NCBI GenBank assembly: GCA_029554345.1
Contig: JAKPJF010000193.1
Span: 1-45,974 of the forward strand
Reading direction: 5' to 3'
Length of the DNA: 45,974 nt
DNA from: Spirochaetota bacterium
GTDB lineage: Bacteria > Spirochaetota > UBA4802 > JAFGJZ01
In this document: piece after piece, positions 1 through 45,974 of the stretch
Layout: each line of letters begins with the position of its first letter
Numbering within the stretch: the stretch's first letter is position 1
Program-made: the position numbers and the translations under genes
Notes under the pieces: generated by a model
Database searches by the model: none
Seen by the model: only the letters and a program-made list of their open reading frames with translations
Told to the model about the DNA's origin: nothing

Positions 1-516
1 ATAAATCAATTCGGCCCCGAAAGGCGCCGATTGTAGTTTCATAAGATCAATGAAAACACGGGAATGCTGAAATAGAAAAAGCTGAATGAATAGAAAAAGA
101 ATTTAAACTATTCGGCGAAGCCGAATACAATATAAGCGCAGACTATCGCAGTCATTTCGAAGAAATGCGCGATAGTTCTGTCGCGACCAAAAGCCGGGTA
201 GGGATTTCAAAAGGGACAGGGCTGGCGACTGAAGCCCTGTCCCTTTTGATCTTATCGCATGAGACCATGCGAAACCGTATTACAAAGGCGAAGCCTTTGA
301 TTGTTTTGCATGACACCATGCAGAAACCGGATCTCAAAGGCGCTAGCCTTTGACTACAAGTCCGGTGACCGGACAAAACCGGGCTAATGGAGTGGAACAC
401 CCTTTGAAGAATGAAATACAACCAGACAGACGAAAAATCATTGACTTCTATACCGCTTCGTTCAACCTTATTGAACGGCGTAAAGCCGCGCCCGATAGCA
501 AGCGAAGGGGGCTCCT
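1..516. repeat. Non-coding hairpin array upstream of the HD-GYP gene
   Basis: This stretch has no convincing gene but about ten perfect or near-perfect stem-loops. They lie at 11-30 (GAAA loop, probably the end of an upstream transcript), 110-126, 142-176 (compound, inner stem 153-167), 207-249 (17-bp perfect stem), 256-271, 283-299, 307-322, 334-353, 360-374, 460-476 and 476-488. Loops of three to four bases dominate. Two stems (110-126, 283-299) carry the GCGAAGC core, known as an exceptionally stable mini-hairpin in DNA. Apparent open frames on both strands here simply follow from the palindromes. A structured RNA, a palindromic mobile repeat cluster or a protein-binding array are all possible; function unknown. 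Confidence 0.75.
256..353. repeat. Tandem repeat of a two-hairpin unit, two copies
   Basis: Copy 1 (256-300) and copy 2 (307-353) align over about 46 bp with roughly 83 percent identity. Each copy holds a 6-bp stem closed by a 4-base loop, a short linker beginning AAACCG, and a CAAAGGC/GCCTTTG stem. The first stem is closed by C256-G271 in copy 1 and T307-A322 in copy 2, a compensatory change that keeps pairing. Other differences fall mainly in loops and linker. Confidence 0.75.
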
Positions 517-1419
517 ATGAATATTTCCGAGGCGTTGAAGAAGCGGGGTGTTTCTGTTCTGCATAATGTTTTCGAGATGGTAAAGACCGGACAGAAAGCC
601 GATATCTCGGAGCTGGAATCCTATGTTGCAGATATGGTTGCGGAGGTTTCATCCGGAAAACCCGAAGGACCGCTTGTTCTTCTCAATTCGGGAGATGATA
701 CGGACTATGCCGTAATTCATTCAGTTAATGTTTCATTTCTTTCTATAATATTCGCTTTAAGACTTAAGACTAAAACCGACGAGCTTCATGATATAGCTTT
801 GGGAGCTCTGCTTCATGACATCGGAAAAATCAACACTCCTGACCAGCTTATATGGAAGCAGGAGGGTGAAACTGATTATGAAAAGACTACCATCAGCGAG
901 CATGTTGTTCTTGGTTCTCAATGGATGAAGAACGCCGCAATGCTTCCGGATGTAATAGTAGACATCATTAGAAATCATCACGAGAATTTTCTGGGTACAG
1001 GATATCCGGCAGGAACTCCTGACCGGGATTTGTCCCAGGCTGTGCGTATCGTGTCAATTTGCAATTATTTTGAACATTTGATACATGATGTTCCGGGTAA
1101 GCCGGCTCTTTTGCCGAGAGATGCTTTTTTTGAGGTGTATCAGCAGGCAAATAAAAAATTTGCACTTAAGATAGCTTCGCAGTTCGTTAATGAGATGGGT
1201 CCGATGATGATGGACGGGCCTCTTTATCAGAAGACGGCACTGGTTTTGCTTGATACCCGTGAAGTTGCGGCAGTCATGAAAACAGAATCATTCGGAGATT
1301 CCTTGCCGGAAATTCTGATTCTCACCAACTCTCAGGGAACAAAACTTGCGAGACCTTTGCCGGTAAACCTGAAAAAAGACAATACCCGCAAAATAGTAAA
1401 ACTGCTCAAGCAGAGCTGA
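517..1419 (+). CDS. HD-GYP domain protein, likely cyclic-di-GMP phosphodiesterase
   Basis: The 300-residue protein contains an HD-type metal-dependent phosphohydrolase of the HD-GYP class. The HD pair is H100-D101 in LLHDIGK, with further candidate metal ligands H68, H129, H154 and H155, and the diagnostic GYP lies at 162-164 in GTGYPAG. HD-GYP proteins hydrolyse cyclic-di-GMP (or related cyclic dinucleotides) and so control motility and surface behaviour. No receiver or sensor domain is recognisable in the first 60 residues, and the C-terminal 80 residues are unassigned. The ATG follows an AGGGGG ribosome site at 506-511. It stands alone between the hairpin array and the ispE block. Family call is firm; the exact substrate is inferred. 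Confidence 0.85.
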   Translation: MNISEALKKRGVSVLHNVFEMVKTGQKADISELESYVADMVAEVSSGKPEGPLVLLNSGDDTDYAVIHSVNVSFLSIIFALRLKTKTDELHDIALGALLHDIGKINTPDQLIWKQEGETDYEKTTISEHVVLGSQWMKNAAMLPDVIVDIIRNHHENFLGTGYPAGTPDRDLSQAVRIVSICNYFEHLIHDVPGKPALLPRDAFFEVYQQANKKFALKIASQFVNEMGPMMMDGPLYQKTALVLLDTREVAAVMKTESFGDSLPEILILTNSQGTKLARPLPVNLKKDNTRKIVKLLKQS

Positions 1420-1425
1420 TCATCG

Positions 1426-1459
1426 CAGGCGATTTCTGATTGACAAGGAAACCCGCCTG
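1426..1459 (+). terminator. Weak hairpin after the HD-GYP gene
   Basis: CAGGCG (1426-1431) pairs with CGCCTG (1454-1459) across a long loop and is followed by a short TTTATGTTT stretch. It overlaps the candidate ispE promoter, so it may be a weak terminator only. Confidence 0.3.
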
Positions 1460-1467
1460 TTTATGTT
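1440..1467 (+). promoter_or_regulatory. Candidate sigma-70-type promoter for ispE
   Basis: TTGACA (1440-1445) and TATGTT (1462-1467) are separated by 16 bp. The predicted transcript start, about 1474, would leave only some 6 nt before the ATG. That fits the lack of a visible ribosome site in front of ispE, so the message may be almost leaderless. Confidence 0.4.
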
Positions 1468-1479
1468 TGACTCCGTGTA

Positions 1480-2379
1480 ATGACCGCAATTTTGACTGAA
1501 AAAGCCTGCGCAAAAGTAAATTTGCATCTCGAAGTGTGTGGTAAACGCCCTGACGGCTACCATGACATTCTCAGTATTATGGCTGCGGTTAATCTATTTG
1601 ATCTTTTAAAACTTACTGCGTTCGAAAAGTCAAAGGACGGAAGTGTTTCTGTTTCTATAGTTTCGGGCGGCGGACAGTGTTCTGATGTTTTGTCTTCTGT
1701 TAAGCCAGAAGATAATCTCATAACAAAGGCTGTGCATAAGTATCTCGCAGGAAAGGAAGGCGGTTTTTTCGAATTTTATATCGAAAAAAACATTCCGTCA
1801 GGCGCAGGTCTCGGCGGAGGTTCTTCCGATGCTGCTGCTGTTTTCAGAATGCTGAATAATATCTACGGATTTTATTCGACTGAAGAGCTTATGATGCTCG
1901 CATCATCCGTCGGTGCAGATGTTCCTTTTTGTGTTGCCGGCGGTTCAGCCGTTTGCGGCGGAACGGGCGGAATAATTGAACCGGTTGAAATTCCGGGCGG
2001 TTTATTTGTTTTGATTGTTAATGACGGCATTCACGTGGATACCAGAGAAGCTTATTTGGCAGTTGATGATTTTCAGGTTGAGGAAAAGTATAATTCCCAT
2101 CTTTCTGTTTCACAGCTGAAGGATATTCTTTCAACCGGTGATTACGGAAAATTGTATAATGATTTTGAGAAGCCTGTTTTTGCGAAATATCCGCGAATAG
2201 GCGTTTTGAAGAAGGAACTTGAACAGACTCAATGTTTGTTTTCGATAATGACAGGTTCAGGATCGACTCTTATTGCTCTTTATGATTCTGCTGATAAAGC
2301 TGCTGCCGCGGCCGGTTCAATGCGGAATTTCGCGCGTATAGTAAATGTTTCAGAGATAGTAAGCGGCAAAAAATATTGA
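1480..2379 (+). CDS. ispE: 4-diphosphocytidyl-2-C-methyl-D-erythritol kinase
   Basis: This 299-residue GHMP kinase phosphorylates CDP-methylerythritol in the non-mevalonate isoprenoid pathway. The N-terminus AKVNLHLEV (K12), the glycine-rich ATP loop PSGAGLGGGSSDAAA at 106-120, and GADVPF at 145-150 with the catalytic aspartate D147 are all typical of IspE, as is the C-terminal MTGSGSTL motif. Length is normal for the family. No ribosome site is obvious before the ATG. The TGA stop is also the first three bases of the following tRNA, so gene and tRNA share sequence. ispE next to tRNA-Gln and prs is a conserved order in many bacteria. Confidence 0.95.
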   Translation: MTAILTEKACAKVNLHLEVCGKRPDGYHDILSIMAAVNLFDLLKLTAFEKSKDGSVSVSIVSGGGQCSDVLSSVKPEDNLITKAVHKYLAGKEGGFFEFYIEKNIPSGAGLGGGSSDAAAVFRMLNNIYGFYSTEELMMLASSVGADVPFCVAGGSAVCGGTGGIIEPVEIPGGLFVLIVNDGIHVDTREAYLAVDDFQVEEKYNSHLSVSQLKDILSTGDYGKLYNDFEKPVFAKYPRIGVLKKELEQTQCLFSIMTGSGSTLIALYDSADKAAAAAGSMRNFARIVNVSEIVSGKKY

Positions 2380-2447
2380 GGTGTCGCCAAGCGGTAAGGC
2401 TCCGGTTTTTGGTATCGGTATTCCCAGGTTCGAATCCTGGCACCTCA
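2377..2447 (+). tRNA. tRNA-Gln (anticodon UUG)
   Basis: A 71-nt cloverleaf can be drawn: acceptor stem TGAGGTG/CACCTCA, D arm with AAGCGGTAAGG, anticodon stem CCGGT/ATCGG around loop TTTTGGT giving anticodon TTG, and T arm CCAGGTTCGAATCCTGG. CCA is not encoded, consistent with the CCA-type nucleotidyltransferase at 32403. The first three bases are the ispE stop codon, so the tRNA must be cut out of an ispE-glmU transcript. Confidence 0.95.
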
Positions 2448-2463
2448 GATAAAGGAAAAACAA

Positions 2464-3186
2464 GTGAAGGTTAAAGCGGTTATACTTGCAGCGGGAAAGG
2501 GAACACGGATGAAATCCGATCTTCCCAAAGTCCTGCATCCCCTGCTGGGCAGACCTCTTCTTTCCCATGTTATAGAAAATATCCGTTCTGCCGGAATCAC
2601 GGACATTACTGTGGTTGTGGGTTATGAAGGCGATTCAGTTATTTCTGCAATCGGCAGCGGAGTGAATTATGTGTGGCAGAGAGAGCAGTTGGGCACGGGT
2701 CATGCTGTGCTTATGGCAAAGGATGCTCTTGCAGATTTTGACGGCGGTGTTCTTATTGCATGCGGTGACGCGCCGCTTGTGAGTCCGCAGAGTTTCAGAA
2801 ATCTTGAATTTGATTCGCCTGATGTGAAGGGGTCAGTTCTTACCATGATTGCCGAGAATCCTCACGGATATGGCAGAATTGTACGCGGCAATACCGGAGT
2901 TTCCGAGATTGTTGAAGAGAAAGATGCTTCCGATGAACAGCGTACTATCAAGGAAGTTAATACAGGTACTTATATTTTTGATTCTAAACTGCTTTTTGAG
3001 GCTCTTTCCAACATCGGAAACTCAAATGCGCAGAATGAATATTATCTTCCCGATGTGGTTAAATATATTAACGCAAAGGGTTATGCGGTGCAGGGAATCG
3101 TTCTTGATGATCCTGTTGAAGGAAGCGGTGTTAATTCGCCTGAAGAACTTGCGCGGCTTGAATCGCGTATGACTGTAAAAGGATAA
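2464..3186 (+). CDS. glmU: GlmU-type uridylyltransferase, N-terminal domain only
   Basis: The 240-residue protein matches the pyrophosphorylase half of GlmU, which makes UDP-GlcNAc from UTP and GlcNAc-1-phosphate for peptidoglycan and lipopolysaccharide. LAAGKGTRM (8-16) with K22 is the nucleotide-binding signature; REQLGTGHAV, the acidic CGDAPLV site and NTGTYIF are also visible. Full GlmU is about 450 residues with a left-handed beta-helix acetyltransferase. That half is absent here and prs follows 4 bp later, so glucosamine-1-phosphate acetylation must be done by another protein. It starts with GTG after AAAGGA. The sugar could differ from GlcNAc, but GlmU is the closest family I recognise. 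Confidence 0.8.
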   Translation: MKVKAVILAAGKGTRMKSDLPKVLHPLLGRPLLSHVIENIRSAGITDITVVVGYEGDSVISAIGSGVNYVWQREQLGTGHAVLMAKDALADFDGGVLIACGDAPLVSPQSFRNLEFDSPDVKGSVLTMIAENPHGYGRIVRGNTGVSEIVEEKDASDEQRTIKEVNTGTYIFDSKLLFEALSNIGNSNAQNEYYLPDVVKYINAKGYAVQGIVLDDPVEGSGVNSPEELARLESRMTVKG

Positions 3187-3190
3187 AACA

Positions 3191-4132
3191 ATGGGCAAGA
3201 ATGAGATGAAAATTTTTTCGTGCAATTCTAACAGGACTCTTGCGGAAGATATAGCCCGCCGCCTTGGAATGAATCTTGCCAGTTCCGAAGTCACCAAATT
3301 TAAAGATGAAGAAATAGCGGTCAGGCTTAATGAGAGTGTCCGCGGAGTTGATGTATTTATTGTTCAGTCGACATGCAAACCTGCGAATAACAATCTTATG
3401 GAGCTCATTTTGATGGTTGACGCCGCTAAAAGAGCTTCGGCAAGTTCAATAACTGCTGTTATGCCTTATTTCGGATATGCCCGGCAAGACAGAAAGGTTG
3501 AGCCGCGTGTTCCAATTTCTGCGAAGGTAGTTGCAAATCTCATTCAGGCATCCGGAATCAGCCGCCTTCTTACTATGGATCTTCATGCCGATCAGATACA
3601 GGGATTTTTTGATGTTCCGGTAGATAATCTTTTTGCCTCGCCTCTTGTAATAGATTATATTAAGTCTATGAACATAACGGATATGACTATTGTTTCTCCG
3701 GACAGCGGCGGGGTAGACAGAGCGCGTTTCATAGCAAAAAGACTTGACGCAGGACTTGCTATCATTGATAAAAGACGACCTAAAGCAAACGTATGCGAAG
3801 TTATGAATGTTATAGGTGAGGTTTCCGGAAGGAACTGCGTTATGATTGATGATATAGTCGATACCGGCGGTTCAATTTCAGGCGGAGCCAAGGCTCTTAA
3901 AGAGTTCGGAGCCAAAGACGTATACTGCATTGCAACACATCCGGTTTTATCCGGTAATGCCTTTGATAATCTCGGCAAAGCAGGATTTAGAGAGATTATT
4001 TTTTCGGATACAATTCCGGTTGATGAATCGAAAAAATTAGACAATATGACCATTCTGCCTACAGCGCCCCTTTTTGCGGAAGCAATCAAGAGAATATTTA
4101 ACGGCGAATCGGTCAGCAGTCTTTTTATATAA
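3191..4132 (+). CDS. prs: Ribose-phosphate pyrophosphokinase (PRPP synthetase)
   Basis: The enzyme converts ribose-5-phosphate and ATP to PRPP, the precursor of nucleotides, histidine and tryptophan. At 313 residues it has normal class I length. The ATP-binding flexible loop YARQDRK is at 96-102, the signature DLHADQIQGFF at 130-140, and the PRPP-binding loop DDIVDTGGS at 220-228. The chosen ATG follows AAAGGA formed by the end of the upstream gene; an in-frame ATG at residue 6 would also work. It lies in the ispE-tRNA-glmU-prs-rplY block. Confidence 0.97.
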   Translation: MGKNEMKIFSCNSNRTLAEDIARRLGMNLASSEVTKFKDEEIAVRLNESVRGVDVFIVQSTCKPANNNLMELILMVDAAKRASASSITAVMPYFGYARQDRKVEPRVPISAKVVANLIQASGISRLLTMDLHADQIQGFFDVPVDNLFASPLVIDYIKSMNITDMTIVSPDSGGVDRARFIAKRLDAGLAIIDKRRPKANVCEVMNVIGEVSGRNCVMIDDIVDTGGSISGGAKALKEFGAKDVYCIATHPVLSGNAFDNLGKAGFREIIFSDTIPVDESKKLDNMTILPTAPLFAEAIKRIFNGESVSSLFI

Positions 4133-4158
4133 TAACGAAAGAATTAAGAGAGGATATT

Positions 4159-4773
4159 ATGGCTACAAGAAATCTTACAGCTGAGACAAGAAAAGAAAAC
4201 GGTAAAGCTGAGAACGGAAGACTCAGAAAAACCGGTTTAATCCCGTGTGTTCTCAACTGGCACGGAAAATCAGAAAACATCAAATTGAAAGAAAAAGACT
4301 TTCTTGCAATATTCAAAGGCGGATCAATTTCGGAATCAGTTCTGATAGACCTTGATGTTAAAGGTTCTGAAAAGTGTCAGGTTTTCGTGAAAGACTTCCA
4401 GTCTCATCCGGTAACTGATGAAATTCTTCATGTTGATTTTTATAAAATCACAGCAGGAGAAAAAATTCATACAATCGTTCCTGTAGAACTTAAAGGTTTT
4501 GCAGTTGGTCAGAAAAAAGGCGGAATCGTTTCTATCGTTGAGCATCAGCTCGCGGTACATATTCTTCCTGCTGATCTTCCGGAAAAATTTGAAATCGACG
4601 TTACGAATCTTGATGTAAATGATGCTGTTCGTATAAAGGATATTAAGGCTCCTGCTTCAGCAACTTTTACTTTTGATCCTGAACATATCGTCGTTCATGT
4701 TGTTCTTCCTAAGCAGGAACAGGAAGAATCGGCAGAAGGTGCTGCATCTGCGGAAGGAACAGCCGGAGCTTAA
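4159..4773 (+). CDS. rplY: 50S ribosomal protein bL25, CTC form
   Basis: The 204-residue protein has the 5S rRNA-binding L25 domain in the first 95 residues (RKTGLIPCVL, FKGGSISESVLIDL, VFVKDFQSHPVTDEILHVDF) followed by the CTC/TL5 beta-domain. That domain is found in the long form of bL25 and linked to general stress in some bacteria. The tail is Ala/Glu/Gly-rich, as is common. It starts with ATG after AGAGGA. The prs-rplY-pth order is widely conserved and supports the call. Confidence 0.95.
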   Translation: MATRNLTAETRKENGKAENGRLRKTGLIPCVLNWHGKSENIKLKEKDFLAIFKGGSISESVLIDLDVKGSEKCQVFVKDFQSHPVTDEILHVDFYKITAGEKIHTIVPVELKGFAVGQKKGGIVSIVEHQLAVHILPADLPEKFEIDVTNLDVNDAVRIKDIKAPASATFTFDPEHIVVHVVLPKQEQEESAEGAASAEGTAGA

Positions 4774-4796
4774 TCCCTCCAGTAGTTCTTCTGTTT

Positions 4797-4822
4797 TCAG
4801 CCGCGTAATAATGCGCGGCTGA
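4797..4822 (+). promoter_or_regulatory. Perfect 9-bp hairpin between rplY and the Pth-like gene
   Basis: TCAGCCGCG pairs with CGCGGCTGA around TAATAATG. No T-run follows, so it is not a good intrinsic terminator. It sits 12 nt before the AAGGAG site of the next gene and may stabilise or tune the message. Confidence 0.5.
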
Positions 4823-4846
4823 TATCCAAAATGAAGGAGAGCTTCT

Positions 4847-5464
4847 TTGAAATTAATTGTTGGGTTCGGCAATCCGGGCGACAAACACGTCAATAACCGT
4901 CAGAACATAGGGTTTAAGGTTGTAGACATTATCGCTAACAATGCCAATATTGACATTAGAGTAAAAAAGAAAAAGTCACTTATAGGCCGCGGAAAAATCG
5001 GTGAATGTGACGTGGTTCTTCTCAAGCCTCAGACTTTTGTAAATCTGATCGGTGAGTCAGTTCTGTATGTCGCTTCTTTCCTGAGAATAAAGATTAGAGA
5101 CGTGATATGTATTTTTGAAGATACTTCGCTTCCTTTGGGAAAGGTAAGGGTTGATTACGCAAAAACAGAAATAACCAACGACGGAATAGAGTCAATTTCA
5201 AAAGGAATCAAGACAGGTTCAAAATTCCCGCGTGTAATTATCGGCGTCGGAAAGCCCGAAGACGGAGAGGAGCTTCAGGCATACCTCTTAAAAGATTTTA
5301 CGTTTGAAGAAAATCTCATAGTTATAGATATTCTCAACAAAACAGAGCGTGTAATACTTGATCTACTTAAGATGAGTGTTGAGGCTGTTCAGGATAAATA
5401 TAATCCCGCCGGAACAACTGTCCGCGAAAAGAAACGCGAAGTTATAATCCGTAAAGTTAAATAA
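4847..5464 (+). CDS. Peptidyl-tRNA hydrolase family protein lacking catalytic residues
   Basis: The 205-residue protein aligns along its whole length with Pth: GFGNPGD at 6-12, NNRQNIGFKVVD, KPQTFVNLIGESV at 60-72, SLPLGKVRV and IIGVGKPED at 131-139. It also sits in the usual pth position after rplY. However, the catalytic His of the TRHN motif is Gln19, the Asp of HDELDLP is Glu91, and the HN pair of GGHNGL is Asn111-Asp112. N9 and N66 remain. It therefore looks like a pseudoenzyme that may keep tRNA or ribosome binding, or one with changed chemistry. Start is TTG, with AAGGAG seven bases upstream; the ATG at 4831 is out of frame. A basic tail of about 20 residues exceeds the normal length. 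Confidence 0.8.
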   Translation: MKLIVGFGNPGDKHVNNRQNIGFKVVDIIANNANIDIRVKKKKSLIGRGKIGECDVVLLKPQTFVNLIGESVLYVASFLRIKIRDVICIFEDTSLPLGKVRVDYAKTEITNDGIESISKGIKTGSKFPRVIIGVGKPEDGEELQAYLLKDFTFEENLIVIDILNKTERVILDLLKMSVEAVQDKYNPAGTTVREKKREVIIRKVK

Positions 5465-5476
5465 AATAAAGAAATA

Positions 5477-5504
5477 TTGACTTCTCGCATTCTTCTGTTA
5501 TAAT
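5477..5504 (+). promoter_or_regulatory. Strong sigma-70-type promoter
   Basis: TTGACT (5477-5482), a 16-bp spacer and a perfect TATAAT (5499-5504) lie just after the Pth-like gene and give a leader of about 20 nt to the gene at 5533. Confidence 0.65.
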
Positions 5505-5532
5505 AATTCAAACCTTGATGTGGAGAATAATT

Positions 5533-5784
5533 ATGACACGGATAATGGGAATTATGATTACAGACCGGCTTAAAGACGCTACAGAACTTCAGAAAGTTCT
5601 GACGGAGTACGGTTGTCTTATCAAGACGCGCCTTGGCCTTCATGAAGTCAGCAACAACACCTGCAGCAAAAAGGGGCTTCTGGTTCTTGAAGTAATCGGC
5701 AAGAAAAGCGAATGGGAGAAATTTGAGTTTGCTGTCAAAAGTGTCGACGGAGTTGAATTAAAGTACATGGATTTTGATTTATAA
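5533..5784 (+). CDS. TM1266-like small ACT-fold protein (hydrogenase-system regulator type)
   Basis: This 83-residue protein resembles the TM1266/iron-only hydrogenase system regulator family of small ferredoxin-like (ACT/NikR-C-like) proteins. It opens with MTRIMGIMITDR, then an amphipathic helix with LTEYG, then LIKTRLGLHEV, and alternates beta strands and helices as the family does. Members are found near hydrogenase maturation genes in anaerobes; none is nearby here. I chose the ATG at 5533 because GGAG lies eight bases upstream; ATG 5518 would add five residues. It has its own promoter and terminator, so it is monocistronic. Function is inferred from a family that is itself poorly characterised. 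Confidence 0.6.
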   Translation: MTRIMGIMITDRLKDATELQKVLTEYGCLIKTRLGLHEVSNNTCSKKGLLVLEVIGKKSEWEKFEFAVKSVDGVELKYMDFDL

Positions 5785-5806
5785 TTTAATATTGTTTTGT
5801 CTTTTT

Positions 5807-5834
5807 AACGCGCCGGCAAGAGGCGCGTTTTTTA
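5807..5834 (+). terminator. Intrinsic terminator
   Basis: AACGCGCC (5807-5814) and GGCGCGTT (5822-5829) form an 8-bp GC-rich stem with a 7-base loop, followed by a T-run to 5833. It ends the TM1266-like transcript. Confidence 0.85.
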
Positions 5835-5837
5835 TGC

Positions 5838-5865
5838 TTGATTAATAAGAAGTAAATAGTATAAT
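5838..5865 (+). promoter_or_regulatory. Strong sigma-70-type promoter for the zapB-like/zapA operon
   Basis: TTGATT (5838-5843), a 16-bp spacer and a perfect TATAAT (5860-5865). The expected start at about 5872 gives an unusually long leader of about 100 nt before the ATG at 5976. Confidence 0.6.
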
Positions 5866-5900
5866 AAATCGACTATGCGGTAAAAAATGTTTGCAAAGAA

Positions 5901-5939
5901 ATCGGCGAAGGCCGATAATCTAAAGGACGATTTATCGGC
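5901..5939 (+). promoter_or_regulatory. Mutually exclusive stems in the zapB-like leader
   Basis: The segment GCCGAT at 5911-5916 can pair with ATCGGC upstream (5901-5906, loop GAAG). As GCCGATAA (5911-5918) it can instead pair perfectly with TTATCGGC at 5932-5939. The two structures exclude each other, as in attenuators and riboswitch-like leaders. No T-run follows the second stem, so control of translation is more likely than termination. Confidence 0.45.
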
Positions 5940-5975
5940 ATATAACTTATCCTACGCCCGTTCTGGAGGTGGTAA

Positions 5976-6629
5976 ATGATTTCGATGCAACAATTAGAGG
6001 AACTTGAAAGCAGGGTAATAAAGGCGCTTCAGCTTATAGGAGATCTTCGCGTTGAAAATTCGCGTTTAGAGAATGATAATGAAAAACTCAAAACAGAAGC
6101 CGAAGACGCGAAACTGACATTAGAAGAAAAAGAAAGAGAAGTTCTGAAAATTCAGAAAGAACTTGATGATACCATTAAGCAGCTTGATGAGCTTAAATCA
6201 AAAGAAGATGTTCTTGAGAAGAAAATTATTGCTCTTCTCGGCAAAATGGATTCTCTTCAGGGAGGTTCCGGACCTATTCCTGCCGGTGATTCAATCCCTA
6301 AAAGTAAACCTTCAGCGCATAAACCTTCTTCCGCTCCGGTCAGAGTTGAGACCGTGATGAATGAGTCGGATGCGGATGACGGAATTGTCGTCATTGATGA
6401 TTCTGATGATTCAATCGGCGTTCAGACAATTGATGAAGAAACCGCTTCCGATGATGAAATAATTCTTCTTGATGATGATGAAGACGATGTTGTCGTAAGC
6501 AACATCGAAGATGAATCCGTAGTAGTAGATGACGGAGAAAAAGAAGATTTTCTAGGCGATGACGATGAGATTGTCATTGATGATGACGATGACTTTCTTA
6601 TCATTGAAGATGAAGAAGAAGGCAAATAA
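5976..6629 (+). CDS. ZapB-like coiled-coil protein with long acidic tail
   Basis: Residues 5-95 form an unbroken coiled coil that begins like the Z-ring-associated protein ZapB (LEELESRVIKALQLIGDL). A Pro/Ser linker follows (96-122), then a strikingly acidic tail (125-217). In the tail, runs of three or four Ile/Val/Leu alternate with Asp/Glu clusters about six times (GIVVIDD, EIILLDDD, DVVVSN, SVVVDD, EIVIDDDD, FLIIEDEE). E. coli ZapB is only about 80 residues, so the tail more than doubles the protein. It starts at ATG after GGAGGTGG and is followed 6 bp later by zapA, which supports a role in cell division. The tail's job is unknown. Confidence 0.7.
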   Translation: MISMQQLEELESRVIKALQLIGDLRVENSRLENDNEKLKTEAEDAKLTLEEKEREVLKIQKELDDTIKQLDELKSKEDVLEKKIIALLGKMDSLQGGSGPIPAGDSIPKSKPSAHKPSSAPVRVETVMNESDADDGIVVIDDSDDSIGVQTIDEETASDDEIILLDDDEDDVVVSNIEDESVVVDDGEKEDFLGDDDEIVIDDDDDFLIIEDEEEGK

Positions 6630-6635
6630 TATTTA

Positions 6636-6989
6636 ATGGACAGCTCCAAAGTACGAGTTAATATTTTCGGAAATTATTACACCGTTCAGGGTGAGGCAAG
6701 CGGTGACTATATTGCACGTCTGGCCTCTTTTGTTGATTCTAAAATGAATGAGGTCAGCCGTTCCGTTAATACGGCTAACACCGTTCAGATAGCCATTCTC
6801 GCTGCGCTGAATATAGCGGATGAGTATTTTCAGCTGAAAGAAATAGAGAAGGGAATTGATGAAAATGTTGCCAAAAGGGCAAACGAACTTATAACACTTC
6901 TTGAGCAGGGCCTCATCGGTGATTTTTCAGGGTATAAGAACAAAAAACTTAAAATTGATGAAAATTTCGATTACAGCGCAAAAGACTGA
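6636..6989 (+). CDS. zapA: Cell division protein ZapA
   Basis: The 117-residue protein has the ZapA layout: a short beta-rich head (VRVNIFGNYYTVQGEASGDY) that contacts FtsZ, the helix ARLASFVDSKMNEVSR, and a helical dimer/tetramer segment with QIAILAALNIADEYFQLK. ZapA bundles FtsZ filaments and bridges to ZapB, and the gene directly follows a ZapB-like gene. The ATG has only a weak AGAAGG upstream, suggesting translational coupling to the upstream gene. Length is normal. Confidence 0.88.
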   Translation: MDSSKVRVNIFGNYYTVQGEASGDYIARLASFVDSKMNEVSRSVNTANTVQIAILAALNIADEYFQLKEIEKGIDENVAKRANELITLLEQGLIGDFSGYKNKKLKIDENFDYSAKD

Positions 6990-7009
6990 ACGCCGGCTGA
7001 AGCCGGCGT
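6990..7009 (+). terminator. Hairpin after zapA
   Basis: ACGCCGGC and GCCGGCGT form a perfect 8-bp stem around TGAA, directly after the zapA stop. Only a weak ATTTGT follows, so termination may be partial. Confidence 0.5.
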
Positions 7010-7032
7010 ATTTGTCGGTGCTAATTAATATT

Positions 7033-7061
7033 TTGACAATTTTATGATGATAGTCTACTGT
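7033..7061 (+). promoter_or_regulatory. Candidate promoter of the chemotaxis operon
   Basis: A consensus TTGACA (7033-7038) is followed after 17 bp by TACTGT (7056-7061), about 30 nt before the cheW ATG. The -35 is perfect and the -10 weak. I see no sigma-28-type flagellar promoter here. Confidence 0.45.
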
Positions 7062-7090
7062 GTCAATTATTCTCTTTTGCGGGTGCGTTT

Positions 7091-7633
7091 ATGGAACCTA
7101 ATGAAAATTTGCTTGAGCAGACCCTGAATGCTTCCTTAACGGGCGGTGAAGAAGACCTTCTTGACGGTCAGATTGTCCAGCTTGTGAGCTTTCAGCTTGA
7201 AGATGTCGAATACGGCATCGAAATTCTTTCAGTACACGAAATTCTGAGAATTCCTGCGATTACGAGGCTTCCTAATACCCCGCATTTTATTAAAGGTGTT
7301 CTCAATTTACGCGGAAATGTAATCCCGGTTGTTGACGTGCGTGAACGTTTCGGTTTTCCGAAGGCTGTTCTTACCGATCAGTCGCGTGTAATTGTAATTG
7401 AGTCAGAAGATAAACTAATAGGACTTCTTGTTGATAATGTATCTCAGGTTCTCAGAATCAGAGAAAATAATATTGATCCGCCTTCAGTTCTCATTGAAGG
7501 AGTTTCTGAAGAGTATATTAAAGGCGTAGGACGTTTAAAAGAGCGCCTCATTATAATTCTGAATATGCAGAATATTCTCTTTGCTGATGCAGAGACGAAG
7601 GATAGAAAAGATAAGGCTTACATTAAGGCGTAA
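7091..7633 (+). CDS. cheW: Chemotaxis coupling protein CheW
   Basis: The 180-residue protein has one CheW SH3-like domain after about 27 extra N-terminal residues: QLVSFQLEDVEYGIEILSVHEI, IPAITRLPNTPHFIKGVLNLRGNV, IPVVDVRERFG and GLLVDNVSQVLRI. CheW links chemoreceptors to CheA in the membrane array. It is the first gene of cheW-cheA-cheB-cheY, 15 bp from cheA. The ribosome site is weak (GGGTG). Length is slightly above the usual 150-165 residues because of the N-terminal tail. Confidence 0.95.
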   Translation: MEPNENLLEQTLNASLTGGEEDLLDGQIVQLVSFQLEDVEYGIEILSVHEILRIPAITRLPNTPHFIKGVLNLRGNVIPVVDVRERFGFPKAVLTDQSRVIVIESEDKLIGLLVDNVSQVLRIRENNIDPPSVLIEGVSEEYIKGVGRLKERLIIILNMQNILFADAETKDRKDKAYIKA

Positions 7634-7648
7634 AAAGAGGAGAAGATT

Positions 7649-10600
7649 ATGGCTTTCTCATTGGGCGAATATCAGGATATTTTTCTTGAAGAGGCTGATG
7701 ACCAGATTCAGGAACTGAACAAGAATCTTCTTCAAATGGAACAAAATCCCGAAGATGAGGCGATAATAAATAACATTTTCCGTGCGGCTCATTCTTTGAA
7801 AAGTTCGGCGGCATTTGTCGGTTTGAATGATTTGAGCGATCTTGCGCATAAGATGGAAAATCTTCTTCAGGGTGTCCGCGATAAGACTATTAAAATAAAT
7901 CAGCAGATAATAGATGTTCTTTTCAGATCATTCGATTTCATCAATGCTGTTATTGAATCCGTTTCGCAGGGTGAAGCCCCCCAGGAAGATCTAAGCGGAA
8001 TCATACGTGAAATTCAGGAAATACATGACAAAGTTAAATCTGGTGCTGCTCCTGCCAAAGAAGTATCTAAACCTGAAACCAAGTCTGATGAGATGAAAAA
8101 GACTCCTAAAACTTCATTTACACCGCAGGAAAAAAAGCTTCTGAAAAAAGGTCTTGATGATAAACTGGACTGCTACGAAGTCACTGTCTTTATAGAAAAA
8201 GATGCGCAGATGAAATGGGTCAAGGCCCAGCTCGTCATTAATAATGTCCGCAACATCGGCCAGGTTATTAAGACAATTCCGGATGAAGGCGATATTACTG
8301 ACGAAACCGTTAAAGATGCTTTTAAAATTATCCTGCTTACAAATGAACCTCTAGATTCAGTTTTTAAGGCATGCGATGTGGATCTTATTGTCCGAATAGA
8401 TGTCGTTAAGATCAGTCTTACTCAAAAAGATGATAAATATGTTTTAACATATAAGAATCAGGGTTCAACATCCGAAGCCGAATCAAAATCTCAGGAGGAA
8501 GAAACTGCTCCGGAAGATGAGGCTCTTCCCTCCGGTGTTGTATCTGTTTCAGAAAAAGCTCAGGAGATATTAGCTCCTGTTATCTCGGACGATGTTCATG
8601 ATGACAGGAAGGATTCTGATAGAAAAAGAAAGGGTACTGTTTTACGTACAGTAAAAGTCAGTGTCGATAAACTTGATGAACTTTTAAATAATGTCGGAGA
8701 ACTTGTAATTGCAAACTCCGGATTTTACCGTCTTTATGATGATTTGAAAAAGCAGAATGCTGACAAAACCGTTATAAATGAATTTAAAAACCGCATGGAG
8801 CAGATGTCGCGCATTGCGAAAGACCTTCAGGGCGGAATAATGAAAACGCGAATGGTTCCTATCGGTCAGGTTTTCGAAAGATTTAACCGTCTCGTAAGGG
8901 ATCTTGCGCGGGAATGCGGAAAAAGCGTTCAACTTGTTACCAACGGAGAAGATACAGAGCTTGATAAAAAGGTAGTAGATGTAATCGGCGAACCGCTTAT
9001 TCACATGATCAGAAATTCAATCGATCATGGTATTGAATCGATTGAGGAGAGGCTTGCTTTAAGAAAGCCGGAAAGCGCAACAGTTACGCTTAATGCTTAT
9101 CAGGGAGGAAACCAGATATACGTCGAAGTAATTGATGACGGTAAAGGTTTAAATATAGAAGGCATCAAGCGTAAAGCTTTGGAAAGAAATCTTGTTACTC
9201 CTGAGATTCTTTCGGGAATGGACAATGAGGATATTTATGAATTTATTTTTCATCCGGGTTTTTCAACGGCTGAAAAAATAACTGATGTTTCAGGCCGCGG
9301 AGTCGGAATGAACGTCGTTAAAGAAGTCGTAAATGAAATGAATGGAAGTATCAGCATCGAAACAGAACCTGGAATGGGGACACGTTTCATCATGGCGTTT
9401 CCGCTGACTCTTGCGATTATTCCTGCAATCATGGTAAGTGTTCTAAAAGAAGTTTATGCAATTCCGCTTTCGGATGTTATTGAAACGATTAAAATCGCCC
9501 AGGAAGATATTACTACGATTGAAGGACATGAGGTTATAAATCTTCGCGGTGAAATTCTGTCATTATTGAGATTGAATCAGTTCGTTGGTCTTGAATACGA
9601 AATTGCCGACTTAGAAAATATACCTGTTGTTGTCGTCGGTTATAATAATAGAAAAATAGGTCTTATCGTCGGCGATCTTGTCGGCAAGATGGAAATAGTA
9701 ATCAAGTCTCTTGAGCAGAATTATGTAAATGTTGACGGACTTGCCGGTGCTTCGATTCTCGGTGACGGAAGCATCTGTCTTATTCTTGATATTTCTTCAA
9801 TGATTAATAAAGTAATCAGCGAACAGGATAAAATCGGAAGAGAAGAGCGTTCACAGATTCTCAAGAAGAAAGAAGCTTCGGTTGCACTTGTTGAGCAGAA
9901 AGAACTTTCCGCCGGCGCCGCAACCGATGATTTGAGAATGACGCTTAATAAGGAGCTGATTTCTTCGGCTGGTGTTGATGCCGTGCAGGCGGAAAGAGCC
10001 GCTTCTATACAGGCCGATTTGAAAGAATTGAAAAAAGCTGAAGCTCCGAGTCCAAAAGTTTCTTCACCTGTTCAGCAGGCAAAGGTTGTTGCTCCTGCAG
10101 AGAAAACAGTTTCGAAAAATGAAACTCCTTCAATTTCTGCCAATACGTCGCGGTCTCTATTTTCTGAACAGACAACGCCTGTCCGCGAATCAAGTGCGGT
10201 TGCCGCTGATGAAAATGTCAAAGAAGCCTTAAACGAGTTTAGAGATGAGCTACACAAAAATGTCAGCAGTGTGCTCAGTACCGGTGATGTTGATGAGCAT
10301 ATTAAAAAAGTCATTGGAATTGATTCTGAAGACATGAAGAAAGTTCAGCTTCTGGCGAATGTCGGAATTATGCAGGGCGCGGATTCTCTTTCGAGAATGA
10401 TTGGCAAGCGCGTCGATATCGCAATACCTGAAGTTAGAATGCTTCCTATTGAAAAAATTCCTGCGTCTTTGGGTAAAGTTGATGATGTTTATGCCGGAAT
10501 ATATATGTCCCTTTCGGGAGATGTTCACGGCACAATTCTACTCAGTATGCCTAATGATTCAGTATGTTCGTTGATAGATGACTTGTACGGTTTTGATACC

Positions 10601-10915
10601 GGCAAGACTAAAGAAATAAATGATGATGCAGTATCAGCGCTGAAAGAAATTACAAATATTGTAGGGTCTTCTGTGGTTAATGCTTTCAGTGAAAAAACAG
10701 GCCTTGTTATCATGCCGAGCGTTCCGGCTATGGTTAATGATTATATTCAGTCTATACTTGATTCTATACTTGTTCTTCATAACATGAAGAACGACTATGC
10801 TCTCATAATGGACACGGTTTTCTATTACGAAGACGACAGAATTATGGCGAATCTTCTTATTCTTCCGGATTCTGAATCATTGAAAACATTGGTTTCGAAC
10901 CTGAGGAATGAATGA
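7649..10915 (+). CDS. cheA: Chemotaxis histidine kinase CheA fused to a CheC-type phosphatase domain
   Basis: The protein is 1088 residues, against about 650-750 for common CheA. Domains in order are: Hpt/P1 with H48 in AAHSLKSSA; a P2-like CheY-docking domain (about 165-265); the dimerisation helices (335-400); HATPase with N-box RNSIDHG, G1 DDGKG (496-500) and G2 GRGVGM (549-554); and a CheW-like P5 (590-725). A low-complexity linker (730-865) leads to a CheC/CheX-like domain (893-1088). In that domain the second phosphatase site is intact (LKEITN, E1000 and N1003), while in the first the Glu appears replaced (LLANVG, N904 kept). The same polypeptide may thus phosphorylate and dephosphorylate CheY. 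An AGAGGAG site precedes the ATG, and the stop overlaps cheB by 4 bp. Confidence 0.93.
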   Translation: MAFSLGEYQDIFLEEADDQIQELNKNLLQMEQNPEDEAIINNIFRAAHSLKSSAAFVGLNDLSDLAHKMENLLQGVRDKTIKINQQIIDVLFRSFDFINAVIESVSQGEAPQEDLSGIIREIQEIHDKVKSGAAPAKEVSKPETKSDEMKKTPKTSFTPQEKKLLKKGLDDKLDCYEVTVFIEKDAQMKWVKAQLVINNVRNIGQVIKTIPDEGDITDETVKDAFKIILLTNEPLDSVFKACDVDLIVRIDVVKISLTQKDDKYVLTYKNQGSTSEAESKSQEEETAPEDEALPSGVVSVSEKAQEILAPVISDDVHDDRKDSDRKRKGTVLRTVKVSVDKLDELLNNVGELVIANSGFYRLYDDLKKQNADKTVINEFKNRMEQMSRIAKDLQGGIMKTRMVPIGQVFERFNRLVRDLARECGKSVQLVTNGEDTELDKKVVDVIGEPLIHMIRNSIDHGIESIEERLALRKPESATVTLNAYQGGNQIYVEVIDDGKGLNIEGIKRKALERNLVTPEILSGMDNEDIYEFIFHPGFSTAEKITDVSGRGVGMNVVKEVVNEMNGSISIETEPGMGTRFIMAFPLTLAIIPAIMVSVLKEVYAIPLSDVIETIKIAQEDITTIEGHEVINLRGEILSLLRLNQFVGLEYEIADLENIPVVVVGYNNRKIGLIVGDLVGKMEIVIKSLEQNYVNVDGLAGASILGDGSICLILDISSMINKVISEQDKIGREERSQILKKKEASVALVEQKELSAGAATDDLRMTLNKELISSAGVDAVQAERAASIQADLKELKKAEAPSPKVSSPVQQAKVVAPAEKTVSKNETPSISANTSRSLFSEQTTPVRESSAVAADENVKEALNEFRDELHKNVSSVLSTGDVDEHIKKVIGIDSEDMKKVQLLANVGIMQGADSLSRMIGKRVDIAIPEVRMLPIEKIPASLGKVDDVYAGIYMSLSGDVHGTILLSMPNDSVCSLIDDLYGFDTGKTKEINDDAVSALKEITNIVGSSVVNAFSEKTGLVIMPSVPAMVNDYIQSILDSILVLHNMKNDYALIMDTVFYYEDDRIMANLLILPDSESLKTLVSNLRNE

Positions 10916-12000
10916 ATGAAAAACCTAAAATTAAGGTTTTAGTAGTCGATGATTCCGCATTAGTCCGCAGAATAATAACAGATGCACTGGAGCGTGATCC
11001 TGAGATTACAGTTGTTGGAAATGCCAATAACGGAAAGACTGCGGTTTTTAAGAGTTTTACGCTAGATCCTGACGTTATAACAATGGATATCGAGATGCCG
11101 ATTATGAACGGACTCGAGGCTCTCAGGGAAATAATCAGGGTCAATCCGAAACCTGTCATAATGATGAGCGTCCTTACTCAATATGGTGCTGAAGTTACTT
11201 TCAAGGCTCTCGAATACGGCGCCGTTGATTTCGTTCCTAAACCTTCAAGCGTTCTTTCGATGTCTCCGGAAGAACTTTCCGCACAGCTTATTGCAAAAGT
11301 TAAAGCAGTTGCGAAGAGCGTCATACGTATAAGACCGTCGCGTTTCGAGAATGAGAAAGAATCTTCTGATAACAAAGATTCATTTAAATATGAAGCCCCT
11401 TTAAAAATGGATTCACTTTCTAAAGGCGGAAAGAGCGGCAAGCTTGTCGGAATAGGTGCTTCTACGGGCGGGCCGTCGGCACTTATGAAAGTTTTTTCAT
11501 CATTTCCGGATAATTTTCCTGCGCCGGTACTTGTTGTTCAGCATATGCCGGAAGGCTTTACTAAAGCGTTTGCTGAAAGGCTTAATTCATCGTCCTCGCT
11601 TGAAGTTAAGGAAGCTGAAGATATGGACAAGGTGCTTCCGGGATGCGGATATATTGCGCCTGGTCATTCCCATATAATTCTTGAGAAAAGAGCGGGTGAA
11701 TTCTTGATACGTTTAAGTAAATCAGAAAAAGTATCCGGGCACAGGCCTTCTATTGATGTAATGCTTTCTTCGATTGCCGAAAATTATACCAGTGAATTAA
11801 TAGGTGTGATTATGACGGGAATGGGACGCGACGGAGCAGAAGGAATATCTAAAATACGCCAAAAGGGCGGATATACTGTTGCTCAGGATGAAGAAACAAG
11901 CGTCGTTTACGGAATGAACAGAGTAGCGGTTGAGCTCGGCGGTGTAGTCGATAAAGTGCCTTTGGAACAAATTTCCAAAAAAATTGTTGAACATTTATGA
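10912..12000 (+). CDS. cheB: Chemotaxis response regulator and protein-glutamate methylesterase CheB
   Basis: The 362-residue protein has an N-terminal receiver (DD at 13-14, phospho-acceptor D59, K110) and a C-terminal methylesterase. The catalytic triad is visible: S184 in GASTGGP, H211 in QHMPEGF and D307 in MTGMGRDG. CheB demethylates and deamidates chemoreceptors after phosphorylation by CheA, giving adaptation. It is translationally coupled to cheA through ATGA. The partner methyltransferase CheR and chemoreceptors are not in this window. Confidence 0.97.
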   Translation: MNEKPKIKVLVVDDSALVRRIITDALERDPEITVVGNANNGKTAVFKSFTLDPDVITMDIEMPIMNGLEALREIIRVNPKPVIMMSVLTQYGAEVTFKALEYGAVDFVPKPSSVLSMSPEELSAQLIAKVKAVAKSVIRIRPSRFENEKESSDNKDSFKYEAPLKMDSLSKGGKSGKLVGIGASTGGPSALMKVFSSFPDNFPAPVLVVQHMPEGFTKAFAERLNSSSSLEVKEAEDMDKVLPGCGYIAPGHSHIILEKRAGEFLIRLSKSEKVSGHRPSIDVMLSSIAENYTSELIGVIMTGMGRDGAEGISKIRQKGGYTVAQDEETSVVYGMNRVAVELGGVVDKVPLEQISKKIVEHL

Positions 12001-12091
12001 TTCGTGTGATTTACTCTTAAGGCTAAAAGAATTTGTTGACAGACAGCGAAGGTTTTTGTTCTTAATATTAAGTTTAATTTGGGGTATTGAG

Positions 12092-12454
12092 ATGGCCAGG
12101 ATTTTGATTGTTGATGATGCGAAATTCATGAGAACCCTTGTGAAGGACGCTCTTGTGCCAAAAGGACATGAGATAGTAGGTGAAGCTGAAAACGGCAATA
12201 TCGCTATCGAAATGTATAAAAAATTCAAACCAGACCTTGTAACCATGGATATAACAATGCGTGAAAAGGATGGAATTCAGGCTGCTGAAGAGATACTCCA
12301 AATGGATTCATCCGCAAAGATTATTATGGTTACGGCTCTTGGTCAGGAAAACCTTCTTACTAAAGCGATAAAACTCGGTGTAAAGGATTTTGTTGTTAAA
12401 CCTTTTCCTCCTGAAAGATTGCAGAAAGCTGCCGAAAAAGCTCTGAACGGATGA
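12092..12454 (+). CDS. cheY: Chemotaxis response regulator CheY
   Basis: This single-domain receiver has 120 residues: acidic pocket DD at 8-9, phospho-acceptor D53 in TMDITM, the switch Thr in MVTALG, and the conserved Lys in VVKPF. CheY-P carries the signal from CheA to the motor. I use ATG 12092, which follows GGGG at 12081-12084; upstream in-frame TTG codons would add a non-conserved leader. A 91-nt gap after cheB contains TTGACA at 12036 with only a weak -10, so separate expression is possible. The substrate of the CheC domain in CheA would be this protein. Confidence 0.93.
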   Translation: MARILIVDDAKFMRTLVKDALVPKGHEIVGEAENGNIAIEMYKKFKPDLVTMDITMREKDGIQAAEEILQMDSSAKIIMVTALGQENLLTKAIKLGVKDFVVKPFPPERLQKAAEKALNG

Positions 12455-12490
12455 TTATCTGTTGAGATTTTTCTTTAACTTACCGACTAT

Positions 12491-12523
12491 ATAACGGAGG
12501 GCTCAGCTCTCCGTTATTTTTTT
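12491..12523 (+). terminator. Intrinsic terminator of the chemotaxis operon
   Basis: ATAACGGAG (12491-12499) pairs with CTCCGTTAT (12509-12517) and is followed by a T-run to 12522. It ends only about 10 nt before the scpA ATG, so scpA has no visible promoter of its own between terminator and start. Confidence 0.8.
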
Positions 12524-12533
12524 GGCCGGATAT

Positions 12534-13343
12534 ATGACAGAAGAAAAGAAAATACATGAAGAGCCCGAAGCTCAGACTGAATCCAAAGATTCATGCGTAC
12601 TTCATATTTCCAATTTTGAAGGTCCGCTTGATCTTTTGTGGAATCTTATACGCAAGGCGAAAATTGACATTATGGAAGTGTCTATTTCGCAGATTACAGA
12701 GCAGTATATCCTGTATCTGAAGATGATGGAAAAGATGAATGTTTCTGTCGCCACCGATTTTATAATTATGGCGTCAGAGCTTACCTATTATAAATCAAAA
12801 TCTCTTCTCCCGACAGGTGAGATGGATGATGAGTTTTTTATTCCGCCTCTGCCGCCTGAACTGGTTCAGAAACTTTTGGAATATAAGAAGTTTCAGAAAG
12901 CCGGCAGTTCGCTCCGCGAAATGTATGATCTTAACCAGGATTCATATTCGCGTTCATCGGACATATCGGAATTTATCGATTCTAAAGAATGGCATACGAT
13001 GTCTCTTTATGATCTTCTTAACGCATTTGCCGGGATTTCCGGAAGAACGGAAAAGAAGGAAGAGCGGACGATTAAATTCGATGAAGTACTTGTCAGCGAT
13101 AAGATCAAGCTTATTATTGATATGCTTCAGAATGCCGAGAGAATAGATTTCTTTTCGCTTTTTACTGAGGAGTCTACACGCGGCGAAATTATTGCCACTT
13201 TTCTCGCAATTCTTGAGTTGACGAAAATTCACAAGATAAAGATTATGCAAAGCAACAACTATGAGGATATTGCCGTGTTCAGGACATTTGAGCCGGGCAG
13301 TTATAATCCGGATGAATTTACTGTTACGAGTGTGAACATTTAA
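12534..13343 (+). CDS. scpA: Segregation and condensation protein ScpA
   Basis: ScpA is the kleisin subunit that bridges the SMC heads in the bacterial condensin. The signature FEGPLDLLWNLIRKAKIDI and ISQITEQYILYL marks the N-terminal domain, and the C-terminal winged helix ends with LAILELTKIHKIKIMQ. With the ATG the protein has 269 residues, normal for the family. A TTG at 12522 would add four residues but lies in the T-run of the preceding terminator, so I prefer the ATG. scpB follows with no gap. How scpA is transcribed is unclear; read-through from cheY is the simplest view. Confidence 0.92.
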   Translation: MTEEKKIHEEPEAQTESKDSCVLHISNFEGPLDLLWNLIRKAKIDIMEVSISQITEQYILYLKMMEKMNVSVATDFIIMASELTYYKSKSLLPTGEMDDEFFIPPLPPELVQKLLEYKKFQKAGSSLREMYDLNQDSYSRSSDISEFIDSKEWHTMSLYDLLNAFAGISGRTEKKEERTIKFDEVLVSDKIKLIIDMLQNAERIDFFSLFTEESTRGEIIATFLAILELTKIHKIKIMQSNNYEDIAVFRTFEPGSYNPDEFTVTSVNI

Positions 13344-13958
13344 ATGGATAATGAAATTTCAGAAAAAGAAGCAGAAACGTTAGAACTTTCTTCGGAAGAA
13401 ACAGCGGAAGAAATTAAAGACGTTGATTTAAATTCGGCGTTTGAGGCTATTCTCTTTTTGTCAAATGAGCCTGTGCCGATTTCTTTTTTTGTTAAAAATT
13501 TTGAGATTGATGCCACTGAAGCAAAAATTATTCTCGATTCTCTTCTTGATGAATACGCTGAGCGTGACGGGGGAATAAAACTCGTCGAAATTTCCGGCGG
13601 TTTTCAGTTTGTAACAAATCCGAAGTGCGGATCAGTTGTAAGAAAGGTTCTCGGCTTCAAAAAAAAGGAGCCTCTTTCAAAAGGAATGCTTGAGACATTG
13701 TCGATTATATCATATAAACAGCCGATCGTACTCGCCGAAATTGATGAGCTTCGCGGAGTTTCATCCCGAATGATGGTTTCAAATCTCATGAAACGCAATT
13801 TGATAAAACCTGTCGGCCGCAAAGAGCTTCCAGGAAGACCTCTCGCTTACGGTACAACAGACGAGTTTCTCCGCCTTTTCGGTTTAACTCAGCTTTCCGA
13901 TCTTCCGAAGCTTGTTGAAATCAAAGAATTTTCTTTTGATGAAACTGAAGAAGCTTAA
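13344..13958 (+). CDS. scpB: Segregation and condensation protein ScpB
   Basis: The 204-residue protein has the two winged-helix domains of ScpB: AFEAILFLSNEPVPISFF and IKLVEISGGFQFVT in the first, then LSKGMLETLSIISYKQPI, LAEIDELRGV and GRPLAYGTTDEFLRLFGL in the second. ScpB dimers bind the ScpA kleisin. Its ATG starts on the base after the scpA stop, so the two are coupled. The N-terminal 30 residues are acidic and not conserved. Confidence 0.94.
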   Translation: MDNEISEKEAETLELSSEETAEEIKDVDLNSAFEAILFLSNEPVPISFFVKNFEIDATEAKIILDSLLDEYAERDGGIKLVEISGGFQFVTNPKCGSVVRKVLGFKKKEPLSKGMLETLSIISYKQPIVLAEIDELRGVSSRMMVSNLMKRNLIKPVGRKELPGRPLAYGTTDEFLRLFGLTQLSDLPKLVEIKEFSFDETEEA

Positions 13959-14005
13959 AATCTTTTTTTATTGTTTTTTTTAAGCTTATTTCCTTTTATG
14001 GAAGC

Positions 14006-14689
14006 ATGAAAAACACATTTAAGGTTGCTGTCGACGGACCTGCAGGTTCGGGGAAAAGCAGTATTTCAAAGCTTGCCGCACGCCGGCTTGGTATTAAATA
14101 TATTGATTCAGGCGCCATTTACCGGGCGATAACCCTTTATTTTCTGGAAAAAAGCGGCGGTTCGTTTGATTCATGCGATGCTTCTCTTCTCGGTGATTCT
14201 TTCTCTATATCGCAGAAATTCACGGAAGACGGTACAACTTATACTTATCTCAATGAGAGAGATGTTAGTAATGACATCAGAAGCGAGACAGTTGTAAAGA
14301 ATATCAGCAAGATTTCGGATAACCGCCAGATACGCGAATTTGTGAATTCTCTTCTTCGCAGATGGGCTGAAGAAGAATCTGTTATTATGGACGGAAGGGA
14401 TATCGGGACTGTCGTTTTTCCTGACGCGGATGTTAAGCTTTATATTGATGCGTCTGCAGATGTCAGGGCTGACCGCAGGGTTAAAGAATATGCCTCTATG
14501 GGAAAAACTGTTGACGTAAATGATATAAAAAATCAGATAATCATACGCGATGATCAGGATCGCTCTCGAGGTTTCGGGGCTCTCAAGCAGGCTGATGATG
14601 CGGTTTATGTTGATACTTCCTTTTTGACAAAAGACGAAGTTCTTGAAAAGATCGTTCAGATTATAAAAGATAATGCTAAAGGTATCTAA
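14006..14689 (+). CDS. cmk: Cytidylate kinase
   Basis: Cmk phosphorylates CMP and dCMP. The 227-residue protein shows the P-loop DGPAGSGKSS (10-19), the substrate-binding IDSGAIYRAIT and the DGRDIGTVVFPDADVKLY region, all diagnostic. A GGAAG site precedes the ATG. It is followed 9 bp later by rpsA, the classic cmk-rpsA pair. Before it, at 13951-13993, an AAGCTTAAAA/TTTTAAGCTT inverted repeat surrounds a T-rich loop and may weakly terminate scpB transcripts. Confidence 0.95.
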   Translation: MKNTFKVAVDGPAGSGKSSISKLAARRLGIKYIDSGAIYRAITLYFLEKSGGSFDSCDASLLGDSFSISQKFTEDGTTYTYLNERDVSNDIRSETVVKNISKISDNRQIREFVNSLLRRWAEEESVIMDGRDIGTVVFPDADVKLYIDASADVRADRRVKEYASMGKTVDVNDIKNQIIIRDDQDRSRGFGALKQADDAVYVDTSFLTKDEVLEKIVQIIKDNAKGI

Positions 14690-14698
14690 GGTGATTTT

Positions 14699-16375
14699 AT
14701 GACAGAGGCTAATAAACGGTTCGATGACAGTATGACAATGGAAGAGCTTTTGAATTCCACACCGTCAATCGAGCAGGGAAAGATTGTTCAGGGAGAAGTT
14801 GTTTCAGTTGATTCTAAGTTCGCCTATCTTAATATAGGCGGAAAAGTAGAAGGAAAAGTCTTTTTGAATGAGTTTGATAAAGCTCCCGAGCAAGGTGAAA
14901 AGCACGATGTTTTGATTAAATCTTCGAGACTCAGCGAAGGAATGTATCAGCTCTCAAAGAGAGCTGTTGTTCAGATTGAAAAATGGAAAAATTTTGAAAC
15001 ATGGGCTTCTGCCGGAAACGAAAGAGTATCAGGAAAACTGATAAAGAAACTTCCGAACGGTGCGGTTGTTGAGTTTGACGGTGTAACCGGATTTCTTCCA
15101 ATCAAAGAAGCCGGAGATATAAGAATTAAGGAAGATGATTCTTTCAGCCGTTCTTATGATTTTAAGGTTATTCAAATTGATCTTAAAAAGAAAAATGTAA
15201 TTCTTTCCCGCAAAATGGTAGTTGATGAAATAAAAGAGAAAGCATGGTCCGAGATTTCTTCAAAGTACAAGGAAGGAGATGTTGTCTCCGGAACTGTTGT
15301 AAGTTTTGCCGACTTCGGAACTTTCGTTAGCATAAACGGATATGAGGCTCTTCTCCACAATAATGACCTTTCATGGAGTAAGGGAGTTAAAAGAAAGAAC
15401 ATACTTAAGATCGGTGACAAGGGAGAGTTTAAGATTCTTTCCATTGATCTTGAAAACAGAAAGATCGCACTTGGAATCAAACAGATGACGGCTGATCCTT
15501 GGGAGACGATCGACAAGAAATACAGACCCGGAGATAAAGTAAAGGGAGCAGTAACCACTGTAACCAGTTTCGGAATATTCGCCGAGATCGAAAACGGAAT
15601 AGAAGGTCTTGTCAGCTCCGGTGAGATTTCGTGGATGAAGAAAATTGTTAATCCTAAAGAGCTTTATAAGAAGGATGATGTTGTCAGTGCGGTAATCACT
15701 GATATTAACAAGGCAGACCGCCGTATTTCTTTGAGCATCAAACAGGCGGAAGTGAATCCGTTTGTTGATTATCTTTCAAAGAATCGTGTAGGTTCTATTG
15801 TTGATTCAAAAGTTGCGCGTATTGCTCCTTTTGGTCTTTTTGTGAATCTTGCAAACGATATTGACGCACTTGTTCATGTATCCGATATTTCATGGGATGA
15901 TGAAAAAGTTGATCTTTCTTCAAAATTTAAACCGGGTGATTCTTTAAAGGTTAAAATTCTTTCCGCAAATTCCGATGAGATGAAGATTTCATGCGGCATA
16001 AAACAGCTTACCCGTTCGCCATGGGAAGATGTTAAAGAAAAATTTCCGCCGCGTTCAAAGGTGAGCGGAACGGTTTCAAGCATCACTTCTTTCGGCGTAT
16101 TCGTAAAACTTGATGATAAAGTTGAAGGACTTGTTCATCTTTCGGAACTTTCCCGCAATAAAATAGAAGATGTAAATTCTGTTTTTAAGATAGGAGATTC
16201 CGTTAATGCGGTTGTTCTTGATGTCGATGTCGATAAAAAGAAAATATCTCTCAGCATTAAGGGCTTTGACATTATGTCCGAAAAAGAAGAGCTTTCAAAA
16301 GTTATGGGCGGCAGCACCTCAAATACTGCCAGCATTGCCGATCTTTTGAAAAATAAGATGGAAAAAGCAAACTAA
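14699..16375 (+). CDS. rpsA: 30S ribosomal protein bS1
   Basis: The 558-residue protein carries six S1 OB-fold repeats at roughly 22-90, 105-175, 190-260, 275-345, 360-430 and 447-517, as in full-length Gram-negative S1. Repeats 3 to 6 show the canonical GTV..FG.FV pattern. S1 recruits mRNA with weak or absent Shine-Dalgarno sites to the 30S subunit, which fits the several genes here without one (ispE, scpA). It sits downstream of cmk; the ATG has only a weak GGTGA upstream. Confidence 0.96.
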   Translation: MTEANKRFDDSMTMEELLNSTPSIEQGKIVQGEVVSVDSKFAYLNIGGKVEGKVFLNEFDKAPEQGEKHDVLIKSSRLSEGMYQLSKRAVVQIEKWKNFETWASAGNERVSGKLIKKLPNGAVVEFDGVTGFLPIKEAGDIRIKEDDSFSRSYDFKVIQIDLKKKNVILSRKMVVDEIKEKAWSEISSKYKEGDVVSGTVVSFADFGTFVSINGYEALLHNNDLSWSKGVKRKNILKIGDKGEFKILSIDLENRKIALGIKQMTADPWETIDKKYRPGDKVKGAVTTVTSFGIFAEIENGIEGLVSSGEISWMKKIVNPKELYKKDDVVSAVITDINKADRRISLSIKQAEVNPFVDYLSKNRVGSIVDSKVARIAPFGLFVNLANDIDALVHVSDISWDDEKVDLSSKFKPGDSLKVKILSANSDEMKISCGIKQLTRSPWEDVKEKFPPRSKVSGTVSSITSFGVFVKLDDKVEGLVHLSELSRNKIEDVNSVFKIGDSVNAVVLDVDVDKKKISLSIKGFDIMSEKEELSKVMGGSTSNTASIADLLKNKMEKAN

Positions 16376-16387
16376 CGGAGTTAAAAA

Positions 16388-17140
16388 ATGATTAATAAAC
16401 TCGAAATAAAAAGAGACGCAATTGAAAAATTTCTGATGCGTGTTAAGGATTCGATTAAAAAACATAAAAAAGCTGCTATCGCTGTTGTATGCACTATTGT
16501 TCTTCTTTCCGCAGCTGCAATAGTTGGTGCAGTATTGCATCAGAAGTCTGTGGATGATTCTCTTGCGGAGTATGCAAAAATTTCCGATGATTTTGATGAT
16601 TCTGTGAGAAAGATATCTGAAGAGATTCCGCGCACTATGGAAAACTATGATTTATTAAATTCTAAGATAAATGAGCTTAAGGCTGATACTGCGGCTAAAA
16701 TTGTAAAGTTGAAGGAAAAAAGCAAATTCGGATATATAGCACGCGATGGTTATTATCTTGCAGGCGGTTATTATCTGGAGGCAGAAAAGAATGATGAGGC
16801 TATTAAGTATTTTGAGCTTTTTATAAAAGAAAATCCTGAATCAGAACTCGCTCCTCTTGCGCTTTTCTCAATAGGTGTATGTAATGAAAATACAGGTAAT
16901 ATCGATAAGGCTCTTGAAATTTATTTGTCGATTGAGAAGAAATATCCAAATGGAAAATTCAATGCACGTAATCTGTATGATATAGGAAGAATGTACCAGA
17001 AAAAAGGTGATTTAGCTAAGGCGAAAGAGTATTATGAAAAGTTAAAAGTTCAGCATACAAATACTCTGCATTCAGACTACGCCACTGCGAGACTGATGCT
17101 TCTGAATACCAAACCTGAAGAAGTTCCTGCGAAAAAATAA
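16388..17140 (+). CDS. Membrane-anchored tetratricopeptide protein, YfgM-like
   Basis: The 250-residue protein has a short basic cytoplasmic N-terminus, one transmembrane helix at about 28-50 (AAIAVVCTIVLLSAAAIVGAV), a helical linker, then at least three TPR repeats (KNDEAIKYFELFIKENPES, NIDKALEIYLSIEKKYPNG, DLAKAKEYYEKL). This layout is that of YfgM-type proteins that sit beside the SecYEG translocon, but the sequence match is only architectural. It begins 12 bp after rpsA with an ACGGAG site and is the last gene of the scpA-rpsA group. Confidence 0.65.
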   Translation: MINKLEIKRDAIEKFLMRVKDSIKKHKKAAIAVVCTIVLLSAAAIVGAVLHQKSVDDSLAEYAKISDDFDDSVRKISEEIPRTMENYDLLNSKINELKADTAAKIVKLKEKSKFGYIARDGYYLAGGYYLEAEKNDEAIKYFELFIKENPESELAPLALFSIGVCNENTGNIDKALEIYLSIEKKYPNGKFNARNLYDIGRMYQKKGDLAKAKEYYEKLKVQHTNTLHSDYATARLMLLNTKPEEVPAKK

Positions 17141-17164
17141 ATTTTACAGTATTCTGAATATATT

Positions 17165-17190
17165 AAAAAATCCGCGAAAGCGGATTTTTT
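17165..17190 (+). terminator. Intrinsic terminator
   Basis: AAAAAATCCGC and GCGGATTTTTT form an 11-bp stem around a GAAA loop, ending in a T-run. It closes the scpA-rpsA-TPR transcript and is near-symmetrical. Confidence 0.9.
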
Positions 17191-17274
17191 GTGTCTTAGA
17201 ATCATAATTTAGTTCTTGAAATAAAACTGATAGTAGTTCATAAACAGACGTTTCGAATAATCATAGGAGATTTT

Positions 17275-17922
17275 ATGAAGAAATTATTTGTTGCCGTTCT
17301 TTGTATTTTTGCTTCAGTTGCATTGAGTGCAAAGCCTGATAAAAAAGCTGCGGAAAAAGCCGTTACAAGCTTTTTAGAGAGTGTAAAAAAGGGTGATTTT
17401 CTTAAAGCCGGCGGATTTATCGAGGGCGGTTTTGATGTTGAGGATCAATATGCGGCGTTTGTACCTGTGATGAGAATAATCACTGCTCAGATCACTTATA
17501 AGATTATATCATCAAGCGTCTCAGAAAATGGAGATGTAGTTGTTAAAACGAAAATATCCGCTCCTGACATGCCTAAATTTATGCTTGCAATGGAAACTGA
17601 ATTTTCTTCAGAGAAAGTTCAGGAAGCAGTTGATAATGTCAAGTCGGAGAAAGAAAAAGATGCATTGGTTGCCAAACTTATGGCGGATTTTATAACCAAA
17701 TCGGTTGCTGATAAAAAGCATGCAAGAGTTGAGACTGATGTTGATATTTCAGTTTCTGAAAAGGACGGTAAATGGATTCTTAACGGTTCGGATGAACTTG
17801 CAAGCGGTATTATTGGTCAGATGGATAAATATACCGAGAAACAGGATGCTCCTGATGTTCCGGAAACCGATGAAGGTGAAGCTGATGATTCAGATATGCC
17901 TCAAATTGAAGAAGCTGAATAA
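17275..17922 (+). CDS. Secreted protein of unknown function with acidic tail
   Basis: The 215-residue protein opens with a clear signal peptide (MKKLFVAVLCIFASVALSA, cleavage near residue 19). The mature part begins AEKAVTSFLESVKKGDFLKAG and continues as mixed alpha/beta, similar in layout to NTF2-like DUF4878-type lipoprotein domains but without a lipobox. The last 25 residues are Asp/Glu-rich. ATG follows TAGGAG. A TTGAAA (17216-17221) 17 bp from CATAAA suggests its own weak promoter after the preceding terminator. I do not recognise a specific function. Confidence 0.6.
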   Translation: MKKLFVAVLCIFASVALSAKPDKKAAEKAVTSFLESVKKGDFLKAGGFIEGGFDVEDQYAAFVPVMRIITAQITYKIISSSVSENGDVVVKTKISAPDMPKFMLAMETEFSSEKVQEAVDNVKSEKEKDALVAKLMADFITKSVADKKHARVETDVDISVSEKDGKWILNGSDELASGIIGQMDKYTEKQDAPDVPETDEGEADDSDMPQIEEAE

Positions 17923-17937
17923 TACCAATCTGCCTCA

Positions 17938-18384
17938 ATGAAAGTTGTGATTGTTTCAGATTCGCATGGAAACAAAAAGACTTTTGAACGGATAATTGCC
18001 GAATCCCCGCCGGATATTCTGATATTCTGCGGGGACGGTTTTTCCGATATCCCATCTGATTTTTCCGGAAAACTTTATGCCGTCCGCGGAAATACCGATA
18101 ACGTGTATGCTGATAACGAAATAAGTTTATGTATATCAAATATAAATATTTTTATTACTCATGGGGAAGGCTATTCCGTTAAAAGCGGACTTGATCATCT
18201 TCGATTGAGAGCAAAATCAATGAATGCAGATGTTGTTTTTTTCGGACATACTCATGAACAGGTTCATTATATACACGGGGGAATTCGGTTAGTTAATCCA
18301 GGAAGCCTTTTTAACGGTTATTATGCAGAATGGGATAACTTTCCGGAAGGTGATTTGGTTTTAAAAAGATATCATGCTGAATAA
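17938..18384 (+). CDS. YfcE/MJ0936-type metallophosphoesterase
   Basis: This 148-residue calcineurin-like phosphoesterase shows the metal-binding set in order: SDSHG (D8, H10), CGDG, RGNTD, ITHGEGY and GHTHEQ, followed by the typical VNPGSLFNGYY close. Members hydrolyse phosphodiesters in vitro with two divalent metals; natural substrates are mostly unknown. It begins 15 bp after the secreted protein gene without an obvious ribosome site. The length is at the short end of the family (150-185). Confidence 0.85.
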   Translation: MKVVIVSDSHGNKKTFERIIAESPPDILIFCGDGFSDIPSDFSGKLYAVRGNTDNVYADNEISLCISNINIFITHGEGYSVKSGLDHLRLRAKSMNADVVFFGHTHEQVHYIHGGIRLVNPGSLFNGYYAEWDNFPEGDLVLKRYHAE

Positions 18385-18701
18385 TGAGGTGTTTTTCTTA
18401 GTAGAGTTGTTTTGATTTCAGAAGATCCTATAGAAAAATATATTCTTCCTGTTTCAAGGTTTGCCGGGTGGTTTTCGTGAGTTTCTGATTCAATTTTTTC
18501 GTTATGAAAAGAATCGTTTTTAGCCTGAAAAGAGATCAATGAGGTTTTTTTCATAAGTCACCCGAAGTTTATTGGATACATTCTTGTCCGGAGTCTTTAT
18601 TTGTCTACTTGTTTATCAGGTGATGTAAAAAATCTTTTGTTTGTGATTGACTTTTTTGCTTCAAATTATGCAATTGCTAAAAAGAAAAATTCTGGTTTTT
18701 T
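18385..18701. other. 317-bp AT-rich intergenic region with imperfect direct repeats
   Basis: No convincing gene. AATGAGGTGTTTTTC (18383-18397) and AATGAGGTTTTTTTC (18538-18552) form an imperfect direct repeat around about 140 bp. The frame of the preceding phosphoesterase stays open for 29 further codons after a TAA-TGA pair, ending with PVSRFAGWFS. That may be chance or an old C-terminus. A 60-codon leftward frame at 18372-18554 has no ribosome site. Confidence 0.5.
18647..18674 (+). promoter_or_regulatory. Candidate promoter of the lolA-like operon
   Basis: TTGACT (18647-18652) and TGCAAT (18669-18674) are spaced by 16 bp, with the ATG 27 nt downstream of the -10. Confidence 0.35.
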
Positions 18702-19385
18702 ATGAATACAAAAAAAAATACTTTCATGCTCCTTTTACTTCTGCTTCCTGCGTTTCTTTCCGCAAAGTTTACGTTCACGACAGTAAGTGATGTTGTCGAT
18801 GAAGTTAAGAAGAAATATGCCTCATTTGAAGGAATGAGCGCGGATTTCGTTATAGAAAGTGAAAAGGGTGGTAAAAAAACCGTTCGAAGCGGAACTATAA
18901 AAACAAAATTTCCTAATTATCTGCTGGTTGATTTTTTCAGCCCTGCCGGACAGAAGCTTGTTTCTGACGGACGCGTAATGTGGCTTTATATTCCGAGTTT
19001 AAATGTTGTTGCAGAGCAGGATTTGAAGGATGACGAAAGCGGTATTTTTTCGTCAAATTCAAGGACTGGTCTTCAGAGACTATTTAAGAAATATCATTAT
19101 AAGTTTGCCCAGAAAGAACAGCCTTTTACAGATAAAGACGGCAAGAAATATTATTTGATCCATCTTCAGCAGAAAGAGAGCCGAAGCGGTTTTAAGACTA
19201 TGAATATCTGGATTGATGAAAATTATCTGATTACCAGAGCTGAAGGTGTCACTTCGGCCGGAAAAACAGTTAAAATACGTTTTTCAAAGATTGATACAGG
19301 AAAAGATTTTCCAAAGGGAATTTTCAAAATGGATAAACCGGCGAATGCAAGGGTAATAAAGAACCCTATGCTGTCGGAGGAGTAG
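18702..19385 (+). CDS. LolA-like outer membrane lipoprotein carrier
   Basis: The 227-residue protein has a signal peptide (LLLLLLPAFLSA, cleavage near 21) and the LolA fold motifs: a helix with YASFEGMSADFVIES, GTIKTKFPNYLLVDFFSPAGQKLVSDGRVMW split over two strand pairs, and a C-terminal GFKTMNIWIDENYLI. LolA shuttles lipoproteins across the periplasm, so this argues for an outer membrane. It leads a tight operon: the next gene is 3 bp away. Divergence from proteobacterial LolA is clear, so the precise cargo is inferred. Confidence 0.8.
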   Translation: MNTKKNTFMLLLLLLPAFLSAKFTFTTVSDVVDEVKKKYASFEGMSADFVIESEKGGKKTVRSGTIKTKFPNYLLVDFFSPAGQKLVSDGRVMWLYIPSLNVVAEQDLKDDESGIFSSNSRTGLQRLFKKYHYKFAQKEQPFTDKDGKKYYLIHLQQKESRSGFKTMNIWIDENYLITRAEGVTSAGKTVKIRFSKIDTGKDFPKGIFKMDKPANARVIKNPMLSEE

Positions 19386-19388
19386 AAA

Positions 19389-20513
19389 GTGGATAGTATA
19401 GGTGAAAAGCTAAAATCAACGCGCGAAGCACGGAAGCTGAGTCTTTCCGATGTTACCAAAGATACGAATATCGCGCCTACATATCTCGAAGCTTTGGAAA
19501 ATGAGGATTTCGATTATTTTCCAAGTGAAACCTATGCGATGGGTTTTTTGAGAAATTATGCAGATTATCTCAGACTTGATTCTGAGTCTATGGTTCAGGC
19601 ATATAAAGGATTTAAAATAGGAGAGAGCGTAACTCCTCTTGAAGAACTTACCAAGCCTACCGGCAAGATGACTTCTATTAATTTCGGTGTTCCTTCTCTT
19701 GGAGGAGCAAAAAGAGGAATTTTTGTTGTTATTGGTTGCGCACTTGCTATTGTTCTTTTTTTCATTCTGTTTAACTTCATTTCAAACGGTGTAGATACTT
19801 CTGCGGAAGGCTCCATTGATGATTTAAAAAGTGAATACACATCAAAAGGGAAAACTGCCGATTTTGAAAATCTTCTGGCTCTCAAACTTTCGAATGACAA
19901 GGGAATGATTCTTGCTTCAAAAGATGAAGCGGTTCAGTTTATTGTAGGATCCAAAGAGTGTTATTTTCTTGTTAAGCAGATAAATGCAAATTCTGTTGAT
20001 ATTCAGACTCATCCTGAAAAAACAAATTATACACTGAATCTTGATCAGGCTTCAAAAATTGTTTTTCCCGGAGCAAACAGAGATGTTTCCATTACGTTAA
20101 AGGCATTAGCCGGAAACAGAGGAAAATTTCTGATAGAGCTTTCAGGTGCTGCAGATTCTGCAGTTGATCAGTCAAATGCTTCTGATTCTGATTCGCCTCA
20201 GGTTACTGCTCAGGATGACCGCAATCTCAAAATTACTTTTGATGCCGAATTCCTTGAGAATACATATCTTGAACTCTATCTTGACGGACAGCAGAGAATT
20301 TCCGGTCTTGTACGTCAGGGGAGAAAAGAGAGATGGGAAGCTTCAAATGCCATTCAGGTTAAAATCGGAAATGCAGGCGGCGTGAAGGTTAAGATTAATG
20401 ATAAGGATTTTGTTTTTGGCGGAAAAGGAACAGTTGCCTCAAAGACAATAAAGTGGGAAAAAGATCCTGCTAATCCGAATAAATATACCATTTCAATTAA
20501 AGATTGGAAGTGA
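19389..20513 (+). CDS. RodZ-like membrane protein (HTH_25 - TM - DUF4115)
   Basis: The 374-residue protein has the RodZ arrangement. A cytoplasmic helix-turn-helix domain (1-65: IGEKLKSTREARKLSLSDV, TYLEALENEDF, GFLRNYADYL) binds MreB in known cases. One transmembrane helix lies at 110-132, then an extended middle, then the periplasmic DUF4115 beta domain (about 245-374). RodZ anchors the MreB cytoskeleton and sets rod shape. It starts with GTG; GGAGGAG seven bases upstream supports this. The middle (140-245) is longer than in E. coli RodZ. Confidence 0.82.
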   Translation: MDSIGEKLKSTREARKLSLSDVTKDTNIAPTYLEALENEDFDYFPSETYAMGFLRNYADYLRLDSESMVQAYKGFKIGESVTPLEELTKPTGKMTSINFGVPSLGGAKRGIFVVIGCALAIVLFFILFNFISNGVDTSAEGSIDDLKSEYTSKGKTADFENLLALKLSNDKGMILASKDEAVQFIVGSKECYFLVKQINANSVDIQTHPEKTNYTLNLDQASKIVFPGANRDVSITLKALAGNRGKFLIELSGAADSAVDQSNASDSDSPQVTAQDDRNLKITFDAEFLENTYLELYLDGQQRISGLVRQGRKERWEASNAIQVKIGNAGGVKVKINDKDFVFGGKGTVASKTIKWEKDPANPNKYTISIKDWK

Positions 20514-21799
20514 GCCTGACATATCACATAATTTCACTAGGCTGTTCTAAGAATCAGGTTGATTCTGAAAGACTTAACGCCGCTTTGATTGAGAACGGGT
20601 TTGTACAATCGGAAGACATAGAGTCTTCCGATTTTGTTGTTATAAACACATGCGGATTCATTCAGTCAGCGAAAGAAGAGTCCATCGCCGTTATACTCGA
20701 TTCACTTGAGTTAAAACTCTCAGGTGCTAAAATTGCTGTTCTCGGCTGTCTTTCGGAACGGTATAAAAAAGATATTCTTGCTGATATTCCGGAAATTGAT
20801 CTTGTTTACGGATTGTATGATGACGGATTTATTCCGGCAGTTAAGAGTCTATTTGCAATAACAGAAAAATTTATACAAACAGAAAAACGCATTCCTCTTG
20901 AATTAGGATTGCCGTATGAATATATTAAAATCGCAGAAGGCTGTTCTAACAGATGCAGTTTCTGCGCGATTCCGATAATTCGCGGAGACCATTCGTCTTT
21001 TTCTCCGGATAGTATTTATTCCGATGCAATGGAAGCCGCTTCACGCGGAGCGAAGGAACTTATCATTGTCGCACAGGATATAGCTTCATATTCCTTCGGT
21101 TCATCTGACCTTTGTTCGATAGTTGATAAAATTTCCGGGATTAAATCGGTTGAATGGATACGTCTCATGTATATTCATCCGGATCATTTGTCTGATAAAA
21201 TAATTAAACTTATTGCTTCAAATGAAAAAGTCGTTAAGTATATAGATATTCCTTTTCAGCATGCTTCCGAGAAAATATTGCGTTCAATGAACCGTAAGGG
21301 AAGTTCTGATAAGTATCTTGAACTTGTTGATCGTCTTAGATCTGAAGTAAACGGAATTAAAATCCGTTCTACATTTATGGTCGGTTATCCGGGAGAAACG
21401 GATGAAGATTATAATGAATTGCTGGATTTTATGAAGAAAGCCCGCATTGATAAGGCAGGTGCTTTTATGTTTTCGCCGGAGGAAAATACGCCCGCAGCGG
21501 AATTGGCAGACAATCCTACGAAAATTAAAAAACGCCGTTTCGAGAAATTAATGAAGCTTCAACAGGAAATATCGCGTGATTCACTTTTAAAAATGGTGGG
21601 TCAGAAGGTAAAAATTCTTGTAGAAGAAAAATTGGATGAATTCCATTATGCCGGAAGAACAGAATATGATGCGCCGGAAGTTGACGGAGTTTTTTACTTA
21701 ACTGATGAAAAAAATAAAGTAAAAATTAACGACTTCTGTGAAGCTGTTATAACTGATTCTACCGAGTACGATTTAATTGGTGAATATTATGATTCCTAA
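20510..21799 (+). CDS. rimO: Ribosomal protein uS12 methylthiotransferase RimO
   Basis: RimO adds a methylthio group to an Asp of ribosomal protein S12. Counting from GTG 20510, the auxiliary cluster cysteines are C12, C48 and C80 in the MTTase domain, the radical-SAM CxxxCxxC is C145/C149/C152 (EGCSNRCSFCAIP), and a C-terminal TRAM domain closes the protein. IRGDHSS and the IDIPFQHASEKIL run favour RimO over MiaB. The start is uncertain: GTG 20510 and TTG 20504 both overlap the end of the rodZ-like gene and neither has a proper ribosome site, so coupling is likely. About 429 residues. Confidence 0.93.
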   Translation: MSLTYHIISLGCSKNQVDSERLNAALIENGFVQSEDIESSDFVVINTCGFIQSAKEESIAVILDSLELKLSGAKIAVLGCLSERYKKDILADIPEIDLVYGLYDDGFIPAVKSLFAITEKFIQTEKRIPLELGLPYEYIKIAEGCSNRCSFCAIPIIRGDHSSFSPDSIYSDAMEAASRGAKELIIVAQDIASYSFGSSDLCSIVDKISGIKSVEWIRLMYIHPDHLSDKIIKLIASNEKVVKYIDIPFQHASEKILRSMNRKGSSDKYLELVDRLRSEVNGIKIRSTFMVGYPGETDEDYNELLDFMKKARIDKAGAFMFSPEENTPAAELADNPTKIKKRRFEKLMKLQQEISRDSLLKMVGQKVKILVEEKLDEFHYAGRTEYDAPEVDGVFYLTDEKNKVKINDFCEAVITDSTEYDLIGEYYDS

Positions 21800-22436
21800 T
21801 CTTATTTCTCTTCTTAGAATATTTCTAATGCCGTTATTTCTATATCTGATTTTTCAGCCAGAAAGATCTATGAAGTTTGCCGCGCTGATAGTTTTCAGCA
21901 TTGCTTCGCTCACTGATTTTTTTGACGGTTGGAGCGCGCGCAAGCTTAAGCAGGAGTCCGAATTGGGGAAATTTCTTGATCCGCTTGCAGACAAAGTTCT
22001 GGTAATTTCGACTTTGGTTGCGTTTCTTCTGATAGATTATCTGATTCCTTTGTGGATGATAATTGTTATTATAGGACGTGATGTACTTGTGACTGTTATG
22101 CGTTACGTTGCCGTAAAGAAGGGGATGTCTATAAGAACTTCTCGTTTCGGTAAAATTAAAACAGCTTTTCAGATGATTTCAATACTGGTCATCATTATGA
22201 TATTTATAGTACGCGGATCAAACATGACGATACCGGAAGAAATAATGAAAGGACACTATATGTCTCTTGTTCCGGCTTGGTCCGTTACTATTTCGGATAT
22301 GCATGATAAGTGGCTCATTGCCGGGCCTTATTGGCTGATGCTTGTAGTCACAATTCTGACTGCCTGGTCAGGGATTCGTTATCTTGTATTCAACTGGCGT
22401 GTTCTTCTTCCGCCTTATAAAGGAAAAGATAAATGA
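21789..22436 (+). CDS. pgsA: CDP-diacylglycerol-glycerol-3-phosphate 3-phosphatidyltransferase
   Basis: PgsA makes phosphatidylglycerophosphate, the first step to phosphatidylglycerol. The CDP-alcohol phosphotransferase motif is complete: D43, D46, G47, A50, R51, G60, D64 and D68 (DFFDGWSAR then GKFLDPLAD). Several hydrophobic segments surround it. The ATG at 21789 fits the usual MNIPNxLTxxR-like start, follows GGTGA and overlaps rimO by 11 bp. The 215 residues are slightly long: a loop of about 35 residues before the last helix is unusual. The next gene encodes the following enzyme of the pathway. Confidence 0.93.
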   Translation: MIPNLISLLRIFLMPLFLYLIFQPERSMKFAALIVFSIASLTDFFDGWSARKLKQESELGKFLDPLADKVLVISTLVAFLLIDYLIPLWMIIVIIGRDVLVTVMRYVAVKKGMSIRTSRFGKIKTAFQMISILVIIMIFIVRGSNMTIPEEIMKGHYMSLVPAWSVTISDMHDKWLIAGPYWLMLVVTILTAWSGIRYLVFNWRVLLPPYKGKDK

Positions 22437-22897
22437 AGACTATTGCTAGATTTTTTTACAGCGGTTTTTTTTCCGGTTATTCCCCATGCGCTCCTGGAAC
22501 ATTCGGGTCAATCGTAGGCTTTGTTTTATTTTTTGCAGAGAATTATTTTTTTCCGGTACAGGCTTATTGGATAAACGCAGTGATATGTTTTATTTTGATT
22601 TATCCTTCCATAAGACTCGGAGATTTTGCGGAGAAGGATTTGAAGTCCAAAGATCCGCAGGTTGTTGTTCTTGATGAAATATTCGGATATTTCGTTTCAG
22701 TATTATTTATTCCTTATTCGCTTAAAGCCGCGCTCGCTGCGCTTGTTCTTTTCAGAATTTTTGACATATTAAAACCTTTTCCAATAAATAAAATTCAGAA
22801 GCTCAAAGGCGGATTGGGAATATTTATGGATGATATTCTTGCCGGTGTAATGGCCAATGTTATTGTAAGGGTATTAATTTTTGCAGGAATTCTATGA
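22433..22897 (+). CDS. pgpA: Phosphatidylglycerophosphatase A
   Basis: The 154-residue membrane protein has the PgpA signature: SGYSPCAPGTFGSI near the N-terminus, VVLDEIFGYFVSV in the middle, and GGLGIFMDDILAGV near the end. PgpA dephosphorylates phosphatidylglycerophosphate to phosphatidylglycerol. It overlaps pgsA through ATGA, so the two consecutive enzymes of the pathway are translationally coupled. Confidence 0.93.
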   Translation: MKTIARFFYSGFFSGYSPCAPGTFGSIVGFVLFFAENYFFPVQAYWINAVICFILIYPSIRLGDFAEKDLKSKDPQVVVLDEIFGYFVSVLFIPYSLKAALAALVLFRIFDILKPFPINKIQKLKGGLGIFMDDILAGVMANVIVRVLIFAGIL

Positions 22898-23379
22898 TAG
22901 ACGGGCATTTTTTTAATTTTAATAAACTTGATTATGTAAAAAAAAAGAAATCGGGATGTATTCTCTGTTCATTGATTGATAAAACAACGGATTCTCCCGA
23001 TTTGGAAATATATAGAAGTCTTTTGTCTGCCGTATCAATGAATCTGTATCCGTATAATTCAGGACACATTATGATTTATCCTTTAAGGCATATTGAGTCG
23101 ATATGCGATCTTTCTGAAGAAGAAGAAGCATCTGATATTCATAGGCTTAGTGCGGCTTCAGTCAGGATTCTTACGGATGAACTTAGTCCAACAGGATTTA
23201 ATATCGGATATAATATCGGTGAAAATTCAGGTGCGAGCATCAAGCATCTTCATCTGCATATAGTTCCGCGTTATAATAATGAATTAGGATTTGCAGAGGT
23301 TATTGCCGGGAAAAGGGTAGTTGTTGTAGAGCCGGTTTCTCTTTTGGATTCATTGCGCGTAAAATACGCGCAGTTGTAA
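22894..23379 (+). CDS. HIT family nucleotide hydrolase or phosphorylase
   Basis: The 161-residue HIT protein shows the active-site motif HLHLH at 118-122 (followed by IVPR), SGHIMIYPLRHI at 56-66 and a zinc-type CILC at 22-25. It resembles the Fhit/Ap4A-phosphorylase-like branch, which cleaves dinucleoside polyphosphates or AMP conjugates. It overlaps pgpA through ATGA and ends the lolA-like operon. A TGCGCGT/ACGCGCA stem (23354-23372) lies inside the last codons. Its link to the lipid genes is positional only. Confidence 0.88.
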   Translation: MIDGHFFNFNKLDYVKKKKSGCILCSLIDKTTDSPDLEIYRSLLSAVSMNLYPYNSGHIMIYPLRHIESICDLSEEEEASDIHRLSAASVRILTDELSPTGFNIGYNIGENSGASIKHLHLHIVPRYNNELGFAEVIAGKRVVVVEPVSLLDSLRVKYAQL

Positions 23380-23380
23380 A

Positions 23381-23737
23381 TTAGTTTTCTGATTGTGTGA
23401 TGCAGCTTCCGTTGAATACCGCGCCTTTTTCGATAAAAATTTCAGGTGTTACGATATCACCGTGAGTCTCGCTTTTCTTGTAAAGCTCAACAAGTTTGTC
23501 TGCTTTGACTTTGCCGTTAAGTTTGCCGTTGATAGCGATTGAACTAACTTTAACGTCGGCACTGACGCTTGCTTCCTGCCCGATTATAAGGTGACCGTCT
23601 GATTCGATTTTACCGGAAAAACTGCCCTTTATCTTAAGGGAGTTTTTAAAAACCAAACGTCCCTTGAATTCGATATCTTCGGCAATGACGGTATTTATTT
23701 TATTTTCGTCTTCTATAATTTCTTTTACTTCGGTCAT
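23381..23737 (-). CDS. Bactofilin
   Basis: The 118-residue protein is a bactofilin (DUF583): a short charged tail, then a right-handed beta-helix made of repeats about every 18 residues (LVFKNSLKIKGSFSGKIESDG, LIIGQEASVSADVKVSSIAI in turns). Bactofilins polymerise without nucleotides and scaffold cell-shape or motility structures. It starts with ATG after GGAAGGTGAC and has its own promoter at 23756-23783. It runs tail to tail with the HIT gene, 1 bp apart. Confidence 0.92.
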   Translation of the reverse strand: MTEVKEIIEDENKINTVIAEDIEFKGRLVFKNSLKIKGSFSGKIESDGHLIIGQEASVSADVKVSSIAINGKLNGKVKADKLVELYKKSETHGDIVTPEIFIEKGAVFNGSCITQSEN

Positions 23738-23755
23738 TTGTCACCTTCCACGGAA

Positions 23756-23783
23756 ATTCTAATATGCCGTACGCGTGTGTCAA
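23756..23783 (-). promoter_or_regulatory. Sigma-70-type promoter of the bactofilin gene
   Basis: Read leftward, TTGACA (23783-23778) and TAGAAT (23761-23756) have a 16-bp spacer. Predicted transcription starts near 23749, giving a leader of about 11 nt that still contains most of the ribosome site. It lets the bactofilin be made independently of the upstream aspartokinase. Confidence 0.6.
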
Positions 23784-23802
23784 GAATATTTGAAAACAAT
23801 GA

Positions 23803-25065
23803 TTATACCTTTCTTGCAACAAGCTGAACGGTATGACGGCTTTTTTCTTCAAGAATTATTTCTTTGCTTTGAGATACTCTATCGATCGTTTCCTGATCGT
23901 AATGACGTATTGTTATCAGTTCAAGCCCGGTATTGTATTTTACGGTAAATTTTGACTCGAGCGTATCAATAATTTTAGCGAGCTTTCTTTCATCGTGATC
24001 AATGCTTACTGAAAAACTTAGTGCGGTATTCTGCATCACATTGACTTTTACGCGCAGATCAGAAAAAATCTGAAATATATCACGGAGATTTTCTTCGATT
24101 ATGAAAGAAAAGTCTTTTGGTGAAATGGTAATCAAAGTTTGATTTACCTTGAAGATGAATGATGGAATCGGATTTTTTACTGTACAGTCTTTAACCGTAG
24201 TTCCTTCTGCAGAAGGATTGACGAATGATTTTACATAAAGAGGTATGTTTTTGTTTTGAAGAGGCTTGATGGTTTTCGGGTGAATGACGCTTGCACCGTA
24301 ATAGGCAAGCTCTATGGCATCATAATATGTTAAAAGATCAATCTTGACCGTATTGGCAAAATACTTAGGGTCTGCATTGAGTACTCCCGGTACATCTTTC
24401 CATATTGTGACCTCGTCGGCGTCAAGACAGTATGCGAAGATGGCTGCAGAATAATCTGATCCTTCCCGTCCGAGAGTTGTCGAAAGATTTTCGAGTGTTG
24501 AACCTATAAAACCTTGAGTTAGATATATTTTACACTTAGAAAAACTAATTTCAGAAGTGCAGTTCAGAGTTGTCTGATTCCATAATATTTTGGCATCTCG
24601 GTAAGTATTGTCGGTTTTAATAAGACTTCTCGCATCGACCCACTGGTTTTCGACACCAGCCTGGTTCATGTATTCGCTTACAATAATTGTCGAAATAACT
24701 TCTCCAAGGCAGACAATCTGGTCATATTCATAATCATAATTTTCTGAAGGCTTAACCGATAATGATTCATTCAATTCATGGAAAACATGATCCACTTTTT
24801 TATAAGCTTCATGGTCTCTGTTTGCGAAAAGCCCGTCCATTATACTGTAATGGAAATTTCTCATTTCTTCTATCAGAGAATCTTTTTCTTTTTTAGAGTC
24901 CATATATGAATTGAGAAGTGCTTCGAGTGCATTTGTCGTTTTGCCCATTGCGGATACTACAATTGCGATATTGTCTTTCGGGAAAAGTTTCAATATTTGA
25001 ACGACGTTTTTTACGGCTTCTGCATCTTTTACTGAAGCTCCGCCGAATTTGAAAATTCTTGTCAT
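23803..25065 (-). CDS. Monofunctional aspartate kinase
   Basis: Aspartokinase phosphorylates aspartate, the first step to lysine, threonine, methionine and diaminopimelate. The kinase domain opens with FKFGGASVKDAEAV, continues with IVVSAMGKTTNAL, and has TLGREGSDYSAAIFAYCLDA and TIWKDVPGVLNADP. Two C-terminal ACT domains (about 310-420) are expected to bind the feedback inhibitor. At 420 residues it is monofunctional and of the GGAS type seen in Bacteroidetes and others. The start overlaps the upstream DUF815 gene by ATGA, with GGAGGA upstream. Confidence 0.92.
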   Translation of the reverse strand: MTRIFKFGGASVKDAEAVKNVVQILKLFPKDNIAIVVSAMGKTTNALEALLNSYMDSKKEKDSLIEEMRNFHYSIMDGLFANRDHEAYKKVDHVFHELNESLSVKPSENYDYEYDQIVCLGEVISTIIVSEYMNQAGVENQWVDARSLIKTDNTYRDAKILWNQTTLNCTSEISFSKCKIYLTQGFIGSTLENLSTTLGREGSDYSAAIFAYCLDADEVTIWKDVPGVLNADPKYFANTVKIDLLTYYDAIELAYYGASVIHPKTIKPLQNKNIPLYVKSFVNPSAEGTTVKDCTVKNPIPSFIFKVNQTLITISPKDFSFIIEENLRDIFQIFSDLRVKVNVMQNTALSFSVSIDHDERKLAKIIDTLESKFTVKYNTGLELITIRHYDQETIDRVSQSKEIILEEKSRHTVQLVARKV

Positions 25066-26246
25066 TTTTTATCCTCCGAAGTGAGTTTAATTTTGCCTTT
25101 TATATAAGTTATAAACTGATTTGCGCTTCTTCCGCTTCTTCCTTTCTGCTCAAGAGCCCATTGGACTGCAGAGCGTTTCATTTCATCATCGAAACAAATT
25201 CCGTGTTTTTCGGCAATTCTTTCTGCGATTGAAAGAAATTCGTTCTGATCCGGCGGAAGAAAAAGAAGAGTAATTCCGAATCTGTCGGATAGAGAAATTT
25301 TTTCATTATCTGTATCCTGATCGAAAATGTCGTATGTTCCTGTGAGAGCTTTTTCGCTTACCATATGACGTCTGTTTGATGTTGCATATATTGCGGTATT
25401 TGCAGGTTTTTCGGAAGCGCATCCTTCCAAAACCGATTTGAATTCCGTGAAAGAATGTTCATTTTCATCGAAAGAAATATCATCAATGAATAAAATGAAT
25501 TTAAGTCCGCGGTCAGCAAGTTTATTGAAAAGTCTTTCAATTCCGAGAATATTTTTTTTGGAAACTTCAATCAATTTTAATCCGTCTTTTGCAAAATGAT
25601 TTGCAGCAGCTTTTATCATTGAAGACTTTCCGCATCCGCGGCTACCCGCAAGAAGAATGTTGTTTGCGGGATTGCCGTATAAAAGAATTTCAGTATTTTC
25701 TATTATGATATTTTTATAATCGTCGTATCCTTCAAGGTCAGAGAAAGTTATTTTATCGAAAGAATAAATTGGAAGAACTTCCGTTCCGTTCCATTTGAAA
25801 AAATGACTTTCTGAAAATATTCCGCAGCCTCGGTTTCTCCAGATTTTTTCGAGGTGGTCAAGAATTTCTTTTTCATCTGCTTCAACTTTCGGAAAACGCA
25901 GATTAAAAAGAGGGTGAAGTGTTTTTTCTTTATCTGCGGGTTCGGTATTGACCGGATTATTTTTAAGTAATGATAAAATGAGTTTGATGTCATTTTCAGC
26001 GACAAGGCGGATTTCAACTGGTATATTTTCTCCCTTTTCACATAGAAGTGAAAAAGCATTTTCGCTTTTTGTCAGAAGGTTAATGACTGTCAAACTGGTT
26101 TCATTGCAGAGGATTTCAGCAATTCTTGAAATATGCAATGGCGTCTTTTTGCGGTCGTAAAGAAATGACTCATGGAGCTGTTTTAATTCAGAAAAGAAGG
26201 GTATCGAGAAGATGTCTTTAAAAAGGACAATTCTGTCAAACGGCAT
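25062..26246 (-). CDS. DUF815 family P-loop ATPase
   Basis: The 394-residue protein matches the DUF815 AAA-type ATPases: a variable N-terminus (1-170), then LEGYDDYKNIIIENT, Walker A GSRGCGKSS, KLIEVSKKNI, Walker B KFILFIDDISF, the sensor-like AIYATSNRRH, and DRFGITLLFLPPDQNEF near the end. Its cellular role is not established. It leads a leftward transcript with the aspartokinase, overlapping it by 4 bp. The Walker A has Cys where most members have Thr. The nearest GGAG is 14 bases from the ATG, so translation initiation may be weak. Confidence 0.88.
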   Translation of the reverse strand: MPFDRIVLFKDIFSIPFFSELKQLHESFLYDRKKTPLHISRIAEILCNETSLTVINLLTKSENAFSLLCEKGENIPVEIRLVAENDIKLILSLLKNNPVNTEPADKEKTLHPLFNLRFPKVEADEKEILDHLEKIWRNRGCGIFSESHFFKWNGTEVLPIYSFDKITFSDLEGYDDYKNIIIENTEILLYGNPANNILLAGSRGCGKSSMIKAAANHFAKDGLKLIEVSKKNILGIERLFNKLADRGLKFILFIDDISFDENEHSFTEFKSVLEGCASEKPANTAIYATSNRRHMVSEKALTGTYDIFDQDTDNEKISLSDRFGITLLFLPPDQNEFLSIAERIAEKHGICFDDEMKRSAVQWALEQKGRSGRSANQFITYIKGKIKLTSEDKK

Positions 26247-26317
26247 TATGGCTGAAGATGCTCCAATAATTTAAAAATCATATTAGAGGCTATTTTTGCA
26301 ATAAAATTGTCAAGCGC

Positions 26318-26362
26318 AAAGACCGGCTTTTTTTTAAATTGTTGAAAAATTTGCCGGTCTTT
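26318..26362. promoter_or_regulatory. Inverted repeat with AAAGACCGGC arms at the acyl-activating gene promoter
   Basis: AAAGACCGGC (26318-26327) and its exact complement GCCGGTCTTT (26353-26362) are 25 bp apart. The right arm falls between the candidate -35 and -10 of the rightward gene. Each arm is followed on its own strand by T-rich sequence, so it could also act as a two-way terminator for the divergent genes. Operator and terminator cannot be told apart from sequence alone. Confidence 0.55.
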
Positions 26363-26369
26363 TTACAAT
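26342..26369 (+). promoter_or_regulatory. Candidate promoter of the acyl-activating gene
   Basis: TTGAAA (26342-26347), a 16-bp spacer and TACAAT (26364-26369) lie just upstream of the GGGGGCG ribosome site and ATG at 26385. Confidence 0.5.
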
Positions 26370-26384
26370 AATCAAACGGGGGCG

Positions 26385-29018
26385 ATGATGGAATATTTTA
26401 ATAACCTCAATGAATTCTTCAGAGCAAGATCGCTGAAATTTTCGAATAAGATTCTTTTCGATGAAACAATAACTTACGGTGAAGCTTATAATCTCGCATT
26501 ACGCCGAGCGGCATTTTTGCGTAAAAAGAAATTAGCAAAATGTGATGTTGTCGCGATTTTGGCGGAAAATTCTGCAGAGTGGGTGATAACTTATATGGCG
26601 ATAACTCTTTGCGGGTGCGTTGCTCTTCCGCTGGATACGAATCTTTCGGAGAAAGACTATGTCCGCATGACGAAAACCGTTAAAGCGAAGGCAGCTTTTA
26701 TTTCTCCGGTTTATAAGAATAAGCTCCACGGATTTCCATTGTTTGAAATATCTCTGGATAAAAATATCGAGAAGAAGCAGTATATTTCAGATGTTCAGAT
26801 AACTCCGGATGACCCTGCGACTTATTCCTTTACATCCGGAACCACGGGTGATCCGAAAATAGTTGTTCTGTCCCATGGGAACATTTTCAGAAGTTCGATT
26901 TCATGCCTGAATTATCTTGGCATCAATGAAGAGGATAAGTTTCTCTGCATTCTTCCTCTTTTCCACTCATACGCTTTTATGGCTAATTTCGGAGGACCGT
27001 TCAACGTTGGGGCTTCATTTTACTTTCTGCGCTCTTTGAAAGGCATTGATATAATAAAAACCCTCGGTGAACACGAGTTTACTATTTTTCCGGCTGCACC
27101 TCAGCTCTGGGAAATATTTATGGATACGATCATTAACAAGGCGCGTGAATCTTCAAAATTCAAGTATGCCATACTGATGTTCTTTTTGACTTTTCAACCA
27201 TTATTTAAGTATACCGGACTGGGTTTTATTCCGAAAATTGTTTTCCGTCCGATAAGAAAAATTTTCGGGAAAAAAATGAAATATTTTATAAGCGGCGGTG
27301 CGCCCCTGAAGAAGAAATATTTCCGTTACTACAAGAGAATCGGTCTTCAGATTGTTGAAGGTTACGGTCTTACTGAAACGAACGGACCCATCGCTATTTC
27401 TCATCCGAAGAAAAACAAGGAAGGTTCGGTCGGACCTGTGATGAATGGAAATATTCCAAAACTTAAAAATCAGAATAAAGAAGGAATCGGAGAAATATGG
27501 CTGAAAGGAATTTCGGTCATGAACGGTTATTATAAAAATGACAAAGCTAATAAAGAATGTTTCGATTCGGAAGGTTATTATAATACAGGAGATATCGGGA
27601 AAATTGATAAAGACGGTTATCTCTTTATTACAGGAAGATCAAAAAGTACAATTGTTCTTGATTCCGGTAAAAATGTTTATCCGGCTGAACTTGAGGCGCA
27701 CTATAAGCGTTCTTCACTGATAGAAGAAATTTGCGTTTTCGGAAGAAGAATAGCCGGCAGAGAAACAGTGTGCGCCGCGATCGTTCCGCGTAAAAAAAAT
27801 GCTGACAGTTTTGCTTTAATAAAAAAAGAACTGGCATCTCTCAGCAAGGGACTTCCTTCATATAAAACTATTTCAAACTTCTCACTGTCTTTTGATCCGC
27901 TGCCGAAAAACACAACACGTAAGATTCTGGTACACGAGGTTATCCGCCTTGTTGAAAGCGGAAAGTTTATGACTTCCGAAAATGATACAGTTGAAACAAA
28001 AATTCTTTTTGTGCCTGAGAATACAAAGGAGGAACTTGTTGCCGAAGTTCTAAAAAAGAGACAGAAGCTTAAGGAAATAAAATCGAATGATACTCTTTCT
28101 GATCTTGGTCTTGATTCTCTTGGCGTAATTGATTTTGCTTCTTTCTGTGAAGAAAAATTCGGAATCCGTGTGAATGCTGATAAAATCAGATCTGCGGATA
28201 CTGCAGAAAATCTGATAAAAATGATTGCTTCTTTCCCTGAAGGATCTTCCGTGAGCATAGATGAAAAAATTCTGAAAACACCGATAAAGCATAAGGCTAA
28301 GATGTTTCCGAATCCTGTTGTTTCATTTGCTTTCTGGAAGATAAAGAAAATTGCAAGAATATTCTGGAAAGCTGAATTGTCGGGTTTTAGTGAAGCTGAT
28401 TTTGAAAACAGCATTATAGTTGCGAATCATTCGTCAAATCTCGACAGCCTAGTGATGCTTTCTCTCATGCCGAAAAATATCAGACGCAGGATCTGGGTCA
28501 TAAGCAAGAAGGAATTGCGTTTTATAAAATATCTTTTTCCGGGATCAAACGGACTCTTCGTCGATAGAGGCGGTGATATTATTCCTGCAATGAAAGCCGG
28601 AGCTGATATACTCAGAGGAGGCGCATCTCTTCTGATTTTCCCTGAAGGAACAAGAAGTTCATACGGGGTTTTGGGGAAATTCAAGATCGGTGCAGCATAT
28701 TTATCTAAAAATATTTCCAAAACTGTTATTCCTGCAGTTATCAAAGGAAGTTCGGAAATATGGCCGAGAGAAAAAATGTTTCCAAGATTTTTCTGCGGAA
28801 AGAAGATGACCATAAAATTTCTTGCGCCGGTTAAACCTGAAAAATATAAGGATGTAGAATCTTTAAATTCTGCGCTTGAAAAAATGATTGCTGATGAATT
28901 AACAAAAGAATTAGGACAGAAAAATGAAAAGAATTCCCGTAAAAAACCTGTTGAACTCAAAAGAAGAAATAAACCAGTTAAGAGTGTGCGGCTGGATAAG
29001 AACAAAAAGAGAAGGTAA
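26385..29018 (+). CDS. Acyl-activating enzyme - acyl carrier protein - PlsC acyltransferase fusion
   Basis: The 877-residue protein joins three activities. Residues 1-525 form an AMP-forming acyl ligase (TSGTTGDPK at 150-158, GYGLTET at 326-332, TGD at 401-403, catalytic K513). Residues 545-620 form a carrier domain with the phosphopantetheine serine S578 in LGLDSLG. Residues 640-845 form a PlsC acyltransferase with HX4D H682/D687 and FPEGTRS at 752-758. It probably loads a fatty acid onto its own carrier and passes it to a lysophospholipid or glycerol phosphate, like Aas but with a built-in carrier. The last 30 residues are strongly basic and lie in the 95-bp overlap with asnS, in another frame. 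Two adjacent ATGs are possible starts. Confidence 0.9.
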
Positions 29019-30309
29019 GGGAATTTGCTTTGCAGAGGTTAATGACGGTTCTTCCCAGAAGAACATTCAGCTGGTCGTTGAGGAAAATGCCGACGGGTAT
29101 GCTGATTTTTTGAAATGCGGAACTGGAAGTTCCGTATCGGCTCTTGGTTCTCTTGTAAAATCTCCGGCAGCCGGACAGGCTTATGAAGTTAAGGTTTCAT
29201 CAATTGAAATATTGGGGGATGCTCCTGCTGATACTTATCCGCTTCAGAAGAAGCGGCACTCTTTTGAATTCCTTCGCGAGATCGCGCATCTGCGCCCGAG
29301 AACTAATACTTTCGGTGCGGTTTTCCGTGTCAGAAATTCGCTTGCAGCTGCCGTTCACTCATTTTTTCAGCAGAATGATTTTTACTGGATTCATACACCG
29401 ATAATTACCGCAAGCGACTGCGAGGGCGCAGGCGAGATGTTTCGGGTTACGACACTTGACATGAAAAATCCTCCTTTTAAAGACGGAAGAATTAATTTTG
29501 AAGATGATTTTTTCGGCAGGGAATCGCATCTGACGGTAAGCGGTCAGCTGGAAGGAGAACTCTTTGCTACCGCTCTAGGGAAAATATATACATTCGGTCC
29601 GACATTCAGGGCTGAAAATTCCAACACATCGCGTCATCTTGCCGAATTCTGGATGATTGAACCTGAAGCGGCATTTTCAACACTTGAAGACAATGCTGAT
29701 TTGGCTGAAGATTTTCTGAAGTATATTTTTAAATACGTTTTGGATAACAATCCGGACGAGATGAAGTTTTTTGATGATTTTGTTCAGAAGGGCGTTATTA
29801 ACCGCCTCGAAAAAATCGCGTCATCATCATTTGAACGGCTGAGTTATACCGATGCGGTTAAAATACTTGAGACTTCCGGTGAATCTTTTGATTATCCGGT
29901 TAAATGGGGAATAGATCTCCAGAGTGAACATGAGAGATATCTTACAGAGAAGAAGTTTTCTGTGCCGGTTATCGTTACCGATTACCCTAAAGAAATAAAA
30001 GCTTTTTACATGCGGCTCAATGATGATCAGAAGACAGTCAGGGCAATGGATGTTCTTGTAGCCGGTGTCGGTGAAATTATCGGCGGAAGCGAGAGAGAGT
30101 ACAGGCTTGATGTTCTTGAAAAAAGAATGAAAGAAATGAATCTTGACCCTGCTGATTACTGGTGGTATCTGGATACCCGCAGGTTCGGATCAGTTCCGCA
30201 CTCCGGATTCGGTCTTGGTTTTGAGCGGGCTATGCTTTTTATTACGGGAATGCAGAATATCCGTGATGTTATTCCGTTTCCGCGCACACCTGGAAACGCA
30301 TTATTTTAG
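28924..30309 (+). CDS. asnS: Asparaginyl-tRNA synthetase
   Basis: The 461-residue class IIb synthetase charges tRNA-Asn. The N-terminal OB-fold anticodon-binding domain shows [20 protein letters not shown]; the catalytic core has GEMFRVTTL, the long [17 protein letters not shown] stretch, [19 protein letters not shown] (motif 2) and [12 protein letters not shown] (motif 3). The AsnRS-type active site rather than AspRS is supported by the [18 protein letters not shown] context. The ATG follows AGGACAG and starts 95 bp inside the preceding gene. Length is normal. Confidence 0.96.
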
Positions 30310-30320
30310 ATGGAGGTTTT

Positions 30321-30761
30321 ATGAAAATTGCAATAGCATCGGATCACGCAGGGTTTAAATTAAAAGAACTTATTAAAAAAACTTTTGCCGATATTAATTT
30401 TGAGGACTTCGGCTGTTTTTCCGAAGAGTCAGCAGATTATCCGGATTTTATTCCAAAAGCCGCCCGTGCAGTACGTGACGGAAAGGCTGAAAAAGGAATA
30501 GCAATCTGCGGAAGCGGAATAGGCGCATCGATCACGGCAAACAAGGTTAAGGGAATACGCGCTTCTTTATGCTTCAATGAATTTATGGCGGAAATGACGC
30601 GCCGACACAATGATTCTAATGTTCTGGTTCTGGGCGCACGCATAACCGGAGATGATCTTTCCCTTGCCATTGTAAAGAGATGGCTTGATTCGCCGTATGA
30701 CGGCGGAAGGCATCAGCGCAGGGTCGATAAGATTTCGGCTCTTGAAAAAGAGGAGTGCTGA
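30321..30761 (+). CDS. rpiB: Ribose-5-phosphate isomerase B
   Basis: The 146-residue RpiB/LacAB protein interconverts ribose-5-phosphate and ribulose-5-phosphate. The markers are ASDHAGF near the start, ICGSGIGASITANKVKGIRA in the middle with the catalytic-type Cys, RRHNDSNVLVLGAR, and the C-terminal GGRHQRRVDKI. ATG follows TGGAGG, 11 bp after asnS. It can feed ribose-5-phosphate to the PRPP synthetase at 3191. Confidence 0.95.
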   Translation: MKIAIASDHAGFKLKELIKKTFADINFEDFGCFSEESADYPDFIPKAARAVRDGKAEKGIAICGSGIGASITANKVKGIRASLCFNEFMAEMTRRHNDSNVLVLGARITGDDLSLAIVKRWLDSPYDGGRHQRRVDKISALEKEEC

Positions 30762-30763
30762 GT

Positions 30764-32401
30764 TTGAAAAAAATATTCGGATTCGTTTTTATATTTTCGG
30801 CGCTTGTTATTTTCGCGTCGGATATCCGTACCGGCGGAACATTGCGTTTCAGCGCCGAAGGAGCTTCTTTTTTCAACATTGATAAAAAGAAAGACGTTCA
30901 CGGACAAACCGAATACCGAATATCTGATCTCTCATATAAAGAAAGCGCCACTTCCGGCTTGTCCGATTTGGTTATATCATTTAATAATGATAAATTTCAT
31001 CTGGATGATACGCGCAGATACAGGATAAAGAATACAGTTTTTAATCATGTGAAAGGGAAAGGTTCTCTCGGCGGAGGATCTGCTTTCTTTTCAAGAAAAG
31101 ATGACCGTGTTGATATAGTTTCGTCAAAAGGTCTATGGCTTGCCAATTCTGAAGATTTGGGTTCATTTTCGATTGAATTCAGAATTAATCCGGCCAGTTT
31201 AAAAGACGCAGTTATCTTTTCGCGTGTTGGATTGAACACGGGCATTAAAAACGGAATTGAAATCAGGCTCGAAAAAGGCAGAATAACCGCTTATTTTTAT
31301 AAAGTGTTCAGTGATTCGCAGGGCCGTAGAATCGACACAGCTCTCACGAAGGGACCGAACATACAGGTCGGAAAATGGCATCATTATTTTCTTTCTTTCG
31401 ACAGGCTGACCGGCAAGCTTTCACATCTTATCGGCGAAAACGAATATGATTACAAGTTTATGACAGAGAAGGGAGTTCCGTCTTCCGACGTGATGATTCC
31501 TTCTTTTGCCGACGGAGACGCGCCGATTGCAAGAATCGGTAAGGGATTTTCTGGATTATTGGATGAATTCCGGATTAATTATCTTTCATATGAAGACGCA
31601 AGAAGTCAGACAGATATCGCGAGTAAAAATTACCGCGATGTTAAGCTTATCGGGCGTACACCTGTGAACCGTGAAGGTATCATATCAAGCAATGTTTACC
31701 AGTTTGAATTTACCGGAACTATGATTAAAAATTTTAAATGGGATGGCATTTTTCCGCCGAAGACTTTTCTCAGATGTGAAATACGAATGTCTGATAAATA
31801 TTTTGACGCGGACGATTCTGAGCCGAAATGGTTTAAGATCGACAACAATCAAAGAAATATTTATCTTGCGAGAACCGAAGACGGATATCTTCGCGGAAAG
31901 TATTTTCAGTGGCGGGCAAGACTGATTGCAACGCCTGAGGGTGAGGAGTCACCGGTCTTTAAATCGGCTGAAATTGATTATGAATTAGATTCACCGCCGT
32001 CATCTCCTCTTTTTCTTGAAGTTGTCGAGACAGGAGATAAATATGTGATAATCCGGTGGAAGAAAAATGTTGACCACGATATAGCCGGTTACAATATTTA
32101 CTACGGAATTAAAAACGGCGAATCCGAGGGTATTATCAGATATGCCGGAGGAAAGCGTTTGGCGAATTTTTCTAATTCAAATTACGTTACCGTTAAAATC
32201 GACAATAATCTTATTGAGGAAAACCGGGGAAGATACGTGCGCGGAATGCTTGAATATCCCGAAATGAAAAATAACGTATTGTATTATTTTTCTGTATCGG
32301 CTTATGATTCATATAAAGTTGATACGCAATATAATCATGAAGGCCGCAAAAGCGCCGAAGTGTACGCCAGACCCTCTCAGCAATCAGAAATAACAAGGTA
32401 A
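30764..32401 (+). CDS. Secreted LamG-like and fibronectin type III protein
   Basis: Starting from TTG 30764 the 545-residue protein has a signal peptide (KKIFGFVFIFSALVIFAS). It then shows a concanavalin/LamG-like domain (about 100-290: GSFSIEFRINP, GKWHHYFLSFDRLTGKL, FSGLLDEFRINYLSY), a second beta domain, and a C-terminal fibronectin type III domain (SPPSSPLFLEVVETGDKYVI, then DIAGYNIYYG). These folds bind glycans or proteins, so a cell-surface or periplasmic role is likely. I prefer TTG because GGAG lies eight bases upstream; GTG 30755 has none. It overlaps nothing but follows rpiB by 2 bp and precedes the nucleotidyltransferase by 1 bp. Specific function unknown. Confidence 0.7.
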   Translation: MKKIFGFVFIFSALVIFASDIRTGGTLRFSAEGASFFNIDKKKDVHGQTEYRISDLSYKESATSGLSDLVISFNNDKFHLDDTRRYRIKNTVFNHVKGKGSLGGGSAFFSRKDDRVDIVSSKGLWLANSEDLGSFSIEFRINPASLKDAVIFSRVGLNTGIKNGIEIRLEKGRITAYFYKVFSDSQGRRIDTALTKGPNIQVGKWHHYFLSFDRLTGKLSHLIGENEYDYKFMTEKGVPSSDVMIPSFADGDAPIARIGKGFSGLLDEFRINYLSYEDARSQTDIASKNYRDVKLIGRTPVNREGIISSNVYQFEFTGTMIKNFKWDGIFPPKTFLRCEIRMSDKYFDADDSEPKWFKIDNNQRNIYLARTEDGYLRGKYFQWRARLIATPEGEESPVFKSAEIDYELDSPPSSPLFLEVVETGDKYVIIRWKKNVDHDIAGYNIYYGIKNGESEGIIRYAGGKRLANFSNSNYVTVKIDNNLIEENRGRYVRGMLEYPEMKNNVLYYFSVSAYDSYKVDTQYNHEGRKSAEVYARPSQQSEITR

Positions 32402-32402
32402 T

Positions 32403-33788
32403 ATGACAAAAATTATTCCCCTTTCCATCCCCGATAAATATATTCGCGGGATAGAAAAGATTTACTCGACTTTGGAAAAAAACGGAAATGAATGCTTTAT
32501 GGTCGGCGGTGCTGTCCGCGATCTTATAATGGGTTCACCGGCAGAAGATTATGATTTTGCTACAAACGCACGTCCCGAAGAGCTGATGAAAATATTCCGT
32601 CACGCGGTTCCGACAGGAATAAAACACGGAACAGTCAGCGTTATTGTTGACGGTGAAGTTTTTGAAGTTACTACATACAGAAACGACGGAAAGTATGATG
32701 ACGGAAGACATCCGAATGAAGTGATTTTTTCTGATTCTCTTGAAGTTGATATCTCGCGCCGGGATTTTACCATGAACGGACTTGCGTATAACTACCGAAC
32801 CAGTGAAGTTGTTGATTTCTGCGGCGGCATCGAAGATATAAATAAACGCGTGATACGAACCATCGGTAAACCTGTTGACAGATTTTCCGAAGACGGACTG
32901 CGTCCTTACCGAGCGTGCCGGTTTGCGTCAAAACTGGGATTTGATATTGAAGACGAAACTTTTGATTCGATAGGGTTAACTCTGGAAGTTTCTGCGAAAG
33001 TTTCGGCGGAGAGAATACGCGACGAGTTCGTTAAAACTGTGATGACGGATAGACCTTCAGTCGGACTTGAATATATGCGTAAGTCGGGTCTTCTTGAACA
33101 GTTTCTTCCGGAGCTTTTTGCGTGCTATGGTGTCGAACAGAACAAATACCATGCATTCGATGTTTATTATCATTGCGTCTATTCATGCGACGCAGCTCTA
33201 AATGATAAGCTAGAAGTTAAACTCGCGGCGCTGCTTCATGATATCGCGAAACCTCAGGTCCGCCGCAAAGGCGCCGACGGAGAAAACACTTTTTATAATC
33301 ACGAAGTGGTCGGAAGCCGCATGGTTAAGAATATCATGAAGAGGCTTAAGTTCTCAAACGCCGAAATCGACTGTGTTACTAATCTCGTCATTAATCATAT
33401 GTTTCACTACACAGAAGACTGGAATGACGGTGCAGTCAGAAGATTTATGCGTAAGGTCGGAGTCGAAAATCTCGGTGACTTGGCGCGCGTTCGTCTTGCT
33501 GACCGTGCCGGAAACGGTTCGAGAAGCGGCATGCCGGCACCGATACATGAACTTTTCCGCCGAATAGAACAGATAATTGAAGCTGAAAACGCGATAACCG
33601 TGAAAGATTTATTAATTAACGGCAATGATGTTATGAGCATGTTTCATGTTAAACCTGGTCCAATAATCGGCAAAATACTTAATGAGCTTCTTGAGATTGT
33701 GCTTGATGATCCTGCTGCAAACACTGCGGAAAATCTTGCCGAAAAAGCAAAAGAGATTTATGAGAAGGAAGTACGCGGTGAAAACTGA
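32403..33788 (+). CDS. CCA-type tRNA nucleotidyltransferase with HD domain
   Basis: The 461-residue class II nucleotidyltransferase has GGAVRD (35-40), the metal-binding D49/D51 in DYDF, RRDFTMN (119-125), a GLRPYRACRFASKLGF brace helix, and an HD domain with H279-D280 (LLHDIAKP). Such enzymes add CCA to tRNA 3' ends or, in some species, only C, A or poly(A). The tRNA-Gln in this window lacks encoded CCA, which supports a CCA role. It starts 1 bp after the LamG gene and overlaps the aminotransferase by 11 bp. Confidence 0.9.
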   Translation: MTKIIPLSIPDKYIRGIEKIYSTLEKNGNECFMVGGAVRDLIMGSPAEDYDFATNARPEELMKIFRHAVPTGIKHGTVSVIVDGEVFEVTTYRNDGKYDDGRHPNEVIFSDSLEVDISRRDFTMNGLAYNYRTSEVVDFCGGIEDINKRVIRTIGKPVDRFSEDGLRPYRACRFASKLGFDIEDETFDSIGLTLEVSAKVSAERIRDEFVKTVMTDRPSVGLEYMRKSGLLEQFLPELFACYGVEQNKYHAFDVYYHCVYSCDAALNDKLEVKLAALLHDIAKPQVRRKGADGENTFYNHEVVGSRMVKNIMKRLKFSNAEIDCVTNLVINHMFHYTEDWNDGAVRRFMRKVGVENLGDLARVRLADRAGNGSRSGMPAPIHELFRRIEQIIEAENAITVKDLLINGNDVMSMFHVKPGPIIGKILNELLEIVLDDPAANTAENLAEKAKEIYEKEVRGEN

Positions 33789-34935
33789 AAAGTTTACAAA
33801 CCCCAGAATAGAAAAACTTACTCCCTTTATTGTAATGGAAATTCTTGAGCGCGCTAATGAAATGACTTCGCGCGGAATAGATGTAATTCATCTTGAAGTG
33901 GGTGAACCTGATTTCGATCCGCCTGAATGTGTGACTGAGGCAGTACGATTGTCTCTTTCATCCGGTGAAACTCATTATACTCATTCTCTCGGAATGCGGG
34001 AACTGCGTGAAGCAATTGCTTCTTTTTATAACAGCGAATATAATGTGGAAGTAAATCCCGAATGTATTGCCGTAACTTCCGGATCTTCACCCGCGATACT
34101 TCTTGCTCTCAATGCTCTTTGTAATGAAGGCGATGAAGTTATAATTTCGAATCCGGGATATTCGTGTTATAAAAATTTCATTCATTCTGTAGGCGCAGTT
34201 CCTGTTGAAGTTCAAGTTTCTGCTGCAAACGGTTTTCAGTATGAAAAATCTTCTTTTAAATCTGCCGTAACTGATAGAACGCGCGCAGTATTTCTGAATT
34301 CGCCTATGAATCCTTCCGGAGTTCTCGCAAGTGATAGAACATTCGAAATGCTGGCTGAAAGCGGCATTACGGTTATTTCTGATGAAATCTATCACGGTCT
34401 TGTTTACGGCAGACGCGCGCGGAGTATGTTTGAATTTTCACGTGACTCGATAGTCATCAACGGTTTTTCCAAGCGTTTTGCGATGACGGGTTTGCGCCTC
34501 GGATACTTGATTGTTCCTGAGATATTGATTCGTTCTGTTCAGATACTTCAGCAGAATCTATTTATATGCGCTCCGTCGATTGCTCAGCGCGCAGGCATAG
34601 CGGCTTTGCAGTGCGCGGGTGATGATGTAAGAAAAATGGTTTCAGTCTATGACGAACGCAGAAAATATATGCTTATGCGTCTTGAAAAAATCGGGTTTAC
34701 AATCAGTGCTGAACCTTTTGGTGCTTTTTATATTTTTTGCGGTGCCCGCAAATTTACAAATGATTCGTATTCATTTGCTATTGAAATTCTTGATAAAGCC
34801 CATGTCGGAATAACTCCCGGTGTAGATTTCGGAACAAACGGCGAGGGTTTTGTCAGGTTTTCTTACGCTAATTCGATGGAAAGAATTAAGGAAGGCCTGG
34901 ATAGAATCGAAGCTTATCTCTCGTCTAGAAAGTAA
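33778..34935 (+). CDS. Class I/II pyridoxal-phosphate aminotransferase
   Basis: The 385-residue fold-type I aminotransferase shows the substrate-side start FIVMEILERANEM and HLEVGEPDFDPPE, the cofactor-binding NSPMNPSG and VISDEIYHGLVY, the Schiff-base lysine in GFSKRFAMTGLRLGYL, and the substrate-carboxylate arginine in FVRFSYANS. It belongs to the aspartate/alanine-type group; amino-acid specificity cannot be read. GTG 33778 is preferred because AAGGAA lies about eight bases upstream and the conserved region starts soon after. It ends 3 bp from the convergent apbE stop, with no terminator visible. Confidence 0.88.
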   Translation: MKTEKFTNPRIEKLTPFIVMEILERANEMTSRGIDVIHLEVGEPDFDPPECVTEAVRLSLSSGETHYTHSLGMRELREAIASFYNSEYNVEVNPECIAVTSGSSPAILLALNALCNEGDEVIISNPGYSCYKNFIHSVGAVPVEVQVSAANGFQYEKSSFKSAVTDRTRAVFLNSPMNPSGVLASDRTFEMLAESGITVISDEIYHGLVYGRRARSMFEFSRDSIVINGFSKRFAMTGLRLGYLIVPEILIRSVQILQQNLFICAPSIAQRAGIAALQCAGDDVRKMVSVYDERRKYMLMRLEKIGFTISAEPFGAFYIFCGARKFTNDSYSFAIEILDKAHVGITPGVDFGTNGEGFVRFSYANSMERIKEGLDRIEAYLSSRK

Positions 34936-34938
34936 TGA

Positions 34939-35967
34939 TTATCTGAATTCGACCGAATATCTTTTGTCGGTCAGTTCGAATTTGTCCTTTAGGTTTTCTG
35001 TAGCAATTATTTTAAAATCTTTAGTTATGATTACGGCCTTGCCTGATATTTTTTTTATCAGTTCGACAGCATCATTTGAATTCATTATGAAAACTTTGCT
35101 CATTGCGTCGCTTTCAACTGAGGAGGTTGCAATAATTGTAGCACTTGCGATATCCGATTCGGACGGGTATCCGGTTTTCGGATTTATGATGTGATGATAT
35201 GACTTTCCGTTTTTTTTGAAAAAACGTTCGTATGCTCCCGACGTCGAAATATAACAGTCATAAAGAGAAACGGCGCAGACATATTTTCCATTTACTCCGT
35301 CCGGAGACTGAATTCCTATCCGCCAGGGTTTTCCGTCCGGAGATTTTCCCAGAAGACCTATGTTTCCGCCGATGTTTATGAATGCATTATTTATTCCGTG
35401 CTTCTTATAAATACTAATTACTTCATCGGTTGCAAAACCTTTCGCGATTCCTCCGAGATCGGCCATCTGTCCGTTTTTTTTGAGTTTAGCTGATGAGTTC
35501 TTTTCGTCGATTATGATATCCCTGTAATCAAGCAGGGGAAGAAGCTCTTTGATTCTTTTATCGGAAGGAATATCAGCATCGGGAGAAGTCACTTTCCACA
35601 GTTTTGACAGCGGACCCGTCAGAATATTGAATGCTCCGCCGGTAATCTCGGAATAATAAATTGATTTCTTTAGAAGATATAAAGTTTCCGGCTTCATTGT
35701 GACAAAGTTCTGTCCGGCATTTGAATTCAGCTTCGATAAATCGCTTTTATCGTCATGAAAGCTCAGCTCTTTTTCAAGATACGCAAGACGTGCGCTTGCT
35801 TCGATTACAGCCTGTTCAGCGTTTTTACCATAGACAGTCTGGGAAATAACAGTTCCCATTCTGCTTTCGGAAATTATTAAAGGCTGTTTTTGTGCACATG
35901 CAGAAAAGAGAACTACGCATGCAGTTAATGCTATGCTCCAGAAAATAATTCGCGAGATAAAAGTCAT
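34939..35967 (-). CDS. apbE: FAD:protein FMN transferase ApbE, lipoprotein
   Basis: ApbE attaches FMN through a phosphodiester to Thr/Ser of proteins such as Rnf and NQR subunits. The 342-residue protein has a lipoprotein signal (LFSAC, lipid-bearing C24), RMGTVISQTVYG, LSFHDDKSDLSKLN, DLGGIAKGFATD, NIGGNIGLLG and the ISTSGAYERFF and HHIINPKTGYPS segments typical of ApbE. It acts on the outer face of the inner membrane or in the periplasm. No Rnf or NQR gene is in the window. Its start overlaps the hemerythrin stop by 1 bp. Confidence 0.94.
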   Translation of the reverse strand: MTFISRIIFWSIALTACVVLFSACAQKQPLIISESRMGTVISQTVYGKNAEQAVIEASARLAYLEKELSFHDDKSDLSKLNSNAGQNFVTMKPETLYLLKKSIYYSEITGGAFNILTGPLSKLWKVTSPDADIPSDKRIKELLPLLDYRDIIIDEKNSSAKLKKNGQMADLGGIAKGFATDEVISIYKKHGINNAFINIGGNIGLLGKSPDGKPWRIGIQSPDGVNGKYVCAVSLYDCYISTSGAYERFFKKNGKSYHHIINPKTGYPSESDIASATIIATSSVESDAMSKVFIMNSNDAVELIKKISGKAVIITKDFKIIATENLKDKFELTDKRYSVEFR

Positions 35968-36374
35968 CAGTTAAGATTTTGTCCGTTGAAGAAATTCTTG
36001 TATTTCATATCTGTGCCGAGAATGTGACTCATCAGCCAGTCTTTTAAAAAATTCATTATCGAAAGACTTATGGTTGTTTTACCTGAATCTATCTGAGATT
36101 TATATTCCTGAACTTTTTTTATAAGTTCATCATGCTCCTTTTTGTGCTTGAAGAAATCAGGATATGCTGTTTTTGACATATTATCTTCTTCGTGAGCGAA
36201 ATGTGTAATAGTATAATCGATAAGGTCTTTCAGGGTTTTTCCCATTACCGCATCGGTTTCTTTCATTAAGAGTGCAAGATGCAAGCGGTTGATTATTTCG
36301 ATAAGCTTTTTGTGTTCATTGTCGAAAATTTCTACTCCTACGCTGAACGAATCTTCCCATTCTATGTAAGCCAT
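35967..36374 (-). CDS. Bacteriohemerythrin
   Basis: The 135-residue four-helix protein has the di-iron hemerythrin ligands in order: IFDNEHKKLIEIIN (His, with Glu downstream), HFAHEEDNM (two His plus Glu), HKKEHDE (two His), and SHILGTDMKY (His, Asp). It binds O2 reversibly and in anaerobes or microaerophiles serves O2 sensing, storage or delivery. An AGGGAGG site precedes the ATG. It is transcribed with apbE, an association that could protect or serve flavoprotein redox complexes, though this is inference. Confidence 0.94.
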   Translation of the reverse strand: MAYIEWEDSFSVGVEIFDNEHKKLIEIINRLHLALLMKETDAVMGKTLKDLIDYTITHFAHEEDNMSKTAYPDFFKHKKEHDELIKKVQEYKSQIDSGKTTISLSIMNFLKDWLMSHILGTDMKYKNFFNGQNLN

Positions 36375-36474
36375 GATTCCTCCCTGATGATATCAGTATT
36401 AAAATAGCACGTTAAATCTGCAAATCAATTATTTACGGTTAATTCTTTAAAAAAATAGAAGTTTGATGCAAATC

Positions 36475-36503
36475 TTGACAGTTTATCATTTATATGTTTC
36501 AAT
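36475..36503 (+). promoter_or_regulatory. Candidate promoter of the secreted HEXXH gene
   Basis: TTGACA (36475-36480) and TTCAAT (36498-36503) have a 17-bp spacer, with an AGGGA ribosome site and the ATG immediately after. The same 144-bp gap must hold a leftward promoter for hemerythrin; TTGATT with TATTTT 16 bp apart is the best candidate. Confidence 0.45.
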
Positions 36504-36518
36504 CTGACAGGGATTATT

Positions 36519-38441
36519 ATGAACAAACTGACTGCAATTTTTATTTTTGCGTTTTTTACTTTCTTGCCGATGAAACTTGTTTATCCGGCAGATTTTAAAA
36601 CCGGCAGGCCTTCGGACATCGATAACAAAAAAGATTATTTCAGAGCAGGAATGGATGCCGGATACAAAAAAGATTTTTATTCTGCGGCATTCGAGATGAG
36701 ATATTCGTATTATTCCAAACCGGATTCTTACAGGTTTTTCTGGTATCTCAAACAATTAAATGACGCGAAGCTCTATGAAGCTGTTATAAAAGAATTTAGC
36801 ACTGCACCAGAAGAATATCATTATCATAAAGCATATCAGTTCGGTGCTGCCAGATATTACGCTCAGGCTCTTCTTGAACAGGGGAAAAGAGATGATGCCG
36901 TAAAAGTTCTTCTAAAATATTATTATAAACAGAAAGATAAAGATATTGCTTATATGCTTTTATCACATTTCTGGAATTCTGAAAAATGCGGAAATGTTTT
37001 TATTTTAAATTCAAAGCATGATGAAATGTTGAAAGACATTGCTGATAATTTTCTATTAATTTATAATGAAAAGAATTCCTCTCTTGCAGATGCGTTTTTG
37101 GATCATATGAGCGTTGCGGTTTCTCAGGCGGCAATAACCGGAATTAATAACCGGAAGATGAACGAAAGTTTTATTTTCCGATTTGATCTGATGAAAAAAG
37201 TTTTTGAAGTATGGAAGAACGATTCAAAAAGTATAAACCGTATGGATTTTGAAAGCCTTATCCGCGCGTTTGATTATTTTGCAAAAAATCCTCCATCAGT
37301 TAAAAAGCCGTATGAATTCACATGGCTGAATATCTATGTTCCTCGTGTCAATTCTTCAATTATCGTAAATGGAAAGAACAAAGCAGTTAAAATCGAATTT
37401 TCAAAGGAGGAAATATCACGTCGGATTTTCGACACGACCATGCATTTCAATACGCTTGCTGTATTTTATTATTATTTAAGCAGCGGAAACATCCTGATGA
37501 AATCGCGTTTTGAAATAATAGACGCCGAAGTGACACGATCTGATACGGCTTCAAGCATTCAGTCCATTGTTACAGAATCCGTCAGACCTTATCCTTCAAA
37601 ACTGCTTTATGATAATTTCAGGCAATATGACGGCGTGATGTGGTTTTTCCCGCATTATGAAACTGCAACTTATCTCGGCGGAGTAAAGAGCCTTATTCTG
37701 GTACCTGATTTTTTAAGTGCAAAGGATTTCAGAATGTTTACCAAGATGCCTACATCTGCTTCATGGAGAGTTCTGATACATGAGGTTTTTCATAATTTCG
37801 GATACTTCTGCAAAATTGATAATGGACATACTTTTACGGAAGCCAATAAATCTAAGTGGCCTTTATGGTATGCTAAACTCGTCAAAGAAAATAACGGAAA
37901 GACCGGAGAGCTCTTCTGGTACGAAGGCCTGATTTCGTGCAGGGATAATTCTGATAATTTTGCTGAAGTTAAAAAAGCGAAAGAATCATATCTGCCTCAG
38001 CAAGATGTTTTTAAAAAAGCATTAGTTTATTCTTCAAAAACTTCAGATGATGCATGTACTTTCGCACGCGAAATTCTGTCAAACGCGGACAAAGTACAGA
38101 ATGATTTGAAGAAACAGACTGAGCTTATAAAATCAGCGATTGATAAGGCTCCATTGATGCCGCTTCCTCTTTTTAAATACGCTTATGCCGTGCAGTGGCG
38201 TGAGAAAAATTATGAAAAATCAATTCCGTATTACGAAAAATATCTCGAAATTTTTTCAGGTTTTGACGATTCTGACACGGCACTCATTTATTTAGTAGGT
38301 TGGTACACATCGAAGAATCCTGAGCGTGCGCTTTTGCTTCTTGATAAGTATGGACAAAATCCATCGAGCGAAAAGGTTCGCAATGAACTCAATGAACGGC
38401 GCATAAAACTTTTGAAGATTAATAAAAAAAATGAAAAATAA
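36519..38441 (+). CDS. Secreted putative zinc metalloprotease with tetratricopeptide-like repeats
   Basis: The 640-residue protein has a signal peptide (about 1-24), helical TPR-like repeats in the first half, a beta-rich segment with FTWLNIYVPRVNSSIIVNG, then LIHEVFHNFGYF. Its HEVFH at 421-425 is a canonical HEXXH zinc site. A further zinc ligand might come from GHTFTEANK or WYEGLIS downstream. TPR repeats resume at the C-terminus (EKSIPYYEKYLEI, ERALLLLDKYG). I do not recognise a named family; the protease call rests on the motif and its helical context. It has its own promoter and is likely exported to periplasm or surface. Confidence 0.55.
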   Translation: MNKLTAIFIFAFFTFLPMKLVYPADFKTGRPSDIDNKKDYFRAGMDAGYKKDFYSAAFEMRYSYYSKPDSYRFFWYLKQLNDAKLYEAVIKEFSTAPEEYHYHKAYQFGAARYYAQALLEQGKRDDAVKVLLKYYYKQKDKDIAYMLLSHFWNSEKCGNVFILNSKHDEMLKDIADNFLLIYNEKNSSLADAFLDHMSVAVSQAAITGINNRKMNESFIFRFDLMKKVFEVWKNDSKSINRMDFESLIRAFDYFAKNPPSVKKPYEFTWLNIYVPRVNSSIIVNGKNKAVKIEFSKEEISRRIFDTTMHFNTLAVFYYYLSSGNILMKSRFEIIDAEVTRSDTASSIQSIVTESVRPYPSKLLYDNFRQYDGVMWFFPHYETATYLGGVKSLILVPDFLSAKDFRMFTKMPTSASWRVLIHEVFHNFGYFCKIDNGHTFTEANKSKWPLWYAKLVKENNGKTGELFWYEGLISCRDNSDNFAEVKKAKESYLPQQDVFKKALVYSSKTSDDACTFAREILSNADKVQNDLKKQTELIKSAIDKAPLMPLPLFKYAYAVQWREKNYEKSIPYYEKYLEIFSGFDDSDTALIYLVGWYTSKNPERALLLLDKYGQNPSSEKVRNELNERRIKLLKINKKNEK

Positions 38442-38524
38442 ATAATATATCGATTTCTATGTGTATGATCATGAATTGATAGTAAAGCTTTGATTTGCGT
38501 GATTAGAAATATATTGGAGTAAAC

Positions 38525-39715
38525 ATGAAAAAATTCGGAATAATATTAGGCGGATTTCTTCTTTCGTTTTCAGGCGGTGCCGCATATTCGTGGGGTGTAT
38601 TTACAGTTCCTCTCATGGAACTTTTTGATTGGAATAAGTTTGAAGCGAATATTTCATTTACGGTTTTTATGCTGGTGTTTGCGGTATGTATGCTCCCAGC
38701 GGGAATGGCGGCCGACCGTTACGGTTATAGATTTGTTTCACGAATCGGTTCGTTTTTGCTGCTTCCTGCATATCTTCTTGCGTCTCTGGTTGGTGTGGTG
38801 GGTCATAACTGGTGGCTTCCCATGACACATGGTTTAATCGGCGGAATAGGATGTGCCTGTGTATATTCAGTAATCGCTCCTGCTGTCCGATCTCATGTGA
38901 GTAAAAATACATCTTTTGCATTGTCTATAGCTGTAATGGGATTTGGTCTAGCTTCGGTATTTATTGCACCAATAAAAGTCAGACTCCTGATTCCGGGGCT
39001 TGGCATTTCGGGCACACTTGCAGTGATGGGGCTTATGGTTTTTGCGGGTTCATTTACAGGATCATTTTTGATGCCTGCTAAAAATAAAAGCGGAAGTGCT
39101 GTTATTTTTATGCCGGCAAAAATTGTAAGAGAAACATTATTAACCAAAAATTTCTATATGCTCTGGTTTATATTTGCTTCATTCGTAATCGGAGGTTTTC
39201 TAAGTCTGGGACTTTTCCCGTCATTCGCTAGATTAAACGTAACATCAGATCCGTTTTTTTCTGCATTAGTTGTTTCCCTTTTTTCCGCAGTAAACGGTTT
39301 CGGCCGTCCAGTTGCAGGATATTTGTCGGAAAAAATAGGTTATGCGAAAATTATAATGACTTCAGGATTTCTGCAGTTTCTCTTTCTATTGATGCTCGCC
39401 TTATTACCTTCTTCGGGTATCCTCCTGATTATAGTTTCTATTATTACCGGATGGTCGTTTGCTGTTATACTCGGTTTATATCCTTCTTTTACTGCTTTCA
39501 TTTTGGGAAATGAAAACCTTGGTACGAAATACGGAATGGTATTTACAGGTTTCGGTCTTGGCGCGACGGCATTATTGGGAGGGAGTTTTCTCTATGATGT
39601 AAGCGGCAGTTTCAGTACTGCGTTTCTTTCGGCAGCATTAACATCTTTTATATCAGTGTTACTGATTATTCTATTGATGTATTTCCGGAAAAAGTATAAT
39701 AGAGGTTCAGCGTGA
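38525..39715 (+). CDS. Major facilitator superfamily transporter, oxalate:formate antiporter-like
   Basis: The 396-residue protein has about twelve hydrophobic helices and the MFS loop 2-3 motif GMAADRYGYRFVSR. The N-terminal GGAAYSWGVFTVPLMELF and a second-half GRPVAGYLSEKIGY are typical of the OFA and monocarboxylate-like MFS group, so an organic anion is the likely substrate. No catabolic neighbour reveals it. A TTGGAG site precedes the ATG. It stands alone between the HEXXH gene and a 365-bp non-coding gap. Confidence 0.85.
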   Translation: MKKFGIILGGFLLSFSGGAAYSWGVFTVPLMELFDWNKFEANISFTVFMLVFAVCMLPAGMAADRYGYRFVSRIGSFLLLPAYLLASLVGVVGHNWWLPMTHGLIGGIGCACVYSVIAPAVRSHVSKNTSFALSIAVMGFGLASVFIAPIKVRLLIPGLGISGTLAVMGLMVFAGSFTGSFLMPAKNKSGSAVIFMPAKIVRETLLTKNFYMLWFIFASFVIGGFLSLGLFPSFARLNVTSDPFFSALVVSLFSAVNGFGRPVAGYLSEKIGYAKIIMTSGFLQFLFLLMLALLPSSGILLIIVSIITGWSFAVILGLYPSFTAFILGNENLGTKYGMVFTGFGLGATALLGGSFLYDVSGSFSTAFLSAALTSFISVLLIILLMYFRKKYNRGSA

Positions 39716-39837
39716 TTGAAGTGGATCATGTTTTATTTCGGGCTATGTTTAATGACTAAGAGTAATTAATATAAACTTTTAGTGGTATTGGAAAATCCAA
39801 GAGGTTTTACCGGTCAGTTGTTCTGCTGATTTTCAAC

Positions 39838-39996
39838 TTATATTAAGATCTCTCTTTTAACACCATGTTTTTTAATTAATGGTACTTCTCGATTGAAGAG
39901 CTGGTAAATATTTGCAAAAAAAATATTTACCATGTTACTTTTCTGGGGTTCTACCGTATATATTATGTCAAACTTATTGAGCGATTTAGGTATCAT
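39838..39996 (-). pseudogene. Possible remnant of a leftward gene
   Basis: A 52-codon leftward frame opens with MIPKSLNKFDIIYTVEPQ and ends with a protein-like NREVPLIKKHGVKREILI. The frame is open for 17 further codons upstream of the ATG (to 40047) without another start codon. There is no ribosome site, and I recognise no family. It may be the 3' end of a decayed gene or a chance frame. Confidence 0.25.
39902..39932. repeat. AT-rich 11-bp hairpin
   Basis: TGGTAAATATT and AATATTTACCA are perfectly complementary around the loop TGCAAAAAA. Low GC and no T-run make it a poor terminator; it could be a binding site. Confidence 0.5.
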
Positions 39997-40031
39997 CTCG
40001 CAAAATGGGTTTGTTTTTTGAGGAAGAATAT

Positions 40032-40052
40032 TGTAAATACAGCTGGTTTACA
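40032..40052 (+). promoter_or_regulatory. Inverted repeat upstream of the sigma-factor gene
   Basis: TGTAAA (40032-40037) and TTTACA (40047-40052), 9 bp apart, lie 28 bp before the ATG. It may be an operator for the sigma/VWA operon. Confidence 0.35.
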
Positions 40053-40080
40053 CCTCGAAAAACGGAGTAATTAAATAATA

Positions 40081-40674
40081 ATGAGGAAAGACATGTTCAC
40101 AAACTATTCCTTGCTCATGGAAGAATGTTCGAAAGGATATCCTGAGAAATTCATTCATGTTTATGACCACTATTTTAAAAAGATATATGATTTTGCATAT
40201 TATCGCACATGCAATCGCGAAAGTGCCGAAGATATAACCAGTCAAACGTTTATGCGGGCGCTGGAAAAGGCAGACACCTATGATAAAAGTCGTGCGAATG
40301 TATCAACATGGCTTTTTAAAATTGCTTCAAATTTGATATCAGACCATTTTCGGGCAAAAAGAAAAAGCAGCAGTCTTGAGGTCATTGAAGAACTTGCAGC
40401 CAAGGATGATTTCGAAAATGAAGTTTCAGAGAAAGAAATACTTTCTCAAGTTATGGCTGTACTTAAAAAACTTCCGGAAAAGAAAAGAGAAATCATTATT
40501 TTACGTATATGGCAGAATATGTCATACAAGGAAATTGCTGAAATATCTGGTGCAAGCGAAGCATCATGTAAAATGATTTTTTACCGTGCGATTGATGAAA
40601 TCCGTGAAAAAATTCCATTAGATTCGGCAGTGATATTAATGCTTTTGTTTGCAGCATGCGGAATGGAGGTTTAG
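40081..40674 (+). CDS. ECF-type RNA polymerase sigma factor
   Basis: The protein has about 197 residues. Region 2 (YDHYFKKIYDFAYYRTCNRESAED, then ANVSTWLFKIASNLISD) binds the core and the -10 element; region 4 (LPEKKREIIILRIWQNMSYKEIA, then GASEASCKMIFYRAIDEIR) is a helix-turn-helix for the -35. Regions 1 and 3 are missing, as in ECF sigmas. The last 15 residues (AVILMLLFAACGMEV) are unusually hydrophobic. ATG 40081 has GGAG 13 bases away; ATG 40093 has AGGAAAG at good spacing and could be the real start. It overlaps nothing but is 2 bp from the membrane VWA gene, its likely regulator or partner. Confidence 0.88.
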   Translation: MRKDMFTNYSLLMEECSKGYPEKFIHVYDHYFKKIYDFAYYRTCNRESAEDITSQTFMRALEKADTYDKSRANVSTWLFKIASNLISDHFRAKRKSSSLEVIEELAAKDDFENEVSEKEILSQVMAVLKKLPEKKREIIILRIWQNMSYKEIAEISGASEASCKMIFYRAIDEIREKIPLDSAVILMLLFAACGMEV

Positions 40675-40676
40675 CT

Positions 40677-42728
40677 ATGAAGATAATTCAAATAATAAAA
40701 AACAAAATTAAGATAAACTTAATTGAAAAAGATTTAATCTCATTTGATTCAGATATTTTCGCTGATTCAGAGAAAACACGCCAAATGATAAAATCTCTGA
40801 TTTGCTTGCGTCCTAATATTGTAATGCGTCGTACTTATAAAGCGGAATTGCGGAAAGAAATTAAAAAGCAGATTAGCGAATTAAGATATAAGAAAAAATC
40901 GATTTCGTTACTTGAATTTATAAGAGCGCACAAGAAAATTATATCTGTTTCAGCTGCTTCTTGTGTTATGATTGCTGTAGTGATCAGTGTTGTATTCAGT
41001 GAAAGATTTGATGAATTCCATTCAAATGTAAGGGAAATAGAAGATTTGGCGATTGCAGATCCATTACTTTCAGAATCAAGTGACAGTTTGAATATTTTCG
41101 ATAAAGAATTATATCCCGATCAAGCTAAATCTGAATATGATGAAGAAAATAGCGCGCGTGTTGCTTTAAAGAAAAATAGTGAAAAATTTCAAGGTCACGG
41201 ATGGAATCCTAATGGTCCATCAACTGAAGAGCCGTTAGAAATTCATGGTGGCGGGCGAATAGGTTGGGTTAAAGAGTCCAATGATAAAGATTTAGAAATT
41301 TCTCAACTTTTCAACACAGAATCTTATAATATTATCATTGACAATGATTTTCAAGATCCGGCCAAAACTCCGCTTTCAACATTTTCTGTGGATGTTGATA
41401 AAGCGGCATATTCGAATGTCCGCCGCTTTATCAATGACGGCATATTGCCTCCCAAAGATGCAGTTCGAATTGAAGAGATGATAAACTATTTTTCTTATGA
41501 TTATAACAGTCCAGGAAAGTCCGACCCTTTTTCGGTTAATACTGAAATCGGTACTTGTCCATGGAATCCTCAGAACAAGATTATGCTTGTCGGTTTGCAG
41601 GGAAAGATTATTTCGAAAAAAGAAAAACTGCCTTCGAATATCGTTTTCTTGATAGACAGTTCAGGCTCAATGGGTGCACCCGAAAAGATGGGATTGTTAA
41701 AAAAGTCTTACAAGATGCTCGTAGAAAAATTGGATAAAAATGACCATGTATCTATTGTTGCTTATGCCGGTTCTGCGGGAGTGATTCTTGAGCCGACTCC
41801 GGGGAACAAAAAAGATAAGATAATCGCTGCACTTGACAGAATAGAATCAGGCGGTTCTACTGCAGGGGGTGAGGGCATAGAACTTGCTTATAAGGTAGCG
41901 GAAAAGAATTTTAATAAAAAAGGAAACAACCGCATTATTATCGCAACTGACGGTGACTTTAATGTTGGAGCTTCAAGCGATGCTGAAATGGTGCGTCTTA
42001 TTGAATTAAAACGTGAGAAAGGTATATTCATTTCCGTAATTGGTTTTGGGATGGGTAATTATAAGGATTCAAAGATGGAGATGATTGCAGATAAAGGAAA
42101 TGGAAATTATTTCTATATAGATACGATTAATGAAGCGAAAAAGGTTATGATAGAAGAGATGGATTCTATGTTATTTACAATAGCAAAGGATGTTAAAGTA
42201 CAAGTAGAATTTAATCCGCAGAATGTCGCGTCTTATCGTCTTATTGGATATGAGAATCGTGTAATGAAGACTGAAGATTTTGAAGATGATAAAAAAGATG
42301 CTGGTGAAATCGGTGCGGGACATAGTGTGACTGCATTATACGAAATTGTACCGAGAAAAAAAGGAACAAATAGTTCAAAGAATGCTCTGCGTTATCAACA
42401 GATTGCATCAATTGGTGATGGAGGTAAGGATGAAGAAATTGCTCTAATAAAATTACGTTATAAGCAGCCGCAGGGAGATAGGAGCGAGTTGATAGAATTT
42501 GTTGTAAATAATGATTTTAACAATGCAACTGCAAATTTATATTTCGCTTCTGCGGTTGCAGAGTTCGGCATGCTTTTGAGAGATTCCCAGTATAAGGCAA
42601 AATCATCTTTTGATAGTCTTATAATGCGTGCTGAACTTTATAAAGGTAATGATAAATTCGGATATCGGAGAGAATTCATAAATCTTGCGAAGAAAGCAAA
42701 AGAAATATCATCTTCAAAAAAGAAATAG
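40677..42728 (+). CDS. Membrane VWA-domain protein of the YfbK type with anti-sigma-like N-terminus
   Basis: From ATG 40677 (GGAGG seven bases upstream) the protein has 683 residues. Residues 1-87 are basic and cytoplasmic with RRTYKAELRKEIKK, like the N-termini of membrane anti-sigma proteins. A transmembrane helix lies at 88-107. The outer part has the YfbK-type conserved lead-in (STFSVDVDKAAYSNVRRF, 234-251), a von Willebrand A domain with a complete MIDAS (DSSGSMG at 327-333, T395, D425) and a DUF3520-like C-terminus. VWA domains bind metal and protein partners. It is coupled to the ECF sigma gene, so it may hold the sigma factor at the membrane and release it on an outside signal. Confidence 0.82.
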   Translation: MKIIQIIKNKIKINLIEKDLISFDSDIFADSEKTRQMIKSLICLRPNIVMRRTYKAELRKEIKKQISELRYKKKSISLLEFIRAHKKIISVSAASCVMIAVVISVVFSERFDEFHSNVREIEDLAIADPLLSESSDSLNIFDKELYPDQAKSEYDEENSARVALKKNSEKFQGHGWNPNGPSTEEPLEIHGGGRIGWVKESNDKDLEISQLFNTESYNIIIDNDFQDPAKTPLSTFSVDVDKAAYSNVRRFINDGILPPKDAVRIEEMINYFSYDYNSPGKSDPFSVNTEIGTCPWNPQNKIMLVGLQGKIISKKEKLPSNIVFLIDSSGSMGAPEKMGLLKKSYKMLVEKLDKNDHVSIVAYAGSAGVILEPTPGNKKDKIIAALDRIESGGSTAGGEGIELAYKVAEKNFNKKGNNRIIIATDGDFNVGASSDAEMVRLIELKREKGIFISVIGFGMGNYKDSKMEMIADKGNGNYFYIDTINEAKKVMIEEMDSMLFTIAKDVKVQVEFNPQNVASYRLIGYENRVMKTEDFEDDKKDAGEIGAGHSVTALYEIVPRKKGTNSSKNALRYQQIASIGDGGKDEEIALIKLRYKQPQGDRSELIEFVVNNDFNNATANLYFASAVAEFGMLLRDSQYKAKSSFDSLIMRAELYKGNDKFGYRREFINLAKKAKEISSSKKK

Positions 42729-42740
42729 TAGAAGCAAATA

Positions 42741-42777
42741 AAAAGCCGTGTTGTAATAAAAATGCAACACGGCTTTT
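42741..42777. terminator. Bidirectional intrinsic terminator
   Basis: AAAAGCCGTGTTG and CAACACGGCTTTT form a perfect 13-bp stem with an 11-base loop, flanked by A- and T-runs. It sits between the convergent VWA and SGNH hydrolase genes and serves both. Confidence 0.9.
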
Positions 42778-42811
42778 ATATATTTTAAATTCTGCAACTT
42801 TTTAAAGAGTC

Positions 42812-43447
42812 TTAAATTATCTCCATGACCTTATCTGCTATAACTTTCGCGAGTTCCGCATGGGCTTTTTCATCGAGGTGTATCGCATCAATCGGTGTAG
42901 GCTTTATATGCTTTGCCGAGTCGATGAAACTGCAGTTTTTTGTGAGCGCAGTTTCCTGAAAGTGTTTACCCAGTTCTTTTGATTTTTCTTCAGCATCTTC
43001 AAACAATTTTTCAAAGTCTGTTTCGGTTAAGTTTCCTACTTCTGGAGGAGAGATTAGAATTATGTTTTTCGCAGGCTGATCAAAAAAACCGCTTTTCATT
43101 ATTTCGTCTATCAGAGAAGCGGCACCCTGTGCGATATCCCAGGCTGAAGCATTGAATTTTTTCTTGAGATCATTTGTTCCGAGCATTAAAATTATGCAGT
43201 CAATTGGCCTGTGTGTTTCAAGAATCAATGAGATGTATCTTTTTCCGTTTTTGTTTTCGCCTTCATACGGATCGTCGAGTACGGTTGTGCGCGCGCAAAG
43301 GCCTTCTGCAATGACCTTGAAATTTTCTCCGAGAATACTTTCTAAAATTGATGTCCATCTTTTATCGTATGGAAATCTATCTCTCGTTTTAGCATCATAG
43401 CCCCATGTGTTTGAATCGCCGTAGCAGAGAACAGTTTTGATCTTCAT
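42812..43447 (-). CDS. SGNH/GDSL-type hydrolase
   Basis: The 211-residue esterase-type hydrolase has block I GDSNTWGYD with nucleophile S12, block III LGTNDLK, and block V DAIHLDEKAH with the catalytic Asp/His. RFPYDKRWTSILES and GLCARTTVLDDPYEGENKNG are typical of the arylesterase/acyl-CoA-thioesterase-like group that acts on small esters. There is no signal peptide, so it is cytoplasmic. AAGGAGA precedes the ATG. It follows the glycerophosphodiesterase gene by 10 bp and probably shares its transcript. Confidence 0.88.
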   Translation of the reverse strand: MKIKTVLCYGDSNTWGYDAKTRDRFPYDKRWTSILESILGENFKVIAEGLCARTTVLDDPYEGENKNGKRYISLILETHRPIDCIILMLGTNDLKKKFNASAWDIAQGAASLIDEIMKSGFFDQPAKNIILISPPEVGNLTETDFEKLFEDAEEKSKELGKHFQETALTKNCSFIDSAKHIKPTPIDAIHLDEKAHAELAKVIADKVMEII

Positions 43448-43457
43448 AAAAGTCTCC

Positions 43458-44207
43458 TTATCGCTTTTGGGAGTATTTCTCTTTGAAATTCATTCCAGTT
43501 TCGATATCATCTGTAATTATCATGTCGGCGTAATTGCTAACCAGTTTAAAATCTTCAGGATTATTGACAGTCCATACGATCATTTTATTGGAAATTAAAC
43601 TAAATATAAACATCGCAAGTTTAAGTTTAATTCCCTTGACGATGTAGAAAAACTCAAGCGGCATATTTACGGAGTAGGGACGCTGAAGCGCAAGAGAAAA
43701 AAGCAGCCTCAAAAATCCTTTTTTGAAATGAGAATGTTCAAGAAGACAGCCTATTTTGTATCCGCTTTTCTTATAATCAGAAAGAAGACTGTGGTCAAAT
43801 GAAGAAACGATTAGTTCTTCCTTGCGTGAACTTAAAATAATATCAATTTCTTTGAAATGATAATTTCTTATTGTTTCGGCTTTTAGTTCAGCATTAATTA
43901 TTTTACCGGAAGGAATATTTTCAAGAAATGAAGAGAGCCTTGGAATGGTTTCTTTTCCTGAACGCAATTTGCCGAGATTTTTAAATTTGTTTAGAGCGAT
44001 GTCCGTTGTTTTTCCGTGTGAAGTTATTATTTCATCATGAATTATTACAAATTCATCGGCACATTTCTGCACATCGAATTCGATTCCGTCAGCACCATAC
44101 TCAAAGGCTTTATCTGCTGAAAAAAGGGTGTTCTCTCCGTAAAGTCTGCGGTATCCTCTGTGAGCGAGTATCGATATTGTGTAAGTTTTGCTTTGGTTCT
44201 TTTTCAT
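43458..44207 (-). CDS. Glycerophosphodiester phosphodiesterase
   Basis: GDPD enzymes split glycerophosphodiesters from lipid turnover into glycerol-3-phosphate and an alcohol. The 249-residue TIM-barrel shows AHRGYRRLYGENT (catalytic His/Arg), DGIEFDVQ (metal Glu/Asp), VIIHDE (second catalytic His), NAELKAE, and the late WTVNNPEDF. No signal peptide is present. The ATG at 44207 lacks a good ribosome site and lies 8 bp after a terminator-type stem. Together with the SGNH hydrolase it suggests lipid or ester salvage. Confidence 0.9.
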   Translation of the reverse strand: MKKNQSKTYTISILAHRGYRRLYGENTLFSADKAFEYGADGIEFDVQKCADEFVIIHDEIITSHGKTTDIALNKFKNLGKLRSGKETIPRLSSFLENIPSGKIINAELKAETIRNYHFKEIDIILSSRKEELIVSSFDHSLLSDYKKSGYKIGCLLEHSHFKKGFLRLLFSLALQRPYSVNMPLEFFYIVKGIKLKLAMFIFSLISNKMIVWTVNNPEDFKLVSNYADMIITDDIETGMNFKEKYSQKR

Positions 44208-44215
44208 AAGTAAAA

Positions 44216-44234
44216 GCGGCGCTTAAAGCGCCGC
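44216..44234 (-). terminator. Terminator-like stem after the Na/Pi transporter
   Basis: Read leftward, GCGGCGCT and AGCGCCGC form a perfect 8-bp GC stem around a 3-base loop, followed by TTTTAC. It separates the transporter transcript from the glycerophosphodiesterase gene, perhaps partially. Confidence 0.7.
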
Positions 44235-44241
44235 CTGTATA

Positions 44242-45912
44242 TTACTGCTGTATTTCTTTCTGTTCCTGTGCGATGTTAAGAAGAAAGTCTCCTATATGTT
44301 CGAGCTGTTGAAGAATATCAATGTAGAGAATTTCCATTCTAACATTGGCGCCGCTTTGTATTCTTTTCCGTGCGTTTTTCTTCAAGCTGTTTCTGAAAGC
44401 GTTAATTTTCTTTTCCATTTCATGAGCAAGAGAAAAATCACGCTCTGATATAGGTTTGTGCATGTTGCTGGCGATAAAATTGAGAAATCTTTTAACTTCA
44501 AGAAGAAATGGTTCTATCTCCTTGTCCATCTCATCGGTGAAGACAATTTTTTTCTCGGTTTTCTTTTCAATAATCTTGGTTAGATTATTGCACGAATCTC
44601 CGATACTTTCAAGCTCATCAACTATTTTCAGCATATGATTCAGATTCATTAAACTTTTATCACTCGGAGCTTCCTGTACGCATTCTGCTATAAATTTAGA
44701 AATTTCTTCCTGCATCTGGTCGGTATAGTTTTCCATTTTCTTGATTTTGCTTACATCGTCAGAATTTACTCCCTTTGATGAAGAGAAAAATGAAATAACA
44801 TTGTCGTACATTTCAGAAACTTTTTCCGTCATTTTGATAATTTCGGATTTCGCTGTTATGATATTGATTTCAGGAGTATCCTGAAGTGCCGCTGAAACAT
44901 ATTTAAGTTTATAAACCGAATCATCTTTTATTTCTTTACCAGGTAGTATTTTTTCAATCAGCTTGGCATATGCCGGTACAAACCAGATGAAGATGGCGCT
45001 GTTAACAACATTGAACATTGTATGAAACATCGAAAGATGACTCGGAGTGTTTTTTGAATCTGTTGCTGCACCAGGAACAAGAAAATCGATGAAAGTTATA
45101 AAGTAACTGAATGCAGCAAGCATCCAGATAACACCGAAGACATTAAACATCGTATGAGCCATTGCCGTGCGTCGTGCATGTATTGACTGACCGAATGCGG
45201 CAAGCTGAGCGGTGATTGTCGTACCGATATTTTCGCCAAGGCAGAGCGCGCATGCAGTCTGGAAGTCAATCCATCCGGCATAAGTCATCGTGAGAGTAAT
45301 CGCCATCGCGGCGCTTGAAGATTGAATTATAATTGTTAGTAAGGTACCGATTATTACGAAAATTATGTTTGAAAGGAAACCCATGCCGGTGAAGTTTGTA
45401 AGCATTTTCAAAGCATCGGGATATTTATTAATGTCAGGAACGCTGTCTTTTAGGTACATCAAACCTATAAAAAGTATTCCGAAACCTATAAGTGTTTCAC
45501 CGAAATATTTCTTAGTTTTAGATTTTGTGAAAATGAAAGGAAAACCGATTGCAATCGCAGGAATGGCAAGTTTGATAATGTTGAATTTGAAACCGAATAT
45601 TGACACAATCCATGCTGTGACTGTTGTACCAATGTTTGCACCCATTATTACGCCGATGGCCTGAGTGAGAGTGAGGAGCCCTGCGCTGACAAAGCTTACG
45701 ACAAAAACGGTTGTTGCAGATGATGACTGTATTATTGAAGTGATTCCGAGACCAGTCAAAAAAGCGGTAAAGCGGTTATGAGTCATGTAGCCGAGGAGTT
45801 TTTGGAGTTTTTCTCCGGCTGAATTTTGAAGACCGTCGCTCATGAGCTTCATTCCGAAAAGAAAAAGCCCGAGACTTCCGACCACCTGTATTACTGCTGA
45901 AACAATATCCAT
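44242..45912 (-). CDS. Na/Pi cotransporter family protein with PhoU-like C-terminus
   Basis: The 556-residue protein has the two inverted PNaS repeats with QSSSAT (62-67) and QSSSAA (197-202), each followed by GANIGTT or GENIGTT, within about eight to ten transmembrane helices (1-335). The C-terminal 200 residues are helical and PhoU-like (repeats around 350-440 and 445-550, with HMLKIVDELESIGDSC and LQQLEHIGDFLLN). This is the bacterial NptA/YjbB class: sodium-coupled phosphate movement, export in E. coli YjbB. GGAGG precedes the ATG. It may link to the phosphate released by the neighbouring phosphodiesterase. Confidence 0.92.
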   Translation of the reverse strand: MDIVSAVIQVVGSLGLFLFGMKLMSDGLQNSAGEKLQKLLGYMTHNRFTAFLTGLGITSIIQSSSATTVFVVSFVSAGLLTLTQAIGVIMGANIGTTVTAWIVSIFGFKFNIIKLAIPAIAIGFPFIFTKSKTKKYFGETLIGFGILFIGLMYLKDSVPDINKYPDALKMLTNFTGMGFLSNIIFVIIGTLLTIIIQSSSAAMAITLTMTYAGWIDFQTACALCLGENIGTTITAQLAAFGQSIHARRTAMAHTMFNVFGVIWMLAAFSYFITFIDFLVPGAATDSKNTPSHLSMFHTMFNVVNSAIFIWFVPAYAKLIEKILPGKEIKDDSVYKLKYVSAALQDTPEINIITAKSEIIKMTEKVSEMYDNVISFFSSSKGVNSDDVSKIKKMENYTDQMQEEISKFIAECVQEAPSDKSLMNLNHMLKIVDELESIGDSCNNLTKIIEKKTEKKIVFTDEMDKEIEPFLLEVKRFLNFIASNMHKPISERDFSLAHEMEKKINAFRNSLKKNARKRIQSGANVRMEILYIDILQQLEHIGDFLLNIAQEQKEIQQ

Positions 45913-45974
45913 AGAATCCTCCGAAACAGCTTAAGCATTTTTTTCTATGAAGATACTGTCAAGGAAATATTAAT

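Follow-up and report, generated by a model that had tools for sequence, protein, structure and literature searches.

A dispersed, modular hairpin element in an order of Spirochaetota that may fold as single-stranded DNA

The window analysed here, a whole stretch of 45,974 nucleotides at the start of a contig in a 3.03 Mb draft genome (96% complete), opens with a hairpin array that belongs to a multi-copy, intergenic repeat family in which ordered slots carry exchangeable alleles and modules are replaced, gained or lost as units. Compensatory Watson-Crick changes seen in aligned copies preserve the secondary structure throughout an order of Spirochaetota, and the family is strongly amplified and diversified in the genus to which this genome belongs. 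From these patterns we infer a folded single-stranded DNA form, past mobility and a mechanism of module exchange, and we lean towards a dispersed non-coding modular hairpin element that most likely folds as single-stranded DNA, spread in the past as a non-autonomous element and now recombines its modules.

The density of hairpins at the start of the window is far above expectation. Counting perfect, non-overlapping hairpins with a stem of at least 6 bp and a loop of 3-9 bases, positions 1-488 contain 10; in 300 dinucleotide shuffles the mean was 0.7 and the highest count 3. Restricting loops to 3-4 bases gives 7, against 0.25 in shuffled sequence (maximum 3 in 1000). When the 46 kb window is divided into 500-base bins, the first bin holds 9 hairpins and the runner-up 4. 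The folding z-score is -9.4 for positions 1-516 as RNA, while positions 100-400 score -11.4 as RNA and -14.2 as DNA. The dense array at 1-488 of the original prediction is thus real and is not reproduced by shuffling, although two details of its description need correction. The 17-bp stem (207-249) carries a 9-base loop instead of a tiny one; the array itself extends over about 11-376, whereas the region from 392 onwards is the conserved leader of the downstream HD-domain gene, so that the stem at 459-477 lies outside it. As the contig ends at position 1, the outermost 5' part of the array may be missing. The parts of the array and its flank are as follows.

11-30, + strand: module m0, 5'-most of the array, an imperfect hairpin TCGGCcc(gaaa)ggcGCCGA seen in the fold, with the same block in loci L010, L018 and L034
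31-108, + strand: A-rich conserved 5' linker ending in TTTAAAC, with ~78% identity to L045 at the orthologous site and found again in other copies
109-127, + strand: slot 2 hairpin TATTCGGC(GAA)GCCGAATA, a slot with 14 distinct stems among 46 copies
136-184, + strand: slot 3 (allele 3b, one of four allele types 3a-3d), a bulged compound hairpin seen in the fold, inner part CATTTC(GAA)GAAATG
207-249, + strand: slot 5 (allele 5a), a hairpin of 17 bp whose 9-base loop GGCGACTGA at 224-232 is conserved
255-272, + strand: slot 6 hairpin TCGCATG(AGAC)CATGCGA
283-299, + strand: slot 7a hairpin CAAAGGC(GAA)GCCTTTG
307-322, + strand: second slot 6 hairpin TGCATG(ACAC)CATGCA; the 6-7 pair recurs every ~51 bp
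334-353, + strand: second slot 7a hairpin TCAAAGGC(GCTA)GCCTTTGA
360-374, + strand: slot 9 hairpin GTCCGG(TGA)CCGGAC, the final hairpin of the array
392-516, + strand: leader of the HD-domain gene, outside the array, containing the 459-477 stem; ~90-91% identical to and collinear with L045 in the sister species
517-1419, + strand: HD-domain protein gene (Pfam PF13487/PF01966), flanking and outside the element

The HD-domain protein has a 96% identical ortholog in the MAG Spirochaetes bacterium UR.bin167 (locus L045), and its gene is followed in the window by ispE-like, tRNA-Gln, nucleotidyltransferase, prs, L25 and pth genes. The loop GGCGACTGA is found on unrelated stems elsewhere in the same genome and, as GGCGNYTGA, across the order.

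That the array is one of a palindromic repeat family, as had been proposed, was confirmed by searches of the genome and of a relative. Blastn against the same genome gave about 65 partial matches, each over different sub-blocks, and a covariance model of slots 2 and 3 (R1) gave at least 43 matches there and at least 32 in a sister genome of the same genus (G001, 66% complete, probably the MAG UR.bin167), these copy numbers being lower bounds; the same model found no match in the sister genus. Other copies and homologous structured regions in a relative therefore exist, and their absence, which would have refuted the original prediction, was not observed. Three R1 matches (L111, L113, L116) were discarded as chance after inspection. 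The copies occupy many intergenic contexts with ordinary neighbour genes, and the regions surrounding them fold as strings of perfect hairpins. A supposed relative of the array within the window, the ATCGGC-GAAG-GCCGAT stem at 5901-5916, is not supported as a member of the family: no other module is present there, R1 matches the window only at 106-194, and the stem is isolated and probably unrelated.

An array consists of about 10-15 hairpin slots in a set order, every slot being filled by one of several alternative alleles, and about 15 slot types exist overall, most of them multi-allelic. Across about 50 loci the slots keep the same order, which can be written as (m6 m5 m4 m3 m2)-(m1a/b/c or m0)-1-2-[2.5]-3(a-d)-5(a-c)-[6-7]n-8/9/10, with slots 6-7 present 1 to n times per array and the m series sometimes appearing again afterwards. 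Slots 3 and 5 are separated by only a few tens of bases; their alleles are nevertheless independent of each other (mutual information 0.208 against 0.230 in shuffled data, p=0.57, n=33), a pattern that free shuffling of modules would be expected to give. Within the main array every module points the same way. The modules m6-m2 beside it have TNC triloops on the + strand, which are GNA loops on the other strand (L012:1200-1430, L030, L042, L105), as though a second element lay there in the opposite orientation. One array closes, at L021:1287-1311, with the hairpin TTAAGGC(aaa)GCCTTAA, and this overlaps a convergent pyruvate kinase gene at its stop codon; arrays may therefore share terminator function.

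Exchange of modules is directly visible at orthologous sites. Searching 29 flank segments in the sister genome yielded six usable pairs with an array on both sides, which together with the window site makes seven. The array is present in the sister species at all seven comparable sites, and at six of them modules have been replaced or whole modules gained or lost. Single modules are exchanged within conserved flanks, as for slot 2 at L038/L079 and slot 3 at L021/L078, and whole hairpin pairs of 51-58 bp come and go; at L033/L081 slot 5 is altered alongside a 56-nt hairpin pair difference, and at the window site, L018/L075 and L012/L080 most of the array interior differs. The sole collinear pair (L009/L076) is nearly identical: one stem has changed on both sides (AAAGGC..GCCTTT to AAAGAC..GTCTTT), several changes break stems, and 18 nt have been lost by slippage. 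In g11, another genus of the order, two sites are filled in both species compared (L203/L204, L205/L206), with slot 3 exchanged likewise. At the purF 3' site of the same genus the element is present in one species and absent in four others, representing a gain or loss of the element, with the far flank non-syntenic and the exact boundary undefined. There were no empty sites among the comparable sites of G001, most flanks having no ortholog in this 66% complete genome, and since neither an exact empty site nor a target duplication was found at the sites compared, transposition itself stays putative.

Beyond the genus, weak R1 matches in other families of the order displayed the same architecture with a different sequence. 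A second model (R2), built from two such matches and allele 3d, found the element in 13 of 46 genomes of the order, several with many copies. Extended to hairpin 4 (R3), the model detected a core in 14 genomes from 8 genera, all in this one order among 393 Spirochaetota genomes searched, with zero matches in Spirochaetota outside the order and zero in seven genomes of other phyla, the latter a very small sample; as nine candidates per genome were scored, copy counts are minimum values. The core consists of hairpin 2, a bulged hairpin 3 and hairpin 4 with its GGCGNYTGA loop. Its consensus reads TCAAAAC, hairpin 2 (GTCCGCC..GGCGGAC), ACnnATC and the bulged hairpin 3, formed by S1 (GGGCG), CTGTYTGA, S2, S3 (CCGGC(GNA)GCCGG), S2', GAGTT and S1', followed by AGCC, hairpin 4 with a free stem and the loop GGCGNYTGA, and a long hairpin 5. 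In the other genera units measure about 170-230 nt and their flanks are apparently unrelated. Two-sided changes occur at 20 of 23 pairs, and 93.5% of cells are paired against 25-46% in slid controls (alignment A5), a paired fraction inflated by the fit of A5 to the covariance model; in the MAFFT-based alignment A2, hairpin 2 is 100% paired with 5 of 7 pairs changed on both sides. While the stems vary freely, the unpaired motifs TGTYTGA/GAGTT and GGCGNYTGA are invariant across families. A second dispersed multi-hairpin repeat, TTTCGCTCCGGAAGCCACATCCTGTGGCATCCTCGC[CGCCGCGCA(tcc)TGCGCGGCG], lies ~63-104 nt upstream of the element in L139/L203; it occurs in many places in four genomes (G013, G026, G031, G034) and has two-sided stem changes between species.

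Such compensatory evolution over the order, together with invariant unpaired motifs, would also suit structured non-coding RNAs or UTR elements expressed from many loci, with hairpins that fold as RNA and conserved loops to which a protein or a second RNA attaches. In a hand count, arrays most often have their upstream and downstream genes co-oriented, which is consistent with transcription; every gene-orientation context occurs, however, divergent ones included, and we regard the RNA explanation as unlikely, though it fares best among the alternatives. The pairing itself argues against it. Across 33 order-wide copies we counted 801 Watson-Crick, 11 G-U, 10 A-C and 75 other cells, and in 46 slot-2 hairpins 314 Watson-Crick pairs, 4 G-U pairs and 4 mismatches; tRNA stems in the same loci have G-U at 16 of 285 pairs, mismatches being left out of that count. 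G-U is as rare as A-C, which speaks against selection on RNA, where G-U should be tolerated far more, although a mutational process that re-perfects palindromes could give low G-U as well. The triloops, in turn, follow the DNA mini-hairpin rule rather than that of GNRA tetraloops. Among 69 distinct array hairpins with a 3-nt loop, 22 are C(GNA)G and 2 are C(TNC)G, compared with a background of 1 C(GNA)G among 221 triloop hairpins in 398 kb of the same genome, and the order-wide S3 loop comprises 16 C(GNA)G cores in which N is A in 6, C in 6, T in 3 and G in 1. DNA mini-hairpins of extraordinary stability follow the rule C(GNA)G (Yoshizawa et al., 1997, as relayed in PMC6479982 and PMC11101458), and d(GCGAAGC) is an extra-stable DNA mini-hairpin (Hirao, 1994, as relayed in PMC6582339). 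DNA-energy comparison gave like values for GNA and TNC loops with parameters that contain no GNA bonus, and the strand preference therefore rests on this published GNA-stability work as it is relayed there. Within the window no promoter signal rose above chance. Against Rfam 15 at its curated thresholds the array gave no match, and among 17 loci from element carriers the only one was a group II intron beside one array.

Rare G-U and strand-specific GNA triloops thus favour, rather than prove, folding of the + strand as single-stranded DNA, one of three options in the original prediction beside a palindromic repeat family and a multi-stem RNA. Arrays have no orientation bias with respect to the leading strand (15:10, p=0.42), unlike IS608-type lagging-strand elements.

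Another explanation is a class of REP/BIME type mobilised by a RAYT (Y1) transposase of the order, with the cognate enzyme since lost from the genus studied here. Of 18 genomes of the order tested, 17 do have Y1 transposases, and every element carrier outside that genus is among them. Yet no match to the Y1 transposase (PF01797) was found in the genome of the window nor in the 66% complete G001, so that the genus with most copies has none; element-free genomes (G002, G003, G004, G006, G008) also carry Y1 genes, and those Y1 genes inspected were flanked by other palindromes, for example of GGGGTCAGAGC types, or by none. We accordingly consider mobilisation by a RAYT doubtful. Two elements do lie within ~0.4 kb of Y1 genes (L131, RAYT-like gene at 494-1135 and element at 1501; L215, gene at 1489-1929 and element at 2202), but both adjacencies were spotted after the fact and the second gene is an IS200, making them a lead only. 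RAYT-like genes at L223 and L226 are flanked by GGGGTCAGAGC / GCTCTGACCCC repeats, and G008 has 15 Y1 matches.

Similarly improbable is a new recombination system that recognises the shape of hairpins and swaps or inserts individual modules, in which case the arrays could be combinatorial single-stranded DNA cassettes, attC-like but without genes or an integrase. The likeness to integron attC sites (PMC2727003) lies in free stem sequence, fixed unpaired features, exchange of units and folding of one DNA strand; the arrays differ in their perfect stems with GNA triloops and in having neither gene cassettes nor an IntI above cut-off. An integron proper was rejected, the best TIGR02249 match in the genome reaching 90.8 bits against a cut-off of 265. 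No consistent transposase was found to accompany the element. The genome encodes a single reverse transcriptase, the maturase (TIGR04416, 392 bits) of a group II intron that has domain V/VI and lies at L060:1-1795; a hairpin array starts within ~120 bp of the 3' end of this intron, which ends before the array, and a group II intron or retron source was rejected. Searches for a phage or plasmid origin gave no match, a match of module 5b to plasmids being short, of low complexity and not meaningful (40% of the query, E 0.5).

The least probable of these explanations is a neutral by-product, in which palindrome-perfecting template switching and gene conversion keep functionless relict repeats structured. 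Module replacement and concerted evolution are evident, and some copies have decayed stems (L076), but the unpaired motifs are conserved across families with free stems, which a palindrome-only process would not keep, and the element core persists in 8 genera.

Returning to the preferred reading of a modular element folding as single-stranded DNA, what is conserved would be one strand in its folded form, and most likely a DNA strand. Once the locus is made single-stranded, hairpins would form one after another, with extra-stable GNA triloops as their caps, and a putative structure-reading protein would meet unpaired motifs that stay constant (TGTYTGA opposite GAGTT, and the GGCGNYTGA loop). 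In the past, copies would have spread as non-autonomous elements served by a putative enzyme; in the genus studied, where no Y1 was found, insertion now looks quiet. At present the arrays may be remodelled when copies recombine ectopically, or templates are switched between them, at short conserved linkers, whereby single modules would be replaced and hairpin pairs of 51-58 bp added or removed.

The repeat family of the window array is apparently undescribed so far, and is best read as a new family of modular palindromic interspersed elements whose behaviour is BIME- or BOX-like without fully meeting either definition. BOX elements of Streptococcus pneumoniae are intergenic modular repeats with strong secondary structure that have been read as slow-moving parasites (PMC3049150). 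Compared by description only, they share with our arrays the interspersed intergenic assembly from strongly structured modules and the variable copy number of an inner module (here slots 6-7), but BOX has three module types (A, B, C) against about 15 slot types with independently assorting alleles, and in the core described here it is structure, not sequence, that a whole order has kept. REP/BIME elements with RAYT (PMC2817692, PMC3116915, PMC3733652) are likewise dispersed intergenic palindrome mosaics, and Y1 genes are common in the order. In the present family, by contrast, no cognate RAYT occurs in the genome or regularly beside the element, main-array modules face one way where REP/BIME palindromes alternate, and the unit is a multi-hairpin string of ~170-230 nt or more. 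In alignments A2 and A6, judged by eye only, hairpin 2 is invariably preceded by AAAC and followed by AC, and no GTAG or CGTC tag was seen next to the core hairpin.

It is shape rather than sequence that is inherited across this order of Spirochaetota, while the swapping of parts between copies outpaces change in the flanking genes. The scarcity of G-U together with strand-specific GNA triloops provides a simple test of selection on DNA versus RNA that could be used on other intergenic palindromes. The element thereby makes it testable which enzyme reads the shape of a DNA hairpin, and whether selection for folding as a single strand can shape the evolution of natural DNA.
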